A stretch of 64,000 bases of DNA, taken from positions 1-64,000 of the forward strand of contig CAIOHR010000242.1 of assembly GCA_903858115.1 (NCBI GenBank), read 5' to 3'. The number at the start of each line of letters is the position of its first letter. Positions within the stretch are counted from its first letter, which is position 1. A model generated the notes under the pieces. That model had not been told where the DNA came from. It did no database searches and was given only the letters and a program-made list of their open reading frames with translations. A program made the translations under genes and the position numbers. Positions 1 to 64,000 of this stretch are shown here, piece after piece. Source of the DNA: an uncultured Pirellula sp. GTDB taxonomy: Bacteria; Planctomycetota; Planctomycetia; Pirellulales; Pirellulaceae.

Positions 1-337
1 AGCTCGTTACCGACCGAGAAACGCACATGTAAAACCTCTCGGTAATCCGATCGTAACCAAGATGACATCAATACATCGACGTAAACTCAAGGAAATCGAG
101 CTTGCAGCTGCTGCTTGAAAATGCTTCACAGCGTTGCGAAGGCGGGGTGAGGGCTTGCTAGCACGCCAAGATACAATCGGGCTCTTGAAATCACGTAGAC
201 AGGCAGGCAGATAGACAATAAATATGTGTGTACCTTGAATCTCCATACAAAGTACAATCTATCTCCCCGTTCCGCTTCACTCCAGTTGGGAGGGATTGTT
301 GTTCGTTAAGCGGATTCTGCCCGCCCCTCAAAATCAA
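1..337. other. No recognisable gene
   Basis: Reading frames on both strands here have no recognisable domain and overlap each other. I see no RNA gene, repeat or clear promoter. The stretch probably holds the upstream region of the small gene that begins at 338. Confidence 0.5.
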
Positions 338-829
338 ATGTCCAGCATCGCTAACTTCTATATCCTTCCCGAAGCCGGTCGCGGTAAGTTTGCCGACGCT
401 CAGCGCAATCAGAAGACCGTAACCTACAAGCGCGGATTGTTTAGCACTAAGGAGATTGTCACCGGAGACCGCTTTCTCTGGGAGTATTTGGACTCCGCAA
501 CCACAGGTAAAACAGAGTTCTCGGGGTTTGCTTTCATCGACTACCTGCTTACCTTCGTCGCGGCGTCCCTCCCCGAGGACTTTAAAATCGCCCTGAGGAG
601 CGCCGTTGTCGACGACCACTACTTTGCGTTCTCTACGGATCTCGCGTCGAAGTTTGCGGAGTATCTACGTTCGCATCCACCCGATGCGAACGCGCTTCAA
701 GCGTTTGTCGCTGAGGGCAATGCGGACGAGGAGTATGTCGGAACACTCCGCGAGACCCATGATTTTCTGGTCAGCTGGTTCGAAAGCATCGACCGGAACA
801 GTTTTGGCGTGATTCACATCACGTTTTGA
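338..829 (+). CDS. Unknown small protein
   Basis: A 163-residue protein I do not recognise. I start it at the internal ATG (MSSIANFYIL) rather than 42 bases upstream, because the residues before it look like translated leader. It is soluble, with no signal peptide or membrane segment, and is rich in Phe, Asp and Glu. A helical middle (around residues 75-130) follows a short beta-like N-terminus. The acidic, compact make-up resembles small intracellular proteins of contact-dependent or immunity type, but nothing in the sequence proves that. The next gene lies 119 bases downstream on the same strand and could share its transcript. Confidence 0.6.
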   Translation: MSSIANFYILPEAGRGKFADAQRNQKTVTYKRGLFSTKEIVTGDRFLWEYLDSATTGKTEFSGFAFIDYLLTFVAASLPEDFKIALRSAVVDDHYFAFSTDLASKFAEYLRSHPPDANALQAFVAEGNADEEYVGTLRETHDFLVSWFESIDRNSFGVIHITF

Positions 830-948
830 GTCCATGTATTCTTACGAATCGCATAACATATATTCCACCGAAGCCGCGGGCCGCGCGGTTAGGTAACTTC
901 TGTATCGGTCGCCGCGGCCCGGTGAATAGGAGCGTAAGCAAGAAAAAA

Positions 949-1527
949 ATGAAGCGTGATTTAGTGAATGGACTGCTCTGTTCGTTCGCCATGACCGTCG
1001 CTGGCGTCTGCTTCCTGGTGCTACTAGAACCGAAGCCGAGCGACCGCATCATCGGCTGGTTGGTGACTTTGTTTTTCGGTTTAGGCACAATCGCTATCTT
1101 CTTCCGTATGCTTTGGCCTCTGTCAGCGCACTCAAGGTTTCAGATCCACTCCAGTGTTCCGGATGACATCAGAATCGAGCGATTGTCCCCGGAGGATGAC
1201 GAGATAGAAGAAGCGTGGGAGCATTCGTCGGCTACTCAGCCACTCTTATCCGTTGGTGCAAGCAAGTGGAAAGAGGTGGGGCATTACCAGTGGCATGTCT
1301 CTGTCTACCTTGCGGAGTTCGCGCTCGATCCGAGAGCGGTGAAAATCTTAGACACTGCTATTTTTGAAGCGTTAAAGAATACGCGAAACGTAGTTGATGT
1401 CCAGCGAATGGATACCGAAGTCTGGATCGTATCTGGCGATCCCAGCGGGCGGGATTTGGTCGCCAACGCCGGATCGGCACTAGCCAAGATCATTCCTTCG
1501 ATCGTTCCACTAGTCTTGAGCGAGTAA
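949..1527 (+). CDS. Unknown membrane protein
   Basis: A 192-residue protein started at the ATG at 949; an AGGAG lies 16 bases upstream, farther than usual. The first 60 residues hold two hydrophobic helices (about 7-25 and 33-53) separated by a short polar turn, so the N-terminus is a membrane hairpin. The remaining 130 residues are soluble and mixed alpha/beta, with a Trp-rich segment (WKEVGHYQWHVSVY) and a C-terminus ending in an amphipathic helix. I do not recognise a family. The arrangement suggests a membrane-anchored cytoplasmic domain; the function is unknown. Confidence 0.55.
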   Translation: MKRDLVNGLLCSFAMTVAGVCFLVLLEPKPSDRIIGWLVTLFFGLGTIAIFFRMLWPLSAHSRFQIHSSVPDDIRIERLSPEDDEIEEAWEHSSATQPLLSVGASKWKEVGHYQWHVSVYLAEFALDPRAVKILDTAIFEALKNTRNVVDVQRMDTEVWIVSGDPSGRDLVANAGSALAKIIPSIVPLVLSE

Positions 1528-1792
1528 TCAAAATCCTAGGATGGGCGTGGTCGGTGTGTCGGGGACATTGGACCTTCCATCCAGCAGCAACTGTAGTCGC
1601 TCGCCTAACTAGGTTGGAAAACGGAATGACCAGCTTTTATCGATCAACCCATTCCGGATCATGTCTGCAAGTTTAGACTCTTTAGTCGCCATCTCGGGCA
1701 GCGGGGATTATTTTAAGGTACTTCGAGTTTCGTCTCGATAGCAAGCTGGTAACGCTAGTAACCCTTCGAAGGCCTTGGATGCGCCGATTCGG

Positions 1793-2560
1793 CTACAAAA
1801 ACAGGCTTGGTGGGTATTTCACTTCGACGAGACAGAGCCCTTGTGCTGGTGCGGTTTGGCTCGAGGGATCTCTGACTCGGCTTTCAAGGACGCTCGATAA
1901 CCATCTAGGGCTCAGCCGCCCTACACCTACTTCACAAACCGCGCCTGTTATATTCCGAACCATGTTATAGAGAAACCCATCCGCTTCGATCTCAATCTCG
2001 AAGAGATATCCGTCGTTCACAGATATCGATGCAATCACCAAATCGTGTACGGTGCGTGTCGTCGACTTTCTTGGCGACCCATTGGACTCAAATGCTTTGA
2101 AGTCATGGGTTCCTATCAAAAGACTTGCCGCTTGTCGCATTAGTGCGAGGTCGAGCGGTCGAGGATAAAACCAATGAAATGGATGGTGAAGCGGATCGGG
2201 AATGCGTGAGTTGCGAATGCTATATCGATAGCGTTTGCTCGTAGCGGCTCGAATTGGATCGAATCGCAGATGAGCTTCTCGGCACCCTCGAACGATAATC
2301 GACTTTGGGAGATTGCGATTGATGGCTGGCACTAAGGATTCCGCCGGCGCCCTCCAGTTTTGCAACGAGATCGACGCAACCTGGCCGGTTGCGTGTACCC
2401 CAGCATCCGTTCTACCGCTCCCCTGGGCATGAACGTGCTCGCCAGTTCCCTTTGCAATCGCTTCCATCAAGATCTGTTGCACAGCAACAGAATTCGCTTG
2501 TATTTGCCAGCCTCCATACGACGTGCCATCGTATGCAACGGTTAAAGCAAAATGTCTCAT
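1793..2560 (-). CDS. truA: tRNA pseudouridine(38-40) synthase TruA
   Basis: Converts uridines 38-40 of the tRNA anticodon stem-loop to pseudouridine. The 255-residue length matches the family. The N-terminal strand VAYDGTSYGGWQ (residues 8-19) and the catalytic motif GRTDAGVHA with nucleophile Asp52 are intact, as are the later motifs KRYRY and LYNMVRNI. It is the last gene of a tight minus-strand run: it begins 27 bases after the aldehyde dehydrogenase gene, so a tRNA-modification gene seems to be co-transcribed with sugar-acid catabolism genes. That pairing is probably positional rather than functional. Confidence 0.96.
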   Translation of the reverse strand: MRHFALTVAYDGTSYGGWQIQANSVAVQQILMEAIAKGTGEHVHAQGSGRTDAGVHATGQVASISLQNWRAPAESLVPAINRNLPKSIIVRGCREAHLRFDPIRAATSKRYRYSIRNSRIPDPLHHPFHWFYPRPLDLALMRQAASLLIGTHDFKAFESNGSPRKSTTRTVHDLVIASISVNDGYLFEIEIEADGFLYNMVRNITGAVCEVGVGRLSPRWLSSVLESRVRDPSSQTAPAQGLCLVEVKYPPSLFL

Positions 2561-2587
2561 GGATAACAGGTTGATCGGAATGTCGAA

Positions 2588-4150
2588 CTAAGATTGCGTC
2601 CAAACACCATCGATCGAACGCCACGCCTTTTGCGGATTAGAATCCTGCAATACTGCAGGCAGTCGGCTAGGACGAACGGCGTCAAAGCATGTTAGCTTTG
2701 CAAAACGAATCATGCTGGCAGGTATTCCGACGGCGGTAAATCCGGGATGACCGGTCGCAGGAAATGGACCACCATGATTCATGGCTGGACTGACCGCAAC
2801 TCCGGTTGGCATCTTGTCGTTCAGCAGTCGGCCGACCTTCTGCGAAAGCTCTTCGGCGATTGGCTGGTAGATTCCATCATCGCTCCCGTCGGTCGCAGAA
2901 TAGATGGCTCCTGTCAGATTCCCTTCGAGCTGTTCAATCACTTGTTTAAGTTCTGTCATGGAATCGCATACGACGATCAGCACAGCGTTCCCAAAGGCTT
3001 CCGTCTGAAATGAATGGGCGTCGCTCAGGAATTTCTCGCCCGTTACTCGCAACGCGGTGTTGGCAACCGCACAGCGACCACCCTCGACCTTGTTGCCACC
3101 CACGAGTAGTTCTGCTCCAGCTCCGCACAGAATTGAGATGCTCTTCACCAAACTGCTCTCGACGCTTTTGGACAACAGTGTTCCCGCTGGACTAGATTTG
3201 TATTTGTCCGTAACTCCAGAAACGAAGCGATCGGCTTCCTGCGACTTGAGCATGATCAACAATCCAGGGTTCGTGCAGAATTGACCAGCGCCCATCAGGC
3301 CGCTCGCTACATACTCTTCTATAAGTTTTTCGACCCGTTCCTTCATGGCGCCGGGCATGTACACGATAGGGTTCACACTGGAAAGCTCTGCATAAAAAGG
3401 CTTGCCCACTTTGTCCGCAACGGATTTCAATTGCAAACCTGCATTCCTAGAACCAGTGTAGCCAATGGCTGCCAAACGTGGGTCGCCGACCATTCGCTCT
3501 CCATCGACATGCGATGTTCTAAAAAGTAACTGGACCAAGCCTTTGGGCATTCCGGTTTTTTCGATCGCTTGCTTAGCAAGCTCGGCGAATCTCTTGGTCG
3601 TGGCAGGGTGGGAGGAGTTCGCTTTCCCGATAACAGGGTTGCCTGAAGCGATCGCAGCAGCAAAGTCACCACCTGCCAAGCTGTTAAACGCGAACGGGAA
3701 ATTATTGGGACCGAAGACGCAAACCGGGCCAATAGGTTGATAGCATGAGCGGATGTTAGCTTTGGTATCGATTGTCGGCATCGACCACGAACCAGATCTC
3801 GCTGCGGCTGCCGCGAGCTTCAATTGATTGACTGTGCGCGGGAGTTCGACGTCGCCCAAGCGAGGAGTTTTCGGGAGTCCTGTTTCTTCATGCGCTAAAT
3901 CAACCAAAGTATCTTTGTCGGATTGGATTAGATCTGCAAAGGTATCGAGAAACGCAGCGATCTTATCAGGCGACATCGATCGCAACTCTTTGAAGCAGCT
4001 CGATGCGACTTCGAGAGCTTCGTCGATTTCTTTCCATTCGCTCACAGGGAAATCACGCTCCAGTGCTTCTCCTGTCGATGGGTTCGAGGCGCGAAACGAG
4101 GAGGCTGCAACAGAGTCGCGGAAAATGCCGTTGATGTATACTTTTTCCAT
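2588..4150 (-). CDS. 2-oxoglutarate semialdehyde (2,5-dioxovalerate) dehydrogenase
   Basis: An NAD(P)-dependent aldehyde dehydrogenase of 520 residues. The expected reaction is oxidation of 2,5-dioxopentanoate to 2-oxoglutarate, the last step of non-phosphorylating pentonate and hexarate breakdown. Visible active-site elements are FGPNNFPFAFN with the oxyanion Asn150, the cofactor-binding Lys176 (GKANSS), the general base Glu255 (AELSSVNP) and the nucleophile Cys292 (GQFCTNPG). The short ELSSVNP and FCTNPG forms are those of the 2-oxoglutarate semialdehyde branch rather than of general ALDHs. It starts 24 bases after the FAH-family gene, which would supply its substrate. Substrate choice is inferred from family and neighbour. 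Confidence 0.88.
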   Translation of the reverse strand: MEKVYINGIFRDSVAASSFRASNPSTGEALERDFPVSEWKEIDEALEVASSCFKELRSMSPDKIAAFLDTFADLIQSDKDTLVDLAHEETGLPKTPRLGDVELPRTVNQLKLAAAAARSGSWSMPTIDTKANIRSCYQPIGPVCVFGPNNFPFAFNSLAGGDFAAAIASGNPVIGKANSSHPATTKRFAELAKQAIEKTGMPKGLVQLLFRTSHVDGERMVGDPRLAAIGYTGSRNAGLQLKSVADKVGKPFYAELSSVNPIVYMPGAMKERVEKLIEEYVASGLMGAGQFCTNPGLLIMLKSQEADRFVSGVTDKYKSSPAGTLLSKSVESSLVKSISILCGAGAELLVGGNKVEGGRCAVANTALRVTGEKFLSDAHSFQTEAFGNAVLIVVCDSMTELKQVIEQLEGNLTGAIYSATDGSDDGIYQPIAEELSQKVGRLLNDKMPTGVAVSPAMNHGGPFPATGHPGFTAVGIPASMIRFAKLTCFDAVRPSRLPAVLQDSNPQKAWRSIDGVWTQS

Positions 4151-4174
4151 GGTTCGATCTTCGAAGTACGAGTG

Positions 4175-5035
4175 CTATTGTCCTTGAACGATTGTATTTG
4201 TCAGGGTGCCAATTCCGTCGATAGAAATATGAACGACGTCTCCTTTGGCCAAGGTGAAAGGAGCATCGGGAACGATGCCCGTTCCGGTCAATAGAAATGC
4301 ACCGTTGGGCATATCATTGTCTCGCAGTAGCCAGCTCACTAAGTCTTCGAATTGACGAGCCATTTGAGATACGGAAGTTTCACCTGTGAAGATGACTGCT
4401 CCCTGTCGGACGATCTGGAGACGGATACCTATCGACATCCGCTCTGGCATGGCAGACGCCAGCGTGATCCACGGCCCGAGTCCGCAACATTGGTTGTAGA
4501 GCTTTGCCTGTGGCAGATAGAGTGGATTGTCACCTTCGATGTCTCGGCTGCTCATGTCGTTACCGATTGTGTAACCAACGATGCTACCTGAACTCGATAT
4601 CACCAATGCCATTTCCGGTTCAGGAACATTCCAAGTTGCGTCGGTGCGTATTCTGAGACTTCCACCATTTCCTTCACAACGGTGCGGCGTGGCTTTGAAA
4701 AATATCTCGGGTCGAGCCGCGGTGTAAACACGATCATAGCAACTCGCAGCCGCTTCGCTCTCTTCCATCCTGGCTGTTTGCGAGCGTTTGTACGTCACAC
4801 CGGCTGCCCAAACCTCTTGATGATCGATCGGAGGCAACCATGCTAACGACTCCACTGGCACTGGCTGGCCAATGGTAGGCATGGAGTTCGACAATCGTTC
4901 AAGCTCGGGGGAAGATAAAAGATCTTGAAGAGAAGTCATACCCGCCGACTTTAGATCCAAGATGGAGGCGTGGCCGTTTTCGATTTTGACAACGGCGGGA
5001 CCATGAGAGGTTTTGATTCGACCTAGTTGCATCAC
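4175..5035 (-). CDS. FAH-family 2-keto-3-deoxy-acid dehydratase
   Basis: A 286-residue protein of the fumarylacetoacetate-hydrolase fold. The C-terminal catalytic domain (about 95-280) shows the metal-binding EPEMALV pair of glutamates, the GNDMSSRDIEGDN segment with its aspartates, and the LYLPQAK lysine. In relatives that sit beside 2-oxoglutarate semialdehyde dehydrogenase, this fold dehydrates 2-keto-3-deoxy-pentonate (arabinonate/xylonate) to 2,5-dioxopentanoate with Mg2+. The directly downstream dehydrogenase supports the same role here. It is first in the operon; the start codon precedes MQLGRIKT and a second Met follows at once, so the exact start is uncertain by one codon. A hydrolase acting on another acyl-pyruvate is the main alternative. 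Confidence 0.82.
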   Translation of the reverse strand: MMQLGRIKTSHGPAVVKIENGHASILDLKSAGMTSLQDLLSSPELERLSNSMPTIGQPVPVESLAWLPPIDHQEVWAAGVTYKRSQTARMEESEAAASCYDRVYTAARPEIFFKATPHRCEGNGGSLRIRTDATWNVPEPEMALVISSSGSIVGYTIGNDMSSRDIEGDNPLYLPQAKLYNQCCGLGPWITLASAMPERMSIGIRLQIVRQGAVIFTGETSVSQMARQFEDLVSWLLRDNDMPNGAFLLTGTGIVPDAPFTLAKGDVVHISIDGIGTLTNTIVQGQ

Positions 5036-5137
5036 AATTACCCAAATAATGTTTTTTGTCGACTGGCGACAAACACTTGAATGACTTTTGTCCAGGCACC
5101 GGCCGAGGAACAGTAGTCGAGTTAAGTGCTGTCGGGT

Positions 5138-5614
5138 TTAGAGCTCCAAATACTTTTTCAGAGTATCCACGATGGACTGCAATCGGGAAATCGCATTTTG
5201 TAGAGTCGACTCGGAAAGATCATCTAAATGCCGAACTGACAAAGAAATTTCCTGGTAGAACTGATTCCATTGAAGAGAGAGTTGTGGAATTGTCCGAACG
5301 CGATGCTCACAAAGGGCCCGTCGCTCGGTCGCTTTGGCGAGCATTTTTCTCTGCACGGAACAGGATCTCTCGTCCTCGGCTCGCGTTTTCGATTCGCAAC
5401 GCATCAGCTCTTCGCGTGCGGCAATCCATTTGTTTTCGGCGATACGATGTTGATTCCGCCAATAGTCGGGAAGCTCTTTCTCTAACCAATTCGAGACTCG
5501 CTGCAATTGCTCCCGAATCTCATCTGCTTGTTTGCGCGTACCTGTCCTCAGGCTTACGATTGCATCCAAAAAAAGCTCGAGCGCTTCTATGTTCTTGACA
5601 TTTGCTTCAGCCAT
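5138..5614 (-). CDS. Coiled-coil partner of WXG100-like protein
   Basis: A 158-residue, almost wholly helical, charged protein with no signal peptide or membrane segment. It begins 3 bases before the stop codon of the preceding WXG100-like gene (8-base overlap), so the two are translationally coupled and probably act together. The heptad-like pattern over residues 10-80 and 110-155 indicates helical-hairpin or coiled-coil packing. I do not recognise a named family. A helical partner or chaperone of the WXG protein is the simplest inference from coupling and shape. Confidence 0.7.
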   Translation of the reverse strand: MAEANVKNIEALELFLDAIVSLRTGTRKQADEIREQLQRVSNWLEKELPDYWRNQHRIAENKWIAAREELMRCESKTRAEDERSCSVQRKMLAKATERRALCEHRVRTIPQLSLQWNQFYQEISLSVRHLDDLSESTLQNAISRLQSIVDTLKKYLEL

Positions 5615-5882
5615 TTCCGCGTTGATACTCGTCGATCAATTCAGCTTTGCGGAGCAAATAGGGAACATGCCGCTCGCTGGCATCAATAAGACGATTGAGC
5701 TGTTTGAGTTCTTGTTCAAATTCCTGTGAGAATTTCTGATGCTCTTGATCTCGCCAAGAGGTAGCCAGATGCTGCATCTGCTGCGAGAGCTTTGTCGATG
5801 CATCTCCAAGCATTCCAGAAAACCGCTTGAGTTGCATCGCAAAGTTGCGAAGCTGTTCTGGATCGACGATTGCTTGTGTCAT
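5607..5882 (-). CDS. WXG100-like small helical protein
   Basis: A 91-residue two-helix protein with a WXG100-style turn: Trp43-Arg-Asp45 (SWRDQEHQKF), at the position where ESAT-6-like proteins carry WxG, with Asp in place of Gly. Helix 1 covers about 7-41 and helix 2 about 46-85. Such proteins are substrates or structural parts of type VII (Ess-like) secretion in Gram-positives, and planctomycetes encode many of them. No EssC-type ATPase or other secretion component is in this window. It lies 47 bases after the galactose mutarotase gene and overlaps the helical gene downstream. Confidence 0.8.
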   Translation of the reverse strand: MTQAIVDPEQLRNFAMQLKRFSGMLGDASTKLSQQMQHLATSWRDQEHQKFSQEFEQELKQLNRLIDASERHVPYLLRKAELIDEYQRGNG

Positions 5883-5929
5883 TTCAATTTTCTTAGGACG
5901 AGGATTTTTTCATGGTTATAGCTTGAAAA

Positions 5930-7003
5930 CTAGGCTCTTGTACCAAATTCAAAAGTGGTTGTTTCGTCAAGTTTCTCACCAGGTTTGAGGAGTGTCGTAG
6001 GGAAGGTGCGCTGATTGGGTGTGTCAGGATAGTGCTGTGTTTCAAGACAAAAAGCCTCGTGCTGCTTGAAGCCTCCTGAGGCCCATGTCCCATCCAAGAA
6101 GTTACCGGTGTAGAGCTGGACACCTGGTTGGGTCGTTCGCACGACCATCGTTCTTCCTGAGCCTGGATGGTAAACGGTCGCCGCAGGACGCAACGTCCCG
6201 GCTGGACCATTGACGACAAAGCAGTGATCATAGCCCCGCGTTTGTTCCAATTGATGGATTCGATCGCCGATGTCGGTTGGTTTGGTAAAGTCTAAAGGAG
6301 TTCCGACTACCGAGGCTGTATTCCCGGTGGGGATCATGTTTGCATCGACAGGAACGTACTCGATGGACTCAACCGACAACGAATGATCGTAGACTGTTCC
6401 GACTTGTAAGCCCTCCAGATTTGTTAAGCCCCCGAGATTGAAGTAGGCGTGGTTCGTCAAATTGACATGTGTCGCTTGATCCGTGGACGCCTGGAATCGA
6501 ATGGACAGAGTGTTTTTATTGTCCCAAACATAATCTGCTGTAACGTGCAATGTGCCTGGATAGCCTTCTTGCCCGTCGGGGCTGATCAATGAAAATCGCA
6601 GACCGACACTGTTTTCGCAAAGGAGCCTTTCGGTACTCCAGAGCAATTGATCGAAACCTATTTTGCCTCCGTGAAGATGATTGGGGCCATTGTTGACAAA
6701 CAATGCGTACGATTTTCCATCGATACTGAATTTTCCGTTCGCAATACGGTTGCAGAATCGGCCGACCGTGGATCCGAAGTACGGATGCCGCTGCAGATAA
6801 CCGTCTATCGTCGGGAAGCCCGCGTTAATGTTGGTTCTGATACCGTTGCGGTCCGGTACATCGATAGAAACGAGAATAGCACCGAGATCCATCATCGAGA
6901 TGGAGTTACCGTGCGAGTTGGTAAGGCGGTAGAGGGTAACCAATTCACCTGAATTGGACTTTCCGAAAGGAGTCGCGTCTATGCCGAATAACGTTGTTCT
7001 CAT
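5930..7003 (-). CDS. galM: Aldose 1-epimerase (galactose mutarotase)
   Basis: Interconverts alpha and beta anomers of aldohexoses. The family motifs are present in order: NHLHGG near the sugar-binding site, the catalytic-His strand NLTNHAYFNLGG, DHCFVVNG, GVQLYTGNFLDG, and the catalytic-Glu motif CLETQHYPDTPN. I start at the Met of MRTTLFGI (357 residues), where the conserved domain begins; an in-frame ATG 51 bases upstream would add 17 unsupported residues. No signal peptide, so it is cytoplasmic. It heads a minus-strand group that continues into the WXG100-like pair. Confidence 0.92.
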   Translation of the reverse strand: MRTTLFGIDATPFGKSNSGELVTLYRLTNSHGNSISMMDLGAILVSIDVPDRNGIRTNINAGFPTIDGYLQRHPYFGSTVGRFCNRIANGKFSIDGKSYALFVNNGPNHLHGGKIGFDQLLWSTERLLCENSVGLRFSLISPDGQEGYPGTLHVTADYVWDNKNTLSIRFQASTDQATHVNLTNHAYFNLGGLTNLEGLQVGTVYDHSLSVESIEYVPVDANMIPTGNTASVVGTPLDFTKPTDIGDRIHQLEQTRGYDHCFVVNGPAGTLRPAATVYHPGSGRTMVVRTTQPGVQLYTGNFLDGTWASGGFKQHEAFCLETQHYPDTPNQRTFPTTLLKPGEKLDETTTFEFGTRA

Positions 7004-7192
7004 CAAGATTTGATCTAGGGTTGGGTTCGTGGTAAATCCGCGTTGGAGCGACATTCTAGCAAATACTTGTTTCCTTGCACTTCCAATCGAAATCCCCTTT
7101 TCGACTTCAGGTTTGTGCCTTTTGATACTACGATTGAGGGGCGGGACCCGTACGGTATTGGTTCATTGCAGTATCCAACAGTAATTTTGCGA

Positions 7193-7975
7193 ATGAACTC
7201 CTGGATCTTTCTTTGCGTTTCTGCATTTCTCGCTGGGGCAGTTAATTCGATTGCTGGTGGTGGGACGCTACTTACATTTCCAGCTTTGCTCTGGGTTTTG
7301 GGGACGGCACCGGTGTCGAGCGTTATTGCCAATGCGACAAGCACCGTCGCTATTTTTCCTGGTTCGGTAGCATCGGCGTGGGGATACCGTCAAGAGTTAA
7401 AGTTGGTGCGGCATTGGCTATTTCGATTGACGATCCCATCGTTTGCCGGAGCGATCCTCGGAACAGCGCTAGTTGCTCAACGCGATCCAGAGGAATTTCG
7501 AGTGCTCGTGCCGTGGCTTATCCTGGGAGCCACACTTCTCTTTGTCGCCCAGCCTCTACTCGCTCGCTTCAAAGGTGTTCGCACTGAGCCTAACGAAAGC
7601 CTTACTAGAAACGGGTATGTCTCCGTCGTCTTGTTTCAGTTCTTCATCGCACTGTATGGCGGTTACTTTGGAGCAGGGATAGGAATTCTCATGCTTACGG
7701 CCCTGTCATTGCTGGGGATACAAGATATCCATCATTTGAATGCGTTAAAGACCTATCTTGCATCCGCAATCAACTTGATTTCTGTCGCGATGTTTATCGC
7801 TTTTGGTTTGGTTGACTGGTCGCTTGCCGGGCCGATGATTTTCTCGTCGATCGCTGGCGGTTACCTTGGAGCGCGTGTGGCCAGGAGATTGAATCGCAAA
7901 TGGGTTCGCTACATCGTCATCGCGATTGGCTTGACGGTGAGCGCCTATTACCTGATACAGCAGTTTCAATCGTAG
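7193..7975 (+). CDS. TauE/SafE-family membrane exporter
   Basis: A 260-residue integral membrane protein with about eight hydrophobic segments and the internal two-fold repeat of the TauE/SafE family: the first half carries FLAGAVNSIAGGGTLLTFPAL and the second half GGYFGAGIGILML. The family moves sulfite, sulfoacetate or other organic anions out of the cell. I place the start at the ATG before NSWIFLCV; the longer frame begins inside the divergent galM gene and adds a polar stretch that does not fit a membrane N-terminus. The substrate cannot be read from sequence or neighbours. Confidence 0.88.
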   Translation: MNSWIFLCVSAFLAGAVNSIAGGGTLLTFPALLWVLGTAPVSSVIANATSTVAIFPGSVASAWGYRQELKLVRHWLFRLTIPSFAGAILGTALVAQRDPEEFRVLVPWLILGATLLFVAQPLLARFKGVRTEPNESLTRNGYVSVVLFQFFIALYGGYFGAGIGILMLTALSLLGIQDIHHLNALKTYLASAINLISVAMFIAFGLVDWSLAGPMIFSSIAGGYLGARVARRLNRKWVRYIVIAIGLTVSAYYLIQQFQS

Positions 7976-8387
7976 GCAATCACTGTGCATTGATAGGCAC
8001 CTTTACGTAATTTTTCGCGCATGATCATGGAAAGCAAAACTCTATAGTTCGTTATGACTTTCGCAGACATAGCCGACAACAGTCAAAGTAGTAGGCACAT
8101 TCCATGTGCCGTCCACCTAGAATCCCAGCAAATCTTCAAGAGCGGACGGCACGACGGAGCGTGCCTGCTACTTTTGTCGGTTGTTTCTTCGCAACACTCG
8201 TAAGCGGTGCCAGGTAAGAATGGCACCGGTAAAGTTTGAGCAACCTGTCCATCCCTGTCGAGGCTGTTTCGGAGACGTTGGGGGCAACCCAACTCAATCG
8301 GGAGCGGCGATTACTGGGATCGTCAAAACTAAGAAACTGTCGAACCATTGCTTCTCTATCTCCGCTGCGATCTATCCATGCTGGATG
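7976..8387. other. Convergent intergenic region
   Basis: A gap of 412 bases between two genes that point at each other. Its only clear structure is the palindromic repeat at 8073-8180. The remainder shows no ORF with recognisable content and no T-rich terminator that I could identify. Confidence 0.55.
8073..8180. repeat. Imperfect palindromic repeat (REP/MITE-like)
   Basis: Two inverted arms, 8073-8114 and 8144-8180, match over about 37 bases when one is reversed (both outer ends are CCGACAA/TTGTCGG, both inner ends GGACGGCAC/GTGCCGTCC). They are separated by about 29 bases. Each arm also holds its own small palindrome (GGCACATTCCATGTGCC on the left, GGCACGACGGAGCGTGCC on the right). The element fills the gap between the convergent exporter and reductase genes and carries no ORF. 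It looks like a dispersed REP/MITE-type sequence; a weaker copy may lie near 44931. Confidence 0.7.
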
Positions 8388-9335
8388 TTAGTCGTTATTG
8401 GAGAGATAAGCGATTTCATCGTCCGTCAAAGCGATATCCATCGCCCCCTTCAGCGAAGTAACTTGTTCCGCATTGCGAAAACCAACGATCGCGCCTGTGA
8501 CGGCAGTGTTGTGCAGTACATATCCAATCGCAACTTCGCCAGGAGAACGTCCCAGCTTTTCTGCAAGCTGAGTCACTTTCGAAGTGATTTCTAAGTTACG
8601 CGTAAGCAATGGCTCTTGAAACATCGGACTGCGACTTCTCCAATCGTCTGTAGGCAAGGATTGGACGCGCTCACGTGTCATTTTGCCCGTAAGCATACCG
8701 GAACCCATAGGTGAGTAAGCGATCACGCCGATATTGTTCTTTCGAACAAAAGGCAGAACCTCCGGCTCCACTTCCCGTCGGATCAAAGAGTACGGTGGTT
8801 GAAGCGAGGTTACCGGTGCGATCTTGATGATCCGCTCCAGTTGAGCAACACTAAAGTTGGATACTCCGATCCAGCGAACTTTGCCTGCCTTCTGCAATTG
8901 CGAAAGAGTCTCCCAGCCGTTTTCTATAGCTTCATCTGGTTCAGGCCAATGGATTTGGTATAGATCGATCGTATCGACATTCAGCCGACGCAAACTATCC
9001 TCGCATTCCTTTCGAATCGAGGCTGGCTCCAGCGACTTGATGATTTGTCCTGTGGAGTCCCAGGCTCGTTCACATTTAGTAAATACCAAGGGGCGCGGGC
9101 CGCTGTACGTTGCGATAGCCTTCGAAACAACTTCCTCGGAATGTCCTAGACCATAAACTGCTGCGGTATCTATCCAATTCACCCCCATATCGAGGGCGGC
9201 GTGAATCGCGTTTATGGAGTCGGAGTCTTCTTGCTGGCTCCAGGAAAACGCCCATCCCGCCCCACCCATTGCCCATGCACCAATGCCGATCGGGCTAATA
9301 TGTAAATCTGAATTACCAAGTTGACGGAGTTGCAT
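8388..9335 (-). CDS. Aldo/keto reductase
   Basis: A 315-residue NADPH-dependent oxidoreductase with a TIM-barrel fold. Catalytic residues are Asp56 and Tyr61 (NWIDTAAVYGLGHSE), Lys87 (LVFTKCERAW) and the His in LYQIHWPEP. The cofactor-side motifs IGVSNFSV and the C-terminal IVGFRNAEQ are present. It resembles the general-stress/YghZ-like branch, which reduces aldehydes and methylglyoxal-type compounds; the natural substrate is unknown. It stands alone on the minus strand, with the response regulator gene 71 bases upstream in the same direction, so the two may share a transcript. Confidence 0.92.
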   Translation of the reverse strand: MQLRQLGNSDLHISPIGIGAWAMGGAGWAFSWSQQEDSDSINAIHAALDMGVNWIDTAAVYGLGHSEEVVSKAIATYSGPRPLVFTKCERAWDSTGQIIKSLEPASIRKECEDSLRRLNVDTIDLYQIHWPEPDEAIENGWETLSQLQKAGKVRWIGVSNFSVAQLERIIKIAPVTSLQPPYSLIRREVEPEVLPFVRKNNIGVIAYSPMGSGMLTGKMTRERVQSLPTDDWRSRSPMFQEPLLTRNLEITSKVTQLAEKLGRSPGEVAIGYVLHNTAVTGAIVGFRNAEQVTSLKGAMDIALTDDEIAYLSNND

Positions 9336-9406
9336 TCGAAACTCTTTGGGATGAAAGGAACATTTCGCTTCGATGAGCCGATTTCTCGAAACTAATCAGA
9401 AGAGTA

Positions 9407-10036
9407 TCAAACCAAATTTCGACGGACAGCCCAAACGGCCGCTTGCGTACGGTCCGAAACACCAATCTTTCGAAGAAGATGCTGGACATGTTCCTTTACC
9501 GTCTCATAACTGATCCCAAGCGCCATCGCGATTTCTTTATTGGTTAAACCATTTGACAACTGCTGCAGAACTTCGTTCTCTCTAGCGGTTAGCGGGATTT
9601 CCATGTCGCTTTTCTGAAGCCCCGATAGACCGCCGGCGATCTTTCGCATCTCCTCCTTGGTCCATAGGATCTCTCCCGAGGCTGCTCTCCTGATCGAGTC
9701 GACAATACGACTGATCGGATCCGACTTCAGAAGAAACCCATTGGCGCCATAAGCTACTGCTTTTGCTAAGTATGTTGGATTGTCATATGCTGAAATTACA
9801 AGAGAGTTTTGAGTCGGCTTTTCTAATTTGATTTTTGATAGAAGCTGTAGGCCGTCCCCGTCTGGTAGCCGAACATCTACCAACACAACATCAAACTTCG
9901 CCGATTTGAAAACTTGAAATCCATTTGTCATATTGCCAGCTTCTGCCGACACCACGATATCCGACTTCGTTAAAGTATGCTTCAAACCAATTCTGACGAT
10001 TTCATGATCGTCTACCAGTAGCATTTGAATTGGCAT
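9407..10036 (-). CDS. NarL/FixJ-type response regulator
   Basis: A 209-residue two-component regulator. The receiver domain (1-120) has the acidic pair VDDHE at the N-terminus, the phospho-acceptor Asp in VVLVDVRLPDGDG, and a Lys in the FLLKSD loop. The LuxR-type helix-turn-helix (about 145-205) contains LTARENEVLQQLSNGLTNKEIA and ends in a dimerisation helix. No sensor kinase adjoins it, so it is an orphan regulator here. It is divergent from the ABC transporter operon across a 287-base gap and may control one or both sides; I saw no operator that proves this. Confidence 0.9.
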   Translation of the reverse strand: MPIQMLLVDDHEIVRIGLKHTLTKSDIVVSAEAGNMTNGFQVFKSAKFDVVLVDVRLPDGDGLQLLSKIKLEKPTQNSLVISAYDNPTYLAKAVAYGANGFLLKSDPISRIVDSIRRAASGEILWTKEEMRKIAGGLSGLQKSDMEIPLTARENEVLQQLSNGLTNKEIAMALGISYETVKEHVQHLLRKIGVSDRTQAAVWAVRRNLV

Positions 10037-10323
10037 GGATTACCCCGATTTGAACCAAAGCACGCAGACTTTGGACGGCTCTCGCTCTTTTGAATGAGAA
10101 TTGCCTCATTACGGACTTCTGAACGATTACGCCATATTACAGCGGTCCACCATTTGTTGCCATCCATCTGTGGCTTCTGCGACGCAGCAAGCTCATTAAA
10201 TTTGTATCTTTTATTGGGGGGGGCCCTCCCATTAGAGGGGAAAGCTAGCCTTGCATCGATGCCGCATGATTTGTTACTGTTGCGGGTAGGGGACTGCACC
10301 AAAAACTTGATCAGGAAGATCGT

Positions 10324-11979
10324 ATGTACAAATTGCTGTTGTGCTGGCGTTATCTGCGAACGCGATGGATCGCTTTAGCCTCCATCGTTTCGGTAACCCT
10401 CGGTGTAGCAACACTTGTTGTCGTCAACAGCGTCATGGATGGTTTCACCACCCAAATGCAAGACCGCATGCATGGAATCTTGAGCGACCTCGTAGTGGAA
10501 GCGCGATCGACTACAGGCGTGGATCAGCCAGATTGGTACGCCAAGCGTATTCGAGAGCGTCTGGGTGACGATGTTGCAGGAATCACATCCGTTGTGACAT
10601 TGCCGGCGATGATGACATTTACAGTCAATGGGCAGTCGCACACGCAACAGATAAACTTAATCGGAATCGATGATGAGACGTACGCTAGCGTCAGCGACTT
10701 TAGCAAATATCTTTTGCATCCGGAGAATCAAAAGCAGTTAGATTTCCAGCTCCGAGAAACAGGTTACGCCGCGAGTCGAGAAGCATTGCAGCCTGCAGGC
10801 TGGGAGCATCGGCGATACTCCGAAAAACTAAAAAAGGATTTGATCAAACAGCAACAGCAGTTCAAGACAGAGCTTGAACGCTACCAAGAACTTCAACGAG
10901 AGATTCAAAAGAAACAAATTGCCAACGAGCTACCCGGCGTAAGTGAAGATCCGGCGGTGAAGGTGTCCCTAAGCGATACCAATCCTATGGAAGACACTCG
11001 GCTTTCGGTACCTTCTGCTACAGACTCGGACGTTCAAAGTTTGCTTAGCGCTCCAATGGTTCAATCTGCAACCGCGGGTGAGGGATACGTTTTTGACGCG
11101 GAGAAAGAACAACGAACGGGAATTGTGCTCGGAATCGGTCTCGGAAGTTTGCGAGGTCGAGACGCAGAGGGCAAGGTTCGCGATCACTTCTACTTGCGTC
11201 CTGGTGATGACGTAAGCGTCGCTTTTCCGAACGCAGGTACGCCGCCGAAAGCGATCGATCACTCCTTTACGATCGTAGATTTTTACGAAAGCAAAATGAG
11301 CGAGTACGATTCTACCTTTGCATTCGTGCCAATCCGAGCTTTGCAAAAGGCCAGAGGGCTCATCGATCCGCAGACAGGTGCGATGGCGGTTACCTCTCTG
11401 CAGATCAAACTTAACAAGGGCGCTGATCTCGCTGCGGCCCGCGACTTACTTCGCTCCGAATTCCCGCCCGAATCGATGATCTCTGTGAACTCTTGGAAAG
11501 ACACGCAAGGGCCATTGCTGGCTGCCGTTGCGATGGAAACCACCATTCTAAATATCCTTTTGTTTATGATCATAGCGGTAGCCGGATTTGGGATCTTAGC
11601 CACGTTTTTTATGATTGTGGTTGAGAAAACGCGGGACATTGGTGTGTTGAAAGCATTGGGTGCTCCTGGTCGAGGAATCGCAACCATTTTCCTGGGCTAC
11701 GGTGTTTTGTTGGGCACCGTCGGAGCAGGTGCGGGTGTGGTCGCAGGTCTCATCTTTGTTTGGAAGATCAATGAAATCGCTAGGGTCGTCGAGTTCATTT
11801 CCGGCCGCGAAGTTTTCGATCCGACCGTGTATTACTTTGACAAAATCCCGACGATTATCCACCCGAGCATGCTCGTTTGGGTGTCGATCGGTTCCGTACT
11901 CATTGCGGTCTTGGCAAGTGTTCTTCCCTCCATTCGCGCCGCACGAATGCACCCAGTTGAGGCATTGCGATATGAATAG
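10324..11979 (+). CDS. LolC/FtsX-type ABC transporter permease
   Basis: A 551-residue permease with four membrane helices in the MacB/Lol arrangement: one near the N-terminus (about 17-37), then a large extracytoplasmic domain, then three C-terminal helices (around 405-430, 455-480 and 520-540). The cytoplasmic coupling segment EKTRDIGVLKALGA and the C-terminal [16 protein letters not shown] are signature features. The periplasmic domain carries an unusual insertion of charged coiled coil (about residues 155-205, rich in Lys, Gln and Glu). It overlaps the ATPase gene by 8 bases. Such systems extract lipoproteins or act as membrane mechanical switches; the substrate is unknown. Confidence 0.9.
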   Translation: MYKLLLCWRYLRTRWIALASIVSVTLGVATLVVVNSVMDGFTTQMQDRMHGILSDLVVEARSTTGVDQPDWYAKRIRERLGDDVAGITSVVTLPAMMTFTVNGQSHTQQINLIGIDDETYASVSDFSKYLLHPENQKQLDFQLRETGYAASREALQPAGWEHRRYSEKLKKDLIKQQQQFKTELERYQELQREIQKKQIANELPGVSEDPAVKVSLSDTNPMEDTRLSVPSATDSDVQSLLSAPMVQSATAGEGYVFDAEKEQRTGIVLGIGLGSLRGRDAEGKVRDHFYLRPGDDVSVAFPNAGTPPKAIDHSFTIVDFYESKMSEYDSTFAFVPIRALQKARGLIDPQTGAMAVTSLQIKLNKGADLAAARDLLRSEFPPESMISVNSWKDTQGPLLAAVAMETTILNILLFMIIAVAGFGILATFFMIVVEKTRDIGVLKALGAPGRGIATIFLGYGVLLGTVGAGAGVVAGLIFVWKINEIARVVEFISGREVFDPTVYYFDKIPTIIHPSMLVWVSIGSVLIAVLASVLPSIRAARMHPVEALRYE

Positions 11980-12781
11980 TTTGAAACCTACCAAAAAGCC
12001 GACCGCTCCCTACTCGGAAGAACATTCGCGGTACCGAGTGATTCGCAATGAATCGGATTTAGAATCGCCAGTCTCCGAATCGAGTAAGAATATCCTTCAA
12101 GCTCGCGCAGTGGCGAAAGCGTACAAACGGCACAACATGAAAGTCGATGTACTGAAGGGAGTCGATTTTCAAGCGGAGGTCGGCAAAGTGACAGCGATTG
12201 TCGGGCAAAGTGGATCCGGCAAAAGCACATTGCTTCACCTGTTGGGTACGTTGGATCGCCCGGACAGTGGCGAGATTATTTTCGACGGTCAACGGATCGA
12301 TCATGTGTCAAACGCTCAGCGCGACGCATTTCGCAATCAGAAACTAGGGATGATCTTTCAGTTCTATCACTTGTTGCCGGAACTGACGCTATTAGAGAAC
12401 ATCATGGCCCCAGCCCTGATTGGACACGGCATTTTTAGCTACTGGCGCAATCGTTCCATAATCTTGGATCGTGCGAAAGAGCTTGCAAAGACTGTTGGGT
12501 TGGATCATCGGCTGAACCATCGCCCGAGCCAACTCTCGGGAGGTGAGATGCAACGGACGGCTATTGCGCGCGCTCTAATCTCCGACCCTGCACTTCTCCT
12601 GGCTGACGAACCAACAGGTAATCTGGATCAAGAAACGGGCTCTTCCATTCTGACATTATTGCGGTCTCTGAACGAGACTCAGAACCTTACCATCGTGATG
12701 GTTACCCACGATGAATCGATCGCGAGTCAATGCGATGCACTCGTACGACTCAAGGGAGGTCGAGTCGAACGGTTGAAGTGA
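11972..12781 (+). CDS. LolD/MacB-type ABC transporter ATPase
   Basis: A 269-residue nucleotide-binding subunit. In order it has Walker A (GQSGSGKST), the Q-loop region ([12 protein letters not shown]), the signature LSGGEMQR, Walker B (LLLADEPTG) and the switch histidine (VTHDES). The [17 protein letters not shown] sequence is typical of LolD/MacB ATPases. The start at MNSLKPT follows from the 8-base overlap with the permease; the first 45 residues are a polar extension before the ABC domain. A longer in-frame upstream reading lies wholly inside the permease gene and is rejected. It drives the adjoining permease. Confidence 0.93.
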
Positions 12782-12783
12782 AT

Positions 12784-13770
12784 ATGCTTTCGGTACAACT
12801 CCGCAGTCGTCTTGCTCGACACTTTGGAACAGCAGATTGGCAGGCGGATCTGATCGAGAAACCGGGTTTTAGTGGACTGCCTATTTATCGTATCCGATGC
12901 GAAGGTCAGCAATTCGCGTTGAGGGCTTGGCAGAATTCACCTAGCTCTACAATAAAAGTGGAACATTGGGACCACGTCGTAACGCATCTTTCTGGCTCCA
13001 CTTTGAACCGATACTTGTTTCCCCGCATCGAAAAATGGCGAGGGGATATCGAGTTTCCTCTCTTCCATACCATCGACGATGTGCTTTGGACCCTCGCTTC
13101 GTGGATGGAAGGAGCTCCGTTGCTAGCGGAGAGAATCTCGGAGCCTATACGGATTCAGCTTAGCGAGCGGCTTGCGATGCTACATCGTGAAACCGCAACG
13201 GTTCATTCCTGTTTAGGCCGTTCGTTGGCCATTCAAGAGAGGATGGACGGACTGAAGTCGATTGTTGGGACATCCCTCAACCGAACGCCATCCGACCCAA
13301 TCCGCTGGAATTGCTTTGCCGCATTGCTGCAGGCTCAAAAGGAACTACCCTTCTGGGAAAAATTTCTACGGCGAGAATCGCACTGTGACCACAAGCAACA
13401 TTGGATCGTGCGGGACCTTTGGAGAGACAACTTGCTGGTAGGCGACGACTGCCAACTGTTAAGTATCGTCGACTTAGGGGCATCAAGAGTCGAATGGCCG
13501 GTTTTTGATTTTATTCGACTCATTGGCAGCTTAAAGTCGTCCATGACTTCTTGGTCCAACGCTTACGAAACGTACCAATCTTTCCTGCCCTCCTCCACGC
13601 TTCCAGAGCTGGCTGTGTGTTTGATGTTGCACCGAATCTCAACAGCAATCGCCATCGCCTATTGGAACGATAGGCTTCAGAACGTTGAGCAACAGAGTCT
13701 ATATCGAAACCGCATTTTGACCCGAATGTCAGAACTTCTCGACACATGGGATAGTTGCGACATGAGTTAG
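12784..13770 (+). CDS. APH-like phosphotransferase (kinase fold)
   Basis: A 328-residue protein of the aminoglycoside/choline-kinase-like fold. The catalytic loop reads VRDLWRDNLLV (Asp and Asn of the HxDxxxxN motif, here with Val-Arg in place of the usual His-Gly), followed by the metal-binding IVDLGASRVEWPVFDFIRL. The N-lobe has a glycine-containing loop (PGFSGLPIYRI). It starts 2 bases after the ATPase stop, so it is in the same operon. It is more likely a small-molecule or lipid-precursor kinase than a resistance enzyme, given the divergent loop and stable operon place. The substrate is unknown. Confidence 0.75.
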   Translation: MLSVQLRSRLARHFGTADWQADLIEKPGFSGLPIYRIRCEGQQFALRAWQNSPSSTIKVEHWDHVVTHLSGSTLNRYLFPRIEKWRGDIEFPLFHTIDDVLWTLASWMEGAPLLAERISEPIRIQLSERLAMLHRETATVHSCLGRSLAIQERMDGLKSIVGTSLNRTPSDPIRWNCFAALLQAQKELPFWEKFLRRESHCDHKQHWIVRDLWRDNLLVGDDCQLLSIVDLGASRVEWPVFDFIRLIGSLKSSMTSWSNAYETYQSFLPSSTLPELAVCLMLHRISTAIAIAYWNDRLQNVEQQSLYRNRILTRMSELLDTWDSCDMS

Positions 13771-13786
13771 TCGCGATAGCGGGTAG

Positions 13787-14044
13787 CTAGATCTTTTTCT
13801 GAATGATCTGTGCGATTAATTCGGGGTCCCGTTTGGTCTTGATGTGATTGATTTGATCCGCGGGTACCCCCAGCTTTTCAAGATGGTTGAACATGCTGTC
13901 CCAAAGTTTTTCTTTCTTCTTTCCTTCTGCTAGGTAGATATCTGTCAAGAGTTCTTGGACGCGTTGAAAAGAAACCGTGTCGCGATTTTGGTAATACGAA
14001 CGAATAATACCTTGCTGATGTCGCGTAAAGTTTTCCATCGCCAT
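13787..14044 (-). CDS. Conserved planctomycete small protein
   Basis: About 85 residues if started at MAMENFTRHQQGII; an upstream ATG would add 12 residues. It is helical, basic and lacks a signal peptide. The pattern ENFTRHQQGIIRSYYQN and LYLAEGKKK-type segments recall a short protein often seen in planctomycete genomes, whose function is not known. It lies tail-to-tail with the phosphotransferase gene, 16 bases apart. I can only describe it as a conserved unknown. Confidence 0.7.
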   Translation of the reverse strand: MAMENFTRHQQGIIRSYYQNRDTVSFQRVQELLTDIYLAEGKKKEKLWDSMFNHLEKLGVPADQINHIKTKRDPELIAQIIQKKI

Positions 14045-14243
14045 CGTTGTTGCCTTTCTTGAGAAAATGGTTTCGGCCACTCTGCGAAATATACATTATC
14101 CGATCAGAGAGTCTCGGTCATTGCTCAGTCAGACTTGAAAAGATAGTAAATATCTCCAAGGAGAGGTGGGGGAATTCTCAATCCGAATTAGAATCTGCAG
14201 ACTGATTTCGTAGAATTGATCAAGTTTTCGACCCCTTACCAAA

Positions 14244-15344
14244 ATGCGTGCCCTGATCCGTTACCAATTGCTCTTTTCGATCGTACCGATTGTAACGTGC
14301 TTTGTTGTAGGTTGCTTGCCTACCGAACCATTTCCAACCAAGGAGATGAAGAACGAGCTCTTTACCCCTGAAGCCGTTGGAAAACTTCAGCAATTGGTGG
14401 AGTCGACCATCGAAGACAATCTCCGGAATCGAATCCTACGCGCCGATCGCAATGCTGCTTGGCAAGTGATCCATGGGGCCGTTGCTTTTGGTTCGGACTT
14501 ACCGTTGCAAGTAGACGGTCAGATTGTACCAGCATTGGACTATCTCTTCGCCGGCGGCGATCTACCTGGTTGGGACTTGAGAGCGGGCGACCTGATCCCG
14601 GCCACAAAGCGTGTTGGAATTCGAACAAGTGTTGAGGAAGGTAGCTTTACCGGCCAAGGGCATGTGGATCAGTTCTTGGGTTATCTCTCACAAGCTGCGA
14701 TTCCGTTAACTACGCCGATTCAAGTGAACGGAAAAGAATTTCTCCTAGAGGACCTAGCTCGTCAAGCCCAGCGAGACATCTGCCAAAATCCTTACAGAGA
14801 GTATTCCTGGACTCTCATTGCCATGTGCAATTATTTCCCCAACGATTCTCAATGGCAAGGAACCGATGGCAACATGTGGTCCCTAGAGTCGTTTGTTGCT
14901 TTCGAAGCAGAACAAGACCTTGGTAGCAGCGCGTGCGGTGGAATGCATCGCCTCATGGGGCTGGCACATGCCGTTCGTTGCCGAGAAAAGACGGGCGGTC
15001 GCATGGAGGGCGGCTGGTTGAAGGCGAAACAAGTCGTTCAAGCCTCGATCGAGAAAGCGAAGAGGTTTCAAAACTCGGACGGCTCCTTTTCTACTCGGTA
15101 CACCGTGCGACCGGGAAACAGCGCGGACTTAAGCACATGCTTAAGCGCTACCGGCCATACGCTTGAGTTCCTCGCCTACGCCCTCAACAACGACGAGCTT
15201 GCAGAACCGTGGGTCGAAAACGGCGTGGCGAAACTCTGTCAGATGCTCGAATTAGTGAAAGACAATGACCTCGAATGCGGCGGGATCTACCACGCCCTCG
15301 CTGGCCTAAAACTATACGCCCGAAAACGTCTTCCGCCGAAGTGA
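14244..15344 (+). CDS. Secreted lipoprotein, alpha-toroid-like
   Basis: A 366-residue lipoprotein: a hydrophobic signal (8-24) ends in VVGCL, a lipobox with Cys24 as the acylation site. The mature part is helical. A segment AKRFQNSDGSFS followed by a Tyr resembles the QW-type turns of the alpha/alpha toroid in terpene cyclases and protein prenyltransferases, and GGIYHALAGL near the C-terminus fits another turn. The catalytic DxDD of cyclases is not seen, so an enzyme assignment is not justified. It is next to the secreted nitrilase-family gene on the same strand, 59 bases apart, and may be co-transcribed. Confidence 0.7.
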   Translation: MRALIRYQLLFSIVPIVTCFVVGCLPTEPFPTKEMKNELFTPEAVGKLQQLVESTIEDNLRNRILRADRNAAWQVIHGAVAFGSDLPLQVDGQIVPALDYLFAGGDLPGWDLRAGDLIPATKRVGIRTSVEEGSFTGQGHVDQFLGYLSQAAIPLTTPIQVNGKEFLLEDLARQAQRDICQNPYREYSWTLIAMCNYFPNDSQWQGTDGNMWSLESFVAFEAEQDLGSSACGGMHRLMGLAHAVRCREKTGGRMEGGWLKAKQVVQASIEKAKRFQNSDGSFSTRYTVRPGNSADLSTCLSATGHTLEFLAYALNNDELAEPWVENGVAKLCQMLELVKDNDLECGGIYHALAGLKLYARKRLPPK

Positions 15345-15403
15345 ATTACGTCGCAGAGAGGATTCAAGGCGAAGTCCTTATTTGGTTTCTGAAAGGAATA
15401 GCA

Positions 15404-16771
15404 ATGCTCAAAAATTGTAGTAGCTGGCTTGCTTCGGTCTCACTCTGTCTGCTCGTTTGCAACATCGCTCGATCCGAGGATAAGGTTTCCTTTCCTTTTG
15501 GTTGGAACGCAGAATCACCGCGTCAAGAAATTAGGCCTGAATTTTCCTATGACCCTCATGGTGGTCCAAATGGAACGGGCGCTTTTGTCATTTCACACGA
15601 TTATCGCGAAGGCTTGGACGGTTGGATCCAGAAATCCTTTGATGTGAATGGCGGTGACTTCGTTCGCTTTCAAGCCATGCGCAAACTGACCAAGGTAGAG
15701 TTGCCGAGGCGGAGCGCGCTCGTGCGAGTTCTTTGGCAGGCGGAGAACGGGCGGATGGTATCGGCGGACGTTCCTGAAACGCAGGTTCAAAAACTAGGAC
15801 ATGTCCCAAGTGCCGAACCTGAGCATCCGGTCGATGGTCCGACGAGTGTGGATGGATGGACAACGGTTCACGGCATCTATCGCGTTCCGAAGAAAGCAAC
15901 AAAGGCTATCGTCGAATTGCATCTGCAATGGGCACCGAATGGAAGTGTTCAATGGAGTGAAATTGACTTTGTCAAAACCTCACCACCCCCTCCTCGCAAG
16001 GTTCGGCTGGCATCGGTTCACTTCAAGCCAAACGGAAGAACATTGCGTGAGAACTGTGAACAATTCGAACCGCTCATCGCTCAGGCCGCTCAAGCAAAAG
16101 CGGATCTAGTCGTCCTCGGAGAAACGGTTCCTTCCGCTTCCCCCAACGTGAAACCTCAAAAAGTTTACCAGATTGCCGAACCCATTCCTGGCCCGTCCAC
16201 TGATTACTTTGGAAAACTCGCCAAGGATCATCATGTGCACATCGTATTGAGTCTTTACGAACGGGACCGGCACCTAATTTATAACACGGCTGTTTTGATG
16301 GGACCCAATGGTCAGTTGATTGGCAAGTATCGGAAAGTTTGCCTACCCCACGGTGAAGTTGAAAAGGGAATCGCTCCAGGAAATACCTACCCTGTCTTCG
16401 AAACATCCTTTGGAAAGGTCGGGATGATGATTTGCTACGATGGCTTCTTTCCGGAAGTTGCTCGCGAACTTTCCAATCACGGTGCGGAAATCATTGCGTG
16501 GCCTGTCTGGGGATGCAATCCGCTACTGGCCAAGGCGCGAGCTTGCGAAAATCATGTCTATGTCGTCAGCAGCACGTTTATGCAACCCAAGGACGGTTGG
16601 ATGCTTTCAGCCGTTTACGATCGAGCGGGTGAACCGATCGCAGTAGCTGAAACATGGGGAACTGTTGCGATCGCCGAAGTTGAACTGAGCCAACCGTATA
16701 TCGGCCCCTGGAATCTCGGTGATTTCCGCTCGATGATCGAACGCCATCGACCTGTGGTTAACGATGAATGA
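15404..16771 (+). CDS. Secreted carbon-nitrogen hydrolase (nitrilase family)
   Basis: A 455-residue protein. The ATG at 15404 is chosen because a GAAAGGA ribosome site lies about 7 bases upstream and the next residues form a signal peptide (1-24, ending ARSED). An N-terminal beta-sandwich-like region (30-190) precedes the nitrilase domain (200-450). The catalytic triad is complete: Glu240 (VVLGET), Lys311 (GKYRKVCLPHGE) and Cys344 (MMICYDGFFPE). The family hydrolyses amides, nitriles or N-carbamoyl groups. Export and the added N-terminal domain, which may bind carbohydrate, suggest action on extracellular amides; that is inference. Confidence 0.9.
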   Translation: MLKNCSSWLASVSLCLLVCNIARSEDKVSFPFGWNAESPRQEIRPEFSYDPHGGPNGTGAFVISHDYREGLDGWIQKSFDVNGGDFVRFQAMRKLTKVELPRRSALVRVLWQAENGRMVSADVPETQVQKLGHVPSAEPEHPVDGPTSVDGWTTVHGIYRVPKKATKAIVELHLQWAPNGSVQWSEIDFVKTSPPPPRKVRLASVHFKPNGRTLRENCEQFEPLIAQAAQAKADLVVLGETVPSASPNVKPQKVYQIAEPIPGPSTDYFGKLAKDHHVHIVLSLYERDRHLIYNTAVLMGPNGQLIGKYRKVCLPHGEVEKGIAPGNTYPVFETSFGKVGMMICYDGFFPEVARELSNHGAEIIAWPVWGCNPLLAKARACENHVYVVSSTFMQPKDGWMLSAVYDRAGEPIAVAETWGTVAIAEVELSQPYIGPWNLGDFRSMIERHRPVVNDE

Positions 16772-16944
16772 AAGCCGTGATCCACCACGTTCCAGTTGAA
16801 GTTATCCAGGAAGGTTAGCACTTGAGTCATTACTTTGGATGGGCATAGCCGGCTCGGGCGATAGGTTCTACGATTTGCTCTTCAACAACTTCTCTCGCTT
16901 TGGCAGTTTAGTGAAGTAACCAAGCCATCGGAAACGATGGCGAC

Positions 16945-18708
16945 CTACTCGACCAAATAGGGTTCGAGTCGTCTGAACTCGGACTCAATTTCTGAGCCAG
17001 AGTAAAAGGTGAGGACGCCCTTCAGCTCGCGAGTCTCGCCAACGGGACAATCGGGAAACTTCGGGTCGGAGTGCATGCACGGACACGGCTCGTTGGCCCA
17101 CGAACGATCGCAATTCTGCCAGCCTGCAATAATCCACTTAGCTTTGGTTCCATCATGGCAAGCTACGAACGGCTTTTGAATGAGCTTGTTGTCGTTCGTC
17201 AAAAGATCGAAACCAGGAGCTCGAGCCAACATCATGCAGTTTTGAACGACCAACCCAGTAAGCAATTCTGGCGAGCCATTCTTGATCCATAACGTGAAGT
17301 GTAGCTCGCGTTCCTTCGGCGAAGCCTTGCATCCGAATTCCACTCCATTCGGTAAGCGTCTTGCGACGGACCAACCTGTATCTGAACGCTGCCATTCAAC
17401 AGGTTTTAGCCTCTCACCTCGGATGTCCCAACTGGTAGGGATGTGCGTATGAGCCAGATACATCAGTTCACGTCGTTCTTGCTGCACCCACCAAATGGCT
17501 TCCGGCACATCGGCTACAACATAGGACGATGGGTCCCATGGCACAAAGACACTGAGCTTGGTATCCCGTTGTGGCCGAATCGCGCCGTCTCGAAAACCTG
17601 TACGAGGATGTCTTCCGCCAGGATATGGCAAAACTCGAAGTTGCCCCGCAGGCAGCGAAGTCGGACTATTGATGTTAAGCCGCTCCGTGGCAGACCGAAT
17701 TTCGCTTGTCGTGAGCCCTGTAGCTGCCGAAGCTTCGACTGTGTCATAGTGGTGATCTACCATCATACTGCGCAACCAGAACTCCAACTCTTCATCGTTG
17801 TTTGGTTCACGAAAATTCTGATAGTCACCTTGTTCTGCGAGAATTGCTTTGCGGTCTTGGACGACCCCCATCGGGTCCTTAGGTTTCACAGATGGATCAA
17901 CATACGTCTCTAAATCTCGGAGCGCGATGACTCGGTACCCCTCCACGGCCAAGTGTCGCATATAAAGTTCAAACTTCGTTTGCGGCGTATTCACCCAACT
18001 ATGAGCGGTGTCAGGCACTCCGTGGAATTGCAAAACCGCGATCCGCCCATACTTTGCTTGCTCGACAGCCCGTGTAAAGTCTTCGAGTTCCCAGTTTGGG
18101 CGAGCATCACCAGCGGAGGGAATCAACAGAGGGTGGTCAAGCATGGGTTCGTATGCGAATCCACGTCCTTTTTCGTATTCATACTCGGGAGCACCTCCAC
18201 GACGCGCAAAGCGAATACCCGCTGCCGACAACGCGTCGAGACCAGACGGTGCCAAGGCATTACCCGGCCATGCAAAGCTTACCGGCTTTGGGATCTTGTA
18301 ATCAGCACATCGTTGATTGATTCCTTCAAGCTGCTCGTTCAACTTGCTTAGGTTCTTATCGCTGATTCCCAAATGATCACGCGTGTGGTTGCCGATCTCG
18401 AACCCATCTTTGCTCAATTGCGCTATCTCTTCCCAAGTCATGTAGTCGCGTTTGTTGTCTTTGAAATCGAACCCTTCCGTGATAAAGAAAGTGGCCGAGA
18501 ATCCGTATTTCAAAAGCAATGGTCGAACCACTGTGAAGTGCGACTTGGCGGAATCGTCAAACGTAAGCACCACCAATTTCTCTGGAATTGGATCAGCGGA
18601 TCTTAATGAGCATGTGTTGAGAGTAAAAAAACTGATGCAAATAGCGCTCGACCGAATCCAATAACAGCATCGGGACCAAATTTTCCGAAGCCTGGGGAGA
18701 TCGTTCAT
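16945..18708 (-). CDS. Polysaccharide deacetylase with extra C-terminal domain
   Basis: Started at the internal ATG (MNDLPRL) because a membrane or signal segment (about 17-35, ending near SLRSADP) follows; the longer frame puts 50 unlikely residues first. The NodB domain (40-280) has the metal and base motif TFDDS, the HTRDH histidine pair, and FAWPGN. It should remove acetyl groups from N-acetylated glycans outside the cytoplasm. The C-terminal half (about 300-585) is a separate domain with LPYPGGRHPRTGFRDGAI and CPCMHSDPKFPDCP segments that I cannot name. The gene stands alone on the minus strand. Confidence 0.87.
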   Translation of the reverse strand: MNDLPRLRKIWSRCCYWIRSSAICISFFTLNTCSLRSADPIPEKLVVLTFDDSAKSHFTVVRPLLLKYGFSATFFITEGFDFKDNKRDYMTWEEIAQLSKDGFEIGNHTRDHLGISDKNLSKLNEQLEGINQRCADYKIPKPVSFAWPGNALAPSGLDALSAAGIRFARRGGAPEYEYEKGRGFAYEPMLDHPLLIPSAGDARPNWELEDFTRAVEQAKYGRIAVLQFHGVPDTAHSWVNTPQTKFELYMRHLAVEGYRVIALRDLETYVDPSVKPKDPMGVVQDRKAILAEQGDYQNFREPNNDEELEFWLRSMMVDHHYDTVEASAATGLTTSEIRSATERLNINSPTSLPAGQLRVLPYPGGRHPRTGFRDGAIRPQRDTKLSVFVPWDPSSYVVADVPEAIWWVQQERRELMYLAHTHIPTSWDIRGERLKPVEWQRSDTGWSVARRLPNGVEFGCKASPKERELHFTLWIKNGSPELLTGLVVQNCMMLARAPGFDLLTNDNKLIQKPFVACHDGTKAKWIIAGWQNCDRSWANEPCPCMHSDPKFPDCPVGETRELKGVLTFYSGSEIESEFRRLEPYLVE

Positions 18709-19190
18709 AGCAGGTTTTCTCGTCGGTAAAGGGCTTGGGGAAGTACTCTTCGCCGTGATTGTATCCCAGAAGTAGCGATGACATTTCAGAGAGTCCAAAT
18801 GCACGGAACGAATATCTTTGCAGGCAATTCGGCCGATTCGAGCTTTAATGGTAGTCAATACGCCATTGGGAAGAACAGCAATCTGCGAAACGCCATTCTA
18901 CTCGCAATATAAATATAGATGATGCTGCGAACGGGGGAAATTTCGGGTTGCCCGCTCGGATTGAAGCGCAAGAATCTGCCCGGATGCATGCACCGAATGG
19001 GACGGATCAACTCAAGAATCGTCGAAAAGCAGTGCGGTACACCCCTCTTATGGGTGGATGTACTGTTTTTGCGAGAATCGATTTGCTGTTCCCGTGAGGT
19101 CGAAGCAGACTTGGATGTGCAGGGAAGCGATTGTTTTTGAAGAGTCGAAATGCTCTAAATCCCCACGAATCCATAGAACGCTTCTCAATC
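18709..19190. other. Divergent intergenic region
   Basis: A gap of 482 bases between the divergent deacetylase and zincin-like genes. Near 19026-19056 an imperfect hairpin (arms around GTACACCC and GGGTG) is followed by five T residues. No gene on the plus strand precedes it, so I do not call it a terminator. Promoters for both neighbours must lie here, but I cannot place them. Confidence 0.5.
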
Positions 19191-19871
19191 ATGGCCAACG
19201 TTGACCGTGCATATAACCAAGTACGAAATGAACTCGCACATGTTGGATTGCTATCCGACGGCGTTTACTTAGACACCGTCGAGCTCTGCATATCTCACGA
19301 GAAGAGTGGCGGAGAGCGTGGCTATGTGTTTGAGAAAGTTGGACACTACGCCAAGAGAGGTTATCGACCAGGGGTCATCTATCTGCCTCGTGATTTACCC
19401 CATCAACCTTACAAGCCTGGCTTAACGTTGATGGATACGATTCGGCACGAATACGCTCACGCGTGGTACTACCTGGATCCTAGTTTCTTCCGTCAAGAGT
19501 GGTTCGCTAGGACATTTGGAGCCGCTTATAGCAACTGCACATCTGCACCCTACGATTCCTGGCGGAAGTTGATCAAGAAGAATCCGGACTATCAAGCTGG
19601 TAAGAAGCGCCGCAAGACGGAAGCAACGAAGCTGAATTATTTCTATGGCTTTCTGCTGCAGGATTTCATAACGGACTACGCGACAACCAACGCAAGCGAG
19701 GATTTTGCGGAAACCTTTATGTTCTACTTGAAATATCGTCGCTCTTTGGATCGATTCGCAAATCGACCAGCCGTCTATCAGAAGCTACGTATGGTTGAGC
19801 GAGCCGTTTACGTTGCATCGAAACGAACACGTCAACTTAGCGATCGTTCCTTCCGATTCAGAACGGCCTAA
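19191..19871 (+). CDS. Putative zinc metallopeptidase
   Basis: A 226-residue protein started at MANVDRAY. It has a zincin motif, HEYAH (His86, Glu87, His90), inside a helix (DTIRHEYAHAWYY), and a downstream ASEDFAETF segment around residues 169-176 that could give the third metal ligand or the conserved helix of this fold. It has no signal peptide, so it would act in the cytoplasm, unlike most secreted zincins. The C-terminus is Arg/Lys-rich. Family placement among gluzincin-like putative metallopeptidases is by motif only, and the substrate is unknown. Confidence 0.68.
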   Translation: MANVDRAYNQVRNELAHVGLLSDGVYLDTVELCISHEKSGGERGYVFEKVGHYAKRGYRPGVIYLPRDLPHQPYKPGLTLMDTIRHEYAHAWYYLDPSFFRQEWFARTFGAAYSNCTSAPYDSWRKLIKKNPDYQAGKKRRKTEATKLNYFYGFLLQDFITDYATTNASEDFAETFMFYLKYRRSLDRFANRPAVYQKLRMVERAVYVASKRTRQLSDRSFRFRTA

Positions 19872-19917
19872 TTTCAGAATGACGCGTGCTGCCTAACGGG
19901 GGCATCAACTCGTCTAT

Positions 19918-21543
19918 TCATTTAGCGAGATCCTTTGCCATTTGCTGCAGACCACGCAAATCGAGTTTGCCGGTACCAAGGATCGGAATAGCTTCCACCT
20001 TAATGAACGAGTCCTGCGAAGGGATAAACAAATTAGGGAGCCCTATTTCCGATAAAGCCTTTGTGATTTCGGCTGGTGTTTTCGAAATCTCGGTATGCAG
20101 CACGATGAGTCGCTCCCCTTTTTTCTCATCCGGAACACTGGTGACCGCCACGCTAATTTGGCCTTCGTTGTCACCGACAAATTGGGTGATTGCTTCTTCG
20201 ATTTGGATGTGCGGAACCATCTCGCCGCCGATCTTGGAAAAGCGACTCTGACGACCTGTCACGAAAACGAATCCATCATCATCGATATAGCCCAGATCTC
20301 CAGTGATATACCATCCGTCCTTCAGCACCTTGGCAGTAAGTTCCGGTTGTCCAAGATAGCCAGACATAATGTTGGGACCGCTGATTTGTAGCATCCCCGA
20401 TTGGTTGGTTTCCAACAATGTGCCGTCGTCCAACGAGACAACGCGAACGGTAACGCCAGGAATGGGCCTCCCAACGGATCCCTCCCGAACACCGGCTTTC
20501 GGATCAGGAGTTGTCGCTCGCGAAGGTGGTAGATTCACACATGCGACTGGGCTGGTTTCCGTGGCTCCGTAGCCCTCGATGGGCCGAACTCCGAATTGCT
20601 TCTCGAAGATATCGAATAGTTCGAGGGGCATCTTCTCGGCGCCCACGACAACCACTTCTACCGTTTTGAATTGCTCGGGCTCAATGCGACGAGCATACGT
20701 TCGTACAAAGGTAGGAGTGCCCAAAACCACCGTGGTTTTGTTCGCTTCGACCAATTTACCGATTTGCCGCGGTTCCAGAGGGTTAAAGTGATAGCAGGCC
20801 GATGACGGCAAAGTCATGGCGCCCCACAACGTTACGGTAAAACCGAACGAATGAAAGAAGGGCAACACTCCTAGAAAGTTATCTTTCTCCAAAACTCGGA
20901 TGAAGCGATCGAAACCTTGGATGTTCGATGCGACATTAAGCATCGTCAATGGAACACCTTTCGGATTGCCCGTGGACCCCGAGGTGAAGATGTAGGTAAG
21001 CAAGTCTTCTTGGGTTCGGTGATTTAGCTTCAAAATGCGTTCTACCATGAACTGAGGTAGGAACTTTGCCCCCAACACGGCTGCAACTTTATCGGCCACA
21101 ACAGCCTTCTCTTTAAGATCCTCTAAGAAAATCATTTCTGCTTTTGGCTTCAGTCCAAATTTTTCGATCGCACGGCTGCTGGTGATAATGCGACGGATCC
21201 CCGCCTGCTCGACACAGCTATTGATGATCGAATCCGAAACGGTGTAATTCAAATTGACGGCGACTCGATTCCCGAGTGTCAGCGCAAAATTCGTTACTGC
21301 ACCGGGGACCGTGGGTGGCAGCAATACTCCAACGCATTTCTCGTCCGGTGCGAGCATCCTCGCCAAAATTCGCTTCACCACCAATGTTCGAATCAACAGG
21401 TCATGTCCTGAAAGACTAATGCCAGTCGAATCGGAAATCTTGGTCTTGGATCCTTTTTCACGACAGCGCTTAATAAAAAGCTTCGGAAGATTCCAATCCC
21501 AGGGTTTGTCGTTGGGTGTGGCTGAGATCGCTTGCTTGGGCAT
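19918..21543 (-). CDS. Acyl-AMP ligase (Aas/acyl-CoA synthetase type)
   Basis: A 541-residue adenylate-forming enzyme. The P-loop FTSGSTGNPKG (187-197), the GYGATETSP motif, the hinge WYITGDLGYIDDDGFVFVTGR and the C-terminal catalytic Lys (TGKLDLRG) are all present. The sequence most resembles the ligase domain of Aas, which activates fatty acids for transfer to acyl-carrier protein or lysophospholipid. The fused acyltransferase and MFS domains of some Aas-like proteins are absent, so the acyl acceptor must be supplied elsewhere. It is a single-gene unit, converging with the zincin-like gene. Confidence 0.88.
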   Translation of the reverse strand: MPKQAISATPNDKPWDWNLPKLFIKRCREKGSKTKISDSTGISLSGHDLLIRTLVVKRILARMLAPDEKCVGVLLPPTVPGAVTNFALTLGNRVAVNLNYTVSDSIINSCVEQAGIRRIITSSRAIEKFGLKPKAEMIFLEDLKEKAVVADKVAAVLGAKFLPQFMVERILKLNHRTQEDLLTYIFTSGSTGNPKGVPLTMLNVASNIQGFDRFIRVLEKDNFLGVLPFFHSFGFTVTLWGAMTLPSSACYHFNPLEPRQIGKLVEANKTTVVLGTPTFVRTYARRIEPEQFKTVEVVVVGAEKMPLELFDIFEKQFGVRPIEGYGATETSPVACVNLPPSRATTPDPKAGVREGSVGRPIPGVTVRVVSLDDGTLLETNQSGMLQISGPNIMSGYLGQPELTAKVLKDGWYITGDLGYIDDDGFVFVTGRQSRFSKIGGEMVPHIQIEEAITQFVGDNEGQISVAVTSVPDEKKGERLIVLHTEISKTPAEITKALSEIGLPNLFIPSQDSFIKVEAIPILGTGKLDLRGLQQMAKDLAK

Positions 21544-21723
21544 AGTAAATACTCAAGTTCTATTCGGAGGCGAAAAAAGGTTCTTGCTGAAAACGCTAAA
21601 CTATATCCAAAAAACGATTTTTAGAAGTGTGGGGGAAAATAATCCGATGCGACAGTAAGCTAGGCTAGCGTCTCGCGATTGACGCAGCGGCATGTTTCGT
21701 TTTTCTTGAATAGAGATTGTTTG

Positions 21724-22641
21724 ATGAGACTTTTGATCAGTTTTTTCGTTGTGTCGATTATTTTCATGGCTTCCCACGTTATTGCTCAGGATCTCGGCAA
21801 AGCCGACGTGGTCCGAGCTATTGAATCACTCGTTGGACAAGATGTCATCCTGTCGGGAGCGATAGAACAGGAATCTCCAGCAAAAGCAGAGGAACCGGGT
21901 ATTCCTGGCGTCGTCATTCAAAAGGTAGCCATCGGTGGTGGAGTTGATTCGGGCCGTGAGTTTTCTGGAGATGTAGATATCGCCATTTTCAAGGATGGAA
22001 GGATCGTACTCGCGTCCAAGGGAACGCTGCCTGGAATGAAGGTCTACAAATCGGGCGAAGTCACATTGTGTAACCAGACGCACACCGAGGAACCCATGGA
22101 TCCGAAACGACTCCTGGAGAGTCTTGAAAAGCTCTGCGATTGGAAAAGCCTAGCCAAATCTGTATCCGAGTCGGCCAAGATTCGTGTCATCAACCAAGGG
22201 GCAACAACGGATGTCCGCGTTGTATTGAATTCGGAGTATCTCAAAACGACCCATGATCCGATTGCACCAGGCGCAGTCGGTGGTGGCGCGTTTGGCGGCG
22301 GTGCGAATGGTGGTGGCGGTGCAATACGAGTTCAAGTGGGCGTTTCTCCGATGACACCGTCCGTCGTCGATATGATCGTTACCTTTCATTTTGACTCTTC
22401 TAAACAAATGGCAGGTGTTACGTACGAGATTCAGTACGACGATCCAATGAATGCGATGTTGGCCAAGGCGATGAAGGGTGGCGCTGGTGTTTTCCGAATC
22501 CAAGGAAATGCGAAGCCTGCCACCGATGACGAGGTCACGCTCGGCAAGATGAATCGGTTGGATTTTGATATCCAAAAGAAAGTGCCAGCACGAATAGAGG
22601 CGTTCGCGAAAGAAGCCGAAGAATTACTAGGCAAGAAATAG
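21724..22641 (+). CDS. Unknown secreted protein
   Basis: A 305-residue protein. The ATG at 21724 puts a clear signal peptide first (MRLLISFFVVSIIFMASHVIAQ, cleavage after VIA). The mature part has a beta-rich N-terminal region (about 30-100), a Gly-rich linker (GGGAFGGGANGGGG, about 195-210) and a C-terminal part with charged helices. It does not match a family I know. The Gly-rich hinge suggests two domains. It ends 69 bases before the tRNA-His gene. Confidence 0.65.
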   Translation: MRLLISFFVVSIIFMASHVIAQDLGKADVVRAIESLVGQDVILSGAIEQESPAKAEEPGIPGVVIQKVAIGGGVDSGREFSGDVDIAIFKDGRIVLASKGTLPGMKVYKSGEVTLCNQTHTEEPMDPKRLLESLEKLCDWKSLAKSVSESAKIRVINQGATTDVRVVLNSEYLKTTHDPIAPGAVGGGAFGGGANGGGGAIRVQVGVSPMTPSVVDMIVTFHFDSSKQMAGVTYEIQYDDPMNAMLAKAMKGGAGVFRIQGNAKPATDDEVTLGKMNRLDFDIQKKVPARIEAFAKEAEELLGKK

Positions 22642-22710
22642 GTTGAGTTGACGAGCTTTCGGAGATTCATTACCATTTGCCAGTGCGGTTTGGCACACAA
22701 ATCGTAGATG

Positions 22711-22784
22711 GTGGTAGTAGCTCAGTTGGTTAGAGCGTTGGATTGTGGCTCCGAAGGTCGCGGGTTCGAGTCCCGTCTATCACC
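22711..22784 (+). tRNA. tRNA-His (GTG anticodon)
   Basis: A full cloverleaf can be drawn: acceptor GTGGTAG with CTATCAC, D-stem GCTC/GAGC, anticodon arm TTGGA-TTGTGGC-TCCGA with anticodon GTG at 22745-22747, T-arm GCGGG-TTCGAGT-CCCGT. The base before it is G (22710) and the discriminator is C (22784), the G-1:C73 pair that marks tRNA-His. CCA is not encoded. Its 3' half is the attachment site of the adjoining integrative element. Confidence 0.95.
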
Positions 22785-22790
22785 CTTCTA
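22742..22790 (+). repeat. Left attachment site (attL), 49-bp direct repeat
   Basis: These 49 bases, from the end of the anticodon stem through the tRNA 3' end, are repeated exactly at 31253-31301. The copy lies within the intact tRNA-His gene, next to the integrase. Weaker similarity continues to about 22852. It is the tRNA-side boundary of the element. Confidence 0.9.
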
Positions 22791-22941
22791 AATCATCAAT
22801 GTTTTTCTTGGTCGGACGCACTTTTGAGCGTACCGGGAATTTCCCGAGCGACCCCGCAATCCTGAAGCGACTACCGAAAAACTGTCCTAGAAATCTAGTA
22901 CAGCTAAGGTAGAAGCGACAACCAAAACGGGAGTTGTTCAC

Positions 22942-24183
22942 ATGGCAAGGTCTAAATCCAGCCAACCGTCAATTCGGTATCACATCTCAGGGCAGTCAGT
23001 CTGCACTATCCAAGGTCGAGACTTCTATCTCGGCAAGCACGGCACTCCGGAGTCTCTGGCACGCTATGCGCTATTGATCAGGGAGTACCAAGCGAATGAA
23101 TTGTCATTGCCGGAGGACTTTACATCCGATGCACTTCGAGAATTACTACCAAGAGAATTCTCCCAACCAGCGGCAAAGGTTCAGTTGGCGGATTCTCCTA
23201 CCCTCCTGCGTCATTTAACCGTTGCGTTTCTTACTCATGCTGAAAAGGTTTACGCTAAGTCTAAAGCCGAGCTTTCGAGGATTCGGCAAATCTGCAGGGA
23301 ATTGGAGTCTCATGACGGTGGGGTGCATGTCTCGGACTATGGACCGAAGAAACTAAAGGAACAGCGAGAGCGCTGGGTTACTTCTGGGAAATGCCGACGA
23401 TATTGCAATCGGTTGACATGCCTGGTTGTTTCCATCTTCGAGTGGGGCGTCTCGGAGGAAATGATTGAAGAATCGACTTGGAACCGCCTAACGACCGTCA
23501 AGCCACTCCGAGAGGGGCAAACCGAAGCGCCTGAGTCTGTTGTACGAAAACCAGCATGCCTAAATGTGGTACGAGCGACCGTCAAAGAATTATCTCCCAC
23601 CCTAAAGGCGATGGTTCGGATTCACGTTTGCACAGGGATGAGACCAAGTGAATTATGTTCCATGCGACCATGCGACATCGATCGAACGGGTGACGTATGG
23701 CTTTACCGTCCTGCGACCCACAAGAATAAATCTAAGGGACATGATCGAGTGATTCCGATATTGGGAGATGCGCGAGAGGCGATCGAAAACTATCTGAATC
23801 GTCCAAGTCAAGCCTACTGTTTTTCCGCTAGTGAATCCGTTGCTTGGTGGCAGGCGAAAAAGCGATCCGAGAGGAAGTCTAAAGTACAACCAAGCCAGGA
23901 GTCCCGAGCTGTTGAGTCTCCGAGAGTGAAGCCAGGGGAGAAGTACACTCAGGATAGTTATCGTCGTGCTATTGCTCGAGCATGCAAGCGTGCAAAGGTC
24001 GATCAGTGGTATCCGTACCAACTCCGACATTTGAACTTAACAGAGGTCAGGGACGCACTCAGTGCCGAACACGCTCAGGCGATAGGTGGTCACAGTCGAA
24101 TTGACATGACGAACACGTACGCAAAGGCAAAGATTGGAAAGGCAATTGAGGCAGCAAGACACGCGCCAACGCTTGGAGAGTAG
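22942..24183 (+). CDS. Tyrosine recombinase (integrase)
   Basis: Catalyses integration of the surrounding element at the tRNA-His gene. 413 residues: an N-terminal arm-binding region (about 1-80), a core-binding domain (85-185) and the catalytic domain (205-405). Catalytic residues are visible: Arg234 (TGMRPSEL), Lys near 262-265, Arg362-His363 (YQLRHLNLTE), His384 (GGHSR) and Tyr393 (TNTYAK). The usual first His of the box II HxLR is Tyr, as in many planctomycete integrases that read xxLRH. The gene lies 157 bases downstream of the tRNA, the standard place for an element that uses the tRNA 3' end. Confidence 0.95.
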   Translation: MARSKSSQPSIRYHISGQSVCTIQGRDFYLGKHGTPESLARYALLIREYQANELSLPEDFTSDALRELLPREFSQPAAKVQLADSPTLLRHLTVAFLTHAEKVYAKSKAELSRIRQICRELESHDGGVHVSDYGPKKLKEQRERWVTSGKCRRYCNRLTCLVVSIFEWGVSEEMIEESTWNRLTTVKPLREGQTEAPESVVRKPACLNVVRATVKELSPTLKAMVRIHVCTGMRPSELCSMRPCDIDRTGDVWLYRPATHKNKSKGHDRVIPILGDAREAIENYLNRPSQAYCFSASESVAWWQAKKRSERKSKVQPSQESRAVESPRVKPGEKYTQDSYRRAIARACKRAKVDQWYPYQLRHLNLTEVRDALSAEHAQAIGGHSRIDMTNTYAKAKIGKAIEAARHAPTLGE

Positions 24184-24241
24184 CGACAGTAAGCCAGGGA
24201 TGGCATAATCAAACCATTCGCCAAGGGAGTAGCTACCCTCG

Positions 24242-24286
24242 GTCACCCACCGCGCCTAGTCCTCAAGCTGGGCGCGGTGGGGTGAC
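24242..24286. terminator. Strong hairpin downstream of integrase
   Basis: A 15-bp stem, GTCACCCACCGCGCC paired with GGCGCGGTGGGGTGAC (one bulged G), loop of about 14 bases. It follows the integrase stop by 59 bases. There is no T-run, so it is either a factor-assisted terminator or another structured site. Confidence 0.5.
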
Positions 24287-24314
24287 AGCGATTTCTTAAA
24301 ACTTGAGGTACTAG

Positions 24315-25010
24315 ATGTTTGCCGACAATTACGCCCCCCTTGATCATGCCTATAACGCAACTCTGCGTTTGGTTAGTGAGCTCCATCACATACGTGACCT
24401 ACTCAAAGAGTGCGATCAAATTCTTTCGGAAGATGGGGTGTTTGAAAGCGCGAACGAAATTGTTCAGCAAATGGGACAGGAACTAAACACTCTGGAGTGG
24501 ATGATTAAGGATCTAGAGAAATGGTGGAAGCCTTTGGAGTTGTCCGTCTCTGAAGCCGTTGGACGTCTGAGAATTGAAACGCCCCCCGATTCGGTTACTT
24601 GGACCCAGCATGTGCTTGACAAAGCCTGGCGGGCTTGGAACGGGATGAACGTACAGTTGAAGATTCATAAGGATGCCGAGAAGGTAATCCGTGGGATGAT
24701 TAGTTACACTCCAAAACTTGAAGCCCTCACCTGTCTCTCCAATTGGAACCAACGGATTACAAAGGAGTATCGGGCAGGCGGAATAACTATTGAATTTGAG
24801 GGACAGACCACCACCACTGAACCGGGCAAGTCAATGACCACTATTTCCAAGAAGTACCTCCAATCGTTGACAGGACTAACTCCACAGGCCATGACAAAAC
24901 GATACAAGAACGGAAGCAAATGGGGGTACTGCAACATCACAGAAACCACCGTTGACATCTCTGAATCGGCATATCTCGCATTGCAAAAGGCAAGGTCTCT
25001 AAGAACTTAG
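24315..25010 (+). CDS. Unknown element protein, helical
   Basis: A 231-residue protein with no signal peptide and no recognised family. The first 170 residues are helical with heptad-like spacing. The last 60 (ISKKYLQSLTGLTPQ through the C-terminus) read like a small DNA-binding or structure-recognition domain with conserved-looking aromatic residues (KWGYCNITE). It sits between integrase and the excisionase-like gene, where tyrosine-integrase elements often keep a regulator. It is followed by three 10-bp repeats and a terminator, so it may be its own transcription unit. Confidence 0.6.
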   Translation: MFADNYAPLDHAYNATLRLVSELHHIRDLLKECDQILSEDGVFESANEIVQQMGQELNTLEWMIKDLEKWWKPLELSVSEAVGRLRIETPPDSVTWTQHVLDKAWRAWNGMNVQLKIHKDAEKVIRGMISYTPKLEALTCLSNWNQRITKEYRAGGITIEFEGQTTTTEPGKSMTTISKKYLQSLTGLTPQAMTKRYKNGSKWGYCNITETTVDISESAYLALQKARSLRT

Positions 25011-25040
25011 TACAACTCTCTACAACTCTCTACAACTCTC
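25011..25040. repeat. Three tandem 10-bp repeats
   Basis: TACAACTCTC occurs three times in a row, immediately after the stop codon of the preceding gene and just ahead of a terminator hairpin. The 10-bp spacing is about one DNA turn, as for a protein array bound on one face. Confidence 0.85.
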
Positions 25041-25047
25041 ACGATTT

Positions 25048-25070
25048 AGCCACTACGCAGTGGCTTTTTT
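25048..25070 (+). terminator. Rho-independent terminator
   Basis: Stem AGCCACT/AGTGGCT with loop ACGC, followed by a run of six T. It ends the transcript of the 24315-25010 gene. Confidence 0.88.
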
Positions 25071-25126
25071 CGTTTCTATCCTTCGGGTGTGGTATTGAAA
25101 ACACATGCATTCACCGGAGTACACGA

Positions 25127-25378
25127 ATGAAAAAAACAATCGACTACGAGCAAGTTGTTTCTCGGGTATTAAGCGAAGACATACTGAGTCTATCGCAAGC
25201 GCAAAAAGAGCTTCAGACACTCACAGGTCACAGGACAGACAAGGGGACGATTATCCGTTGGATTCGGAAAGGCGTTGGTGGTATTAAGCTCGAGGGAGTG
25301 AGACTAGGTGGGCGATCCATCTTCACGAGCGCTCAAGCACTAAACCGGTTTATTCAGCAACGAACCGCAAGTCTGTAA
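25127..25378 (+). CDS. DUF1580-like excisionase-type DNA-binding protein
   Basis: An 83-residue protein with a winged-helix or MerR/Xis-like layout: helix-turn-helix LSLSQAQKEL...TIIRWIRKGVGG followed by the wing KLEGVRLGGRSIFTS. This is the DUF1580 pattern, common in planctomycete mobile elements. Small proteins of this kind set the direction of the tyrosine integrase (excisionase) or repress the element. The spacing of about 0.9 kb from the integrase gene and the element context fit that role. No direct proof of excisionase activity. Confidence 0.75.
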   Translation: MKKTIDYEQVVSRVLSEDILSLSQAQKELQTLTGHRTDKGTIIRWIRKGVGGIKLEGVRLGGRSIFTSAQALNRFIQQRTASL

Positions 25379-25387
25379 ACGAAAACA

Positions 25388-25420
25388 GCCGATCCGCGAC
25401 GATCGGCCATTCTCTTATTT
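25388..25420 (+). terminator. Hairpin with T-rich tail
   Basis: Stem GCCGATC/GATCGGC with loop CGCGAC, followed by CATTCTCTTATTTTG. It lies 10 bases after the stop of the DUF1580-like gene and could end that transcript, though the T-tract is interrupted. Confidence 0.6.
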
Positions 25421-25443
25421 TGCCCAGCGAGAGCATATCTATC

Positions 25444-25623
25444 ATGGCATCGAGTGCCGAAAAAAACAAGTCTGAACACCGAAGTAAACCGCCATGTTCT
25501 TGCGACTCGTGCTTACGTGAAACCGCTAAGGCAGATCAGCAACGAGCACTAATCTTCCACGTTCTGAAAAGCCTAGCAACGGAAGATGAATGGAGATTCA
25601 TCGAAGCGGAGGTGCGGCGATGA
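25444..25623 (+). CDS. Small unknown element protein
   Basis: A 59-residue polar protein started at the ATG at 25444. It has a short Cys pattern (PCSCDSC) near the N-terminus, perhaps a metal site, then a helical C-terminal half. Its stop overlaps the start of the next gene (ATGA), which implies translational coupling with the replication initiator. No known family. Confidence 0.55.
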   Translation: MASSAEKNKSEHRSKPPCSCDSCLRETAKADQQRALIFHVLKSLATEDEWRFIEAEVRR

Positions 25624-26321
25624 ACTATCCCACCGATCGCAAAAACTCAGGTTATTTCGCAAGGTTCACCAAAGCGCTGTTTGCGTCCAATGCAGTATCG
25701 GAGACAGGAAAAGACGCGTTCCTACTCGTTTTGTATGTCGCATCCATCGAGGACAGAACCCACTACAACAAACCCGCAAAACTTTGGCGTTCTCAGTTGA
25801 TGGAAGCGACTGCGATATCGTCACCAAAGGCAATTCTTGCGGCGAGATCCAAGGCTATCGAGTTGGGTTTGCTGCACTACTGCGAAGGAAGCCGAACTTC
25901 ACAGCCAATCTACTGGACTTTGGTTCCGAGTTGGTTGGAATTGCACATGCGACGCGTTCCAAATCGGAACGTGAAAACTGCGACGCGTTCCAAATCGGAA
26001 CACGAAACGGAACACGAAACGGAACACGAAACGGAACGCTTACAAGAACCCAGTACCCATATACCCAAAGAGAAGCGCCCACGTTTCGAAAAACCATCTT
26101 TGAATGACGTGAAAGCCTACTGCACGGAACGACGTAGTACCGTCAATCCAGAGAGGTTCATGGACTACTACGAAGCGAACGGTTGGATCCAGGGTAAAGG
26201 CAAACCGATCCGAGACTGGAAAGCAGCGGTGAGGACTTGGGAGAAGAATGGCATCAAGAATGCCAAACCATCAACAGACGACGAGTACGAGGACTACACA
26301 GGCAAAGGACGGAAATCATGA
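25620..26321 (+). CDS. Phage-type replication initiator
   Basis: A 233-residue protein with the layout of phage O/DnaD-like initiators: an N-terminal winged-helix domain (about 1-110, FARFTKALF...AILAARSKAIELGLLHYC), a low-complexity middle with (HETE) repeats, and a C-terminal helicase-loading-type module with GWIQGKGKPIRDWKAAVRTW. The last motif recurs at the end of many phage and plasmid replication proteins. It is followed, with an ATGA overlap, by the DnaB-like helicase it would load. Direct repeats inside the gene (25948-26037) look like the origin it would bind. The initiator call is by layout and context. Confidence 0.78.
   Translation: MNYPTDRKNSGYFARFTKALFASNAVSETGKDAFLLVLYVASIEDRTHYNKPAKLWRSQLMEATAISSPKAILAARSKAIELGLLHYCEGSRTSQPIYWTLVPSWLELHMRRVPNRNVKTATRSKSEHETEHETEHETERLQEPSTHIPKEKRPRFEKPSLNDVKAYCTERRSTVNPERFMDYYEANGWIQGKGKPIRDWKAAVRTWEKNGIKNAKPSTDDEYEDYTGKGRKS
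25948..26037. repeat. Iteron-like repeats inside the initiator gene
   Basis: A 23-base unit (25948-25970 and 25979-26001) repeats with a 31-base period; each copy contains the inverted repeat GTTCC-AAATC-GGAAC. It runs into three 12-base tandem units, GGAACACGAAAC (25997-26032), plus a partial GGAAC. Lambda-type phages keep their origin as iterons inside gene O, so this is a candidate origin. The repeats also encode the HETE tract of the protein. Confidence 0.65.
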
Positions 26322-27580
26322 GTGAACGAACGGTACACCACGAACGCGCATTGGTTGGACTTGCGATCACCGATCCATCGACAATTGATCGGATCGAAAT
26401 TGAGTTGGGTTCGTATTCCTGGACGGATGACGTTTGCCAACGATTGTGGCCTATCCTCACCGACATGAGGCGGAAAGGCGATCCAATCGCTGACACGCGT
26501 GCTATAGCGATACTTGCGAGGCAAAAGGATATTTCAGTCGCAGACATTGCCAAACTCGTTACTAGCGATGCTGGCATGGTTGGAAACGATTCCTACCATC
26601 TTGGGTTTCTGACTGAGGAAAGCGATCGTCGGCGGTTGCGTCGAGTTGCAAGTGAGATTCTGCGACGTGTCGAGAGTCCAAAGGAAGATCCATGCGAGAT
26701 ACAAGACTGGGTTGCCAAGCAAATCTACTCCACGACATCGCGAACGGACACGCGCAACGCTGGCGACATCATGATGGAAGTCATCGAACAGTCGAAGAAT
26801 CGAAAAACCGTTTCAATGGTGGAAACTGGACTTGCCGACGTTGATCGGTGCATCGGTGGGTTCCGTGCTGGACAACTCGTTGTTTTGGCAGCACGTCCTA
26901 GCGTTGGAAAGTCTGCACTTGCTGCACAAATTGCGATCCATGGCGCGAAGGAAGAAAACAACGTCCTTTTCGTTTCGCTGGAAATGTCATCGCAAGAAAC
27001 GGTTGCGAGAGCGTTGGCGATGGAATGCGGCGAGCTGGACATGAGATCCATTCTGAATGGCGACTTGGCAAGTCACGAGATTCACAAAGCGGAACAGATC
27101 GCGAACGCCTACACGAAGATTCCGTTAAGGATCGAGGACAGGCGAGGACTCAACATCGATCGGTTAGCAATGCTAGTGCGATCGTCGGCAGCAAAACGCA
27201 AGTTGGGACTCGTTGTCATCGACTACCTTGGACTCATCGTTGGCGATCGAAAAAAACCTCGTTGGGAGTCGATCACCGAGATATCGAATAGCCTCAAGAC
27301 GTTGGCGCAGACGGAACAGATTCCGATCCTAGCACTTTGCCAACTAAATCGAGACTCCGAAGGAGAGGTTCCAAAGTTGTCTCACCTACGAGACTCAGGA
27401 TCGATCGAGCAAGACGCCGACATCGTTATGTTGCTGCATCGAGAGAAACGGAACGCAGTCGAAACAGAACTGTTCATTGCGAAGAATCGTAACGGTCCAA
27501 TAGCGAAAATTCAGTTGGAGTACGAGGCAAAGCGTTTTGAGTTCCGAACGGCATTCAGCGACTTTGGAGACTTTGCATGA
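26318..27580 (+). CDS. DnaB-type replicative helicase (element copy)
   Basis: A 420-residue DnaB/gp4-like helicase. The N-terminal DnaB domain (about 5-115) begins HHERALVGLAITDP. The RecA-like motor has Walker A AARPSVGKSA (Lys198), Walker B LVVIDYLGLI, a following QLNRDSE glutamine motif, and the arginine-finger-type LRDSGSIEQDAD. It starts by ATGA overlap with the initiator. It is shorter than chromosomal DnaB (about 450-480) and lies in a mobile context, so it is the element's own helicase. The ATG at 26318 is chosen over the longer in-frame reading because of the overlap. Confidence 0.9.
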   Translation: MSERTVHHERALVGLAITDPSTIDRIEIELGSYSWTDDVCQRLWPILTDMRRKGDPIADTRAIAILARQKDISVADIAKLVTSDAGMVGNDSYHLGFLTEESDRRRLRRVASEILRRVESPKEDPCEIQDWVAKQIYSTTSRTDTRNAGDIMMEVIEQSKNRKTVSMVETGLADVDRCIGGFRAGQLVVLAARPSVGKSALAAQIAIHGAKEENNVLFVSLEMSSQETVARALAMECGELDMRSILNGDLASHEIHKAEQIANAYTKIPLRIEDRRGLNIDRLAMLVRSSAAKRKLGLVVIDYLGLIVGDRKKPRWESITEISNSLKTLAQTEQIPILALCQLNRDSEGEVPKLSHLRDSGSIEQDADIVMLLHREKRNAVETELFIAKNRNGPIAKIQLEYEAKRFEFRTAFSDFGDFA

Positions 27581-27747
27581 ACTGTCCCGAAATCATCGTT
27601 TTGACGATCAGCGTTCCACCACTTCCACCACCGGAACCAGATGGATGGCAGCGGTTACGACGACTCTTGAAAGCGCTAGTGCGTTCCTACGGTTTGCGGT
27701 GCGAGTCGATCGAGCCAAAACGAGTCGATGAGCCAGGGTCACAATGA
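27577..27747 (+). CDS. Tiny coupled ORF, unknown
   Basis: A 56-residue, Pro- and Arg-rich peptide. It overlaps the helicase stop (ATGA) at its start and the next ORF (ATGA) at its end, so it is probably translated. Nothing in its sequence indicates a function. Confidence 0.5.
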   Translation: MNCPEIIVLTISVPPLPPPEPDGWQRLRRLLKALVRSYGLRCESIEPKRVDEPGSQ

Positions 27748-27965
27748 GGATTCCAGCACGTTGCATCCAGTGCGATGGCAGAGCGATGGTATACGCGACT
27801 GTTCGCCATGCGTCCTTCGTGGTTCGATATCGACGTTGCGATCAGTGCCATCAGACAAGCAAAACAATTCAGATGAAAAAAATCTTGTCTAGTAATCAGT
27901 CCGTTGATCAAGTCGATGCGCCGGGGACAATACAAGGGTCATCACATTCAAAGGAGATCCAATGA
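27744..27965 (+). CDS. Zinc-ribbon protein, Ogr/Delta-like
   Basis: A 73-residue protein with a CxxC...CxxC ribbon in its first 40 residues (ARCIQCDGRA...YRRCDQCHQ), the layout of Ogr/Delta-type late activators of phage P2 and its satellite P4. The C-terminal 30 residues are polar and probably disordered. Overlaps ATGA at both ends with its neighbours. A late-gene or helper-phage transcription role would fit a satellite, but a plain zinc-ribbon accessory protein is possible. Confidence 0.6.
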   Translation: MRIPARCIQCDGRAMVYATVRHASFVVRYRRCDQCHQTSKTIQMKKILSSNQSVDQVDAPGTIQGSSHSKEIQ

Positions 27966-28096
27966 GAGCACTCACACCAAAAGAACAGATCATTCGGCAC
28001 GCGGCAATTCTGCTTGGTGCAAAGATTCTGCGACAGCAAGCAGCAAAGAAACGTAAGCAATCCACCACTAAGCGAAAAGGAACGAAACGATGCTAG
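27962..28096 (+). CDS. Tiny basic ORF, unknown
   Basis: A 44-residue peptide with a hydrophobic helix (IIRHAAILLGAKIL) and a Lys/Arg-rich tail. It overlaps both neighbours, so it is likely part of the same coupled reading. The composition could suit a nucleic-acid-binding or membrane-active peptide; no function can be assigned. Confidence 0.5.
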   Translation: MRALTPKEQIIRHAAILLGAKILRQQAAKKRKQSTTKRKGTKRC

Positions 28097-28818
28097 GAAT
28101 ATTTTCACGAGTTTTCGCAATGCAGAAGGCGGAAGATGATGCGATCGCCGACGAGTACCACTCGATGTTGCTAAGTCTTGCGCGGGGTGAGGAGATCGAT
28201 CTAGAGGATGTTCGTCGGTTGACCATCGACGCAGGTAAATCGGAAGAAGAATGCAGCCGAGATTTAGAGTTGATGCAGCAACGCATCGCAAAGGTTCAAG
28301 AGAAGCAAGATTGGCTAAAAGTCCAAGCCACCATACCATCACTTCAAGCAAAGTACGATGCACTCAAAGCCGAGTTGAACGCAGTCGTTGAACGTATCCG
28401 GCCGCAGCTTATTAAGCTCGAATGGGATCTGCACGCCGCAAGCGATCCGAAGATAGTTTGGATCGACGATTTCCTAAACACCAACTGCTTGAACCAATCA
28501 CTTATCGAGAGGGAAAAGGAAGTCGGTTCGCAACGCTTTGCGCTGGGGGGGCAGAAGAGGACACTGGTTGACGATCTAACGAAAGCCAAGCAGCACGAGA
28601 GCTACTTCAATGCACGTTTGGAAAAGTACGAGAACCGCAAAGATGGATGGAAGCCAAAGGACGCGAGTGCTGTTGATTATAAAGAGCTGCAGGCATCGAG
28701 AGCTGAATGGCAGTCCACGATCATTCAATTAGAGCGAGCGATTGCGGTGCTTGATGAGCAGTTGGAGCCAATCGATCAAGAGCTTGCCGATATAAAAAAA
28801 GAGAAGCTACTTCCGTAG
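28090..28818 (+). CDS. Coiled-coil element protein, unknown
   Basis: A 242-residue protein dominated by coiled coil: heptad-rich segments around 65-120 and 145-235, with Leu/Ile at core positions. The N-terminal 60 residues hold short helices. No signal peptide, no membrane segment and no recognised family. It begins inside the previous tiny ORF and is the last gene before a strong terminator, so the replication operon (25444-28818) ends with it. Its position in an element of this kind is where satellites keep helper-interference or regulatory genes, but that is only a suggestion. Confidence 0.6.
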   Translation: MLGIFSRVFAMQKAEDDAIADEYHSMLLSLARGEEIDLEDVRRLTIDAGKSEEECSRDLELMQQRIAKVQEKQDWLKVQATIPSLQAKYDALKAELNAVVERIRPQLIKLEWDLHAASDPKIVWIDDFLNTNCLNQSLIEREKEVGSQRFALGGQKRTLVDDLTKAKQHESYFNARLEKYENRKDGWKPKDASAVDYKELQASRAEWQSTIIQLERAIAVLDEQLEPIDQELADIKKEKLLP

Positions 28819-28912
28819 TAGAACCAAAGTCTGCGATGGTTTGCTGGGGTCTTACTTTTCTACCCGCAAAAGCGAACGACGGTTCATCGTTGTGACCATC
28901 GGTAACAGGCGG

Positions 28913-28942
28913 AGAGAGGCACGGGTTCGCCTCTCTTTTTTT
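28913..28942 (+). terminator. Rho-independent terminator
   Basis: Stem AGAGAGGC/GCCTCTCT with an 8-base loop, followed by six T. It ends the operon that finishes with the coiled-coil gene. Confidence 0.9.
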
Positions 28943-29070
28943 CATTCGTACCCATGTATCACCACTCCCGTGCATCAAAGGTACTTTAAGAAAACGGCTT
29001 TTTTTACCTGCGAGGGAACCACGCGTTATTTGTTCGAAGACCCTAAGCCTACCTTCCAAAATCCAAAAAT

Positions 29071-29925
29071 ATGCGAATCCGTACTAGACTTGCCGAGTTA
29101 GAAAAAGCCAGCGGCGTTGTTGACATCGGCGATAATCAATTGCTGGTTACGTTGTTAGGTCGCAGAGACGCAATGTTTTGGCCACATCGTCATCATGGCG
29201 ATTCACGACTTGGGGTCCATCAAAAACAACGTGCTTACTTGGATGGCAGCATCGGATTAAGTGCCAAAGCGGATGGCAAGATCAATTGGAAGTCGATGTT
29301 TGAAGCACGGCAAAGACTTATTTCAAGTGGATTCCTAAGCGCTCTGTACAGTGGTGGACAGGTAACCAGTCTTTTTATCACTCCACTGGGTGAGGCTTAT
29401 GCACGTGCACTTGTCGGTTCTCGACTGAAAACCATCCACCAAGGAGTTTTTGCTTACGTGCTGATTCCAGCGGACTCTTGGATAAGCGAAAGTGAGTTGT
29501 TTGGTCAAAACTTGCTGGGCAATCCCGAGGACTGGAACGACATGACGGAATTGGTTCTGCCGTTGTTGGTATCAGGCTTGGTTAAATCATCAAGTGATAT
29601 TCATGGCAGGTGTGGTTATCGTCGCACATCGAAAGAGTTGCTAGAAGATCCACCATGCGTCGATGTTGAATGCGATGAGACGATGGATTCGATCTACATC
29701 AAGGCGTTCAATGCGGAACGACAATCGCTAAAGCAGTGTGAACCGATCGACGCGAATGAGGTTTTCATCCCACTATCGGTCCTCAGTTTGGGCGTAGTGT
29801 CCGACTCGGTCAGCGAAAGTAATCCTCCGCAGCGAACAAGAGAAGAACTTCTGAAGCTGAAGCAAGAGTTGGGAATGCCTGATCACATTTTCGATGATCT
29901 CTTTGGAGAGAAAAATGGCAGCTAA
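29071..29925 (+). CDS. Unknown element protein, winged-helix-like
   Basis: A 284-residue protein. A central stretch (NWKSMFEARQRLISSGFLSALYSGGQVTSLFITPLGEAYARAL, about 75-118) has the helix-helix-wing look of a winged helix, and a second similar stretch follows near 155-185. The N-terminus is a short helix. The C-terminal tail (250-284) is charged and may contact a partner. It overlaps the small-terminase-like gene by 11 bases. The family is unknown; a DNA-binding regulator is the most I would suggest. Confidence 0.55.
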   Translation: MRIRTRLAELEKASGVVDIGDNQLLVTLLGRRDAMFWPHRHHGDSRLGVHQKQRAYLDGSIGLSAKADGKINWKSMFEARQRLISSGFLSALYSGGQVTSLFITPLGEAYARALVGSRLKTIHQGVFAYVLIPADSWISESELFGQNLLGNPEDWNDMTELVLPLLVSGLVKSSSDIHGRCGYRRTSKELLEDPPCVDVECDETMDSIYIKAFNAERQSLKQCEPIDANEVFIPLSVLSLGVVSDSVSESNPPQRTREELLKLKQELGMPDHIFDDLFGEKNGS

Positions 29926-30283
29926 AAAAGGCAAGTTTGACGAACTGTTGGCTGTTGAAGTTGCGGGTGGAATTTCGATCAAAGATGCAGCGTTAAAGGT
30001 GGGATGCAGTCTGACGCATGCGTATCACATCTCCTCTAGTCCAGCGTTCCAAAGTCGAGTTGCATCCATCCGTTCCGAGTCCGTTCAAGGTGCTGTCGGC
30101 AGGTTGTCCGTTATAGCGTCCAGGGCTGTCGATACGCTTGCTGAATTACTCGGTCCACAGAATGACGCACGGGACAGGTTAGCATCGGCTAAAGCGATTT
30201 TAGCGGCATTGCAACCGATCAGTGAACTTGGCGAATTGCGAAAACGACTCGATGCACTGGAAGCGAAATCTTGCCAGTCGTAA
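29915..30283 (+). CDS. Small-terminase-like helix-turn-helix protein
   Basis: A 122-residue protein. The N-terminal half holds a helix-turn-helix (ISIKDAALKVGCSLTHAYHISSSPAF) and the C-terminal half a helical segment (VGRLSVIASRAVDTLAELLG). This layout, with the HTH reading a phage pac or cos site and the helical tail forming a ring, recalls small-terminase-like proteins of temperate phages. No large terminase follows, which would suit an element packaged by another phage's terminase. It also could be a simple transcription regulator; sequence alone does not decide. Confidence 0.55.
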   Translation: MAAKKGKFDELLAVEVAGGISIKDAALKVGCSLTHAYHISSSPAFQSRVASIRSESVQGAVGRLSVIASRAVDTLAELLGPQNDARDRLASAKAILAALQPISELGELRKRLDALEAKSCQS

Positions 30284-30540
30284 CAGATGATTGGATTGTC
30301 AGACTTCGACAGCATTTGGGGATCGTTCCAAAATCGATGGAAAAAATTCCACCGATTATCAAACCGAAACCACCGATTCCAGACCTACCACTCGCATCAG
30401 CATCATGTCCACATCCCGCGGGTTCATTCGAGAAAATCGAGTGCATGCGGGCACGAGCTGCGAACGGTGAATCACTTTTCCATCCGCACGACAATCGGGA
30501 TATTCTCATTCGTCAATCGCATGCGGCACGGGTTGGGTGA
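30271..30540 (+). CDS. Small unknown protein, TTG start
   Basis: An 89-residue protein beginning at a TTG inside the tail of the previous gene (13-base overlap). It has a Pro-rich middle (IPPIIKPKPPIPDLP) and a CPHP...ECMRARAANGE segment. I prefer this frame over the overlapping longer one because its composition is more protein-like. The function is unknown. Confidence 0.45.
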   Translation: MPVVTDDWIVRLRQHLGIVPKSMEKIPPIIKPKPPIPDLPLASASCPHPAGSFEKIECMRARAANGESLFHPHDNRDILIRQSHAARVG

Positions 30541-30994
30541 GCAGAAGAAGGAGCAAGCCGAGACAGGTCAGACTTGGAAGCAATGGTGCGAGGAACAAAA
30601 GATTGCCCGGCAATCTTTTCCAGCACCGAACACTTGCATCTGGTACGCCCTCATTGCTCGCTACCCAGGTGCGTACAAGGCTGGCGACTCCATCAAGGAA
30701 GCGTACAAGCAAGCTGGATTCGATTCATTTGCTGACTACATGAACGAACGGCAGCCGTGCGGGATTAAGAAAGTACATGCATATCGGTTGATAGCGGCAA
30801 TGAAATTGCGTCCTCTATTACCAGAAGTATCCGCGGCGGATACTGAAACCGTTTGGACAGAGTACACCATTCGTCCACTACTCCACAAAGACTTCACGCC
30901 AGCCGATCAGAAGAGAATCCCGAACCGAGCTTTGCAAGCTACTGAAGGACAATCGGCCAGCGAGGAAGAACGGACGACCAACGAAGGAATCTGA
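30521..30994 (+). CDS. Phage-like protein, DUF3102-like, probably truncated
   Basis: A 157-residue reading from ATG 30521. The stretch GQTWKQWCEEQKIARQSFPAP followed by GIKKVHAYRLIAAM has the shape of phage/plasmid proteins that carry a helix-turn-helix-like motif (DUF3102 or ParB-like). It stops at 30994, but a second frame continues the same style of protein to 31133, so the gene is probably frameshifted. Confidence 0.55.
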   Translation: MRHGLGEQKKEQAETGQTWKQWCEEQKIARQSFPAPNTCIWYALIARYPGAYKAGDSIKEAYKQAGFDSFADYMNERQPCGIKKVHAYRLIAAMKLRPLLPEVSAADTETVWTEYTIRPLLHKDFTPADQKRIPNRALQATEGQSASEEERTTNEGI

Positions 30995-31133
30995 GAAGTC
31001 ATTACAAAGTAATGAGTTTCCTGCCAAGCAAGGCAACACCCGTCTTTACATCGAGGAACGCCTAAAGCGTGACCATCCGAAAGTTTGGAAGGATTACTTC
31101 GGTGCACGGGAGGTGTTTTTTAGCCACTACTAA
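30940..31133 (+). pseudogene. Frameshifted continuation of the 30521 gene
   Basis: In the frame that ends with TAA at 31131-31133 the reading GRPTKESEK...QGNTRLYIEERLKRDHPKVW follows naturally on from the gene at 30521, while the first frame ends in TTNEGI. One base gained or lost around 30940-30965 would join them. It has no start codon of its own and is probably the broken C-terminal half of one gene. Confidence 0.55.
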
Positions 31134-31252
31134 GAATACCGAAAATACCGTATTTCAGTACCGTCTATTGCGTTGAGTACAACATTCGTAGTACAATGAA
31201 AAACGCAGGAATTGTGGGTTTTTTCAGCAAATGAAGACCAAGCAAAAAGCGA

Positions 31253-31301
31253 ATTGTGGCTCCGAAGGTCGCGGGTTCGAGTCCCGTCTATCACCCTTCT
31301 A
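31253..31301 (+). repeat. Right attachment site (attR), 49-bp direct repeat
   Basis: An exact copy of 22742-22790 (tRNA-His anticodon loop to 3' end). The bases before it do not complete an anticodon arm, so this is a truncated tRNA fragment and not a second gene. Similarity with the left flank continues, at lower identity, to about 31365. Confidence 0.9.
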
Positions 31302-31727
31302 GTTTATCAATGTTTTTCTTGGTCGAACGCACTTTGTAGCGTACCGGGAATTTCTCCCGAGCGACTCTCGTTTCCAAAACCATACCCCGATCGATTTCTG
31401 ATGAGCCGCTACTGTACCATCGGGGTGGTACAGCTAGGTGGAACAGGAGTGGTAGTACGGCTGGACCATCAGTCACGGCCAAGATTTCTACGAATTTCTG
31501 TTGCGGACAAATTCTATAGTAATCCACAGCAATCTGTTCAGCTACGACTCTTCGTGCCTACAGTGCTCGTTCGCGATCAACACCGCGCAAGCAGCGTCGG
31601 TTGAATTCGTCTTCTAAAGTTGCCGGCTTGTTCTTTTGATGGGATACGGATGCGAAGCAGATGGTGATTCAGAGACCGTACCGCTTACAATCCAAGTAAA
31701 CTAGAAATTTCCTATAATGTTCGATCT
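31302..31727. other. Chromosomal flank of attR and sulfatase leader
   Basis: 426 bases without a credible gene. The first 64 resemble the sequence downstream of attL. A hairpin-like TGTACC...GGTACA lies near 31412-31432. A TATAAT at 31713-31718 is only 9 bases before the sulfatase ATG and no matching -35 box was found. Confidence 0.5.
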
Positions 31728-33317
31728 ATGAAAAAGCGACCGCTCGTTCAGCTTATGTTTTCTAAACTCAAATTCACGCTTTTGCTACTTTCGTGCATGA
31801 GCTGGCTACCTCGAGTCTTATATGCGGATCAAAAACCGCCAAACATCATACTGTTTCTCGTCGATGACCTCGGCTGGAGCGATTTGCAATGTTATGGAAG
31901 CGGTTTTCATGAGACTCCCAATATCGATGCGATGGCGGCTAAAGGCTTGAAGTTTACTCAGGCCTATGCGGCTTGCCATGTCTGTTCGCCAACGCGAGCC
32001 AGTGTAATGACGGGGAAGTATCCAGCCCGTCTGCAATTGACCGATTGGTTACCTGGCAGAAAGGACCACCCATTTCAAAAGCTGCTTGGTCCGATGCCTC
32101 GTTTAGCATTGCCTCACGAGGAGTTCACGTTGCCTGAAGCGTTGAAGAAGCATGGATATCGAACGGCTCATATTGGCAAATGGCACCTCGGCGAAGAGCC
32201 CTTTGGACCGACAGCTCAAGGCTTCGATCTCCAGATACCTCGTTGGAACAAAGGCTGGCCTAAGTCTGGCTTCCACGCACCATTTGAGCTCGAGGCACTC
32301 GCCGATAAACCCGGAGACTACTTGACAGATCGTTTGACGGACGAAGCGGAACTCTTCATCGAAGACTGCCATCAGCAACCTTTCTTTTTGTATTTATCTC
32401 ATTTCGCAGTGCACGATCCGATCCAGGGGAGGAAAGATCTCGTCGCACATTATGAAGCGAAAAAGATGAAGATGGACACAGAATCCAGCCCCCCGTTTTT
32501 GTTGGAAGGCAATCCTGATGACCTTTCTCCAGCTTCTCGCGATCTGCTAAATTCCATGATCGAAAAGCCAGCATGGTCGGGACATAAAATCCTGCCCGAA
32601 CGGACGGTCAAAATCAAACAGCGGCAGGACAATGTGCAGTTCGCAGCCATGGTAACGGCCATAGACGAAAGCTTGGGACGCATCCTAGCGAAGCTCAAGT
32701 CACTCAAGATTGAAGACAACACTATCATCGTTTTTTTCTCCGACAATGGCGGTATGTCAGCAGCCAACTTCGGTAACCCGGATCGCATCGTGGGAAAGAA
32801 GCAAATTGATGCAGCGTACTCAAGTTCGAACCTACCATTGCGCGGTGCCAAAGGATGGCTATACGAAGGCGGAATTCGTGTCCCTATGATCGTTCAATAC
32901 CCAGCGCTACAAGCAAGAGGGCGAGTCTGCGACTTATCTGTGATCAGCAACGATCTCTACCCAACCATTTTGGAGTTGGCTAATCTCCCTGCTAGGCCAG
33001 AGCAGCATCGCGATGGAGTCAGTTTAGCGGGATTGATCAAGGGCACATCGAACAGTCTTGAACGACGAGCGTTGTACTGGCATTTTCCGCATTACAGTAA
33101 TCACGGAATGCAGAGTCCATGCGCTGCCGTTCGTTCTGGCGATTACAAGCTCATCGAGTATTTTGAAAATAACACGATCCAATTGTTCAATCTTCAAACT
33201 GACATCGGTGAACAGAAAGATCTTTCCAGACTCGAACCAAACAAAGCGGATGAACTGCGTGTAATGCTCCATCAATGGTACATCGAAGTTGGCGCTCAAA
33301 TGCCGCAATACAAGTAG
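31728..33317 (+). CDS. Sulfatase (formylglycine-dependent)
   Basis: A 529-residue arylsulfatase-type enzyme that hydrolyses sulfate esters, likely on algal or other sulfated polysaccharides in marine planctomycetes. Sulfatase motif CSPTR with Cys86, which must be matured to formylglycine, lies in CHVCSPTRASVMTGKYPAR. Metal ligands appear in FLVDDLGWSD (Asp46-Asp47) and FFSDNGG. A signal peptide is visible (about 8-33, ending LYADQK). A second Met at residue 10 could be the start if the closely placed -10-like TATAAT is real. Stands alone on the plus strand, just outside the mobile element. Confidence 0.94.
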   Translation: MKKRPLVQLMFSKLKFTLLLLSCMSWLPRVLYADQKPPNIILFLVDDLGWSDLQCYGSGFHETPNIDAMAAKGLKFTQAYAACHVCSPTRASVMTGKYPARLQLTDWLPGRKDHPFQKLLGPMPRLALPHEEFTLPEALKKHGYRTAHIGKWHLGEEPFGPTAQGFDLQIPRWNKGWPKSGFHAPFELEALADKPGDYLTDRLTDEAELFIEDCHQQPFFLYLSHFAVHDPIQGRKDLVAHYEAKKMKMDTESSPPFLLEGNPDDLSPASRDLLNSMIEKPAWSGHKILPERTVKIKQRQDNVQFAAMVTAIDESLGRILAKLKSLKIEDNTIIVFFSDNGGMSAANFGNPDRIVGKKQIDAAYSSSNLPLRGAKGWLYEGGIRVPMIVQYPALQARGRVCDLSVISNDLYPTILELANLPARPEQHRDGVSLAGLIKGTSNSLERRALYWHFPHYSNHGMQSPCAAVRSGDYKLIEYFENNTIQLFNLQTDIGEQKDLSRLEPNKADELRVMLHQWYIEVGAQMPQYK

Positions 33318-33398
33318 CGGGCTACGACTGGTCGACCACTCGCCAGCAAGCCGCTCCCCACCGAGTGAAATCAGCTTTAGCATTCGCAGGGCTTCAGT

Positions 33399-34475
33399 CT
33401 AGGGAATCACAATCAAGAATATCCACGTGGCCAAGAGAATCAGGTGTACAATCCCGGACAAAAGACTGGCTCGACCTGTGCCATAGGTAACCAATGCCAT
33501 CATGAACGAGAGAGTTAGCAACACGGCGCCCCCCGAATTGACTCCCAACGTCAAGGGGTGATCCGTAAGCCAAGCAACAAACGATACCGCAGGAATGGTC
33601 AAGCCAATACTGGCAACTCCCGATCCTAGCGCAAGATTGATCGACGTTTGAAGCTGATCGTCCAAAGCTGCGCGTATGGCAGTCATGCATTCCGGCAACA
33701 GCACGATTGCTGCGACGATAACTCCGACCAGTGCAGGAGGGGCGTTCAGTCCATTGACAATCGATTGGATAATAGGCGACACTCCCTTTGCCAAGAGCAC
33801 GACGCCGACTAAGGACACGAGCAGCAACACGACCGATACGATCGTTATCTTGGCGGACGGTAGTTCAACAGGATGCGAATGCTTCTCCTGCGTAGGCAGA
33901 AAATACTCACGATTTCGCACTGTCTGAACGAAAGTAAAGGCAAACCAAAGTGCCAAGCAAATCACACTGACAAAACCCAATTGTGCGTTCGTATAATACG
34001 GCCCAGGTATGCTAGTCGTGAAGTTTGGCAGTATCAGCGTTATGGCAACCATCGGCAACAAAACAATCAAATACGACTGTGCTCCCTGAGTGCGGAATTC
34101 TTGCTCTCGATGGCGGATCGCACCGACGACGATACAAAGGCCGGCGATTCCATGCAGAACAAGAACCACCGTCGCGTGAATCGTATCTCTCATTAACGTA
34201 GGTTCAGCATGATCGCCAAGCATAATTGAAACGATCAACCCCAATTCGATAATAGTCACCGCTAAGGCTAAGAGTATCGCGCCAAAGGGCTCACCTACGC
34301 GCAACGCCACAACCTCTGCATGATGAACGGCTGCCAACACGGCCGAAATCAAGCCAGCAATCAAAGCAATTGCGGATAGCATCCCTGGCCTGCCGTGCAT
34401 CGTAAGTTCGATACCCAAGGCTACAAACGGTACAACAATGGTCCATATCGGAATTTTGTTCGTAGCTACAGTCAT
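33399..34475 (-). CDS. Ca2+/H+ antiporter (ChaA/CAX type)
   Basis: A 358-residue membrane protein with about eleven hydrophobic helices in two inverted halves. Each half has the acidic residue in its conserved helix: ALAVTIIELGLI in the first and VLLPECMTAIRAALDDQ in the second. Those glutamates carry the cation in CAX/CaCA exchangers. It should exchange Ca2+ (or Na+/K+) for protons across the inner membrane. It converges with the sulfatase gene. Confidence 0.88.
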   Translation of the reverse strand: MTVATNKIPIWTIVVPFVALGIELTMHGRPGMLSAIALIAGLISAVLAAVHHAEVVALRVGEPFGAILLALAVTIIELGLIVSIMLGDHAEPTLMRDTIHATVVLVLHGIAGLCIVVGAIRHREQEFRTQGAQSYLIVLLPMVAITLILPNFTTSIPGPYYTNAQLGFVSVICLALWFAFTFVQTVRNREYFLPTQEKHSHPVELPSAKITIVSVVLLLVSLVGVVLLAKGVSPIIQSIVNGLNAPPALVGVIVAAIVLLPECMTAIRAALDDQLQTSINLALGSGVASIGLTIPAVSFVAWLTDHPLTLGVNSGGAVLLTLSFMMALVTYGTGRASLLSGIVHLILLATWIFLIVIP

Positions 34476-35025
34476 GTAGAGCGCTTCATTACGTGTCGTC
34501 TATCAAATTCGGAATCGGCCATGTTCGCTTTTGTGATTATTTCCCGTGGCTGCGTCTGCCTAATTCATGGCACCAGGCCACTGGTGGCATTGTATTGAAA
34601 TCAACGAACAGGAGAATAACCCGCCGAGTAAAAGTCGTCGCTGTTGTTCCTTTCAAGAAACGTTAGTTTACTTGCATCCTGGTTCCGCATTTCAGAAGTC
34701 GCCTAGAACTCAGTCCCTGGACATTGCGAACGTGGGGACGGCATATCTAACTAGCGAAAACGACATAGATTTCCACCTGGAGAATTCTTTGAAAAATGAT
34801 ATGTTGTGTTCATAGTTGCAGCTTTGCGTGCCATTTCAAACGAGGTTCTCGGCGTTGGATGATACTCTTCTACCGGGCGTCGAATTCACTTCCAATCGCC
34901 GAATTAATTCATTTAACTCGGGGCAACTCAGGGTATTCCGTCGCGTAGTTAAGCGAGGTTCGCATCTTCTTCGAAATTGTCAGGGAAACTATCCTTCTGG
35001 GTCAATTTGACAAACAGTCCTTGAT
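34476..35025. other. Intergenic region, no gene seen
   Basis: 550 bases between the antiporter start and the hybrid kinase end. Short ORFs here are not convincing: they lack ribosome sites and protein-like composition. I see no repeat, RNA or terminator. Confidence 0.5.
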
Positions 35026-38000
35026 TCATCTTATCTTTCCTGAGCCATACTTTTCGGCGAGTTCGACTAGTTTCAATCGATCAATGGGCTTCGTGGTATA
35101 TTCGTCGCACCCTGCCTTGAGGCAGTTCTGGCGATCGCCCTCCATAGCATGGGCCGTAAGTGCAATAATGGGACGTTGATACCCCCATTCTCTCAGGAGC
35201 TGGGTCGCTTTGTAACCGTCAACTTCCGGCATCTGCATATCCATAAAGATCAAGTGAAATCGATCTGGATCGCATTGAACCCAATCCACCGCAATCTTCC
35301 CATTGTCCGCAATCTCAACGACAGCGCCTGCTTTTCTAAGATGAAACGAAATCAATCGCTGATTATCCGGTCCATCCTCGGCAAGTAGAATTCGCAGACC
35401 TGCCAGCCTAAGTGAATTGGAGACTGGCTGCTGCACATTCGCGATTTGGCCTTCTGCGGAATGCGGAACCAATAACGAGACGCCCTCGAGGTTTCCCGTA
35501 GAAACGATAGCTGTAACCGAACTGCCTTTTCCCAATTCTGATGAAATCGAGAGGCCGCCGCCCAAGAGTTTTGTGAGTGAATTGGAGATACGCAGCCCGA
35601 GCCCCGTGCCACCGAACTGCCGCGTCATCGAATTATCCGCCTGCGAAAAGGCCTCAAAGCGGGAGATTCGATAGCATTGTTCCGGACTCATTCCCACTCC
35701 CGTATCGTCTACTCGGAACGCAATTCTCTGTTCTTTACAATCGATAGAGGTTCGAATGACAACCTCGCCCATTTCAGTGAATTTGACCGCATTTCCAACT
35801 AAGTTGAGCAATACTTGCCTTAATCGTGTCGGGTCTGTTTGGATCTTTTCCGGCAATTCGTTCTCATATACCAGTCGAAGTACTAAGCCTTTGCCAATCG
35901 CTCGCGGACGCATCAGCGAGGCAACTTCTTCGACGATTCTGGCAGGATTAACGTCGATTGCTTCAACGGTCATCTTGCCGGCTTCAATCTTGGACATGTC
36001 AAGAATATCGTTGATGATGGAAAGCAAATGGTTTGCATTGGAACGAATCGTATGAATGGCGTCCTTGGCTTGCAACGGATTTTTTGCAACGCCATCTTCC
36101 GATTCCAGTAGATCGGTAAAACCTAGTATGGCTGTCATTGGTGTTCGAATCTCGTGACTCATATTCGCCAAAAACTCACTCTTGGAACGATTAGAGAGTT
36201 CGGCAAGCTCTCGGGCGTGTTCGAGGGCCTTTGTTGCGTTGACCTCATCCGTTATGTCCTCCTTAGCAATGACTATCCCATCGACGACACCAGTTTCATC
36301 GGTCAGCGGGGAAGCTGAAATTTGTAACCATCTTGATTGGGTCTGTTGCATTGCCTGATCGGTGAAACTCCGTGATCCGAGGGGTTGAGTGGGAACTTCG
36401 ATTTTGGCATGAAACACACGTCCACCCTTCACCGCTGAGATGATTCTCGCTTGCATCTCGCTTGAAACATAGCCGTCAGAGAAGAGAACTGACTTCATGC
36501 CAATCTCGGACTCATGGTGCAGTATCCGTGCTAGCGTACGAGCTGCTGAATTCGCAAATTCAATGACCCCTTCGACGTCTGTTACAACGGTGGCACCGGG
36601 GCTGCGTTCAACTGCTGTAGCAAGAAGCCGATTCTGTTCATTTGCAAGTTGTAATTTCTCTTCGTTTCTCTTTCGATCGGTGATGTCAAACCGCAGCGAG
36701 ACATATTTTTCTATCTTTCCATCGTCGGATCGACGAGGAACAATAGTGGAATCGACCCAATATAGAGTTCCGTCTTTGGCTCGATTACAAATTTCGCCAC
36801 GCCATACTTCACCATTGGAAATCTTTCGCCACACATCCCTCCAGAACGCCTTTGGATGATGTCCCGAATTAATCAAATGATGATCCTGTCCGATTAACTC
36901 TTCGCGACTATATCCGCTGATGCGACAGAATCCTGCATTCACGTCGACGATCTTCCCGGATCGATCCGCCACCGACAACAACGAGTGCTGGTCCAAAGCA
37001 ACTCGAAGGGCGAATACTTCGGACAAGGAAGATTCGGCCGCGAGTCGTGTGTTGACCAAGTCGGTAATGTCGGACTCTATTGCCATAAAGCCCTCAAGGC
37101 TTCCGTCTAGATTGTGTCTAGGCTGAATGTCGAGCTCCAGCCAATACTCTCGGCCATTCTTTGCTCGATTCTTGATCTTGCCTCGGAAAGGCTTCCCGTC
37201 CCGTAATGCTTGACGCATCGAAAAAACGGTTGCTTGATCCGATCCATGAAATTGGAGAAAACTCCCTGGCGATTGCCCAATAGACTCGGCCAAGGAATAT
37301 CCAGTAATCCTCTCGAAGCCTTTATTCACCCAGATGATTTTTCTATTAGCGTCCGTCAATACGACTGCGTTGGTAGTATTCTCGGCGATCTCCGCGAGCT
37401 TTGCATTCTCTCGAAACGCTATTTGAATGGCTTCTTCTGCTAGATATCGCTCGGTAACGTCCCTCTGTACCATCACGGCGTATCGTTGAACACTCTGAAA
37501 AGGAGTCAGCTCCATAGTAAACCAACGTTTCTCAGTATCGCTGTGGCAAGCGTAGGTCATGCATTCGAAATCGGAGAGGCCGCTAAGTATCTCACGAATC
37601 TTACTTGCTGCCATCATTGCTACTTTGCGGCACTCACCAGTTGCGGATTCGCAGACCTCCAGGTAGTTCTTATCCCTCAGGCTCTCGTCCGTTCCGTCAT
37701 TCGAAAACCAAAAACTCTTCCATGCAGAATTCGTCAGCTTGATACTTCCATCGGGATCAAGAATCACAATTTGGTAAGGCTGTGCGTCGAGTGTCGCCTT
37801 CAAGAATGAATTCGACTTCGATAGCTCATTGACGGCAAAGGCTAGCGCATCTGTCTTCTCCCTAACTAGCTGCTTGAAGTGTTCATTGATTTGCTCTAGT
37901 TCCGCTTCGCGCCGCGCAATCTCATTCACTCCTTTCGTTCCTCGAAAACATGCGAAGATCAAAACGATGTTTTCCAGAAAGACCCAAACGCAGTGTTCGA

Positions 38001-38505
38001 TGGTTCGCCAGGGACTGGAAGTGAGGATGCCATAAACAGATTGTGGCCACCAGCTTCCCCGAACCGAGTGATCGATCGTAATGATCACGGTAGCGGTGAT
38101 TAGCACTCGCCAATCAAGATAGAAAGCTAGGAATGCAAGTGATCCGAAAATATGAAAATGTGTTTCGATTCGACCGCCAGTGAAGTGAATTAGCATAGCG
38201 GAAAATAGCATCTGAGCTACAGCAATCGTATGGCGAGTTACCGCGTGTCCAGGCCGCTTCCATGCTAAATAAACGGGCAGGCTCGCCACCAGCGTACCAA
38301 TCGAAAGAGCACTCCAAATGTGATAGTTTACATTGCTTTCAATGCCGATCCACGTGTAGGGTGATATCAGCCAAGCTGCAGAAATGACGCCTATCAACTG
38401 AAAGATCATCGATATGGCAAACATACGATCAGTTGTCTGACGCAGTTGGAAAAAATCAGCCTGCGCGATCTCGTGAATCCGTGTTGAGAGATCCTGGCGA
38501 ATCAT
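35026..38505 (-). CDS. Hybrid sensor histidine kinase with membrane His-rich sensor
   Basis: 1159 residues. The N-terminus is a membrane module of about six to seven helices (25-205) holding a conserved GGRIETHFHIFGSLAFLAF stretch, a TIDH near 155 and WRTIEHCVW around 180; its histidines could bind metal or haem. Four PAS/PAC units follow (about 250-360, 365-480, 490-610, 625-750), then HisKA with the phospho-accepting His in FLANMSHEIRTPM, HATPase (DTGVGM, GGTGLGLRIS) and a C-terminal receiver with Asp in LIFMDMQMPEVDG. It senses at the membrane and passes phosphate internally. Its output partner is unknown; it shares its kinase-receiver style with the 47540 kinase. Confidence 0.92.
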   Translation of the reverse strand: MIRQDLSTRIHEIAQADFFQLRQTTDRMFAISMIFQLIGVISAAWLISPYTWIGIESNVNYHIWSALSIGTLVASLPVYLAWKRPGHAVTRHTIAVAQMLFSAMLIHFTGGRIETHFHIFGSLAFLAFYLDWRVLITATVIITIDHSVRGSWWPQSVYGILTSSPWRTIEHCVWVFLENIVLIFACFRGTKGVNEIARREAELEQINEHFKQLVREKTDALAFAVNELSKSNSFLKATLDAQPYQIVILDPDGSIKLTNSAWKSFWFSNDGTDESLRDKNYLEVCESATGECRKVAMMAASKIREILSGLSDFECMTYACHSDTEKRWFTMELTPFQSVQRYAVMVQRDVTERYLAEEAIQIAFRENAKLAEIAENTTNAVVLTDANRKIIWVNKGFERITGYSLAESIGQSPGSFLQFHGSDQATVFSMRQALRDGKPFRGKIKNRAKNGREYWLELDIQPRHNLDGSLEGFMAIESDITDLVNTRLAAESSLSEVFALRVALDQHSLLSVADRSGKIVDVNAGFCRISGYSREELIGQDHHLINSGHHPKAFWRDVWRKISNGEVWRGEICNRAKDGTLYWVDSTIVPRRSDDGKIEKYVSLRFDITDRKRNEEKLQLANEQNRLLATAVERSPGATVVTDVEGVIEFANSAARTLARILHHESEIGMKSVLFSDGYVSSEMQARIISAVKGGRVFHAKIEVPTQPLGSRSFTDQAMQQTQSRWLQISASPLTDETGVVDGIVIAKEDITDEVNATKALEHARELAELSNRSKSEFLANMSHEIRTPMTAILGFTDLLESEDGVAKNPLQAKDAIHTIRSNANHLLSIINDILDMSKIEAGKMTVEAIDVNPARIVEEVASLMRPRAIGKGLVLRLVYENELPEKIQTDPTRLRQVLLNLVGNAVKFTEMGEVVIRTSIDCKEQRIAFRVDDTGVGMSPEQCYRISRFEAFSQADNSMTRQFGGTGLGLRISNSLTKLLGGGLSISSELGKGSSVTAIVSTGNLEGVSLLVPHSAEGQIANVQQPVSNSLRLAGLRILLAEDGPDNQRLISFHLRKAGAVVEIADNGKIAVDWVQCDPDRFHLIFMDMQMPEVDGYKATQLLREWGYQRPIIALTAHAMEGDRQNCLKAGCDEYTTKPIDRLKLVELAEKYGSGKIR

Positions 38506-38960
38506 GGATATTGCAACTTCGTACGGTGGTAGCGGTGGTTAGGTGGTTGGATAACCTGGGTGTTCCGAACAAGATCACATTCGAGAGCGGCCATTTTGTA
38601 ACTCCTAAAGCGACGACCGCTGATGATCTCCCGAACTGCAACGTGTTAAAGGCTGTCTCCTTCCTGCACCCGCGCCGAGGTACCGAGTAAGGACATCTGA
38701 TGGAATGTAGCTGCAAACATTCCAAGTTCGAAAATAGTAAATCTCAATTCGTCAGATGGCCTCTAGGGCTAGTGCATTTTGCAGTAATTGCACTTTCCCT
38801 CGAGGCCGTATCTTTGCCACAACCCGTACATCTTGGGTGACTCGCATCAACCATACCGCCATGGTTTTTTCGGCGGAAGATAATTTTCTTCGGCCATCAA
38901 GATCTTCGGATTTACGTTTGGGTAAGGTTTCGCAACGACGATGTTGTCAGGGGATCCACT
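38506..38960. other. Intergenic region, no gene seen
   Basis: 455 bases between the kinase start and the DUF1552 gene end, both on the minus strand. ORFs present are short and unsupported. The kinase promoter presumably lies close to 38505, but I cannot locate it. Confidence 0.5.
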
Positions 38961-40238
38961 TCATCCCCGGCTTAATTCCAGCCCCTTCAACGTCCCTGTG
39001 CTCGTGCCAAACTTGTCGGCTTCGATTCCAAGTCGTTGTAGCATGTTGACGAAAAGATTGCATAACGGCGGCGGGTTGTTGGCGTCGAACGCTAAGTGCT
39101 GACCATGCTGGAAGCCACCACCAGCGACCAGGACCGGAAGGTTCTTGGTGGAGTGGCTGCTGCCATCGCCAAGGTTGCTACCGAGGAAGACTGTGGTACG
39201 ATCGAGCAGGCTATGGCCGTCTTCCTGTGATTGTTTGAGCTTGGATAGCAGGTCGCGCACGGTCCTCATGGTCTCAAGTTCGACGATCTTGAGCTGTTCG
39301 AGTTTGCTCGGGTCTTTGCCGTGGTGTGAAAGGTCGTGATGGCCAAGCGACACGCCTTCGATCGGTGGAGCGAAGCTGGATCCGGCAAGCATAATAGTGA
39401 TCAGACGCGTCGAGTCGGTTTGGATCGCCAGATGGCTGAGATCGAAAAGCAAACGCGTGCGGCCGATGAGATCAGCAGCGTTGGGGATGTCTTTGGGAGG
39501 CTCGACATTCACTTTGGGCTTTGGCTTCTTTGACCAACTTTCGTCAATGACCATCCGCTGCTCCAGGGCGCGAACGCTTGAAAGATATTCATCGAGTTTG
39601 TCGCGGTCCTCATTAACGAGGTCAGAACGCAAAGATTTGGCTTGATTACTTACGTCATCGAGAATGCTCCGCCCATCTTCGAGACGACGAATCTGTTCCT
39701 GCACGTCTTCGGTCTTGCCTTCGAGGAACAAGCGGGCGAAGACTCTGGACGGTGAATTGTCGGCGGCGATCAGTGCACCGCTTCGAGTCCACGACAGACC
39801 GCCCGAACCTTCACCAGATAATGCAAGACTTGGAAATCGCGTCTGGGTGCCGATGTGATCTGCGGCAAATTGGTCGAGTGAGATCGTATTGCGGAAGCCT
39901 GGTCGCCCTGCACCCGGGGCTCCCGTGAGAAAGCTGGCAGAGGCTTGATGCGCAAAGCTCGACCCCATACCTGCGTGTGATAACCCTGAGATGACAGTGA
40001 ACTCGTCGCGATAATCCTGAAGAATGTCCAGGTAAGGAGAGAGTTCGTATTCCTTGCCAGATTGCATTGGGAAGAAATTGTCGGGATGCAAACCTAACGG
40101 TGCGCAAATACAAATCATCCGACGTGGCGGTTGCCTGTCACTGGAAGCCCCCGCTTTGACATCAGCGAAAGCATGAAGCCACGGGAGTGCAAGCGAGACG
40201 CCCGAGGCGCGAATGAAGGTACGGCGGCGGATGTTCAT
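38961..40238 (-). CDS. DUF1552 protein, Tat-exported
   Basis: A 425-residue planctomycete family protein. The N-terminus MNIRRRTFIRASGVSLALPW has a twin-arginine-type signal, so it is exported folded. Sequence motifs of DUF1552 include PRRMICICAPLGLHPDNFFP, GLSHAGMGSSFAHQASASF and SNLGDGSSHSTKNLPVLVAGGG. It has been suspected to act on or bind substrates with its DUF1592 partner, but no activity is established. It starts 24 bases after the DUF1592 gene and is second in that operon. Confidence 0.88.
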   Translation of the reverse strand: MNIRRRTFIRASGVSLALPWLHAFADVKAGASSDRQPPRRMICICAPLGLHPDNFFPMQSGKEYELSPYLDILQDYRDEFTVISGLSHAGMGSSFAHQASASFLTGAPGAGRPGFRNTISLDQFAADHIGTQTRFPSLALSGEGSGGLSWTRSGALIAADNSPSRVFARLFLEGKTEDVQEQIRRLEDGRSILDDVSNQAKSLRSDLVNEDRDKLDEYLSSVRALEQRMVIDESWSKKPKPKVNVEPPKDIPNAADLIGRTRLLFDLSHLAIQTDSTRLITIMLAGSSFAPPIEGVSLGHHDLSHHGKDPSKLEQLKIVELETMRTVRDLLSKLKQSQEDGHSLLDRTTVFLGSNLGDGSSHSTKNLPVLVAGGGFQHGQHLAFDANNPPPLCNLFVNMLQRLGIEADKFGTSTGTLKGLELSRG

Positions 40239-40262
40239 GGTTGAGTTCGATTTTACTAGAAA

Positions 40263-42746
40263 CTATTTGCTCTGAAAAAGGGGACTTTGCACGATCTCAT
40301 GGATCAACGCTTTGAATCCATGATTCTTGTCGCGGAGGTGATCGACGATGATTTCAATCTGCGGCTTGTCGGTGTAACTTGGCACAGCGCCAGTGCCATA
40401 TGCAAGTAGTTTTTCAGTGAGGTTGCGGGCGATTTGATCTTTGTCTTCGAGAATGAGTTTCTTATATTCGTCGATGTCGCGAAAACTTCGTCCATCGGGC
40501 AATGCATCGGCAGGATCCACGGCTGGACCATTCCAGAAGCGCACTCTGCGGCCGTTTACTTCTCTTGGTTCGCCGGTGGCGCGGTAGTGCTCGCGCCATC
40601 CACCGATGACGTCAAAGCTCTCAAGTGCGAAGCCGGGTGGATCTATTTTTCGATGGCAGCTTGCACAACTTTCTACATCACGATGTTTGGCGAGTTGTTC
40701 ACGGATCGTTGTGGCACCGCGAATGTCGGGCTCAATGGCTTCCACATCCAAAGGCGGCTTGGGTGGCGGTGTGCCGAGGATGCGTTCCAGTACCCACGAA
40801 CCGCGAATGATGGGCGAGGTCGTGGTGCCGTTCGCGGTAACTTTCAACACGCTGCCCATTGTGAGCAGTCCACCGCGATGACTGTCGCTAGGCAAAGTTA
40901 CCCTGCGCATTTCCATCCCCTCGATACCGGGAATGCCATAGTGTTTCGCCAGTCTAGCATTCAGGAAAGAAAAATCCGAACTAACAAAGTGGGTCAATGG
41001 CAGGTCGTTCTTGAGCACTTCATCAAAGAACATCGAAGTCTCTTTAAGCATCGATGTTTTTAGGATGTCGTCATACTCGGGGTAGAGTGTGCCATCGGGC
41101 AACGTAGCGTCAATGGCGCGCAGGCTGAGCCATTGACCTGTGAAGTTTGTGCTGAATGCCCTGGCTTTTGGGTTACGAAGCAATCGCTCGACCTGCTCGC
41201 GAAGCACGTTGGGTTCGTGAAGTCGATTCGCTGCAGCGAGTTGCAAGAGTTCTTCATCGGGCATCGAACTCCATAGGAAATACGAAAGGCGGCTAGCAAG
41301 TGCGAAGTCGTCGAGCTTGGGGCCTTGCTCACGAAGGAAAAGGAAGTTGGGAGAAACCAGTATTCCTTTGAGGCCCACGCGCATTGCCTGCTCAAAACTA
41401 TAGTTTTGTTCCAGCTTGGACTGCACGCGCGCGAGGAAGGGCTGAATGTCGACGTCGTTGATATTGCGTCGAAAAGCGCGACGCGAGAAGTCACGGAGGA
41501 TGCGCTCGGCGTCAACCATCGGTTGCGACGATACGACTTCGAAGCGTTCTGGCGAGATGCGAGTCTGCTTTAGATCGCCAAAAATCGCTTTGTGACTCGG
41601 CGGCGGCCAGGACTCAAGAATAGGGCCTTCGACGTCAACCCACTGAATCACAAGCCCGGGGCCGGTGTACTTGTCAGCACCGACTTTTTCAACCGCAGGA
41701 GGAAGCGCTGGCAAGCCTTCGGCGAGGATACGGATCCGGTTCTCAGGTTCGAGTTGCTCGGTGAACTCGACTACGGTCGGTCTATCGGCGGGAACGGCGA
41801 AGTAATCGATGAGTCGTTCCTCGGTTACTTCTTTGAGTGTGCCGGCGGTGACACGAAACGCGATCGGTTTGCCTTCGCTCTGGAAACCGTAGCCAGAGAT
41901 CCGAAAGCGGTACTTACCGCGTACGTGACTGCGAAAGTTCCACATGGTGACTCGTATGTTCGCCGACTCCCAAGTTGCGAAGATGGCAACCCCGTCATCG
42001 GTGTGACGGTAAACACTTCCTGTCGCTTTGACGGACTTCTCTTCTCTAATGTCAAAGCGTTTCTTCTGAATCCATGGCTTTGGCTCGTTCGCGATGGCTT
42101 CGTCGAGTACTCGATCCGCTGCATCGAGATAATTGCGCATCAAAAACGAAGAGGTGTGCAAGAGCTCAGCGTTGTTATCGAAACCGTTAGTCGAAGTGTC
42201 CGGCGGCAGCAGGTCGGACAAATCTACCTCGACATTCAGCAAATCGCGCACGGTGTTCGCGTACTCCGCCCGATTCAGACGCCGCATTACCACTCTGCCC
42301 TCCGTTTCCCTGCGAACGCGCTCTGCTTCTACTGCTTTTTCGCCGATCCAGTTCATGACGGTTTGAACGTCCCTCACTGGCGGACGCGGCTCGTCCTTGG
42401 GCGGCATGTTGCCTTCCCTGAGTTGATCCAAAACCGTTAACCACTTCTCGCGGTTCTGCCTGTCATTGAAATCATTCGTCAGATTTGCAACTGTAAAGTC
42501 CCCGTCTGCTTTCGCGCCCGAATGACACTTTATGCAGTGATGAGTGAACAAATGCTTGGTGGGAACATCCGCCTCAGCAGCCATGATATTCGAAGTGAGG
42601 TATGCCATGGCTGCGCAGACCATGGGCATCCACATCGATCGCGCAGCAACCTGGCTCCAGAGCGCCGTGGAGGATACTGATGCGGACATAGTGAGCGATT
42701 CCGTGATGACAACGGAAAGGGAAGTAAATCGCGTAGTCTGCATCAT
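40263..42746 (-). CDS. DUF1592/DUF1587/DUF1588/DUF1585 protein with c-type haem motif
   Basis: 827 residues in the order cytochrome-like domain (CIKCH, about 75-79), DUF1587 (RLNRAEYANTVRDLL), a carbohydrate-binding-like region, DUF1592 (AFRRNI, FLFLREQGPKLDDFALASRLSYFLW), DUF1588 (GGLLTMGSVLKVTANGTTTSP) and DUF1585 at the end, including a second CASCH near 700. The haem-type motifs suggest electron transfer outside the cytoplasm. The start is uncertain: Met20 (42689) has a GGAA about 9 bases upstream and is followed by a cleaner signal peptide. Works with the DUF1552 partner next door. Confidence 0.9.
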   Translation of the reverse strand: MMQTTRFTSLSVVITESLTMSASVSSTALWSQVAARSMWMPMVCAAMAYLTSNIMAAEADVPTKHLFTHHCIKCHSGAKADGDFTVANLTNDFNDRQNREKWLTVLDQLREGNMPPKDEPRPPVRDVQTVMNWIGEKAVEAERVRRETEGRVVMRRLNRAEYANTVRDLLNVEVDLSDLLPPDTSTNGFDNNAELLHTSSFLMRNYLDAADRVLDEAIANEPKPWIQKKRFDIREEKSVKATGSVYRHTDDGVAIFATWESANIRVTMWNFRSHVRGKYRFRISGYGFQSEGKPIAFRVTAGTLKEVTEERLIDYFAVPADRPTVVEFTEQLEPENRIRILAEGLPALPPAVEKVGADKYTGPGLVIQWVDVEGPILESWPPPSHKAIFGDLKQTRISPERFEVVSSQPMVDAERILRDFSRRAFRRNINDVDIQPFLARVQSKLEQNYSFEQAMRVGLKGILVSPNFLFLREQGPKLDDFALASRLSYFLWSSMPDEELLQLAAANRLHEPNVLREQVERLLRNPKARAFSTNFTGQWLSLRAIDATLPDGTLYPEYDDILKTSMLKETSMFFDEVLKNDLPLTHFVSSDFSFLNARLAKHYGIPGIEGMEMRRVTLPSDSHRGGLLTMGSVLKVTANGTTTSPIIRGSWVLERILGTPPPKPPLDVEAIEPDIRGATTIREQLAKHRDVESCASCHRKIDPPGFALESFDVIGGWREHYRATGEPREVNGRRVRFWNGPAVDPADALPDGRSFRDIDEYKKLILEDKDQIARNLTEKLLAYGTGAVPSYTDKPQIEIIVDHLRDKNHGFKALIHEIVQSPLFQSK

Positions 42747-42848
42747 GGAACGGAATAACTGCCGAAGGGGATTTGCCAGAATTACTTGAGCATGGGATTT
42801 TTGGTGAAATCCACTAGGACTGGGATCGACCGCCCGGTTCTAAGGGAA

Positions 42849-43589
42849 CTACTGTGGTTTGTTTGTGTTCTGCTTGAGCTCTCGAAGTTCGGCTCTCAAA
42901 CGCTCGTTCTCTTCTTTCAGCTTCGCGATATCATTATTTCTTTCGGCATCATGGCGTTCCGAGTCTCCGTGCATTTCGGCGGCCAAGCGCTTTTTGGCCT
43001 CATGCACGTCGCGCTCAATGTCTTCTGCTTTTGTCATCAGTTTGTGAGCCAAATCATGCTCCTCGGCCAACTTGAGGTGTTCGGCCGCAACTCGCAGATG
43101 ATGCAAACGTTGACCGACCCTTTCGAGCTTTTCGATTTGAGCTCGGAATTCAGGTCGATGTTCGGTTTTCCCCGCGTGTTGAGCCCGGATTTTATTGAGT
43201 GCTCGTTCGACCTCGGCGATTTCTCCTCGAACTCTTGCCAACTCCGAATCAGCTGCATGTGCGTCGCGCATGATTCGCTCTTTGTTTAGCAAATCTTGCA
43301 GCCGGTCCTTGAGCTGGAAGGCTTCTCTATCGATGCTGAGCCCAAATTCTTTTTCCCGCCTGCCGCCCGAGTTCTTTTCCAATCGCTCCGCCATTTCCAG
43401 TAGTTTTCCAGCTTCCTCCTTAATACGCTGGGCTTGATCCTTGTTCCCCTGTTCTGCCAAAAGGGCTGCTTTGGTTCGCATTGCTATTGCCCGTTCCCGT
43501 AACTCGTCTACTTCCGAAGCGAAGATTGCTCCACCGCTGCTGACAAGCAAGAGTCCAAAAATCACTTTTGTAAACGCTGTGAATTTCAT
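42849..43589 (-). CDS. Secreted coiled-coil protein, unknown
   Basis: A 246-residue protein started at MKFTAFTKVIFGLL, which opens a signal peptide (cut near IFASEV). The mature part is one long charged helix with heptad repeats, including LEKNSGGRREKE and the C-terminal LKEENERLRAELRELKQN leucine-zipper-like end. It should form a periplasmic coiled-coil rod. The upstream frame extension to 43703 lacks a signal and is rejected. It is alone on the minus strand. Function unknown. Confidence 0.7.
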   Translation of the reverse strand: MKFTAFTKVIFGLLLVSSGGAIFASEVDELRERAIAMRTKAALLAEQGNKDQAQRIKEEAGKLLEMAERLEKNSGGRREKEFGLSIDREAFQLKDRLQDLLNKERIMRDAHAADSELARVRGEIAEVERALNKIRAQHAGKTEHRPEFRAQIEKLERVGQRLHHLRVAAEHLKLAEEHDLAHKLMTKAEDIERDVHEAKKRLAAEMHGDSERHDAERNNDIAKLKEENERLRAELRELKQNTNKPQ

Positions 43590-43883
43590 GGATGTTTCCT
43601 TCCGTAAAATTGTTAAGGTAATCATCGAGGCGATAATGCGATGATATTGAGAAATAGCATTGCAAACGCGTTGGATCAGTTTGGCACCTTGGGGCAGGGG
43701 CACTCACTGCCCGAGGGCTATGGAAATATTCTAACAGATCAAGTTGTGGAAAGGTCTGCCACGATTGCTTTCGTAGAAGATAGCCACCAAATCGTGTCTA
43801 CGAAACCAAAAGAAATCAAAGTAGCCCCGCGCCCCCCTGTCCAGATGTGGTTGCACGGACGCTCACGCTGAGTAGACAGTTCT

Positions 43884-44564
43884 TCAGCGATAGCGGAAAT
43901 AGCCTCTTTCCCGTTTGGGTGCTGCAGGCAAATCGGTCCCGTTATCATTTCGAATCGTACGAATCAATTCGATCGCTTCGGTTCGGTCGCCAATACGGAG
44001 TTTCTCGTACATTATCTTCTTCCTGTAGTGAATGGTACGAATACTCAGACCAAGCTCGGCACTGATTTGCTTGTTGGAAACGCCTTCAGCCATACACTGA
44101 AAGATTCGGGTTTCTTCGGAATTCAGCAAGGAAAGGATGTGATGCGGGATATCCACGCGACAGCTGCTACGACTGGTCCGGTCACTTTCAATGGCATCTT
44201 CAAGGGAATCGCGTATTTTTTCGACATCGAAAGGCATCTGAAGAACGTCTGCGAAACCAAGTTTGATTGCTCGTACAACGTCGGGGACATCCAAAGACGA
44301 GAGGTAGAGGATGACTTTAACGAGCTTATTCCGAAAGGTAATTTGCTTGTAAAGCTCAGAAACTTCACGGTCGAAGTAGTCTCGGCATAACACCACACAT
44401 CCACTTGTGTTTTCATACCCCGCAAGAAATTCTTCAAAAGAATCATACATTTGCATGGCGAAATCGATTTTGAGCATTTCGACCTCGATGCGTTCTTCCG
44501 CTGATAGGGCAGTCGATACCCAATGGACGAGGGGTTTTGAATTGCTTGCTTCGCAGTCCTTCAT
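43884..44564 (-). CDS. LuxR-family regulator with degenerate receiver
   Basis: A 226-residue FixJ-like protein with an intact C-terminal LuxR helix-turn-helix (about 145-210, EGVSNKQISAELGLSIRTIHYRKK). The N-terminal receiver lacks the acidic pair near its start, has Cys60 where the phospho-acceptor Asp should be (GCVVLCRDYFD), and Met110 where Lys is expected (VLQMPFD). It cannot be phosphorylated in the usual way, so it is a pseudo-receiver. It is divergent from the REC-PAS-kinase gene 45116-46660 across about 545 bases and could be its transcriptional partner, by protein contact instead of phosphotransfer. Confidence 0.85.
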   Translation of the reverse strand: MKDCEASNSKPLVHWVSTALSAEERIEVEMLKIDFAMQMYDSFEEFLAGYENTSGCVVLCRDYFDREVSELYKQITFRNKLVKVILYLSSLDVPDVVRAIKLGFADVLQMPFDVEKIRDSLEDAIESDRTSRSSCRVDIPHHILSLLNSEETRIFQCMAEGVSNKQISAELGLSIRTIHYRKKIMYEKLRIGDRTEAIELIRTIRNDNGTDLPAAPKRERGYFRYR

Positions 44565-45109
44565 GGCATATCGCGATTTGAAAATGGTCCGTAGCTCGAC
44601 CGCTCCTATCCTTCGGGCGGTCCATTTGCAAGGTTTGAATTGCTTGTCGCTTCATGCTTCGACGGCAGTATCGTCACATTGAGAATTTATGGTGAATGTT
44701 GCAACAGATTTTTGACTAAGGGAATCCCTATGTGCTTTTCCCAACTTCGCTTCGCGTCCTTGCGCAAATTGCGTCTGAATTCATTAATCGTTTCCGCGAA
44801 GAGGCAAACAGAGATTATCGAAGCGGATAAAACCCCAGCAATATGACGGGACATTTCGGTGACAGGGAGTGGTGTTCCTACCTTAACGATCTGTCGCTAT
44901 GCTGGCGAAGTCCAATCAGTAGGTACATTCCATGAGTCGCCAGTGCCATTTGCCAATCTGCGACGAGTTACTCCTAAAACTGTATGCAAAAATGAACCCA
45001 AAGTATTGATGCTTTCAAAGATGATTGCTATCCCGCTGTCGATAACCATTTTCTTATCGAGACCGTCTTTGGTTCTTGCAAGCGGTCAGTTTCGCTTTAT
45101 GAAAAGGAA
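44565..45109. other. Divergent regulatory region
   Basis: 545 bases between two divergent signalling genes. A 20-base stretch near 44931-44950 (AGTAGGTACATTCCATG...) resembles the left arm of the palindromic repeat at 8073 and may be a decayed copy. No credible ORF. Confidence 0.5.
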
Positions 45110-45115
45110 TTGCAT

Positions 45116-46660
45116 TTGCGTATATTGAGTATTGAGGACGATTTGAGTCAGAGCAAATTAGTGGAACGCAGCTTGGAAAACGCTGGGTTTCTTGTTAGTT
45201 CATGCACATCTATATCAGAGGCAAGAGATCTGCTTGTACAGTTTGAATTTTATGTTGCAATCGTAGATTTAGGCCTCGTCAATGAAGATGGAATGACTCT
45301 TGTCTTTGAAATAGCACGTAGTAGCCCAAAAACGAAGATCATCATTCACACGGCTAACGCTTCTTTTGAATCAGCGCGGGATGGTCTTGAATTGGGGATC
45401 TACGGCTATGTTGAAAAATCTCGCGGCATTCCTTATTTGGTTGGGCAGGTAGGGAGGGCGGCATCAGCGCATTTATTGGATTCGTTGGTTGCAGTAAAGC
45501 GCGAGAGTGAGCTGCAGATTCGCATGTTGGACGCAATACAAGTAGGAGCGATTGCGACGGATGCTGAGTTCAAGATCATTTATTTGAATTCTGTCGGGAG
45601 AAAGCTATTTGATTTCACGGAGCTGGATGCCATGGGGCTGAACGCGTTAGGATTGTTTTCTCGAATGATTCATTCAGAAACCGTGAATCTGATGGAAAAG
45701 CGATCGCTGCTGATGAGCCTTGCGCACGAAACCAAATGGGAGGGGGATGTGCAGTTGGTATCGCTCCATGGTTCGCGTGGTACCCGTGATTCTTTGGAGT
45801 CAGAAGCCACTTTTCGTCTGTCGATTTCGCCGTTTGTCGAGACTCCCGAGACGAGTCGTGGGTATATCTTTGTCTTTGCGGATGTCAGCGAGCAAATGCA
45901 TGCTGCGCTTGAACTTGAGAGATCAAGACAAGTCTTGAGTCACGCCCAAAGGATCGCAACGATTGGACAGATCGCAAACGCCTTGGCTCACGAGATCAAT
46001 CAACCCCTGGGGGCGATTAGCAATTACGCTGGCGGAATGTTGCTGGGATTGAAAAACGATTCCATTTCCGCTGACACGCTAATCGAGAATCTCGGTCGAA
46101 TTCAAGAGCATGCCTTGCGCGCCGGTGAGATTACTAGCCGATTGCGAACCTTTGTTTCGCGCCGTCGCGGTTACGTCCAAATGTTCGATATGAATGAGCT
46201 CATACGTGAAACATTGCGGCTTGTGGAACCCGTGCTCCGAGAGCATCGGATTATTACGGAACTGGCGTTGTCTAGCGAACCAGTATATGTCGAAGGGGAT
46301 CGAGTGCAGCTTTCGCAAGTTCTGGTCAATGTGCTGAAGAACGCCGCGGAGGCGATCGACTCGGTTCCAACGGAGAATCGAGTTTGCAGCATTGCGACGA
46401 ATGCATCGAAAGCGGGCGTTGAAGTTTGTATCGAGGACCACGGACCAGGACTCACCGAGCAAGAAATAGAATCCTCGTTCCAGCCGATGATCTCGAGCAA
46501 AGAAGGTGGGATGGGACTGGGGCTCTGTATTAGCCATTCCATTATGGAGGAACATGGAGGAAATATCGTTCTTGAAAAGAGTGTAGATGGCGGACTCGTG
46601 GTTTTTCTACGACTCCCAACCGTTGCCGACAGATCATCTTCGCCGCGGACAATTCGATAA
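45116..46660 (+). CDS. REC-PAS histidine kinase, FixL/DctB-like core
   Basis: About 514 residues. I prefer the TTG at 45116 (after GAAAAGGAATTGCAT), two codons after another possible TTG. An N-terminal receiver (1-120, Asp in AIVDLGLVNEDG), a PAS region (130-270), then HisKA with the phospho-accepting His in LAHEINQPLGAISNYAGG and HATPase (NVLKNAAEAID, DHGPGL, GMGLGLCIS). The HEINQPLGAI kinase core is that of FixL/TtrS/DctB sensors. It has no membrane segment. The receiver at the front means it can itself be controlled by phosphate from another kinase in this cluster. Confidence 0.88.
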   Translation: MRILSIEDDLSQSKLVERSLENAGFLVSSCTSISEARDLLVQFEFYVAIVDLGLVNEDGMTLVFEIARSSPKTKIIIHTANASFESARDGLELGIYGYVEKSRGIPYLVGQVGRAASAHLLDSLVAVKRESELQIRMLDAIQVGAIATDAEFKIIYLNSVGRKLFDFTELDAMGLNALGLFSRMIHSETVNLMEKRSLLMSLAHETKWEGDVQLVSLHGSRGTRDSLESEATFRLSISPFVETPETSRGYIFVFADVSEQMHAALELERSRQVLSHAQRIATIGQIANALAHEINQPLGAISNYAGGMLLGLKNDSISADTLIENLGRIQEHALRAGEITSRLRTFVSRRRGYVQMFDMNELIRETLRLVEPVLREHRIITELALSSEPVYVEGDRVQLSQVLVNVLKNAAEAIDSVPTENRVCSIATNASKAGVEVCIEDHGPGLTEQEIESSFQPMISSKEGGMGLGLCISHSIMEEHGGNIVLEKSVDGGLVVFLRLPTVADRSSSPRTIR

Positions 46661-46845
46661 AGGCGGTACAACCGTTACTGCAAAAGCTGCAATCGCTTAG
46701 ATCGCGGTTGGATTCATGGTTCCAAGCCCATTGAGTAAGCAAGCATTCAGTAGTTCGCGGTGATGGCGGGCTACGAATACTGGTTAATACTTTTTAGTTC
46801 TTACCGACGATTGATGAGCCGCTATTAACGGAGATTACCTTCACT

Positions 46846-47403
46846 ATGAATTCTTCAGCGCTAGTGCTACATGTTGATGATGACCCAAGTATCTTGGCTC
46901 TCGTAGCGAGAAAACTCGAGACGCATGGCGTTAAAGTTGTGTCTACAACTGACCCAACTGATGCGATCAAGAAGATTTTGGTAACTGGGGCAAGGGTTGT
47001 TCTACTCGACATCGATATGCCAAAGAAAGACGGACTTACTCTTTTGCGCGAGATCAAAAAGCTCGATGCAGGAATTCAGGTGATCATGTGCACAGGGATG
47101 GTTTCCATCAATACTGTCCTCTGTGCGACTGCATTGGGAGCTGAAACGTGTATTTTTAAGCCGATTGTGAATCTCAACGAGATCACGGATGCCGTTGATC
47201 GGGCATTCGAGAAAATCGACCGATGGTGGATCGCCCTCAAGGACTGGATAGATCGAAAGAAGGCTACGGACGATGCAGCCCAAGCTGTTCGTGTCGAATC
47301 GCAACTTTTGTCTGACATTCCAAGTGTTTTCGGCTGCTATCGATATGAGAGTCCCTCAGATTTTTCCAATCTTTGTCCGACACTCCAGCAGGAGTGCAGA
47401 TAG
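46846..47403 (+). CDS. Response regulator with short C-terminal tail
   Basis: A 185-residue receiver with the N-terminal acidic group HVDDDPS, phospho-acceptor Asp55 (VVLLDIDMPKKDG), Thr in MCTGM and the Lys in CIFKPIVNL. After the domain comes a helix with RWWIALKDWIDRKK and a short polar tail; no output domain is visible. It is clearly paralogous to the regulator at 61769-62278 (same VDDDP, LDIDMP, VIM-TGMVS, FKP and RWW features). It lies between the REC-PAS-kinase and the large hybrid kinase. Confidence 0.9.
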   Translation: MNSSALVLHVDDDPSILALVARKLETHGVKVVSTTDPTDAIKKILVTGARVVLLDIDMPKKDGLTLLREIKKLDAGIQVIMCTGMVSINTVLCATALGAETCIFKPIVNLNEITDAVDRAFEKIDRWWIALKDWIDRKKATDDAAQAVRVESQLLSDIPSVFGCYRYESPSDFSNLCPTLQQECR

Positions 47404-47539
47404 TACGAATTCACTTTTGTAGTGAACGCCAATTTTTGGTGGGCGACATGCCTCATGAGTTGCCAAAACGTGTAGAGTCTTTGGCGGCAACTCAACTCCT
47501 TGAGACGCAACAGAAGTGAATTAGGCTATTTGCGCGCCA

Positions 47540-50500
47540 ATGAGGTGGGACGTCCTAATAAAACCTATGGCGACTTGTAATCGAAAAATTGAATGCACTC
47601 TTCGGCTTTTACAGTGTCTGGCAGCAGGTCTCAGTGTTGTCGTTTTATCGATTGCCGCAACTCGCATTTGGGTATCTGTCGCTAGGCAACAAAGCTACCC
47701 CCGTGATACGGCGGATTTGCAATCCATTGTTGAAATTGGAAGATCACTTGCTGAGGACGTTCAACGTGTAACGCAACCAGCGCTTCTTCGTGGTCGTATG
47801 GCATCCCGATCGTCGGAACTCGTGGACTCGATGAATCGATCCGACGTCAAGACGATGACAGACATCTGCAATGAGATGATCAAGAATTCGACTGAGATCG
47901 ACGCCATTGCTTTGTTTGATACGAACGGCAAAATTGTCGCGATCAACTCGGAGTTTTCCGATGGTAGATCGATTCCGATGGAGCGGGTAAAACGTGTCCT
48001 CGAAAGTGACTTTACTAAGCGTCAAATTATCCTAAGTTGCCTCAACAACGCCGCCAAGAAAGAGGTTCTAGAGTTCCAGACGAACTGCGACATCACCCCT
48101 GCCTTTTATGATTCAAGCGGACTGTCCGTTGCGCATTCGATTCCTGTCTTCGGAGGAAATGGTATTCAAATTGGGCTTGTTAGCACCAGGTTGCGATTCG
48201 AACGGATAAGCTCCTTGATTTCCAACCGGCAAATTGCGAATGGACTCGGCGCAGCCCACTTCGTCACGGACTCGGGGGCATTCTTCGATGAACATTTAAA
48301 CAGGGGGGGCACCCCGCCAATACCGAGGAGCGATCTTGCTGCAATCACATTGCCCCTTGCCAATGGAAATGCCCATCAACTGACAATAGAGCGTGAAGAT
48401 AAAGTTCATGTTCTCCATCGTGTACTGAATCATAGCACTATGGATGGCGCAGGGATTCAAACGATGGTAACTGTGCCCATCTTGTGGGCGAACCGTGAAT
48501 CGCGTCTTGCATCTTGGTTATCCATCGGAGGGCTGGCCGCTTTCGGTATGCTGTTGCTTGCAACTTCGATGGTACTGAGTTTGCTTCGTGTTGCGCGACG
48601 TGAAAAATTTGCTAGTCAAAGACTTGCTGTCATCGCCCAGAGAACGACCAACGCAGTGATTTGTTTTGATGCAGCGGGGCGCGTCGTCTGGGTGAATGAG
48701 GGGTTGACTCAGTTGACGGGCTACGAATTGCATGAAGTCGCTGGGTTTACGGTGGGGCAAGTGATTCTCAGCGAAACAACAGAAACGCATACTCGCGACT
48801 TGATTTGCTCAAAGATTGAGGATGGAATCGCTTTCCGGATAGAGATCTTGAATCGAAGGAAGGATGGAAGGGAGTATTGGGGGGAAGCGGAATTTCAGCC
48901 GATCCGAAGTGAAACGGGTGAGATCAAAGAGTACATCTCCATCATCCGGGACGTCACAGAAGAGAAGACTGAACGCCAACGACTGCAATCCGTTTTCGCG
49001 GCAGTCACGGAAGGTATCGTGGTTCAAAATACCGCCGGCGAAATAATCGAATGCAATCTTGCTGCCGAGCGCATTCTTGGACTGACTTCCAGCCAAATGC
49101 GTGGTCGAACCAGTATGGATCCTCGCTGGCAGGCGATAAAAGAAGACGGAGAACTGCTTCCTGGGGAAAGCCATCCTGCGATGATTGTTCTCCGCACGGG
49201 AAACCCCGTGCGGGGTTTTGTATTCGGAGTTCATACCCCTGATGGTGAAACTAGGTGGATTTCCGTGAATGCAGAGCCGATTCGCGATTCCTCTGGTTTG
49301 ATCACATCGGTCGTTTCTAGCTTTGCCGATATCACGCAGTCACGAGAGCAGTCTCAACGCTTGGAAGTGGTGGTGGATGCGGCGAAGATAGGTACGTGGG
49401 ATTGGGATATACCAACAGGAAAAGCGATTTACAGCAAACATTGGGCACAGATGTTGGATTACGAACTCGAAGAAATCGAGCCACATATCAGCGCTTGGGA
49501 AAAAGTACTAGACCCCGAGACCTACCTGCATACATGGTCCATTGTTAAGCAACACCTTGCTGGTGACTTGGGTGATTATCGAAACGAAATGCGATTGCTT
49601 CGCAAGGACGGTACATATGCATGGGTGCTTGTGGCAGGAAAAATCATTTCCCGTTTTTCCGACGGCACACCGAGGCGAATGGTAGGAATTCATGTAGATA
49701 TCACCGAATCCAAAAATAATCAAACGCAACTTAAGAAGTTGACCGAGCGCTACGCAGCTGCCACAACCGGAACTAGCGACGGACTATGGGACTGGGATTG
49801 CCAAACGGACGAGTGTTGGTATTCAGACCGATTCTGGACTCTTTTGGGGTATTCAGGAGATGGGCCATTTCCGCCTCTCAAGTTACGGTCGATCTATAGG
49901 CATGTCTTGGCGAAAGATCGACCAGCGATTTGGGAAGCTGTTCGACGAAATCATGCCGAAGAGATTGAGTTCGATATCGAATGTCATCTTCAAAAGTTGG
50001 ACGGTGAATTTCGGTGGTTTCGTGTGCGTGGGGCGACACAATTTGACGAGAACCGCCGGCCCATCCGTATGGCCGGTAGCATTCAGGATATTCACGATCT
50101 CAAGCTGACCGAAACGTCATTGATCGAAGCCAACCTTCGCGCGAAAGCAGCCAATGCTGCAAAATCCGAGTTTCTTGCAAACATGAGCCATGAGATTCGA
50201 ACACCGATGGCGGCCATTCTAGGCTTCGCGGATCTACTGCTAGATGAATGCGACGAACCGATTTTGAAAACAACCAGACTCGATTATGTGCATACGATTC
50301 TCCGAAATGGAGAGCACTTACTGGACATCATCAACGACATTCTTGACATTTCTAAAGTCGAAGCCGGTAAAATGGCTGTCGAACTGGTTGCGACGAATCC
50401 GGAATCGTTGATCCAAGAAGTTGTGTCAATGATGAGTGTGAAGGCTCAGGGGAAAGGCATCCGCCTGAGTGCCCATTTCGACCCCTCGATTCCATCCGTT

Positions 50501-51397
50501 ATCGAGACGGACCCCGTTCGCCTTCGACAGATTCTGGTAAATCTGGTTGGGAATGCCATCAAGTTCACTGAACTAGGAAGTGTCTCATTGCGGGTAGGTT
50601 GTAGTGTTTCGGAACAACTGCTTCGAATTGCAATCGAAGATACTGGGATTGGGCTTTCTCCCGAGCAGATTACCCGATTGTTCGGAGCCTTTGAACAAGC
50701 GGATACAACAACGACTCGCAAGTATGGAGGTACGGGATTAGGGCTGTTTATTAGCAATCGATTGGCTGAAATGCTTGGAGGTACGATCACAATCGAAAGC
50801 CAACTCGGCAAGGGTAGTCTCTTTACGGTTTTGATTGCGACTGGCCCAGTCGTTTCGGGTGTGCCAGCGGAACGTCTTACAACGAGGAATTCCGACCGAA
50901 TCGCGGTCCATCCATCGTTGGCGGTAAGCTCGTGTCAAGTTTTGCTACCACTCGAGGGTCTACGAATTCTGCTGGCCGAAGATGGTCCCGACAATCAACG
51001 TCTGATTTCTCACGTTTTGCGCAAGTCAGGTGCAGAAGTGTCTATCGCTGCGAATGGAAAGCAGGCCATCGAAAAACTGACGTCAAAAAGTTCTCTCGAA
51101 AGCCCGCTTTTGGTCCCTTGTCCATTCGATTTGCTGCTGAGCGATATGCAGATGCCCGAAATGGATGGATACGAAACGGCACGTTGGTTGCGCGATCATG
51201 GGTCGACAATACCGATTGTCGCATTAACAGCCCATGCGATGAGTGGAGATCTCGAAAGATGTACTGACGCAGGTTGTAATGCGTATGCAACCAAGCCCAT
51301 CGATAAGTCGACTCTTGTAGCAATTTGCCGAGAATGGGCTGGCAAAATGAATAGAGTTCATGCCTCATTGCCATTAGCAGCGAGTGCTCTTAAGTAA
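47540..51397 (+). CDS. Hybrid sensor histidine kinase, multi-PAS
   Basis: 1285 residues. Two membrane helices (about 20-40 and 325-350) bracket an extracytoplasmic sensor domain of mixed alpha/beta type (45-325). Four PAS/PAC units follow (about 365-480, 490-605, 615-725, 735-850), then HisKA with the His in FLANMSHEIRTPM, HATPase (DTGIGL, GGTGLGLFIS) and a receiver with Asp in LLLSDMQMPEMDG at the C-terminus. Kinase and receiver closely resemble those of the 35026 kinase while the sensors differ. It directly precedes the chemosensory operon, so it may feed the shared response regulators. Confidence 0.92.
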   Translation: MRWDVLIKPMATCNRKIECTLRLLQCLAAGLSVVVLSIAATRIWVSVARQQSYPRDTADLQSIVEIGRSLAEDVQRVTQPALLRGRMASRSSELVDSMNRSDVKTMTDICNEMIKNSTEIDAIALFDTNGKIVAINSEFSDGRSIPMERVKRVLESDFTKRQIILSCLNNAAKKEVLEFQTNCDITPAFYDSSGLSVAHSIPVFGGNGIQIGLVSTRLRFERISSLISNRQIANGLGAAHFVTDSGAFFDEHLNRGGTPPIPRSDLAAITLPLANGNAHQLTIEREDKVHVLHRVLNHSTMDGAGIQTMVTVPILWANRESRLASWLSIGGLAAFGMLLLATSMVLSLLRVARREKFASQRLAVIAQRTTNAVICFDAAGRVVWVNEGLTQLTGYELHEVAGFTVGQVILSETTETHTRDLICSKIEDGIAFRIEILNRRKDGREYWGEAEFQPIRSETGEIKEYISIIRDVTEEKTERQRLQSVFAAVTEGIVVQNTAGEIIECNLAAERILGLTSSQMRGRTSMDPRWQAIKEDGELLPGESHPAMIVLRTGNPVRGFVFGVHTPDGETRWISVNAEPIRDSSGLITSVVSSFADITQSREQSQRLEVVVDAAKIGTWDWDIPTGKAIYSKHWAQMLDYELEEIEPHISAWEKVLDPETYLHTWSIVKQHLAGDLGDYRNEMRLLRKDGTYAWVLVAGKIISRFSDGTPRRMVGIHVDITESKNNQTQLKKLTERYAAATTGTSDGLWDWDCQTDECWYSDRFWTLLGYSGDGPFPPLKLRSIYRHVLAKDRPAIWEAVRRNHAEEIEFDIECHLQKLDGEFRWFRVRGATQFDENRRPIRMAGSIQDIHDLKLTETSLIEANLRAKAANAAKSEFLANMSHEIRTPMAAILGFADLLLDECDEPILKTTRLDYVHTILRNGEHLLDIINDILDISKVEAGKMAVELVATNPESLIQEVVSMMSVKAQGKGIRLSAHFDPSIPSVIETDPVRLRQILVNLVGNAIKFTELGSVSLRVGCSVSEQLLRIAIEDTGIGLSPEQITRLFGAFEQADTTTTRKYGGTGLGLFISNRLAEMLGGTITIESQLGKGSLFTVLIATGPVVSGVPAERLTTRNSDRIAVHPSLAVSSCQVLLPLEGLRILLAEDGPDNQRLISHVLRKSGAEVSIAANGKQAIEKLTSKSSLESPLLVPCPFDLLLSDMQMPEMDGYETARWLRDHGSTIPIVALTAHAMSGDLERCTDAGCNAYATKPIDKSTLVAICREWAGKMNRVHASLPLAASALK

Positions 51398-51712
51398 CCG
51401 AATAGGTTTCAATCCGCTATCCCACGAAATACATTCGTGCACGCTGGATTCGTTGCGAATCTGCAACGATGTCTGTTTTTACCTTGCGATTCTCAAGAGT
51501 TTGCACTGTTTTGCACTCGCAGAATCAAACCATAAAGTCCGAAAGCTCGACATGCAAATAGTGCAATAGGCTTAGCTGCACATTTTGTCTAATCATCAAA
51601 TTTCATTTTATGGATTAGTGTTCCCCAGCTTTAACCACGACATGCTGCGTTACGCCGCCGCGTCTTTCTTCGTGGAAGCTTTAGCAACAACGTCAATCAA
51701 GAGAAACTTGAA
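51398..51712. other. Upstream region of chemosensory operon
   Basis: 315 bases with the likely promoter of cheA. I looked for sigma-54 and sigma-28 type boxes and found none that was convincing. No gene seen. Confidence 0.5.
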
Positions 51713-53620
51713 GTGTCATTCGTGAACACATCGTCCAAAAAAAAGAACGTTGAAAGCGAGTCCGTTTGCAGCGAGAAGCGAGAGCTTTTTGGTCAAGACG
51801 ACGAATTCGATTCCGAGTTGCTTGCCGCATTCAAAATAGAAGCTGATGAATTGCTGGAGGTGTCAGAGTGTCAATTGTTAATCCTCGAATCGGAACCAAC
51901 GAATGCAACTGCACTAAACGCGCTGTTTCGTGCCTTTCACACGATTAAAGGGAACGCTGCGTTTCTCAAGATCGATCCAACGCTTGGAAACCTAGCGCAT
52001 GATGCAGAAACAGTTCTGTCTCTCTGTCGAACGGGCGAAATTACTCTCCAAGGCACCTCGCTGGAACTGATCCTCGAAAGCTCGGCATTGATGCGAGTCT
52101 TGCTAAACTCTTTGGGGCATCCCATATGTAGCGCTCCAAATCCTGAAGTGTTAGCAAGAGCGGGGCAGTTACAACAGGCTCTATCCAGCATTGCAAACAA
52201 AGAACAGCGAGAATGCAATGCCGATTTTGAGGCTAACGATACGCCTACCACAAACCACTCTCCTACAGAAAACAATCTTCAGCCATCCGATCCGTGCAGT
52301 GATTTCTTTCAAGAGGAATCGCCCCAGGCATTGGACACCCAGAATCCATCTCCCGCGAAGGAAAATTTCAAATCACCCAAGTCTTTCGCACCAAAAGATC
52401 CGATCGATCGTGACACCAAGCAAGATAAATCTCAAACGGCCAACGAAACTCTTCGAGTCGATCGCGGCCGACTCGATCTTTTGGTGGAGCTGATTGGCGA
52501 ACTGGTAATCGCCGAGTCGATGGCGCAACAAGACGCATTGATTCTTTGCGGGGACCCGAGCGTCATGCCTGCAAAACAACGCAATATGGCGCAGCTCAAT
52601 CGAATCACCCGCACGTTGCAAGAACTGAGCCTCTCATTGCGCATGGTGCCATTAAAGTCCACCTTCCAAAAGATGACTCGGATCGCCCGCGATGTAATGC
52701 GCAAGCAGGAGAAGCAAGTCGACTTTGTCGTCGAAGGCGAACACACCGAACTTGACAAGACGGTGGTCGATGAAATCGGCGATCCACTCATGCACATGGT
52801 CAGGAATGCCATCGACCATGGAATTGAGAAGACAACGGAGGAGCGTGTCGCTGCTGGAAAACCAGCGCGAGGACGAGTGGTGCTTCGAGCATTTCATCAA
52901 AGCGGAAACATTCATATCGAAATACAAGACGATGGGCGTGGGTTGAACGCAGAAAGAATTCTGGCAAAAGCCAAGCAACAAAAGATCGTTCCCGAGGATT
53001 CGAATCTTTCGGAAAGTGAAATTCTCTCACTGATATTTGAACCGGGTTTCTCTACCGCCGACAAGGTGACGGATGTCTCTGGACGTGGCGTCGGTATGGA
53101 CGTTGTTCGCCGAAACATTCAGGCTCTTCGCGGGAGTGTCGATATCAAGACCAAGCTTGGTCATGGTTCCTGCTTTACTATCCGAATGCCGTTGACTTTA
53201 GCAATCATCGATGGACTAGTCGTTCGCGTAGGTACAGGAAGATTTGTAATCCCGACTCTCTGCGTTACAGAGCTAATGCAACTGAACGGCGCAAATATCT
53301 CCACCATAGCAGAGAAACACGCGATTCTAACGGTGCGTGATCAGAACGTTCCACTCGTACGGCTCAACAGGATACTGGGACTCCCCTGCACGAACCCAAA
53401 CAACGAAAAAGGAATCATCGTTGTGGTGCAAGATGGACCGCAATCGGCCGCTCTCTCGGTGGATGAAGTCCTGGGCCAACAACAAGTCGTGATCAAACAG
53501 CTTGGTCATAACATGGAGGGATGCAAAGGAGTCGCGGGAGGTGCGATCATGCCTGACGGACAAATCGGCATTATCCTCGATATCCATGGCATCATCATGC
53601 AGTCTCGCGGCAAGAACTAG
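51713..53620 (+). CDS. cheA: Chemotaxis histidine kinase CheA
   Basis: 635 residues from a GTG start. HPt domain P1 (about 30-140) with the phospho-accepting His76 (FRAFHTIKGN); a polar linker (150-245) takes the place of the usual P2 domain, which I cannot see; dimerisation domain P3 (about 247-320, RLDLLVELIGELVI); HATPase P4 with HMVRNAIDHGIE, DDGRGL and GRGVGMDVV; and CheW-like P5 (about 490-630). It receives signals through CheW and the two receptors downstream and phosphorylates CheY and CheB. First gene of the operon, 69 bases before cheW. Confidence 0.96.
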   Translation: MSFVNTSSKKKNVESESVCSEKRELFGQDDEFDSELLAAFKIEADELLEVSECQLLILESEPTNATALNALFRAFHTIKGNAAFLKIDPTLGNLAHDAETVLSLCRTGEITLQGTSLELILESSALMRVLLNSLGHPICSAPNPEVLARAGQLQQALSSIANKEQRECNADFEANDTPTTNHSPTENNLQPSDPCSDFFQEESPQALDTQNPSPAKENFKSPKSFAPKDPIDRDTKQDKSQTANETLRVDRGRLDLLVELIGELVIAESMAQQDALILCGDPSVMPAKQRNMAQLNRITRTLQELSLSLRMVPLKSTFQKMTRIARDVMRKQEKQVDFVVEGEHTELDKTVVDEIGDPLMHMVRNAIDHGIEKTTEERVAAGKPARGRVVLRAFHQSGNIHIEIQDDGRGLNAERILAKAKQQKIVPEDSNLSESEILSLIFEPGFSTADKVTDVSGRGVGMDVVRRNIQALRGSVDIKTKLGHGSCFTIRMPLTLAIIDGLVVRVGTGRFVIPTLCVTELMQLNGANISTIAEKHAILTVRDQNVPLVRLNRILGLPCTNPNNEKGIIVVVQDGPQSAALSVDEVLGQQQVVIKQLGHNMEGCKGVAGGAIMPDGQIGIILDIHGIIMQSRGKN

Positions 53621-53688
53621 ACTGAATTTTGCGATCACCAGAACAGTAAAACTATCCTGCGTTCAACACTTAATGAAAGGTATTCAAG

Positions 53689-54231
53689 ATGCCAACCGAC
53701 CTATTGGAGCATGACTCCAAAATTCTCAATCCGTCGAGCCAAAGCCGATCGGAGTCACTAGGTGGCAAGTATCTGACATTTCGGCTTGGGAAAGAACAGT
53801 TTGGTCTCGAGATTCTCAAGGTCCGTGAAATCATGGGCTGGATCAATATCACGCCAGTCCCTAAAGCACCACCTTCGGTTCGAGGCGTACTCAACCTGCG
53901 TGGCAAGATAATTCCTGTGATCGATCTCCGTCGAAAATTTGAGATGGAATCGGTCGAGAATACGGACCGCACTTGCATCATCGTAGTTGATGTCCAGTTT
54001 CGCGGCCAATCGGCTGACGTAGGCATTCTGGTTGACAACGTTTCCGAAGTTCTGAACATCAAATCAGAAGACATCGGCCCCCCACCTGCGCTTGGGTGCG
54101 ACATGGATACCAATTTTATTCTCGGAATGGCCAAGTCGGCTGGAACGGTAACCATATTGCTCGAAATCGAAAGCGTCCTTTCAGATTCTAATCTCGACAA
54201 TGTAAACATTGTGGATGTCGACGCTAAGTAG
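53689..54231 (+). CDS. cheW: Chemotaxis coupling protein CheW
   Basis: A 180-residue scaffold protein that links chemoreceptors to CheA. It shows the CheW-domain pattern LTFRLGKEQFGLEILKVREIMGW and GVLNLRGKIIPVIDLRRKF, with the second half's GILVDNVSEVLNI. Lies in the order cheA-cheW-receptors. No unusual feature apart from a short polar N-terminus. Confidence 0.95.
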   Translation: MPTDLLEHDSKILNPSSQSRSESLGGKYLTFRLGKEQFGLEILKVREIMGWINITPVPKAPPSVRGVLNLRGKIIPVIDLRRKFEMESVENTDRTCIIVVDVQFRGQSADVGILVDNVSEVLNIKSEDIGPPPALGCDMDTNFILGMAKSAGTVTILLEIESVLSDSNLDNVNIVDVDAK

Positions 54232-54311
54232 TTTTTTCCACTCCCAACGTCGCATTCCCCAACACAATCAAAACAACGGAATTCAAGTCAACGATATTAG
54301 GTAATTAAACT

Positions 54312-56327
54312 ATGAAATACTTTCGAAACTGCAAGATCCAATCGAAGTTGCTCCTGAGTCTCGGCTTGCTTGTTGGAATCGTTCTGCTCGGATTCGGAAT
54401 CTGCCTTCGCAGTATCAGCTCGATGAACGCAGCTATGAATGACATCGCCACCAACCTGTTCCCCGCTACCTTGAATGCAGCCCAACTAAGGGCCGCTTTA
54501 TTCGACTGTCGCAGAACAACACTCATGCATATCTTGTTCTCCGATGCCGCTCGGAAGAACGACACGGACCGAAAAATTCTAGCCATTCGAAAAGAGGTCA
54601 ATGAACGAATTGGGGCTATGACAGAACGCACAACGAGTAGCGAGGAAAGAGACCTAGTGGACAAGATTAAAACCACATTAACGCTCTATGTGGCAGAGGC
54701 CGACAAGGCCCTTACGCTATCTCGACAAAACAAGAACTCAGAAGCTGGTAACTTAACACGGGGGGAACTTGCTACACTCTTCGATAAACTTCAAGAGGAG
54801 GTCCAGGCGGTGTGCGATTATAACAAGAAGGGGCTTGATACTTCTGTTGCTAACTCCTCCCAAACGTCATCGAATGCATTCTTAGTAGGGGGCATCATGA
54901 TGGTAGTGATTCTCGCGCTGAACGTGGCTATTTGCTTTGTCCTGGTGCATTTCATCAGTCGCCCATTACAAGACTTGGCAAAGCTGGCGCGGTCGGTAGC
55001 GAATGGCGATCTTCGCGAGAATATAATTCTTCAGTCTACCGATGAGGTTGGTTTGGTTGGCAAAAGCTTTCACTCCATCGTTGAAACCCTCGGCGGCGTT
55101 GTCACTGAACTGGAGACGTTAGTGAATGCAGCTCGTAGTGGGGACTTGACCAGGCGTTCGAGATCCGATTGTTTTCAAGGTGCCTATGCCAAGCTTATTG
55201 ATGGCATGAATTCTACTCTGGATGCTGTCAGGACACCAATCGATGAAGCGGTAAGTGTTCTCGGACAGGTCGCTGAAAAAGATCTGCAGGTCCGAATGAA
55301 CGGCGAGTACGTTGGCTCCTTTGAAAAGATGAAGCTATCGCTTAATTCCGCTATCGAAGGTCTCAACGAGAGCCTCTCCCAAGTGGCTATTGGTGCAGAG
55401 CAAGTCAATGCCGCTTCTGGACAAATCGCCAACGGAAGTCAATCATTGGCGCAAGGTGCATCTCAACAAGCAAGTGCACTCGCTGATATCTCATCGAGTA
55501 TGGAAGAGATGTCCGCTTCGACAAAACAAAATGCCGATAATGCATCGCTAGGGCGAACTTTGGCGGAACAATCTCAGGCCTCCGTACAAAAGGGAGCAGA
55601 AGCGATGATGCGAATGGCAGATTCAATTGCCAAGATCAAGGAGTCATCTGATGCAACAGCGAAAATCGTGAAGACCATTGATGACATTGCTTTCCAAACC
55701 AATCTCCTCGCATTGAACGCGGCAGTGGAAGCCGCTCGCGCTGGCGATGCAGGAAAGGGCTTTGCCGTAGTCGCAGAAGAAGTTCGCAATTTAGCGCAAC
55801 GGAGCGCCGAAGCTGCAAAAACAACTGCTAACCTAATCGAAGAGTCTGTCAAGAACGCAGAAGGAGGCGTGAAGATCACATCGGAAATGAGCGAATTCTT
55901 GAATCGGATTCATGATGGATCACTCAAAGTAAATGATATCATCTGCGAGATTGCTGCTGCATCCAGACAACAGTCTGCAGGAATTGCACAGGTGAACTCA
56001 GCACTAACGAACCTCGATAAGCTGACTCAAGAGACCGCAGCCAACAGTGAAGAGTCTGCCAGTGCGGGCGAGGAATTAAATGCACAGGCTAGTTCGCTTG
56101 CTAACACCGTTGGCGAATTCCGATTATCGAATTCGAGAGCCAAACCGCAGCAAGTACAATTCCAAAGCCCGTCCACACGAGATCTCGTTCAGACCGCGAA
56201 GCGTTTTTCTGCGGCCACGATCGGCCAGGAGTGCAAGGCTTCGAAGGTGGCTCAGCCCAGATCGAAGACTAGTGGAAACGGCAAAGTCCTTGTACCGCTG
56301 GATGACGACGATTTTCGAGGATTCTAA
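54312..56327 (+). CDS. Methyl-accepting chemotaxis protein 1
   Basis: 671 residues. A first membrane helix (13-33), a four-helix-bundle-type sensor (35-190), a second membrane helix (about 194-217), HAMP and a second HAMP-like part (220-340), then the helical signalling domain (about 360-610) with its hairpin tip [10 protein letters not shown] and the surrounding [21 protein letters not shown]. It ends in [10 protein letters not shown], an acidic-aromatic tail that could tether CheR or CheB. Tandem with the receptor at 56460, whose signalling domain is almost the same though its sensor differs. Confidence 0.94.
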
Positions 56328-56459
56328 CTCATCGTTGCTGCTTCATGGCAGGATCTGCCAGTTGTCGTATCAATTGGTTCCGTCCACACCAAGCCGGGCG
56401 CTAACGCGTACCGGCTAACTTCCCCAATACCTTAACACCCTTCGTCCCTATTAATTTAC

Positions 56460-58412
56460 ATGAAAACTGCAATTAGTCGAGGCAGCCCAATGACACGCTT
56501 TGCAAGATACTTAGACAATCGCACGTTTGTTACTAAGCAATTGATACTATCCTCCTCTGTAGCGACCTTGATCGTCGTAACCTTGGTGGCGACTAGCCAA
56601 ATTCAGAAAGCCCATTTAGTCGGTGGCTCGGACTATGACGAAGTCATATCCAGTTGTGACTTGATCGCTGATATCTTGCCACCGCCTGCTTTCATTATTG
56701 AGTCTTTCCTGACCGTTCATGAGCTAGCCGACGAAGAGGATCTGGAGATGAGAAAGGTCCTAATCACTAAGCTGGAGCGTCTACGTGTCGACTACATGTC
56801 ACGTTTAAGTCATTGGCGAGCAGTCTTAAAACCGGGCGTTCTCAAAGACGCGTTCGAAAAGAGTACCGTTTCGGCTGAAGCGTTCTACCGCATCACGGAC
56901 GATTCCTTTCTGCCGTTGGTGCGTGAAGGAAAGTTGGAAGACGCTCAAAGCATTGCTGTTGGTGAGCTGTCTCGAGTGTTTGCTGACCATCGCACTTTAA
57001 TCGATCAAACTGTACCTCATGCGTTATCAGAAAAAAAACGAACGGAAGTTACTGCCATCCAGTCTGCACAACGAGTCAACTTCTGTAGCCTCCTTGTTGG
57101 CATATTGATTGCAATTAAGCTCATGATGGTGTCATGGATATTCGGTCTAGCAATTCGGCGTCGACTAAGTCGCCTGACCGAATCAGCCGCGGCTGTCGCG
57201 CGAGGTGATCTGGATGTTACGTTTGAAGTAAATTCTGAAGACGAAATAGGACGTGTCTCACGCTCGTTTGGCGCAATCATCGACTCGCTGCGTCGAGTAA
57301 CGGGGGAACTCGGTTCTGCCATCCAATCCGCGAAAGATGGTGAGTTCGATGTCACATTGAACAATCAATCGCTTCATGGCGTCTATGGCGATCTAGTTTC
57401 TGGAATGCAGCAGACCTTTGATTCCGCAGCGAAACCCATCACGGAAGCTGTAGAAGTCTTGGGGAAGATCGCTCAGCGCGACCTGTGCGCAAGCATGAGG
57501 GGTGCCTATTCAGGTTCGTTCAATAGCATGAAACAATCGATGAACGAAGTTGTCGATGCTCTGAACGAGTGTTTATCCCAAGTGTCTCTCGGAGCGGACC
57601 AGGTCAGCTCCGCATCAGGTGAAATTGCCAATGGCAGCCAATCCCTAGCACACGGTGCTTCACAACAAGCCAGTGCGCTTGCGGATATATCCGCTAGCCT
57701 GGAAGAGATGTCTGCGTCAACGAAGCGAAATGCCGACAACGCATCGATCGGTCGAACTCTTGCACTGCAATCTCAGAAATCTGCAAAGAAGGGTGCCGAT
57801 GCCATGGTGCGTATGGCTACTTCGATCGCAAAAATCAAAGAGTCTGCCGACGCGACTGCAAAGATTGTAAAGACAATCGATGACATCGCGTTTCAAACAA
57901 ATCTGCTTGCTCTGAATGCTGCGGTGGAGGCAGCTCGCGCGGGAGATGCAGGTAAAGGATTTGCGGTCGTCGCTGAAGAAGTCCGAAACCTAGCCCAACG
58001 TAGTGCTGACGCGGCCAAGACGACTGCGAATCTCATCGGAGAATCGGTGAGAAACTCCGAGGGAGGTGTACGAATCACCAATGAAATGAGTGAAATATTC
58101 ACTGAGATCAACGACGGTTCGAGCCTAGTTAGCGACCTTATTCGTGAGATTGCAACAGCATCGAGTGAACAATCGTCAGGAATTGAGCAGGTGAACGCCG
58201 CCTTGATCAATCTCGATAAGCTAACGCAAGAGACGGCTGCGAACAGCGAAGAGTCCGCTAGCGCCAGCGAAGAGCTCAATGCTCAAGCCAGCTCGCTTGC
58301 ATGTGCGGTCGCAGAATTCAATCTCCGCCGTGATCGAAAATCAAATTCCTCGCATGACAGCAGTCGCGGGAATCGCGGTCCCGCGTCACGTCAGCAGATG
58401 GTAACTGTATGA
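56460..58412 (+). CDS. Methyl-accepting chemotaxis protein 2
   Basis: 650 residues. Membrane helices at about 27-47 and 205-230 flank a helical sensor with [18 protein letters not shown], a pattern seen in other receptors of the helical-sensor type. Then HAMP (about 230-285), and the signalling domain (345-610) with the [10 protein letters not shown] tip. It lacks the acidic-aromatic tail of receptor 1. A second ATG at 56490 is possible. Its stop overlaps the cheR start by 4 bases (ATGA). Confidence 0.94.
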
Positions 58413-59224
58413 ACGCAAGCACATTCACAAAATTTCGTGACCTCATCCACGCACACAGCGGTATCGACCTAGCTCCAGGCAAAGAAGCGCTAGTCAGTAG
58501 TCGACTAGCCAAACGAATTCGCGATCTTGGTTTGAGTAATGAGATGGAATACTTCGATTACTTATCCGCCGACCAGTCACTAAATGAACTCACGCGTCTA
58601 ATCGATTTAATGAGTACAAATGTTACACATTTTCTGCGTGAATTTGAACATTTTGAAATGTTGAGTGAGATGTTGCATGAACTGTGGAAGAACGGTCCAG
58701 CGCCAGTCAAGTTTTGGTCTGCGGCTTGCTCCTCCGGTCAGGAGCCATACACCTTGGCTATGATCGTTCATGAAGCAGCCCGGGCGATGGCGATCGATCC
58801 TCGCATCGTTAAAATTTTAGCAACCGATATCTCGACACAGATCCTCCGACAAGCAGAGGAAGGGTTCTACAACACGCGGGAGCTCGAGCATGTTCCACCC
58901 GAATGGCAAAAACGGTACTTTCAGAAGTCCCCCTCGGGAACGGGCTATCAGATTTCTGATTCCATTCGATCGTTGGTTACGTTTCGTCGCATCAATCTTT
59001 CCCATTCGCCTTTCCCGATGCAGGGCCCGTTTGATGCTATCCTATGCCGCAACGTAATGATCTACTTCGATAAAGAAGTGCGTACAAAAATTGTCGGAGA
59101 GGCCTATAGGCTGTTGCGTCCCGGTGGATATCTTCTGATCGGGCATTCCGAGAACCTTTCGGGCATTGACACACCGTTTCGAAGTGTGCGTGCCACGGTG
59201 TATCGAAAAGCAGGTGCTGCATGA
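58409..59224 (+). CDS. cheR: Chemoreceptor methyltransferase CheR
   Basis: A 271-residue SAM-dependent enzyme that methylates receptor glutamates. The N-terminal helical domain has the conserved NVTHFLRE (usually NxTxFFRE) near 71-78; the SAM site [16 protein letters not shown] is at about 103-118; DLSTQ-type ATDIST and the [13 protein letters not shown] motif follow. ATGA overlaps with the receptor upstream and with cheD downstream point to coupled translation. Confidence 0.96.
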
Positions 59225-59724
59225 CACTTATTTCTGTCGGGATAGGTGAGTACGCCATCAGTCAGGATCCGGGTGACTGTTTGATCACCTATGCGTTGGG
59301 ACCATGTTTAGGCGTCGTCGCATACGATGCTACTCGATGCATCGGCGGGCTAGTGCATTGCCAATTACCGCTCAGCCTCGACGATCCCGTGCAAGCCAAA
59401 ATTCGCCCTGCTCGCTACGTGGATTCTGGTGTTAGTCTATTGCTGGCTCAGATGCAAAAGTGTGGAGCATCGTTGGATTGCATCGCTATCTGTGTAGCCG
59501 GGGGAGCACAGGTAGCTTCTGGCGAAGGGCTCTATAAGATAGCCCATCGTAACCATACGGTATTTCGAAAATTGATGTGGAAGAACAGCTTGGTCGTCGG
59601 TGCTGAAGATGTTGGCGGCGACAGACCTCGAACGATGTCGATCGAAGTTGGGACTGGAAATGTACATCTTGTCAAAGATCGAATCAAAGAACTGTTCTTT
59701 CAAGCTTCGTTATGCGGATCATAA
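59221..59724 (+). CDS. cheD: Chemoreceptor glutamine deamidase CheD
   Basis: A 167-residue enzyme that deamidates receptor glutamines and, in Bacillus-type systems, binds CheC/CheX. Catalytic Cys29 (LGPCLGV) and His46 (GGLVHCQLP) are in place, at the spacing of the family. Starts by ATGA overlap with cheR. Its co-occurrence with a CheX-like phosphatase in the same operon fits a CheD-CheX feedback loop. Confidence 0.93.
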   Translation: MTLISVGIGEYAISQDPGDCLITYALGPCLGVVAYDATRCIGGLVHCQLPLSLDDPVQAKIRPARYVDSGVSLLLAQMQKCGASLDCIAICVAGGAQVASGEGLYKIAHRNHTVFRKLMWKNSLVVGAEDVGGDRPRTMSIEVGTGNVHLVKDRIKELFFQASLCGS

Positions 59725-59787
59725 CGAAGCAAACGAAAAAAATGGAATCTAAGCTAACTGTATCACTAGAATAAGAGGATCACTGCA

Positions 59788-60192
59788 ATGATCGAGTTGG
59801 GTCGAATTCTAATCGTAGATGATTCAGCCATGATGCGAACCGTTGTTCGTAAATCGCTGGATATGGCTAAAGTAAAGGCCAGAGAAGTTGTCGAAGCCAA
59901 GAATGGACTCGAAGCGTGGAAGCAATTGGAACTGAGACCTTTCGACATCATGTTTTGCGATCTGAATATGCCTGAGCTGACAGGCGATGAATTGATTCAA
60001 AGATTGATGAAGGATGGAAAGGTCCTGATACCGCCGATTGTTATCGTTTCCTCGGAAGCAAGTATGGAACGTGTGGATTGCTTGAAATGCGATCATATTG
60101 TCGGCGTACTGCGAAAGCCATTCAGCCCTGAGAAGATTGTGGCTCTGTTCTCAGAAGCTGCGAAGCTCGTTCGAAAAGAAATGGTACTATAA
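59788..60192 (+). CDS. cheY: CheY-type response regulator
   Basis: A 134-residue single-domain receiver. Acidic pair VDDS, phospho-acceptor Asp58 (IMFCDLNMPELTG), the Ser in IVSSEA and the Lys in VLRKPFSPE are intact. Ends TAA shared with the next start (TAATG). It is the expected phosphate acceptor from CheA and, by its neighbour, the CheX substrate. Confidence 0.93.
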   Translation: MIELGRILIVDDSAMMRTVVRKSLDMAKVKAREVVEAKNGLEAWKQLELRPFDIMFCDLNMPELTGDELIQRLMKDGKVLIPPIVIVSSEASMERVDCLKCDHIVGVLRKPFSPEKIVALFSEAAKLVRKEMVL

Positions 60193-60632
60193 TGACCACT
60201 CATCGCGATTTGATTACAGAAGTCGCCAAGTCAGTACTGGAGTCGATGGTCTTTGCGTTGAGCGAAGAATTAGTAACCCTTCCCTCGCAACAGCTAGAGG
60301 AGTACTTGCTAGCGGAGATTACATACTCGGGAAGTCGTAACGGTCAGTTGTTCATCATGGCTCCAAAGCCGCTTTGTTGCGAATGGGCAGAAATGATGAC
60401 CGGCGATGATTCCGCTGAGGTTGTGTTCGATTTGCTGGGTGAAGTGACCAATGTCATCTGGGGTAACTGGTGGACACGTTCTTTCTCAATCGACGAGAAA
60501 ATCAAATTGAATCCACCCAAGGTTTTCATGGCTGATGCCCATGATTGGGAGAGAATTACTCGAGAGTCGTCTACCGTCGTTCTTACGGTTGAAGACAGTC
60601 CGTTCTACTTGTACTTTAACATATTGGACTGA
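60192..60632 (+). CDS. CheX/CheC-like phosphatase
   Basis: A 146-residue protein of the CheC/CheX/FliY fold. The catalytic pair appears once, as ExxN in LLGEVTNVIWGNWW (Glu84, Asn87), the form of CheX. CheX dephosphorylates CheY~P and ends the signal. It starts one base inside the cheY stop. No CheZ is present, so this is the only dephosphorylating function seen. Confidence 0.88.
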   Translation: MTTHRDLITEVAKSVLESMVFALSEELVTLPSQQLEEYLLAEITYSGSRNGQLFIMAPKPLCCEWAEMMTGDDSAEVVFDLLGEVTNVIWGNWWTRSFSIDEKIKLNPPKVFMADAHDWERITRESSTVVLTVEDSPFYLYFNILD

Positions 60633-60636
60633 TGTT

Positions 60637-61692
60637 ATGATTCGCGTTTTGATCGTAGACGATTCCGCCGTTGTCCGCCAAGCATTCAAACGTGCATTGG
60701 ATGCCGATCCAGGTATCGAAGTCATCGGGACCGCGCCAGATCCCTACGTGGCGCGTGATATGATTGCTGCGGACACGCCAGACGTTATCACGCTCGATAT
60801 AGAAATGCCCCGTATGGATGGCATTACATTTCTGCGGAAGTTGATGAGTTTTTATCCCATCCCAACGATCGTTATCAGCTCTCTTTCCCAAGATGGTACG
60901 AAGATGGGTGTTGAGGCGCTTCAGGCGGGGGCGGTTCAAGTCCTTGCAAAACCCCAGAATGCCTATTCCGTGGGTGATATCGAGAAGAACTTGGTCATCG
61001 CCGTGAAAAGCGCTGCGATGACCAAGGTGAAGAAGCTAGAGATCGAGTTACAAGACAATCGAACCTCCTACTCTTTGTCATGCACTACCAATCAAATTCT
61101 GGCAATCGGTGCATCCACGGGTGGTACTCGCGCGATCGAGGAAATTCTTCGAAAGATGCCTGCGAATTGCCCTGGTACCGTTATCGTCCAGCATATTCCA
61201 GAACACTTCTCGAGATCGTTTGCGCAGAGGCTCGACGAAATCTGCCAAATGCAGGTTCTTGAAGCTGTCGATGGAGAGAGTGTCACTCCCGGCAAGGTGT
61301 TGATTGCCCCAGGTCATGCTCACATGCTTCTACGTCGGAGCGGAGCTCGCTATTTTGTTGAGGTCAAGTCTGGCCCGCCAGTCTCTGGGCACAGCCCTTC
61401 CGTTGACGTACTATTTCGTTCCGTCGCCAGAACTGCTGGTCAGAACGCTATAGGCGTCTTATTGACTGGAATGGGTAGCGACGGTGCGCGAGGTCTACTA
61501 GAGATGAAACAGGCTGATGCTTTGACGCTCACTCAAGACGAGAAATCATGCGTTGTTTACGGGATGCCGATGCAGGCAGTAAAGCTAGGCGCTTCGTGCA
61601 AAGAAGTTCCACTTGGCGACATGGCTACTGCCATCATCGAGGGGTTGGCGGATCGCACCGGCGTGCCAAGAGATAACGCAACCTGCTGCTGA
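60637..61692 (+). CDS. cheB: Chemoreceptor methylesterase CheB
   Basis: A 351-residue enzyme: receiver (1-120) with Asp54 (VITLDIEMPRMDG), then the esterase with the catalytic triad Ser (GASTGG), His (VQHIPEHF) and Asp (GMGSDGARG). It removes receptor methyl groups and is activated by CheA. The start at MIRVLIVDDS is chosen over the upstream in-frame Met, because the latter lies inside cheX. The C-terminus ends in two Cys residues. Confidence 0.96.
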   Translation: MIRVLIVDDSAVVRQAFKRALDADPGIEVIGTAPDPYVARDMIAADTPDVITLDIEMPRMDGITFLRKLMSFYPIPTIVISSLSQDGTKMGVEALQAGAVQVLAKPQNAYSVGDIEKNLVIAVKSAAMTKVKKLEIELQDNRTSYSLSCTTNQILAIGASTGGTRAIEEILRKMPANCPGTVIVQHIPEHFSRSFAQRLDEICQMQVLEAVDGESVTPGKVLIAPGHAHMLLRRSGARYFVEVKSGPPVSGHSPSVDVLFRSVARTAGQNAIGVLLTGMGSDGARGLLEMKQADALTLTQDEKSCVVYGMPMQAVKLGASCKEVPLGDMATAIIEGLADRTGVPRDNATCC

Positions 61693-61768
61693 GACTTCCA
61701 CCTTTCATCCCATTTTCTGACTCGGAAGCGAGTTCACTACCCATAGCAAACAGAGATAATAGGTAGAT

Positions 61769-62278
61769 ATGAGTAACCACCAAGATCGAAAAATTCTCCA
61801 TGTCGATGATGACCCTGCCATTCTTCGGATCGCCTCCAATGTCCTCTCTAAGCGAGGCTACTCTGTGGTTTCGATTAGCGACCCCACTTTGGCAATCTAT
61901 TCATTGACTCAGACCGGTACGCGACTTGTGATTCTAGACATCGATATGCCAGTAAAGAGCGGCTTGTCTCTTCTCGAAGAGATTAAATCGATCGATGGTA
62001 GCATACAAGTTATCATGCTAACAGGGATGGTTTCGATGGCGACGATCTTCCGCGTAACACAACTTGGCGCTGAAGAGTGTCTATTCAAACCGATCTCTGA
62101 CCTCAATGAACTCGGCGATGCGGCGGATCGAGCTTACGAGAAAATGTTGCGATGGTGGCGGACCCTTCGGGAATGGAAACTGCGCAACGGAATGGCCTCC
62201 GGCGTCTCGCAATTTCTCGCGGCAAATTCTTACTTTCCACTCAGCGAATCCAGTACACAGAGCTTAGTTGATCCTTGA
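61769..62278 (+). CDS. Response regulator, paralogue of 46846 regulator
   Basis: A 169-residue receiver with VDDDPA, phospho-acceptor Asp57 (LVILDIDMPVKSG), Thr in MLTGMV and Lys in LFKPISDL, followed by a helix with RWWRTLREWK and a short tail. It matches the regulator at 46846 across the domain and the RWW-containing helix, so the two arose by duplication and now bracket the hybrid kinase and chemosensory genes. No output domain is visible. Confidence 0.9.
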   Translation: MSNHQDRKILHVDDDPAILRIASNVLSKRGYSVVSISDPTLAIYSLTQTGTRLVILDIDMPVKSGLSLLEEIKSIDGSIQVIMLTGMVSMATIFRVTQLGAEECLFKPISDLNELGDAADRAYEKMLRWWRTLREWKLRNGMASGVSQFLAANSYFPLSESSTQSLVDP

Positions 62279-62539
62279 TGATAACCGCTTGCTTCAGACG
62301 AGCGACCGACGAATTCAATTCTTCGTTCTCAACAACCCATTTGATTGAAGAATCCTAGAGGCGGTTTCGATCGAACGGAAGGGAAGATGTGCCTTTGCCC
62401 CCAATCAACCACGCTTTGTACGAGAGATGCACCGCAATGACGACAGTGAGTTCGCCGTTTGGCAACGGATGGCGTTGATGATGTATTTGTGGTCAAATGC
62501 ATCGAGTGGTGTGAGGCGATCGTTGTGCGAGAGTAATCA

Positions 62540-63871
62540 TCAGTGAGGTTTGCTAGGGTCGGGAAAGTTGAACTTTCGATAGACAGCTTGAGAGGGTGGT
62601 CCTACCAAGAACTTTTCGACGCCATGTTCTAAAGCCTGTTTGTAGACGGCCAACGCTCCGTCGATGGCATCCAACGTTCGATCAACATCTTCGTCGCTAT
62701 GGGTATAGCTAACGACCAGGGATGTCATCAGTATTCCGCGTCGAATCGTCTCCTGAAGTAGGAGGGTGCGCATCGACTGACATCGTTCCAAATTTTGGTT
62801 CAACGTTTTCACAACCATACAACAAGGCTTGCCTTCAATCTCGACATAATCGCTCAATCCATGCTTGGCAATAATCTGGGTTCCCTCATCCTTGAGTCGG
62901 GCTCCGATTCGATAGAGTGTTTCGATCACTGGTTCGTTCTTGTAGGTATTGATGGTTGCTATCGCTGCGGCCAGAGCATGTGTCTCGCCACCATGCGTGG
63001 TGGAGAGCACAAAGACCCGTTCCGATCGATGTTGAATGCCACCTAATTCCATATACTCTCTTTTCCCTGCAAGTGCTGAGACGGAAAAGCCATTTGCGAG
63101 AGCTTTGCCCCAGCAAGACAAGTCCGGGTCGACGCCATAGTAAGCCTGCCCCCCGCCGTTGTGCCATCGAAATCCCGTGATCATTTCGTCCATAATAAAC
63201 AGTGCTCCGTTTGCATGGCACAAGTCGAGAACTGCTTGAAGGAAACCCGGTGTGGGATCCACGTACTTCGCTGCTTCCATGATGACGCAAGCGATTTTGT
63301 TCGGATACATAGCAAAAAGTGTTTGAAGGCTCGCGATATCATCGTAGTGAAATCCCAACGAAAGCGACTTTTCAGAATCGGGAATACCTGCGTCGATAGC
63401 CGTCGTACCAATAAACCAATCGTTGGTCGCAAAAAAAGGTTGATCGCGACAATAAGCTATGTGGTCTCGGCCGGTAAAAGCTCGCGCAATCTTCAATGCT
63501 GCTGTGGTCGCGTCTGATCCATCTTTACAAAACTTGACCATATCCGCATTTGGCACCAAGCTTAATAGTGCATCTGCAGCTTCGACTTCAATCAATGATG
63601 GACGAGAAAAGTTTGTCCCGCGTAAAAGCTCTCGTTGAGCGGCTTGCACGACCGCTGGGAACGCGTGCCCAAGTCCAACGCTACGATTTCCCTGCCCAAA
63701 CTCGATGAACTCATTGCCATCAATGTCCCACACTCGACCGCCGAGGCCATGGCTGATAAAGCCAGGGGAAAGCAGCGGATACTGGTCGTCCCCTTTGGCA
63801 TAGGAGTGGCAACCGCCGGGAATCAATTCGTGAGCTCTGGCTCTTTGTTTTTTGGAATGTTGAAAGTCCAT
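62540..63871 (-). CDS. Class III aminotransferase (glutamate-1-semialdehyde aminomutase type)
   Basis: A 443-residue PLP enzyme. The PLP lysine Lys256 (CWGKALANGFS), the cofactor-binding Asp228 (FIMDEMITGFR) and the KDGSDATTAALKIAR phosphate-binding region are present. The closest style is glutamate-1-semialdehyde 2,1-aminomutase, but planctomycetes use relatives in sugar or glycan biosynthesis; the usual hemL neighbours are absent. Isolated at the right edge of the window, so its pathway cannot be told. Confidence 0.85.
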   Translation of the reverse strand: MDFQHSKKQRARAHELIPGGCHSYAKGDDQYPLLSPGFISHGLGGRVWDIDGNEFIEFGQGNRSVGLGHAFPAVVQAAQRELLRGTNFSRPSLIEVEAADALLSLVPNADMVKFCKDGSDATTAALKIARAFTGRDHIAYCRDQPFFATNDWFIGTTAIDAGIPDSEKSLSLGFHYDDIASLQTLFAMYPNKIACVIMEAAKYVDPTPGFLQAVLDLCHANGALFIMDEMITGFRWHNGGGQAYYGVDPDLSCWGKALANGFSVSALAGKREYMELGGIQHRSERVFVLSTTHGGETHALAAAIATINTYKNEPVIETLYRIGARLKDEGTQIIAKHGLSDYVEIEGKPCCMVVKTLNQNLERCQSMRTLLLQETIRRGILMTSLVVSYTHSDEDVDRTLDAIDGALAVYKQALEHGVEKFLVGPPSQAVYRKFNFPDPSKPH

Positions 63872-64000
63872 ATTCCTCGCTCACCGGCTTGATGATTTAG
63901 TCGTCGCTTGCGTTAGCATCGTTTAACACGTTGCCGTAGGCGAAGATCTGCGGATCCTCCCGCGCCACCGGCTACAGGTGAACGAGGTTAAACGTTTAAA

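Follow-up and report, generated by a model that had tools for sequence, protein, structure and literature searches.

An island in a planctomycete tRNA-His gene as a probable phage satellite of a modular family

The tRNA-His gene of the window, by which we mean the whole 64,000-nucleotide stretch of DNA analyzed here, harbors an island of about 8.5 kb that is probably an integrated phage satellite belonging to a modular family of such elements in Planctomycetia. This reading, drawn from sequence comparison, is well supported, since tRNA-bounded islands of similar size recur, the family of the small-terminase-like protein (TerS) is shared with streptococcal satellite phages, no structural genes were found and the modules are mosaic. 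The initial annotation had described a PICI-like satellite; its satellite part stood on family evidence, whereas membership in the PICI family proper was not established, because the called genes all lie on one strand and sequence kinship to a known satellite was found for the TerS-like protein only. We regard the island as a candidate new satellite lineage, PICI-like in its presumed dependence on a helper and in its predicted packaging, and do not class it as a PICI.

The island is delimited by perfect 49-bp tRNA-derived direct repeats lying 8,511 bp apart, at the positions given in the initial annotation (Table 1), and the repeats reach 102 nt because the downstream flank of the tRNA is also duplicated. 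An integrase adjoins the intact tRNA, as had been noted, so that the element, like satellites in general, has an integrase and a defined insertion site marked by direct att repeats. Among 44 tRNAs in 90 related loci, 11 had an exact copy of at least 20 bp elsewhere in the locus, compared with 4 of 390 random 75-bp stretches. Ten of these 11 pairs bracket terS, and the eleventh brackets an integrase, a primase and an o284-like gene. Two genomes of the genus were at first read as carrying an uninterrupted tRNA-His site (empty attB), and this reading was dropped because the site holds a related integrase in one of them (L153), 62% identical to that of the window, and a short stretch resembling an integrase in the other (L156). 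In a sister genome (G544) no element protein lies near the tRNA-His gene; this genome offers no clean empty site, because its downstream tRNA-His flank is not homologous to that of the window.

Table 1. Features of the tRNA-His island, with positions in the window
Feature	Position	Strand	Evidence
tRNA-His gene, integration site	22711..22785	+	ARAGORN
Left repeat (attL side)	22742..22790	+	exact over 49 bp; 94% identity over 102 nt
Tyrosine integrase	22942..24183	+	PF00589 4.7e-17; phrog_1 9.8e-31
o231	24315..25010	+	no significant family match
DUF1580 small HTH protein, excisionase-like	25127..25378	+	PF07618 7.8e-10
o58	25447..25623	+	54% identical stretch in L022
Replication initiator (putative)	25620..26321	+	phrog_15768 (unnamed) 3.2e-22; L022 and L025 counterparts match DnaD-like loaders
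3.5 perfect 12-bp iterons inside initiator gene, putative origin	25996..26037	+	
DnaB-type helicase	26318..27580	+	PF03796 8.4e-70
o56	27577..27747	+	64% identical in L135
Zinc ribbon	27744..27965	+	weak DnaJ zinc finger 1.8e-4; relatives in L023, L095, L096
o44	27962..28096	+	ORF only
o242, coiled-coil-like protein	28090..28818	+	relatives in L095, L096, L023
o284, conserved terS neighbor	29071..29925	+	distant relatives near phage structural genes
Small-terminase-like protein (TerS)	29915..30283	+	family-level evidence
o235	30287..30994	+	weak DUF7188/phrog_1881 only
Right repeat (attR side)	31253..31301	+	

As summarized in Table 1, the element has 13 called genes, all on the + strand, and the functions given for proteins other than the integrase and the helicase are putative. 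The identification of a DnaB-type helicase proved firm. The excisionase-like protein of the initial annotation is a DUF1580 protein, for which excisionase function is only putative, and the proposed replication initiator itself matches an unnamed family, while the proteins at the corresponding position of two related elements (L022 and L025) have matches to replication initiation proteins and DnaD-like helicase loaders. The zinc ribbon had been likened to Ogr/Delta, which Pfam did not bear out. Likewise, o284 was considered as a truncated large terminase (TerL) from an RLxxLE-like N terminus seen by eye, and this was abandoned, there being no TerL match; to the eye, o284 also has a winged-helix look, an impression that was not used as evidence. 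A search for anti-phage cargo with PADLOC gave only marginal matches, for o242 and for a HEAT protein of a relative, and this idea was discarded. In the ten proteins scanned (all but o58, o56 and o44), no significant match was obtained to structural, large-terminase, lysis or conjugation families, in agreement with the gene inventory first reported; neither relaxase, coupling-protein or transfer families nor a regulator family was matched among them.

The assignment of the small-terminase-like protein stood at the family level, whereas the window member alone had no Pfam, PHROG or NCBIfam match and no relevant match among phage sequences. Seven of nine TerS relatives matched phrog_2538, "terminase small subunit" (E up to 1, best 2.6e-9), and a further scan of three members gave 2.5e-8, 4.3e-7 and 5.2e-5 for the same family. 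Among 20 TerL loci, 4 have the gene immediately upstream of TerL, one of them with a portal gene beside the pair. All 13 phage matches of one TerS relative were satellite phages, and the TerS profile matched two streptococcal satellite proteins (98.1%) that occur in 54 phage records, of which 53 are named satellite phages and the remaining one is unannotated. The streptococcal protein is annotated as "hypothetical protein", and comparing it with the PDB revealed no terminase; in the same database the TerS profile matched solved small terminases weakly, ranked below alpha-repeat proteins.

In a rival explanation, the island is an integrative element that excises and replicates by itself and is not packaged by a phage, its TerS-like protein being a DNA-binding regulator or a domesticated protein. 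With its integrase, initiator, iterons and helicase, the element might have all it needs to excise and replicate; orphan copies of terS are common, with some genomes giving at least 11 matches, and scans of viral_contigs with TerS, o284 and the integrase found no relative. This explanation has to contend with the pairing of the family with TerL in four loci, its match to a protein found in the 53 named satellite phages and the phage head genes that occur as neighbors in relatives, as well as with the lack of any relaxase or transfer family match in the scanned proteins of the window element or among the families shown for seven other elements. We consider it unlikely. Against the satellite reading itself, an integrase went undetected in 34 of 59 terS neighborhoods, and no intact helper prophage was seen in the genome of the window.

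Within those 59 neighborhoods, terS was found inside tRNA-derived repeats in 11, the window element included. The 11 repeat-bounded islands span 7.7 to 11.9 kb, occupy eight tRNA types and, in all but one case, contain a detected integrase. Among related islands terS is constant, while integrase, site and replication genes vary in a mosaic manner, and one terS module is present at 90% DNA identity in two elements that differ in integrase and site. In seven other elements, the families shown for 63 ORFs included no structural one, and no capsid, portal or large-terminase gene was recognized in the elements examined. A second rival, a decayed prophage that retained early genes and a small terminase, is favored by the terS-terL-portal remnants in other genomes (as at L119) and by the o284 relatives found in prophages. 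It is set against 11 islands with terS inside intact repeats, the lack of structural remnants among the families shown for those 63 ORFs and the shared terS module, which together speak for a recurring design and not for chance decay; we judge such an origin very unlikely.

Taken as a phage satellite, the element would reside in tRNA-His until infection by a helper phage or induction of one, whereupon the integrase and the DUF1580 protein may excise it in circular form. The initiator would bind the 12-bp iterons that lie within its coding sequence and load the satellite's own DnaB, and TerS would mark satellite DNA for the large terminase of the helper, leading to packing into helper particles. 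For the zinc ribbon, the coiled-coil protein and o284, a role in modulating the helper's late expression, head assembly or packaging is possible. Some relatives carry a cassette of o284, terS, zinc, protease and coil genes, in which a phage head-maturation protease lies beside terS and no capsid gene accompanies it; the protease is absent from the window element. A bolder and rather doubtful proposal is that Planctomycetia have their own tRNA-borne satellite lineage, linked through a TerS family almost confined to satellites in named phage records to those of streptococci, and that some members of this lineage, which have no capsid gene, reshape the capsids of the helper by means of a captured head-maturation protease and a scaffold-like coiled-coil protein, a form of capsid piracy by protease and scaffold. 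The cassette yields a specific, testable prediction on such capsid hijacking, and the TerS family, o284 and the protease cassette could serve as marker genes for viromes.

Knowledge of satellites derives mostly from a small set of examples in bacteria of clinical relevance, according to PMC10803314. Our search of open-licence PubMed Central retrieved no description of planctomycete satellites, consistent with the initial annotation, which knew of none. If the satellite reading is true and the family is widespread in this remote phylum, satellite life would prove to be general, and many planctomycete tRNA islands would be explained as phage-borne.

We compared the element with known systems. 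In P4-like satellites replication relies on a P4-type primase-helicase, in place of which the window element has an initiator and DnaB, and in PICIs the master regulator is divergently transcribed, whereas here all called genes share one strand and no regulator family was matched. The relaxase, coupling protein and transfer genes of integrative conjugative or mobilizable elements had no match among the scanned proteins. With cf-PICIs some relatives share the head-maturation protease beside terS, at most, and in the window element no capsid-forming gene was matched. PICMIs, as described in PMC10803314, resemble the element in small size, integrase, small HTH protein and replication genes, and differ in their fis site and DUF3987/DUF5906 primase, in contrast to tRNA-His and DnaB without either; the word "terminase" is absent from the main text of that paper, whereas the window element has a TerS-like gene. 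DUF3987, a feature of PICMIs, is present in a second element of the same genome (L020). At 8.5 kb and without a structural family match in its ten scanned proteins, the window element agrees with the 7 to 20 kb and lack of virion structural genes given for satellites in PMC13376191. Like PICIs and SaPIs (in part as described in PMC13376191), it holds integrase, excisionase-like and replication genes and a terminase small subunit, the last at family level only, between att repeats; it differs in its initiator and DnaB replication, the lack of a recognized divergent regulator and its planctomycete host. Compared with the Javan-series Streptococcus satellite phages, the host phylum differs, no shared gene was found beyond the TerS-like one, and in two Javan-series records the integrase points away from most other genes, whereas here all called genes share a strand. 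Those satellites, as portrayed in PMC6813308, are like the window element in size, in naming no structural genes, and in having an integrase at one end and a related TerS-like protein towards the other.

The exact 49-bp repeat of the tRNA-His 3′ half, from which the initial annotation had drawn the borders of the 8.5-kb island, was confirmed, with similarity extending over 102 nt at 94%. Across 90 related loci, an exact copy of at least 20 bp elsewhere in the locus was found for 11 of 44 tRNAs versus 4 of 390 random 75-bp stretches, and the GC content of the element is nearly equal to that of the remaining window (49.6% and 50.0%). Scans of ten island proteins against Pfam, PHROGs, and NCBIfam (leaving out o58, o56, and o44) upheld the integrase (PF00589) and the DnaB-type helicase. 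The excisionase-like protein gained a DUF1580 match, its excisionase role being putative, the proposed replication initiator matched a PHROG without a name, and the Ogr/Delta-like zinc ribbon came down to a weak zinc finger match. None of the ten proteins significantly matched a family of capsid, portal, tail, lysis, large-terminase, or conjugation genes. In the same scans, the small-terminase-like protein at the far end (TerS) and the conserved gene adjoining it (o284) had no significant match of their own, and the coiled-coil-like protein o242 gave weak matches (E of 0.02 and above), phage head and tail families among them. PADLOC revealed no credible defence gene among eight window proteins. 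By anatomy and kinship, the island is probably a phage satellite.

Coordinates of features in the window and in loci of related genomes (L-numbers)
Feature	Sequence	Coordinates	Remark
tRNA-His	window	22711-22785	
Second copy of the 49-bp repeat	window	31253-31301	
Terminator-like hairpin	window	24242-24286	between integrase and ORF o231; strong (z -4.8 as DNA)
10-bp tandem repeat	window	25011-25040	three perfect units directly past o231; ranks second in strength among the window's tandem arrays
12-bp tandem repeat	window	25996-26037	3.5 perfect copies
Second satellite-like island of the window's genome	L020, contig C350	2836-10960	in tRNA-Val
Integrase directly past tRNA-His	L153, genome G136	1734-2942	same genus; 62% identical to the window's; sequence stops inside it
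Two more adjacent recombinase-like genes	L024	15117-17638	near right element end, besides the integrase at the tRNA
terS relative at tRNA-Arg	L036	4100-10415	beside type I restriction-modification-like genes (by eye)
1168-aa open frame with phrog_38 TerL match	L181, window's genome, contig C21	713-4219	6.2-kb contig; apparently chromosomal surroundings

The 12-bp array, which lies inside the initiator gene, is the strongest tandem array of the 64-kb window, and L022 and L025 each have three 12-bp direct repeats, of a sequence unlike the window's, in their initiator genes. In a 24-base period test these genes scored 24 (window), 24 (L022), and 21 (L025); among 72 element ORFs scored together, separately from the window initiator, only the L022 initiator reached 22, and this score was attained in 0 of 1000 codon shuffles of each of the three genes. 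A putative origin within the initiator gene would be the arrangement of lambda gene O.

Of 199 genomes from the host's bacterial family, 17 contained relatives of TerS; across the class, the TerS profile A1 detected them in at least 81 of 397 genomes, scoring up to 11 candidates in each, and the top count was at least 11 matches per genome. We examined 59 terS neighbourhoods, comprising the window, 18 loci from the family search, and 40 chosen from the class-wide A1 matches. In 11 of them terS was bracketed by a tRNA-derived repeat (spans of 7.7 to 11.9 kb), at tRNAs for His, Val (three), Ala (two), Lys, Ser, Glu, Phe, and Pro, and ten of these 11 islands contained a detected integrase. L020 carries an integrase, a DUF3987 protein, and a terS relative of its own, bracketed by a repeat of only 23 bp; a further integrase-like ORF lies just outside its right repeat. 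Three integrase matches were counted in L024. Overall, an integrase was detected in 25 of the 59 neighbourhoods; among the other 34 are short contigs and many terS genes surrounded by chromosomal genes. Such solitary terS-family genes (L075-L094 and similar loci) come chiefly from one other bacterial family, with at least 11 matches in each of some genomes.

Whether the protein is a small terminase was judged from several comparisons. Seven of nine TerS members, the window's not among them, matched phrog_2538, annotated 'terminase small subunit', at an E cut-off of 1 (2.6e-9 for the best), and three separately scanned members gave 2.5e-8, 4.3e-7, and 5.2e-5. Of the 38 large-terminase (TerL) loci listed for 30 genomes, 20 were inspected; four of these had a family member directly upstream of TerL, with a portal gene adjoining in one. 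These pairs look like remnants, since the two TerL ORFs read were of 279 and 286 aa. In L119-L122, terS relatives are immediately followed by short TerL-like ORFs, of about 280 aa in those read, with no full head cluster in view. Searched against 50,697 phage records, the L008 TerS gave 13 matches, all to Streptococcus satellite phages, while the window TerS gave one irrelevant match (E 0.8) and the L119 TerS none. A profile comparison of TerS with two of these streptococcal satellite proteins gave 98.1% (E 8.5e-14, 110 columns), compared with 33.7% (E 4.4e-4, 26 columns) for an HTH control. Of the 54 records containing the streptococcal protein, 53 are named satellite phages and the remaining one is an unannotated 11.5-kb record. 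Against the small-terminase identity stand the annotation of the streptococcal protein as 'hypothetical protein', its PDB search, which matched no terminase, the above results for the window and L119 TerS, the orphan terS copies, and the weak matches of the TerS profile to solved small terminases (0.044, 0.18, and 0.95), ranked under alpha-repeat designs.

The terS end persists while the integrase, integration site, and replication genes vary. The o284 gene adjoins terS in seven elements (the window's own, L021, L022, L024, L025, L097, and L098). L135, a Pirellula sp. contig, stops after residue 107 of its o284, which is 87% identical up to that point; next to tRNA-Arg it has a different recombinase (by eye), and its primase is 877 aa long. 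Two islands of one genome, L095 (tRNA-Ala) and L096 (tRNA-Phe), have 1,977 nt including terS in common at 90% identity and little else alike (75% across 496 nt and 90% across 218 nt). The o284 gene was found in six of 199 family genomes, one weakly (5.7e-5), and, with up to six candidates scored in each, in at least eight of 397 class genomes, four of these latter relatives being distant. The settings of these four relatives suggest that o284 is a captured phage late gene: in L178 it is flanked, inside a prophage, by portal (phrog_21) and head/protease (phrog_4523) genes, TerL being nearby; in L177 and L179 it lies within 2 kb of tape-measure genes, and in L180 in a tRNA-Ser island with an integrase and a 56-bp repeat. 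The phage collection held no match to o284.

Structural genes were also sought in seven other elements, for which 63 of 90 listed ORFs were scanned and 27 set aside as recognised or separately scanned genes or as short or antisense ORFs. The 63 ORFs matched 30 PHROGs at 1e-4, the 25 listed being all DNA-metabolism families or without name, and 15 Pfam families, none for virion structure. The exception, among the set-aside genes, came from L024, which encodes a ClpP-like phage head-maturation protease (phrog_2976, 1.6e-29). Head-maturation proteases were likewise found in L021 (phrog_94, 4.5e-36), L097 (phrog_94, 3.8e-42), and L098 (tblastn, 45% identity), three loci spanning two bacterial families and sharing the order o284, terS, zinc ribbon, protease, coiled coil; in L024 the genes run coiled coil, protease, terS, o284. 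Such cassettes raise the idea, which we regard as rather unlikely, that some satellites remodel helper capsids with a captured protease and a coiled-coil, scaffold-like protein while carrying no capsid gene of their own. The window element is without a protease, and its zinc ribbon and coiled coil, with detectable kin in L023, L095, and L096, have no detectable kinship to those of the protease cassettes, being alike by position and kind only.

Concerning helpers, prophage-type TerL was found in 19 of 30 genomes by phrog_2 and in 10 of 15 by phrog_38, and the carriers G023 and G163 have TerL and portal genes together (L123 and L124). In the window's genome, phrog_2 gave nothing at 1e-5 (one match at 4.2e-4), PF04466 gave no match, and phrog_38 gave two, located on a 6.2-kb and a 7.2-kb contig in which no head cluster was recognised. 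These searches named no helper for the window island. Several carriers contain a candidate helper type, a prophage in which TerL-like and portal genes accompany fused head/protease genes (L178, and L183, L184, and L186, assigned by eye alone from likeness to L178).

Among the titles listed from open-licence PubMed Central, we found no paper on planctomycete phage satellites. Satellite prophages have been reported from streptococci (PMC6813308), in a source whose main text lacks the word 'terminase'. Phage-inducible chromosomal islands (PICIs) have been placed in many Firmicutes and Gammaproteobacteria (PMC10803314), and satellites are described as 7 to 20 kb long with integrase, excision, replication, and packaging genes (PMC13376191). 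By host and gene content, the island probably represents a new satellite lineage; it would work like a PICI, with putative excision and packaging.
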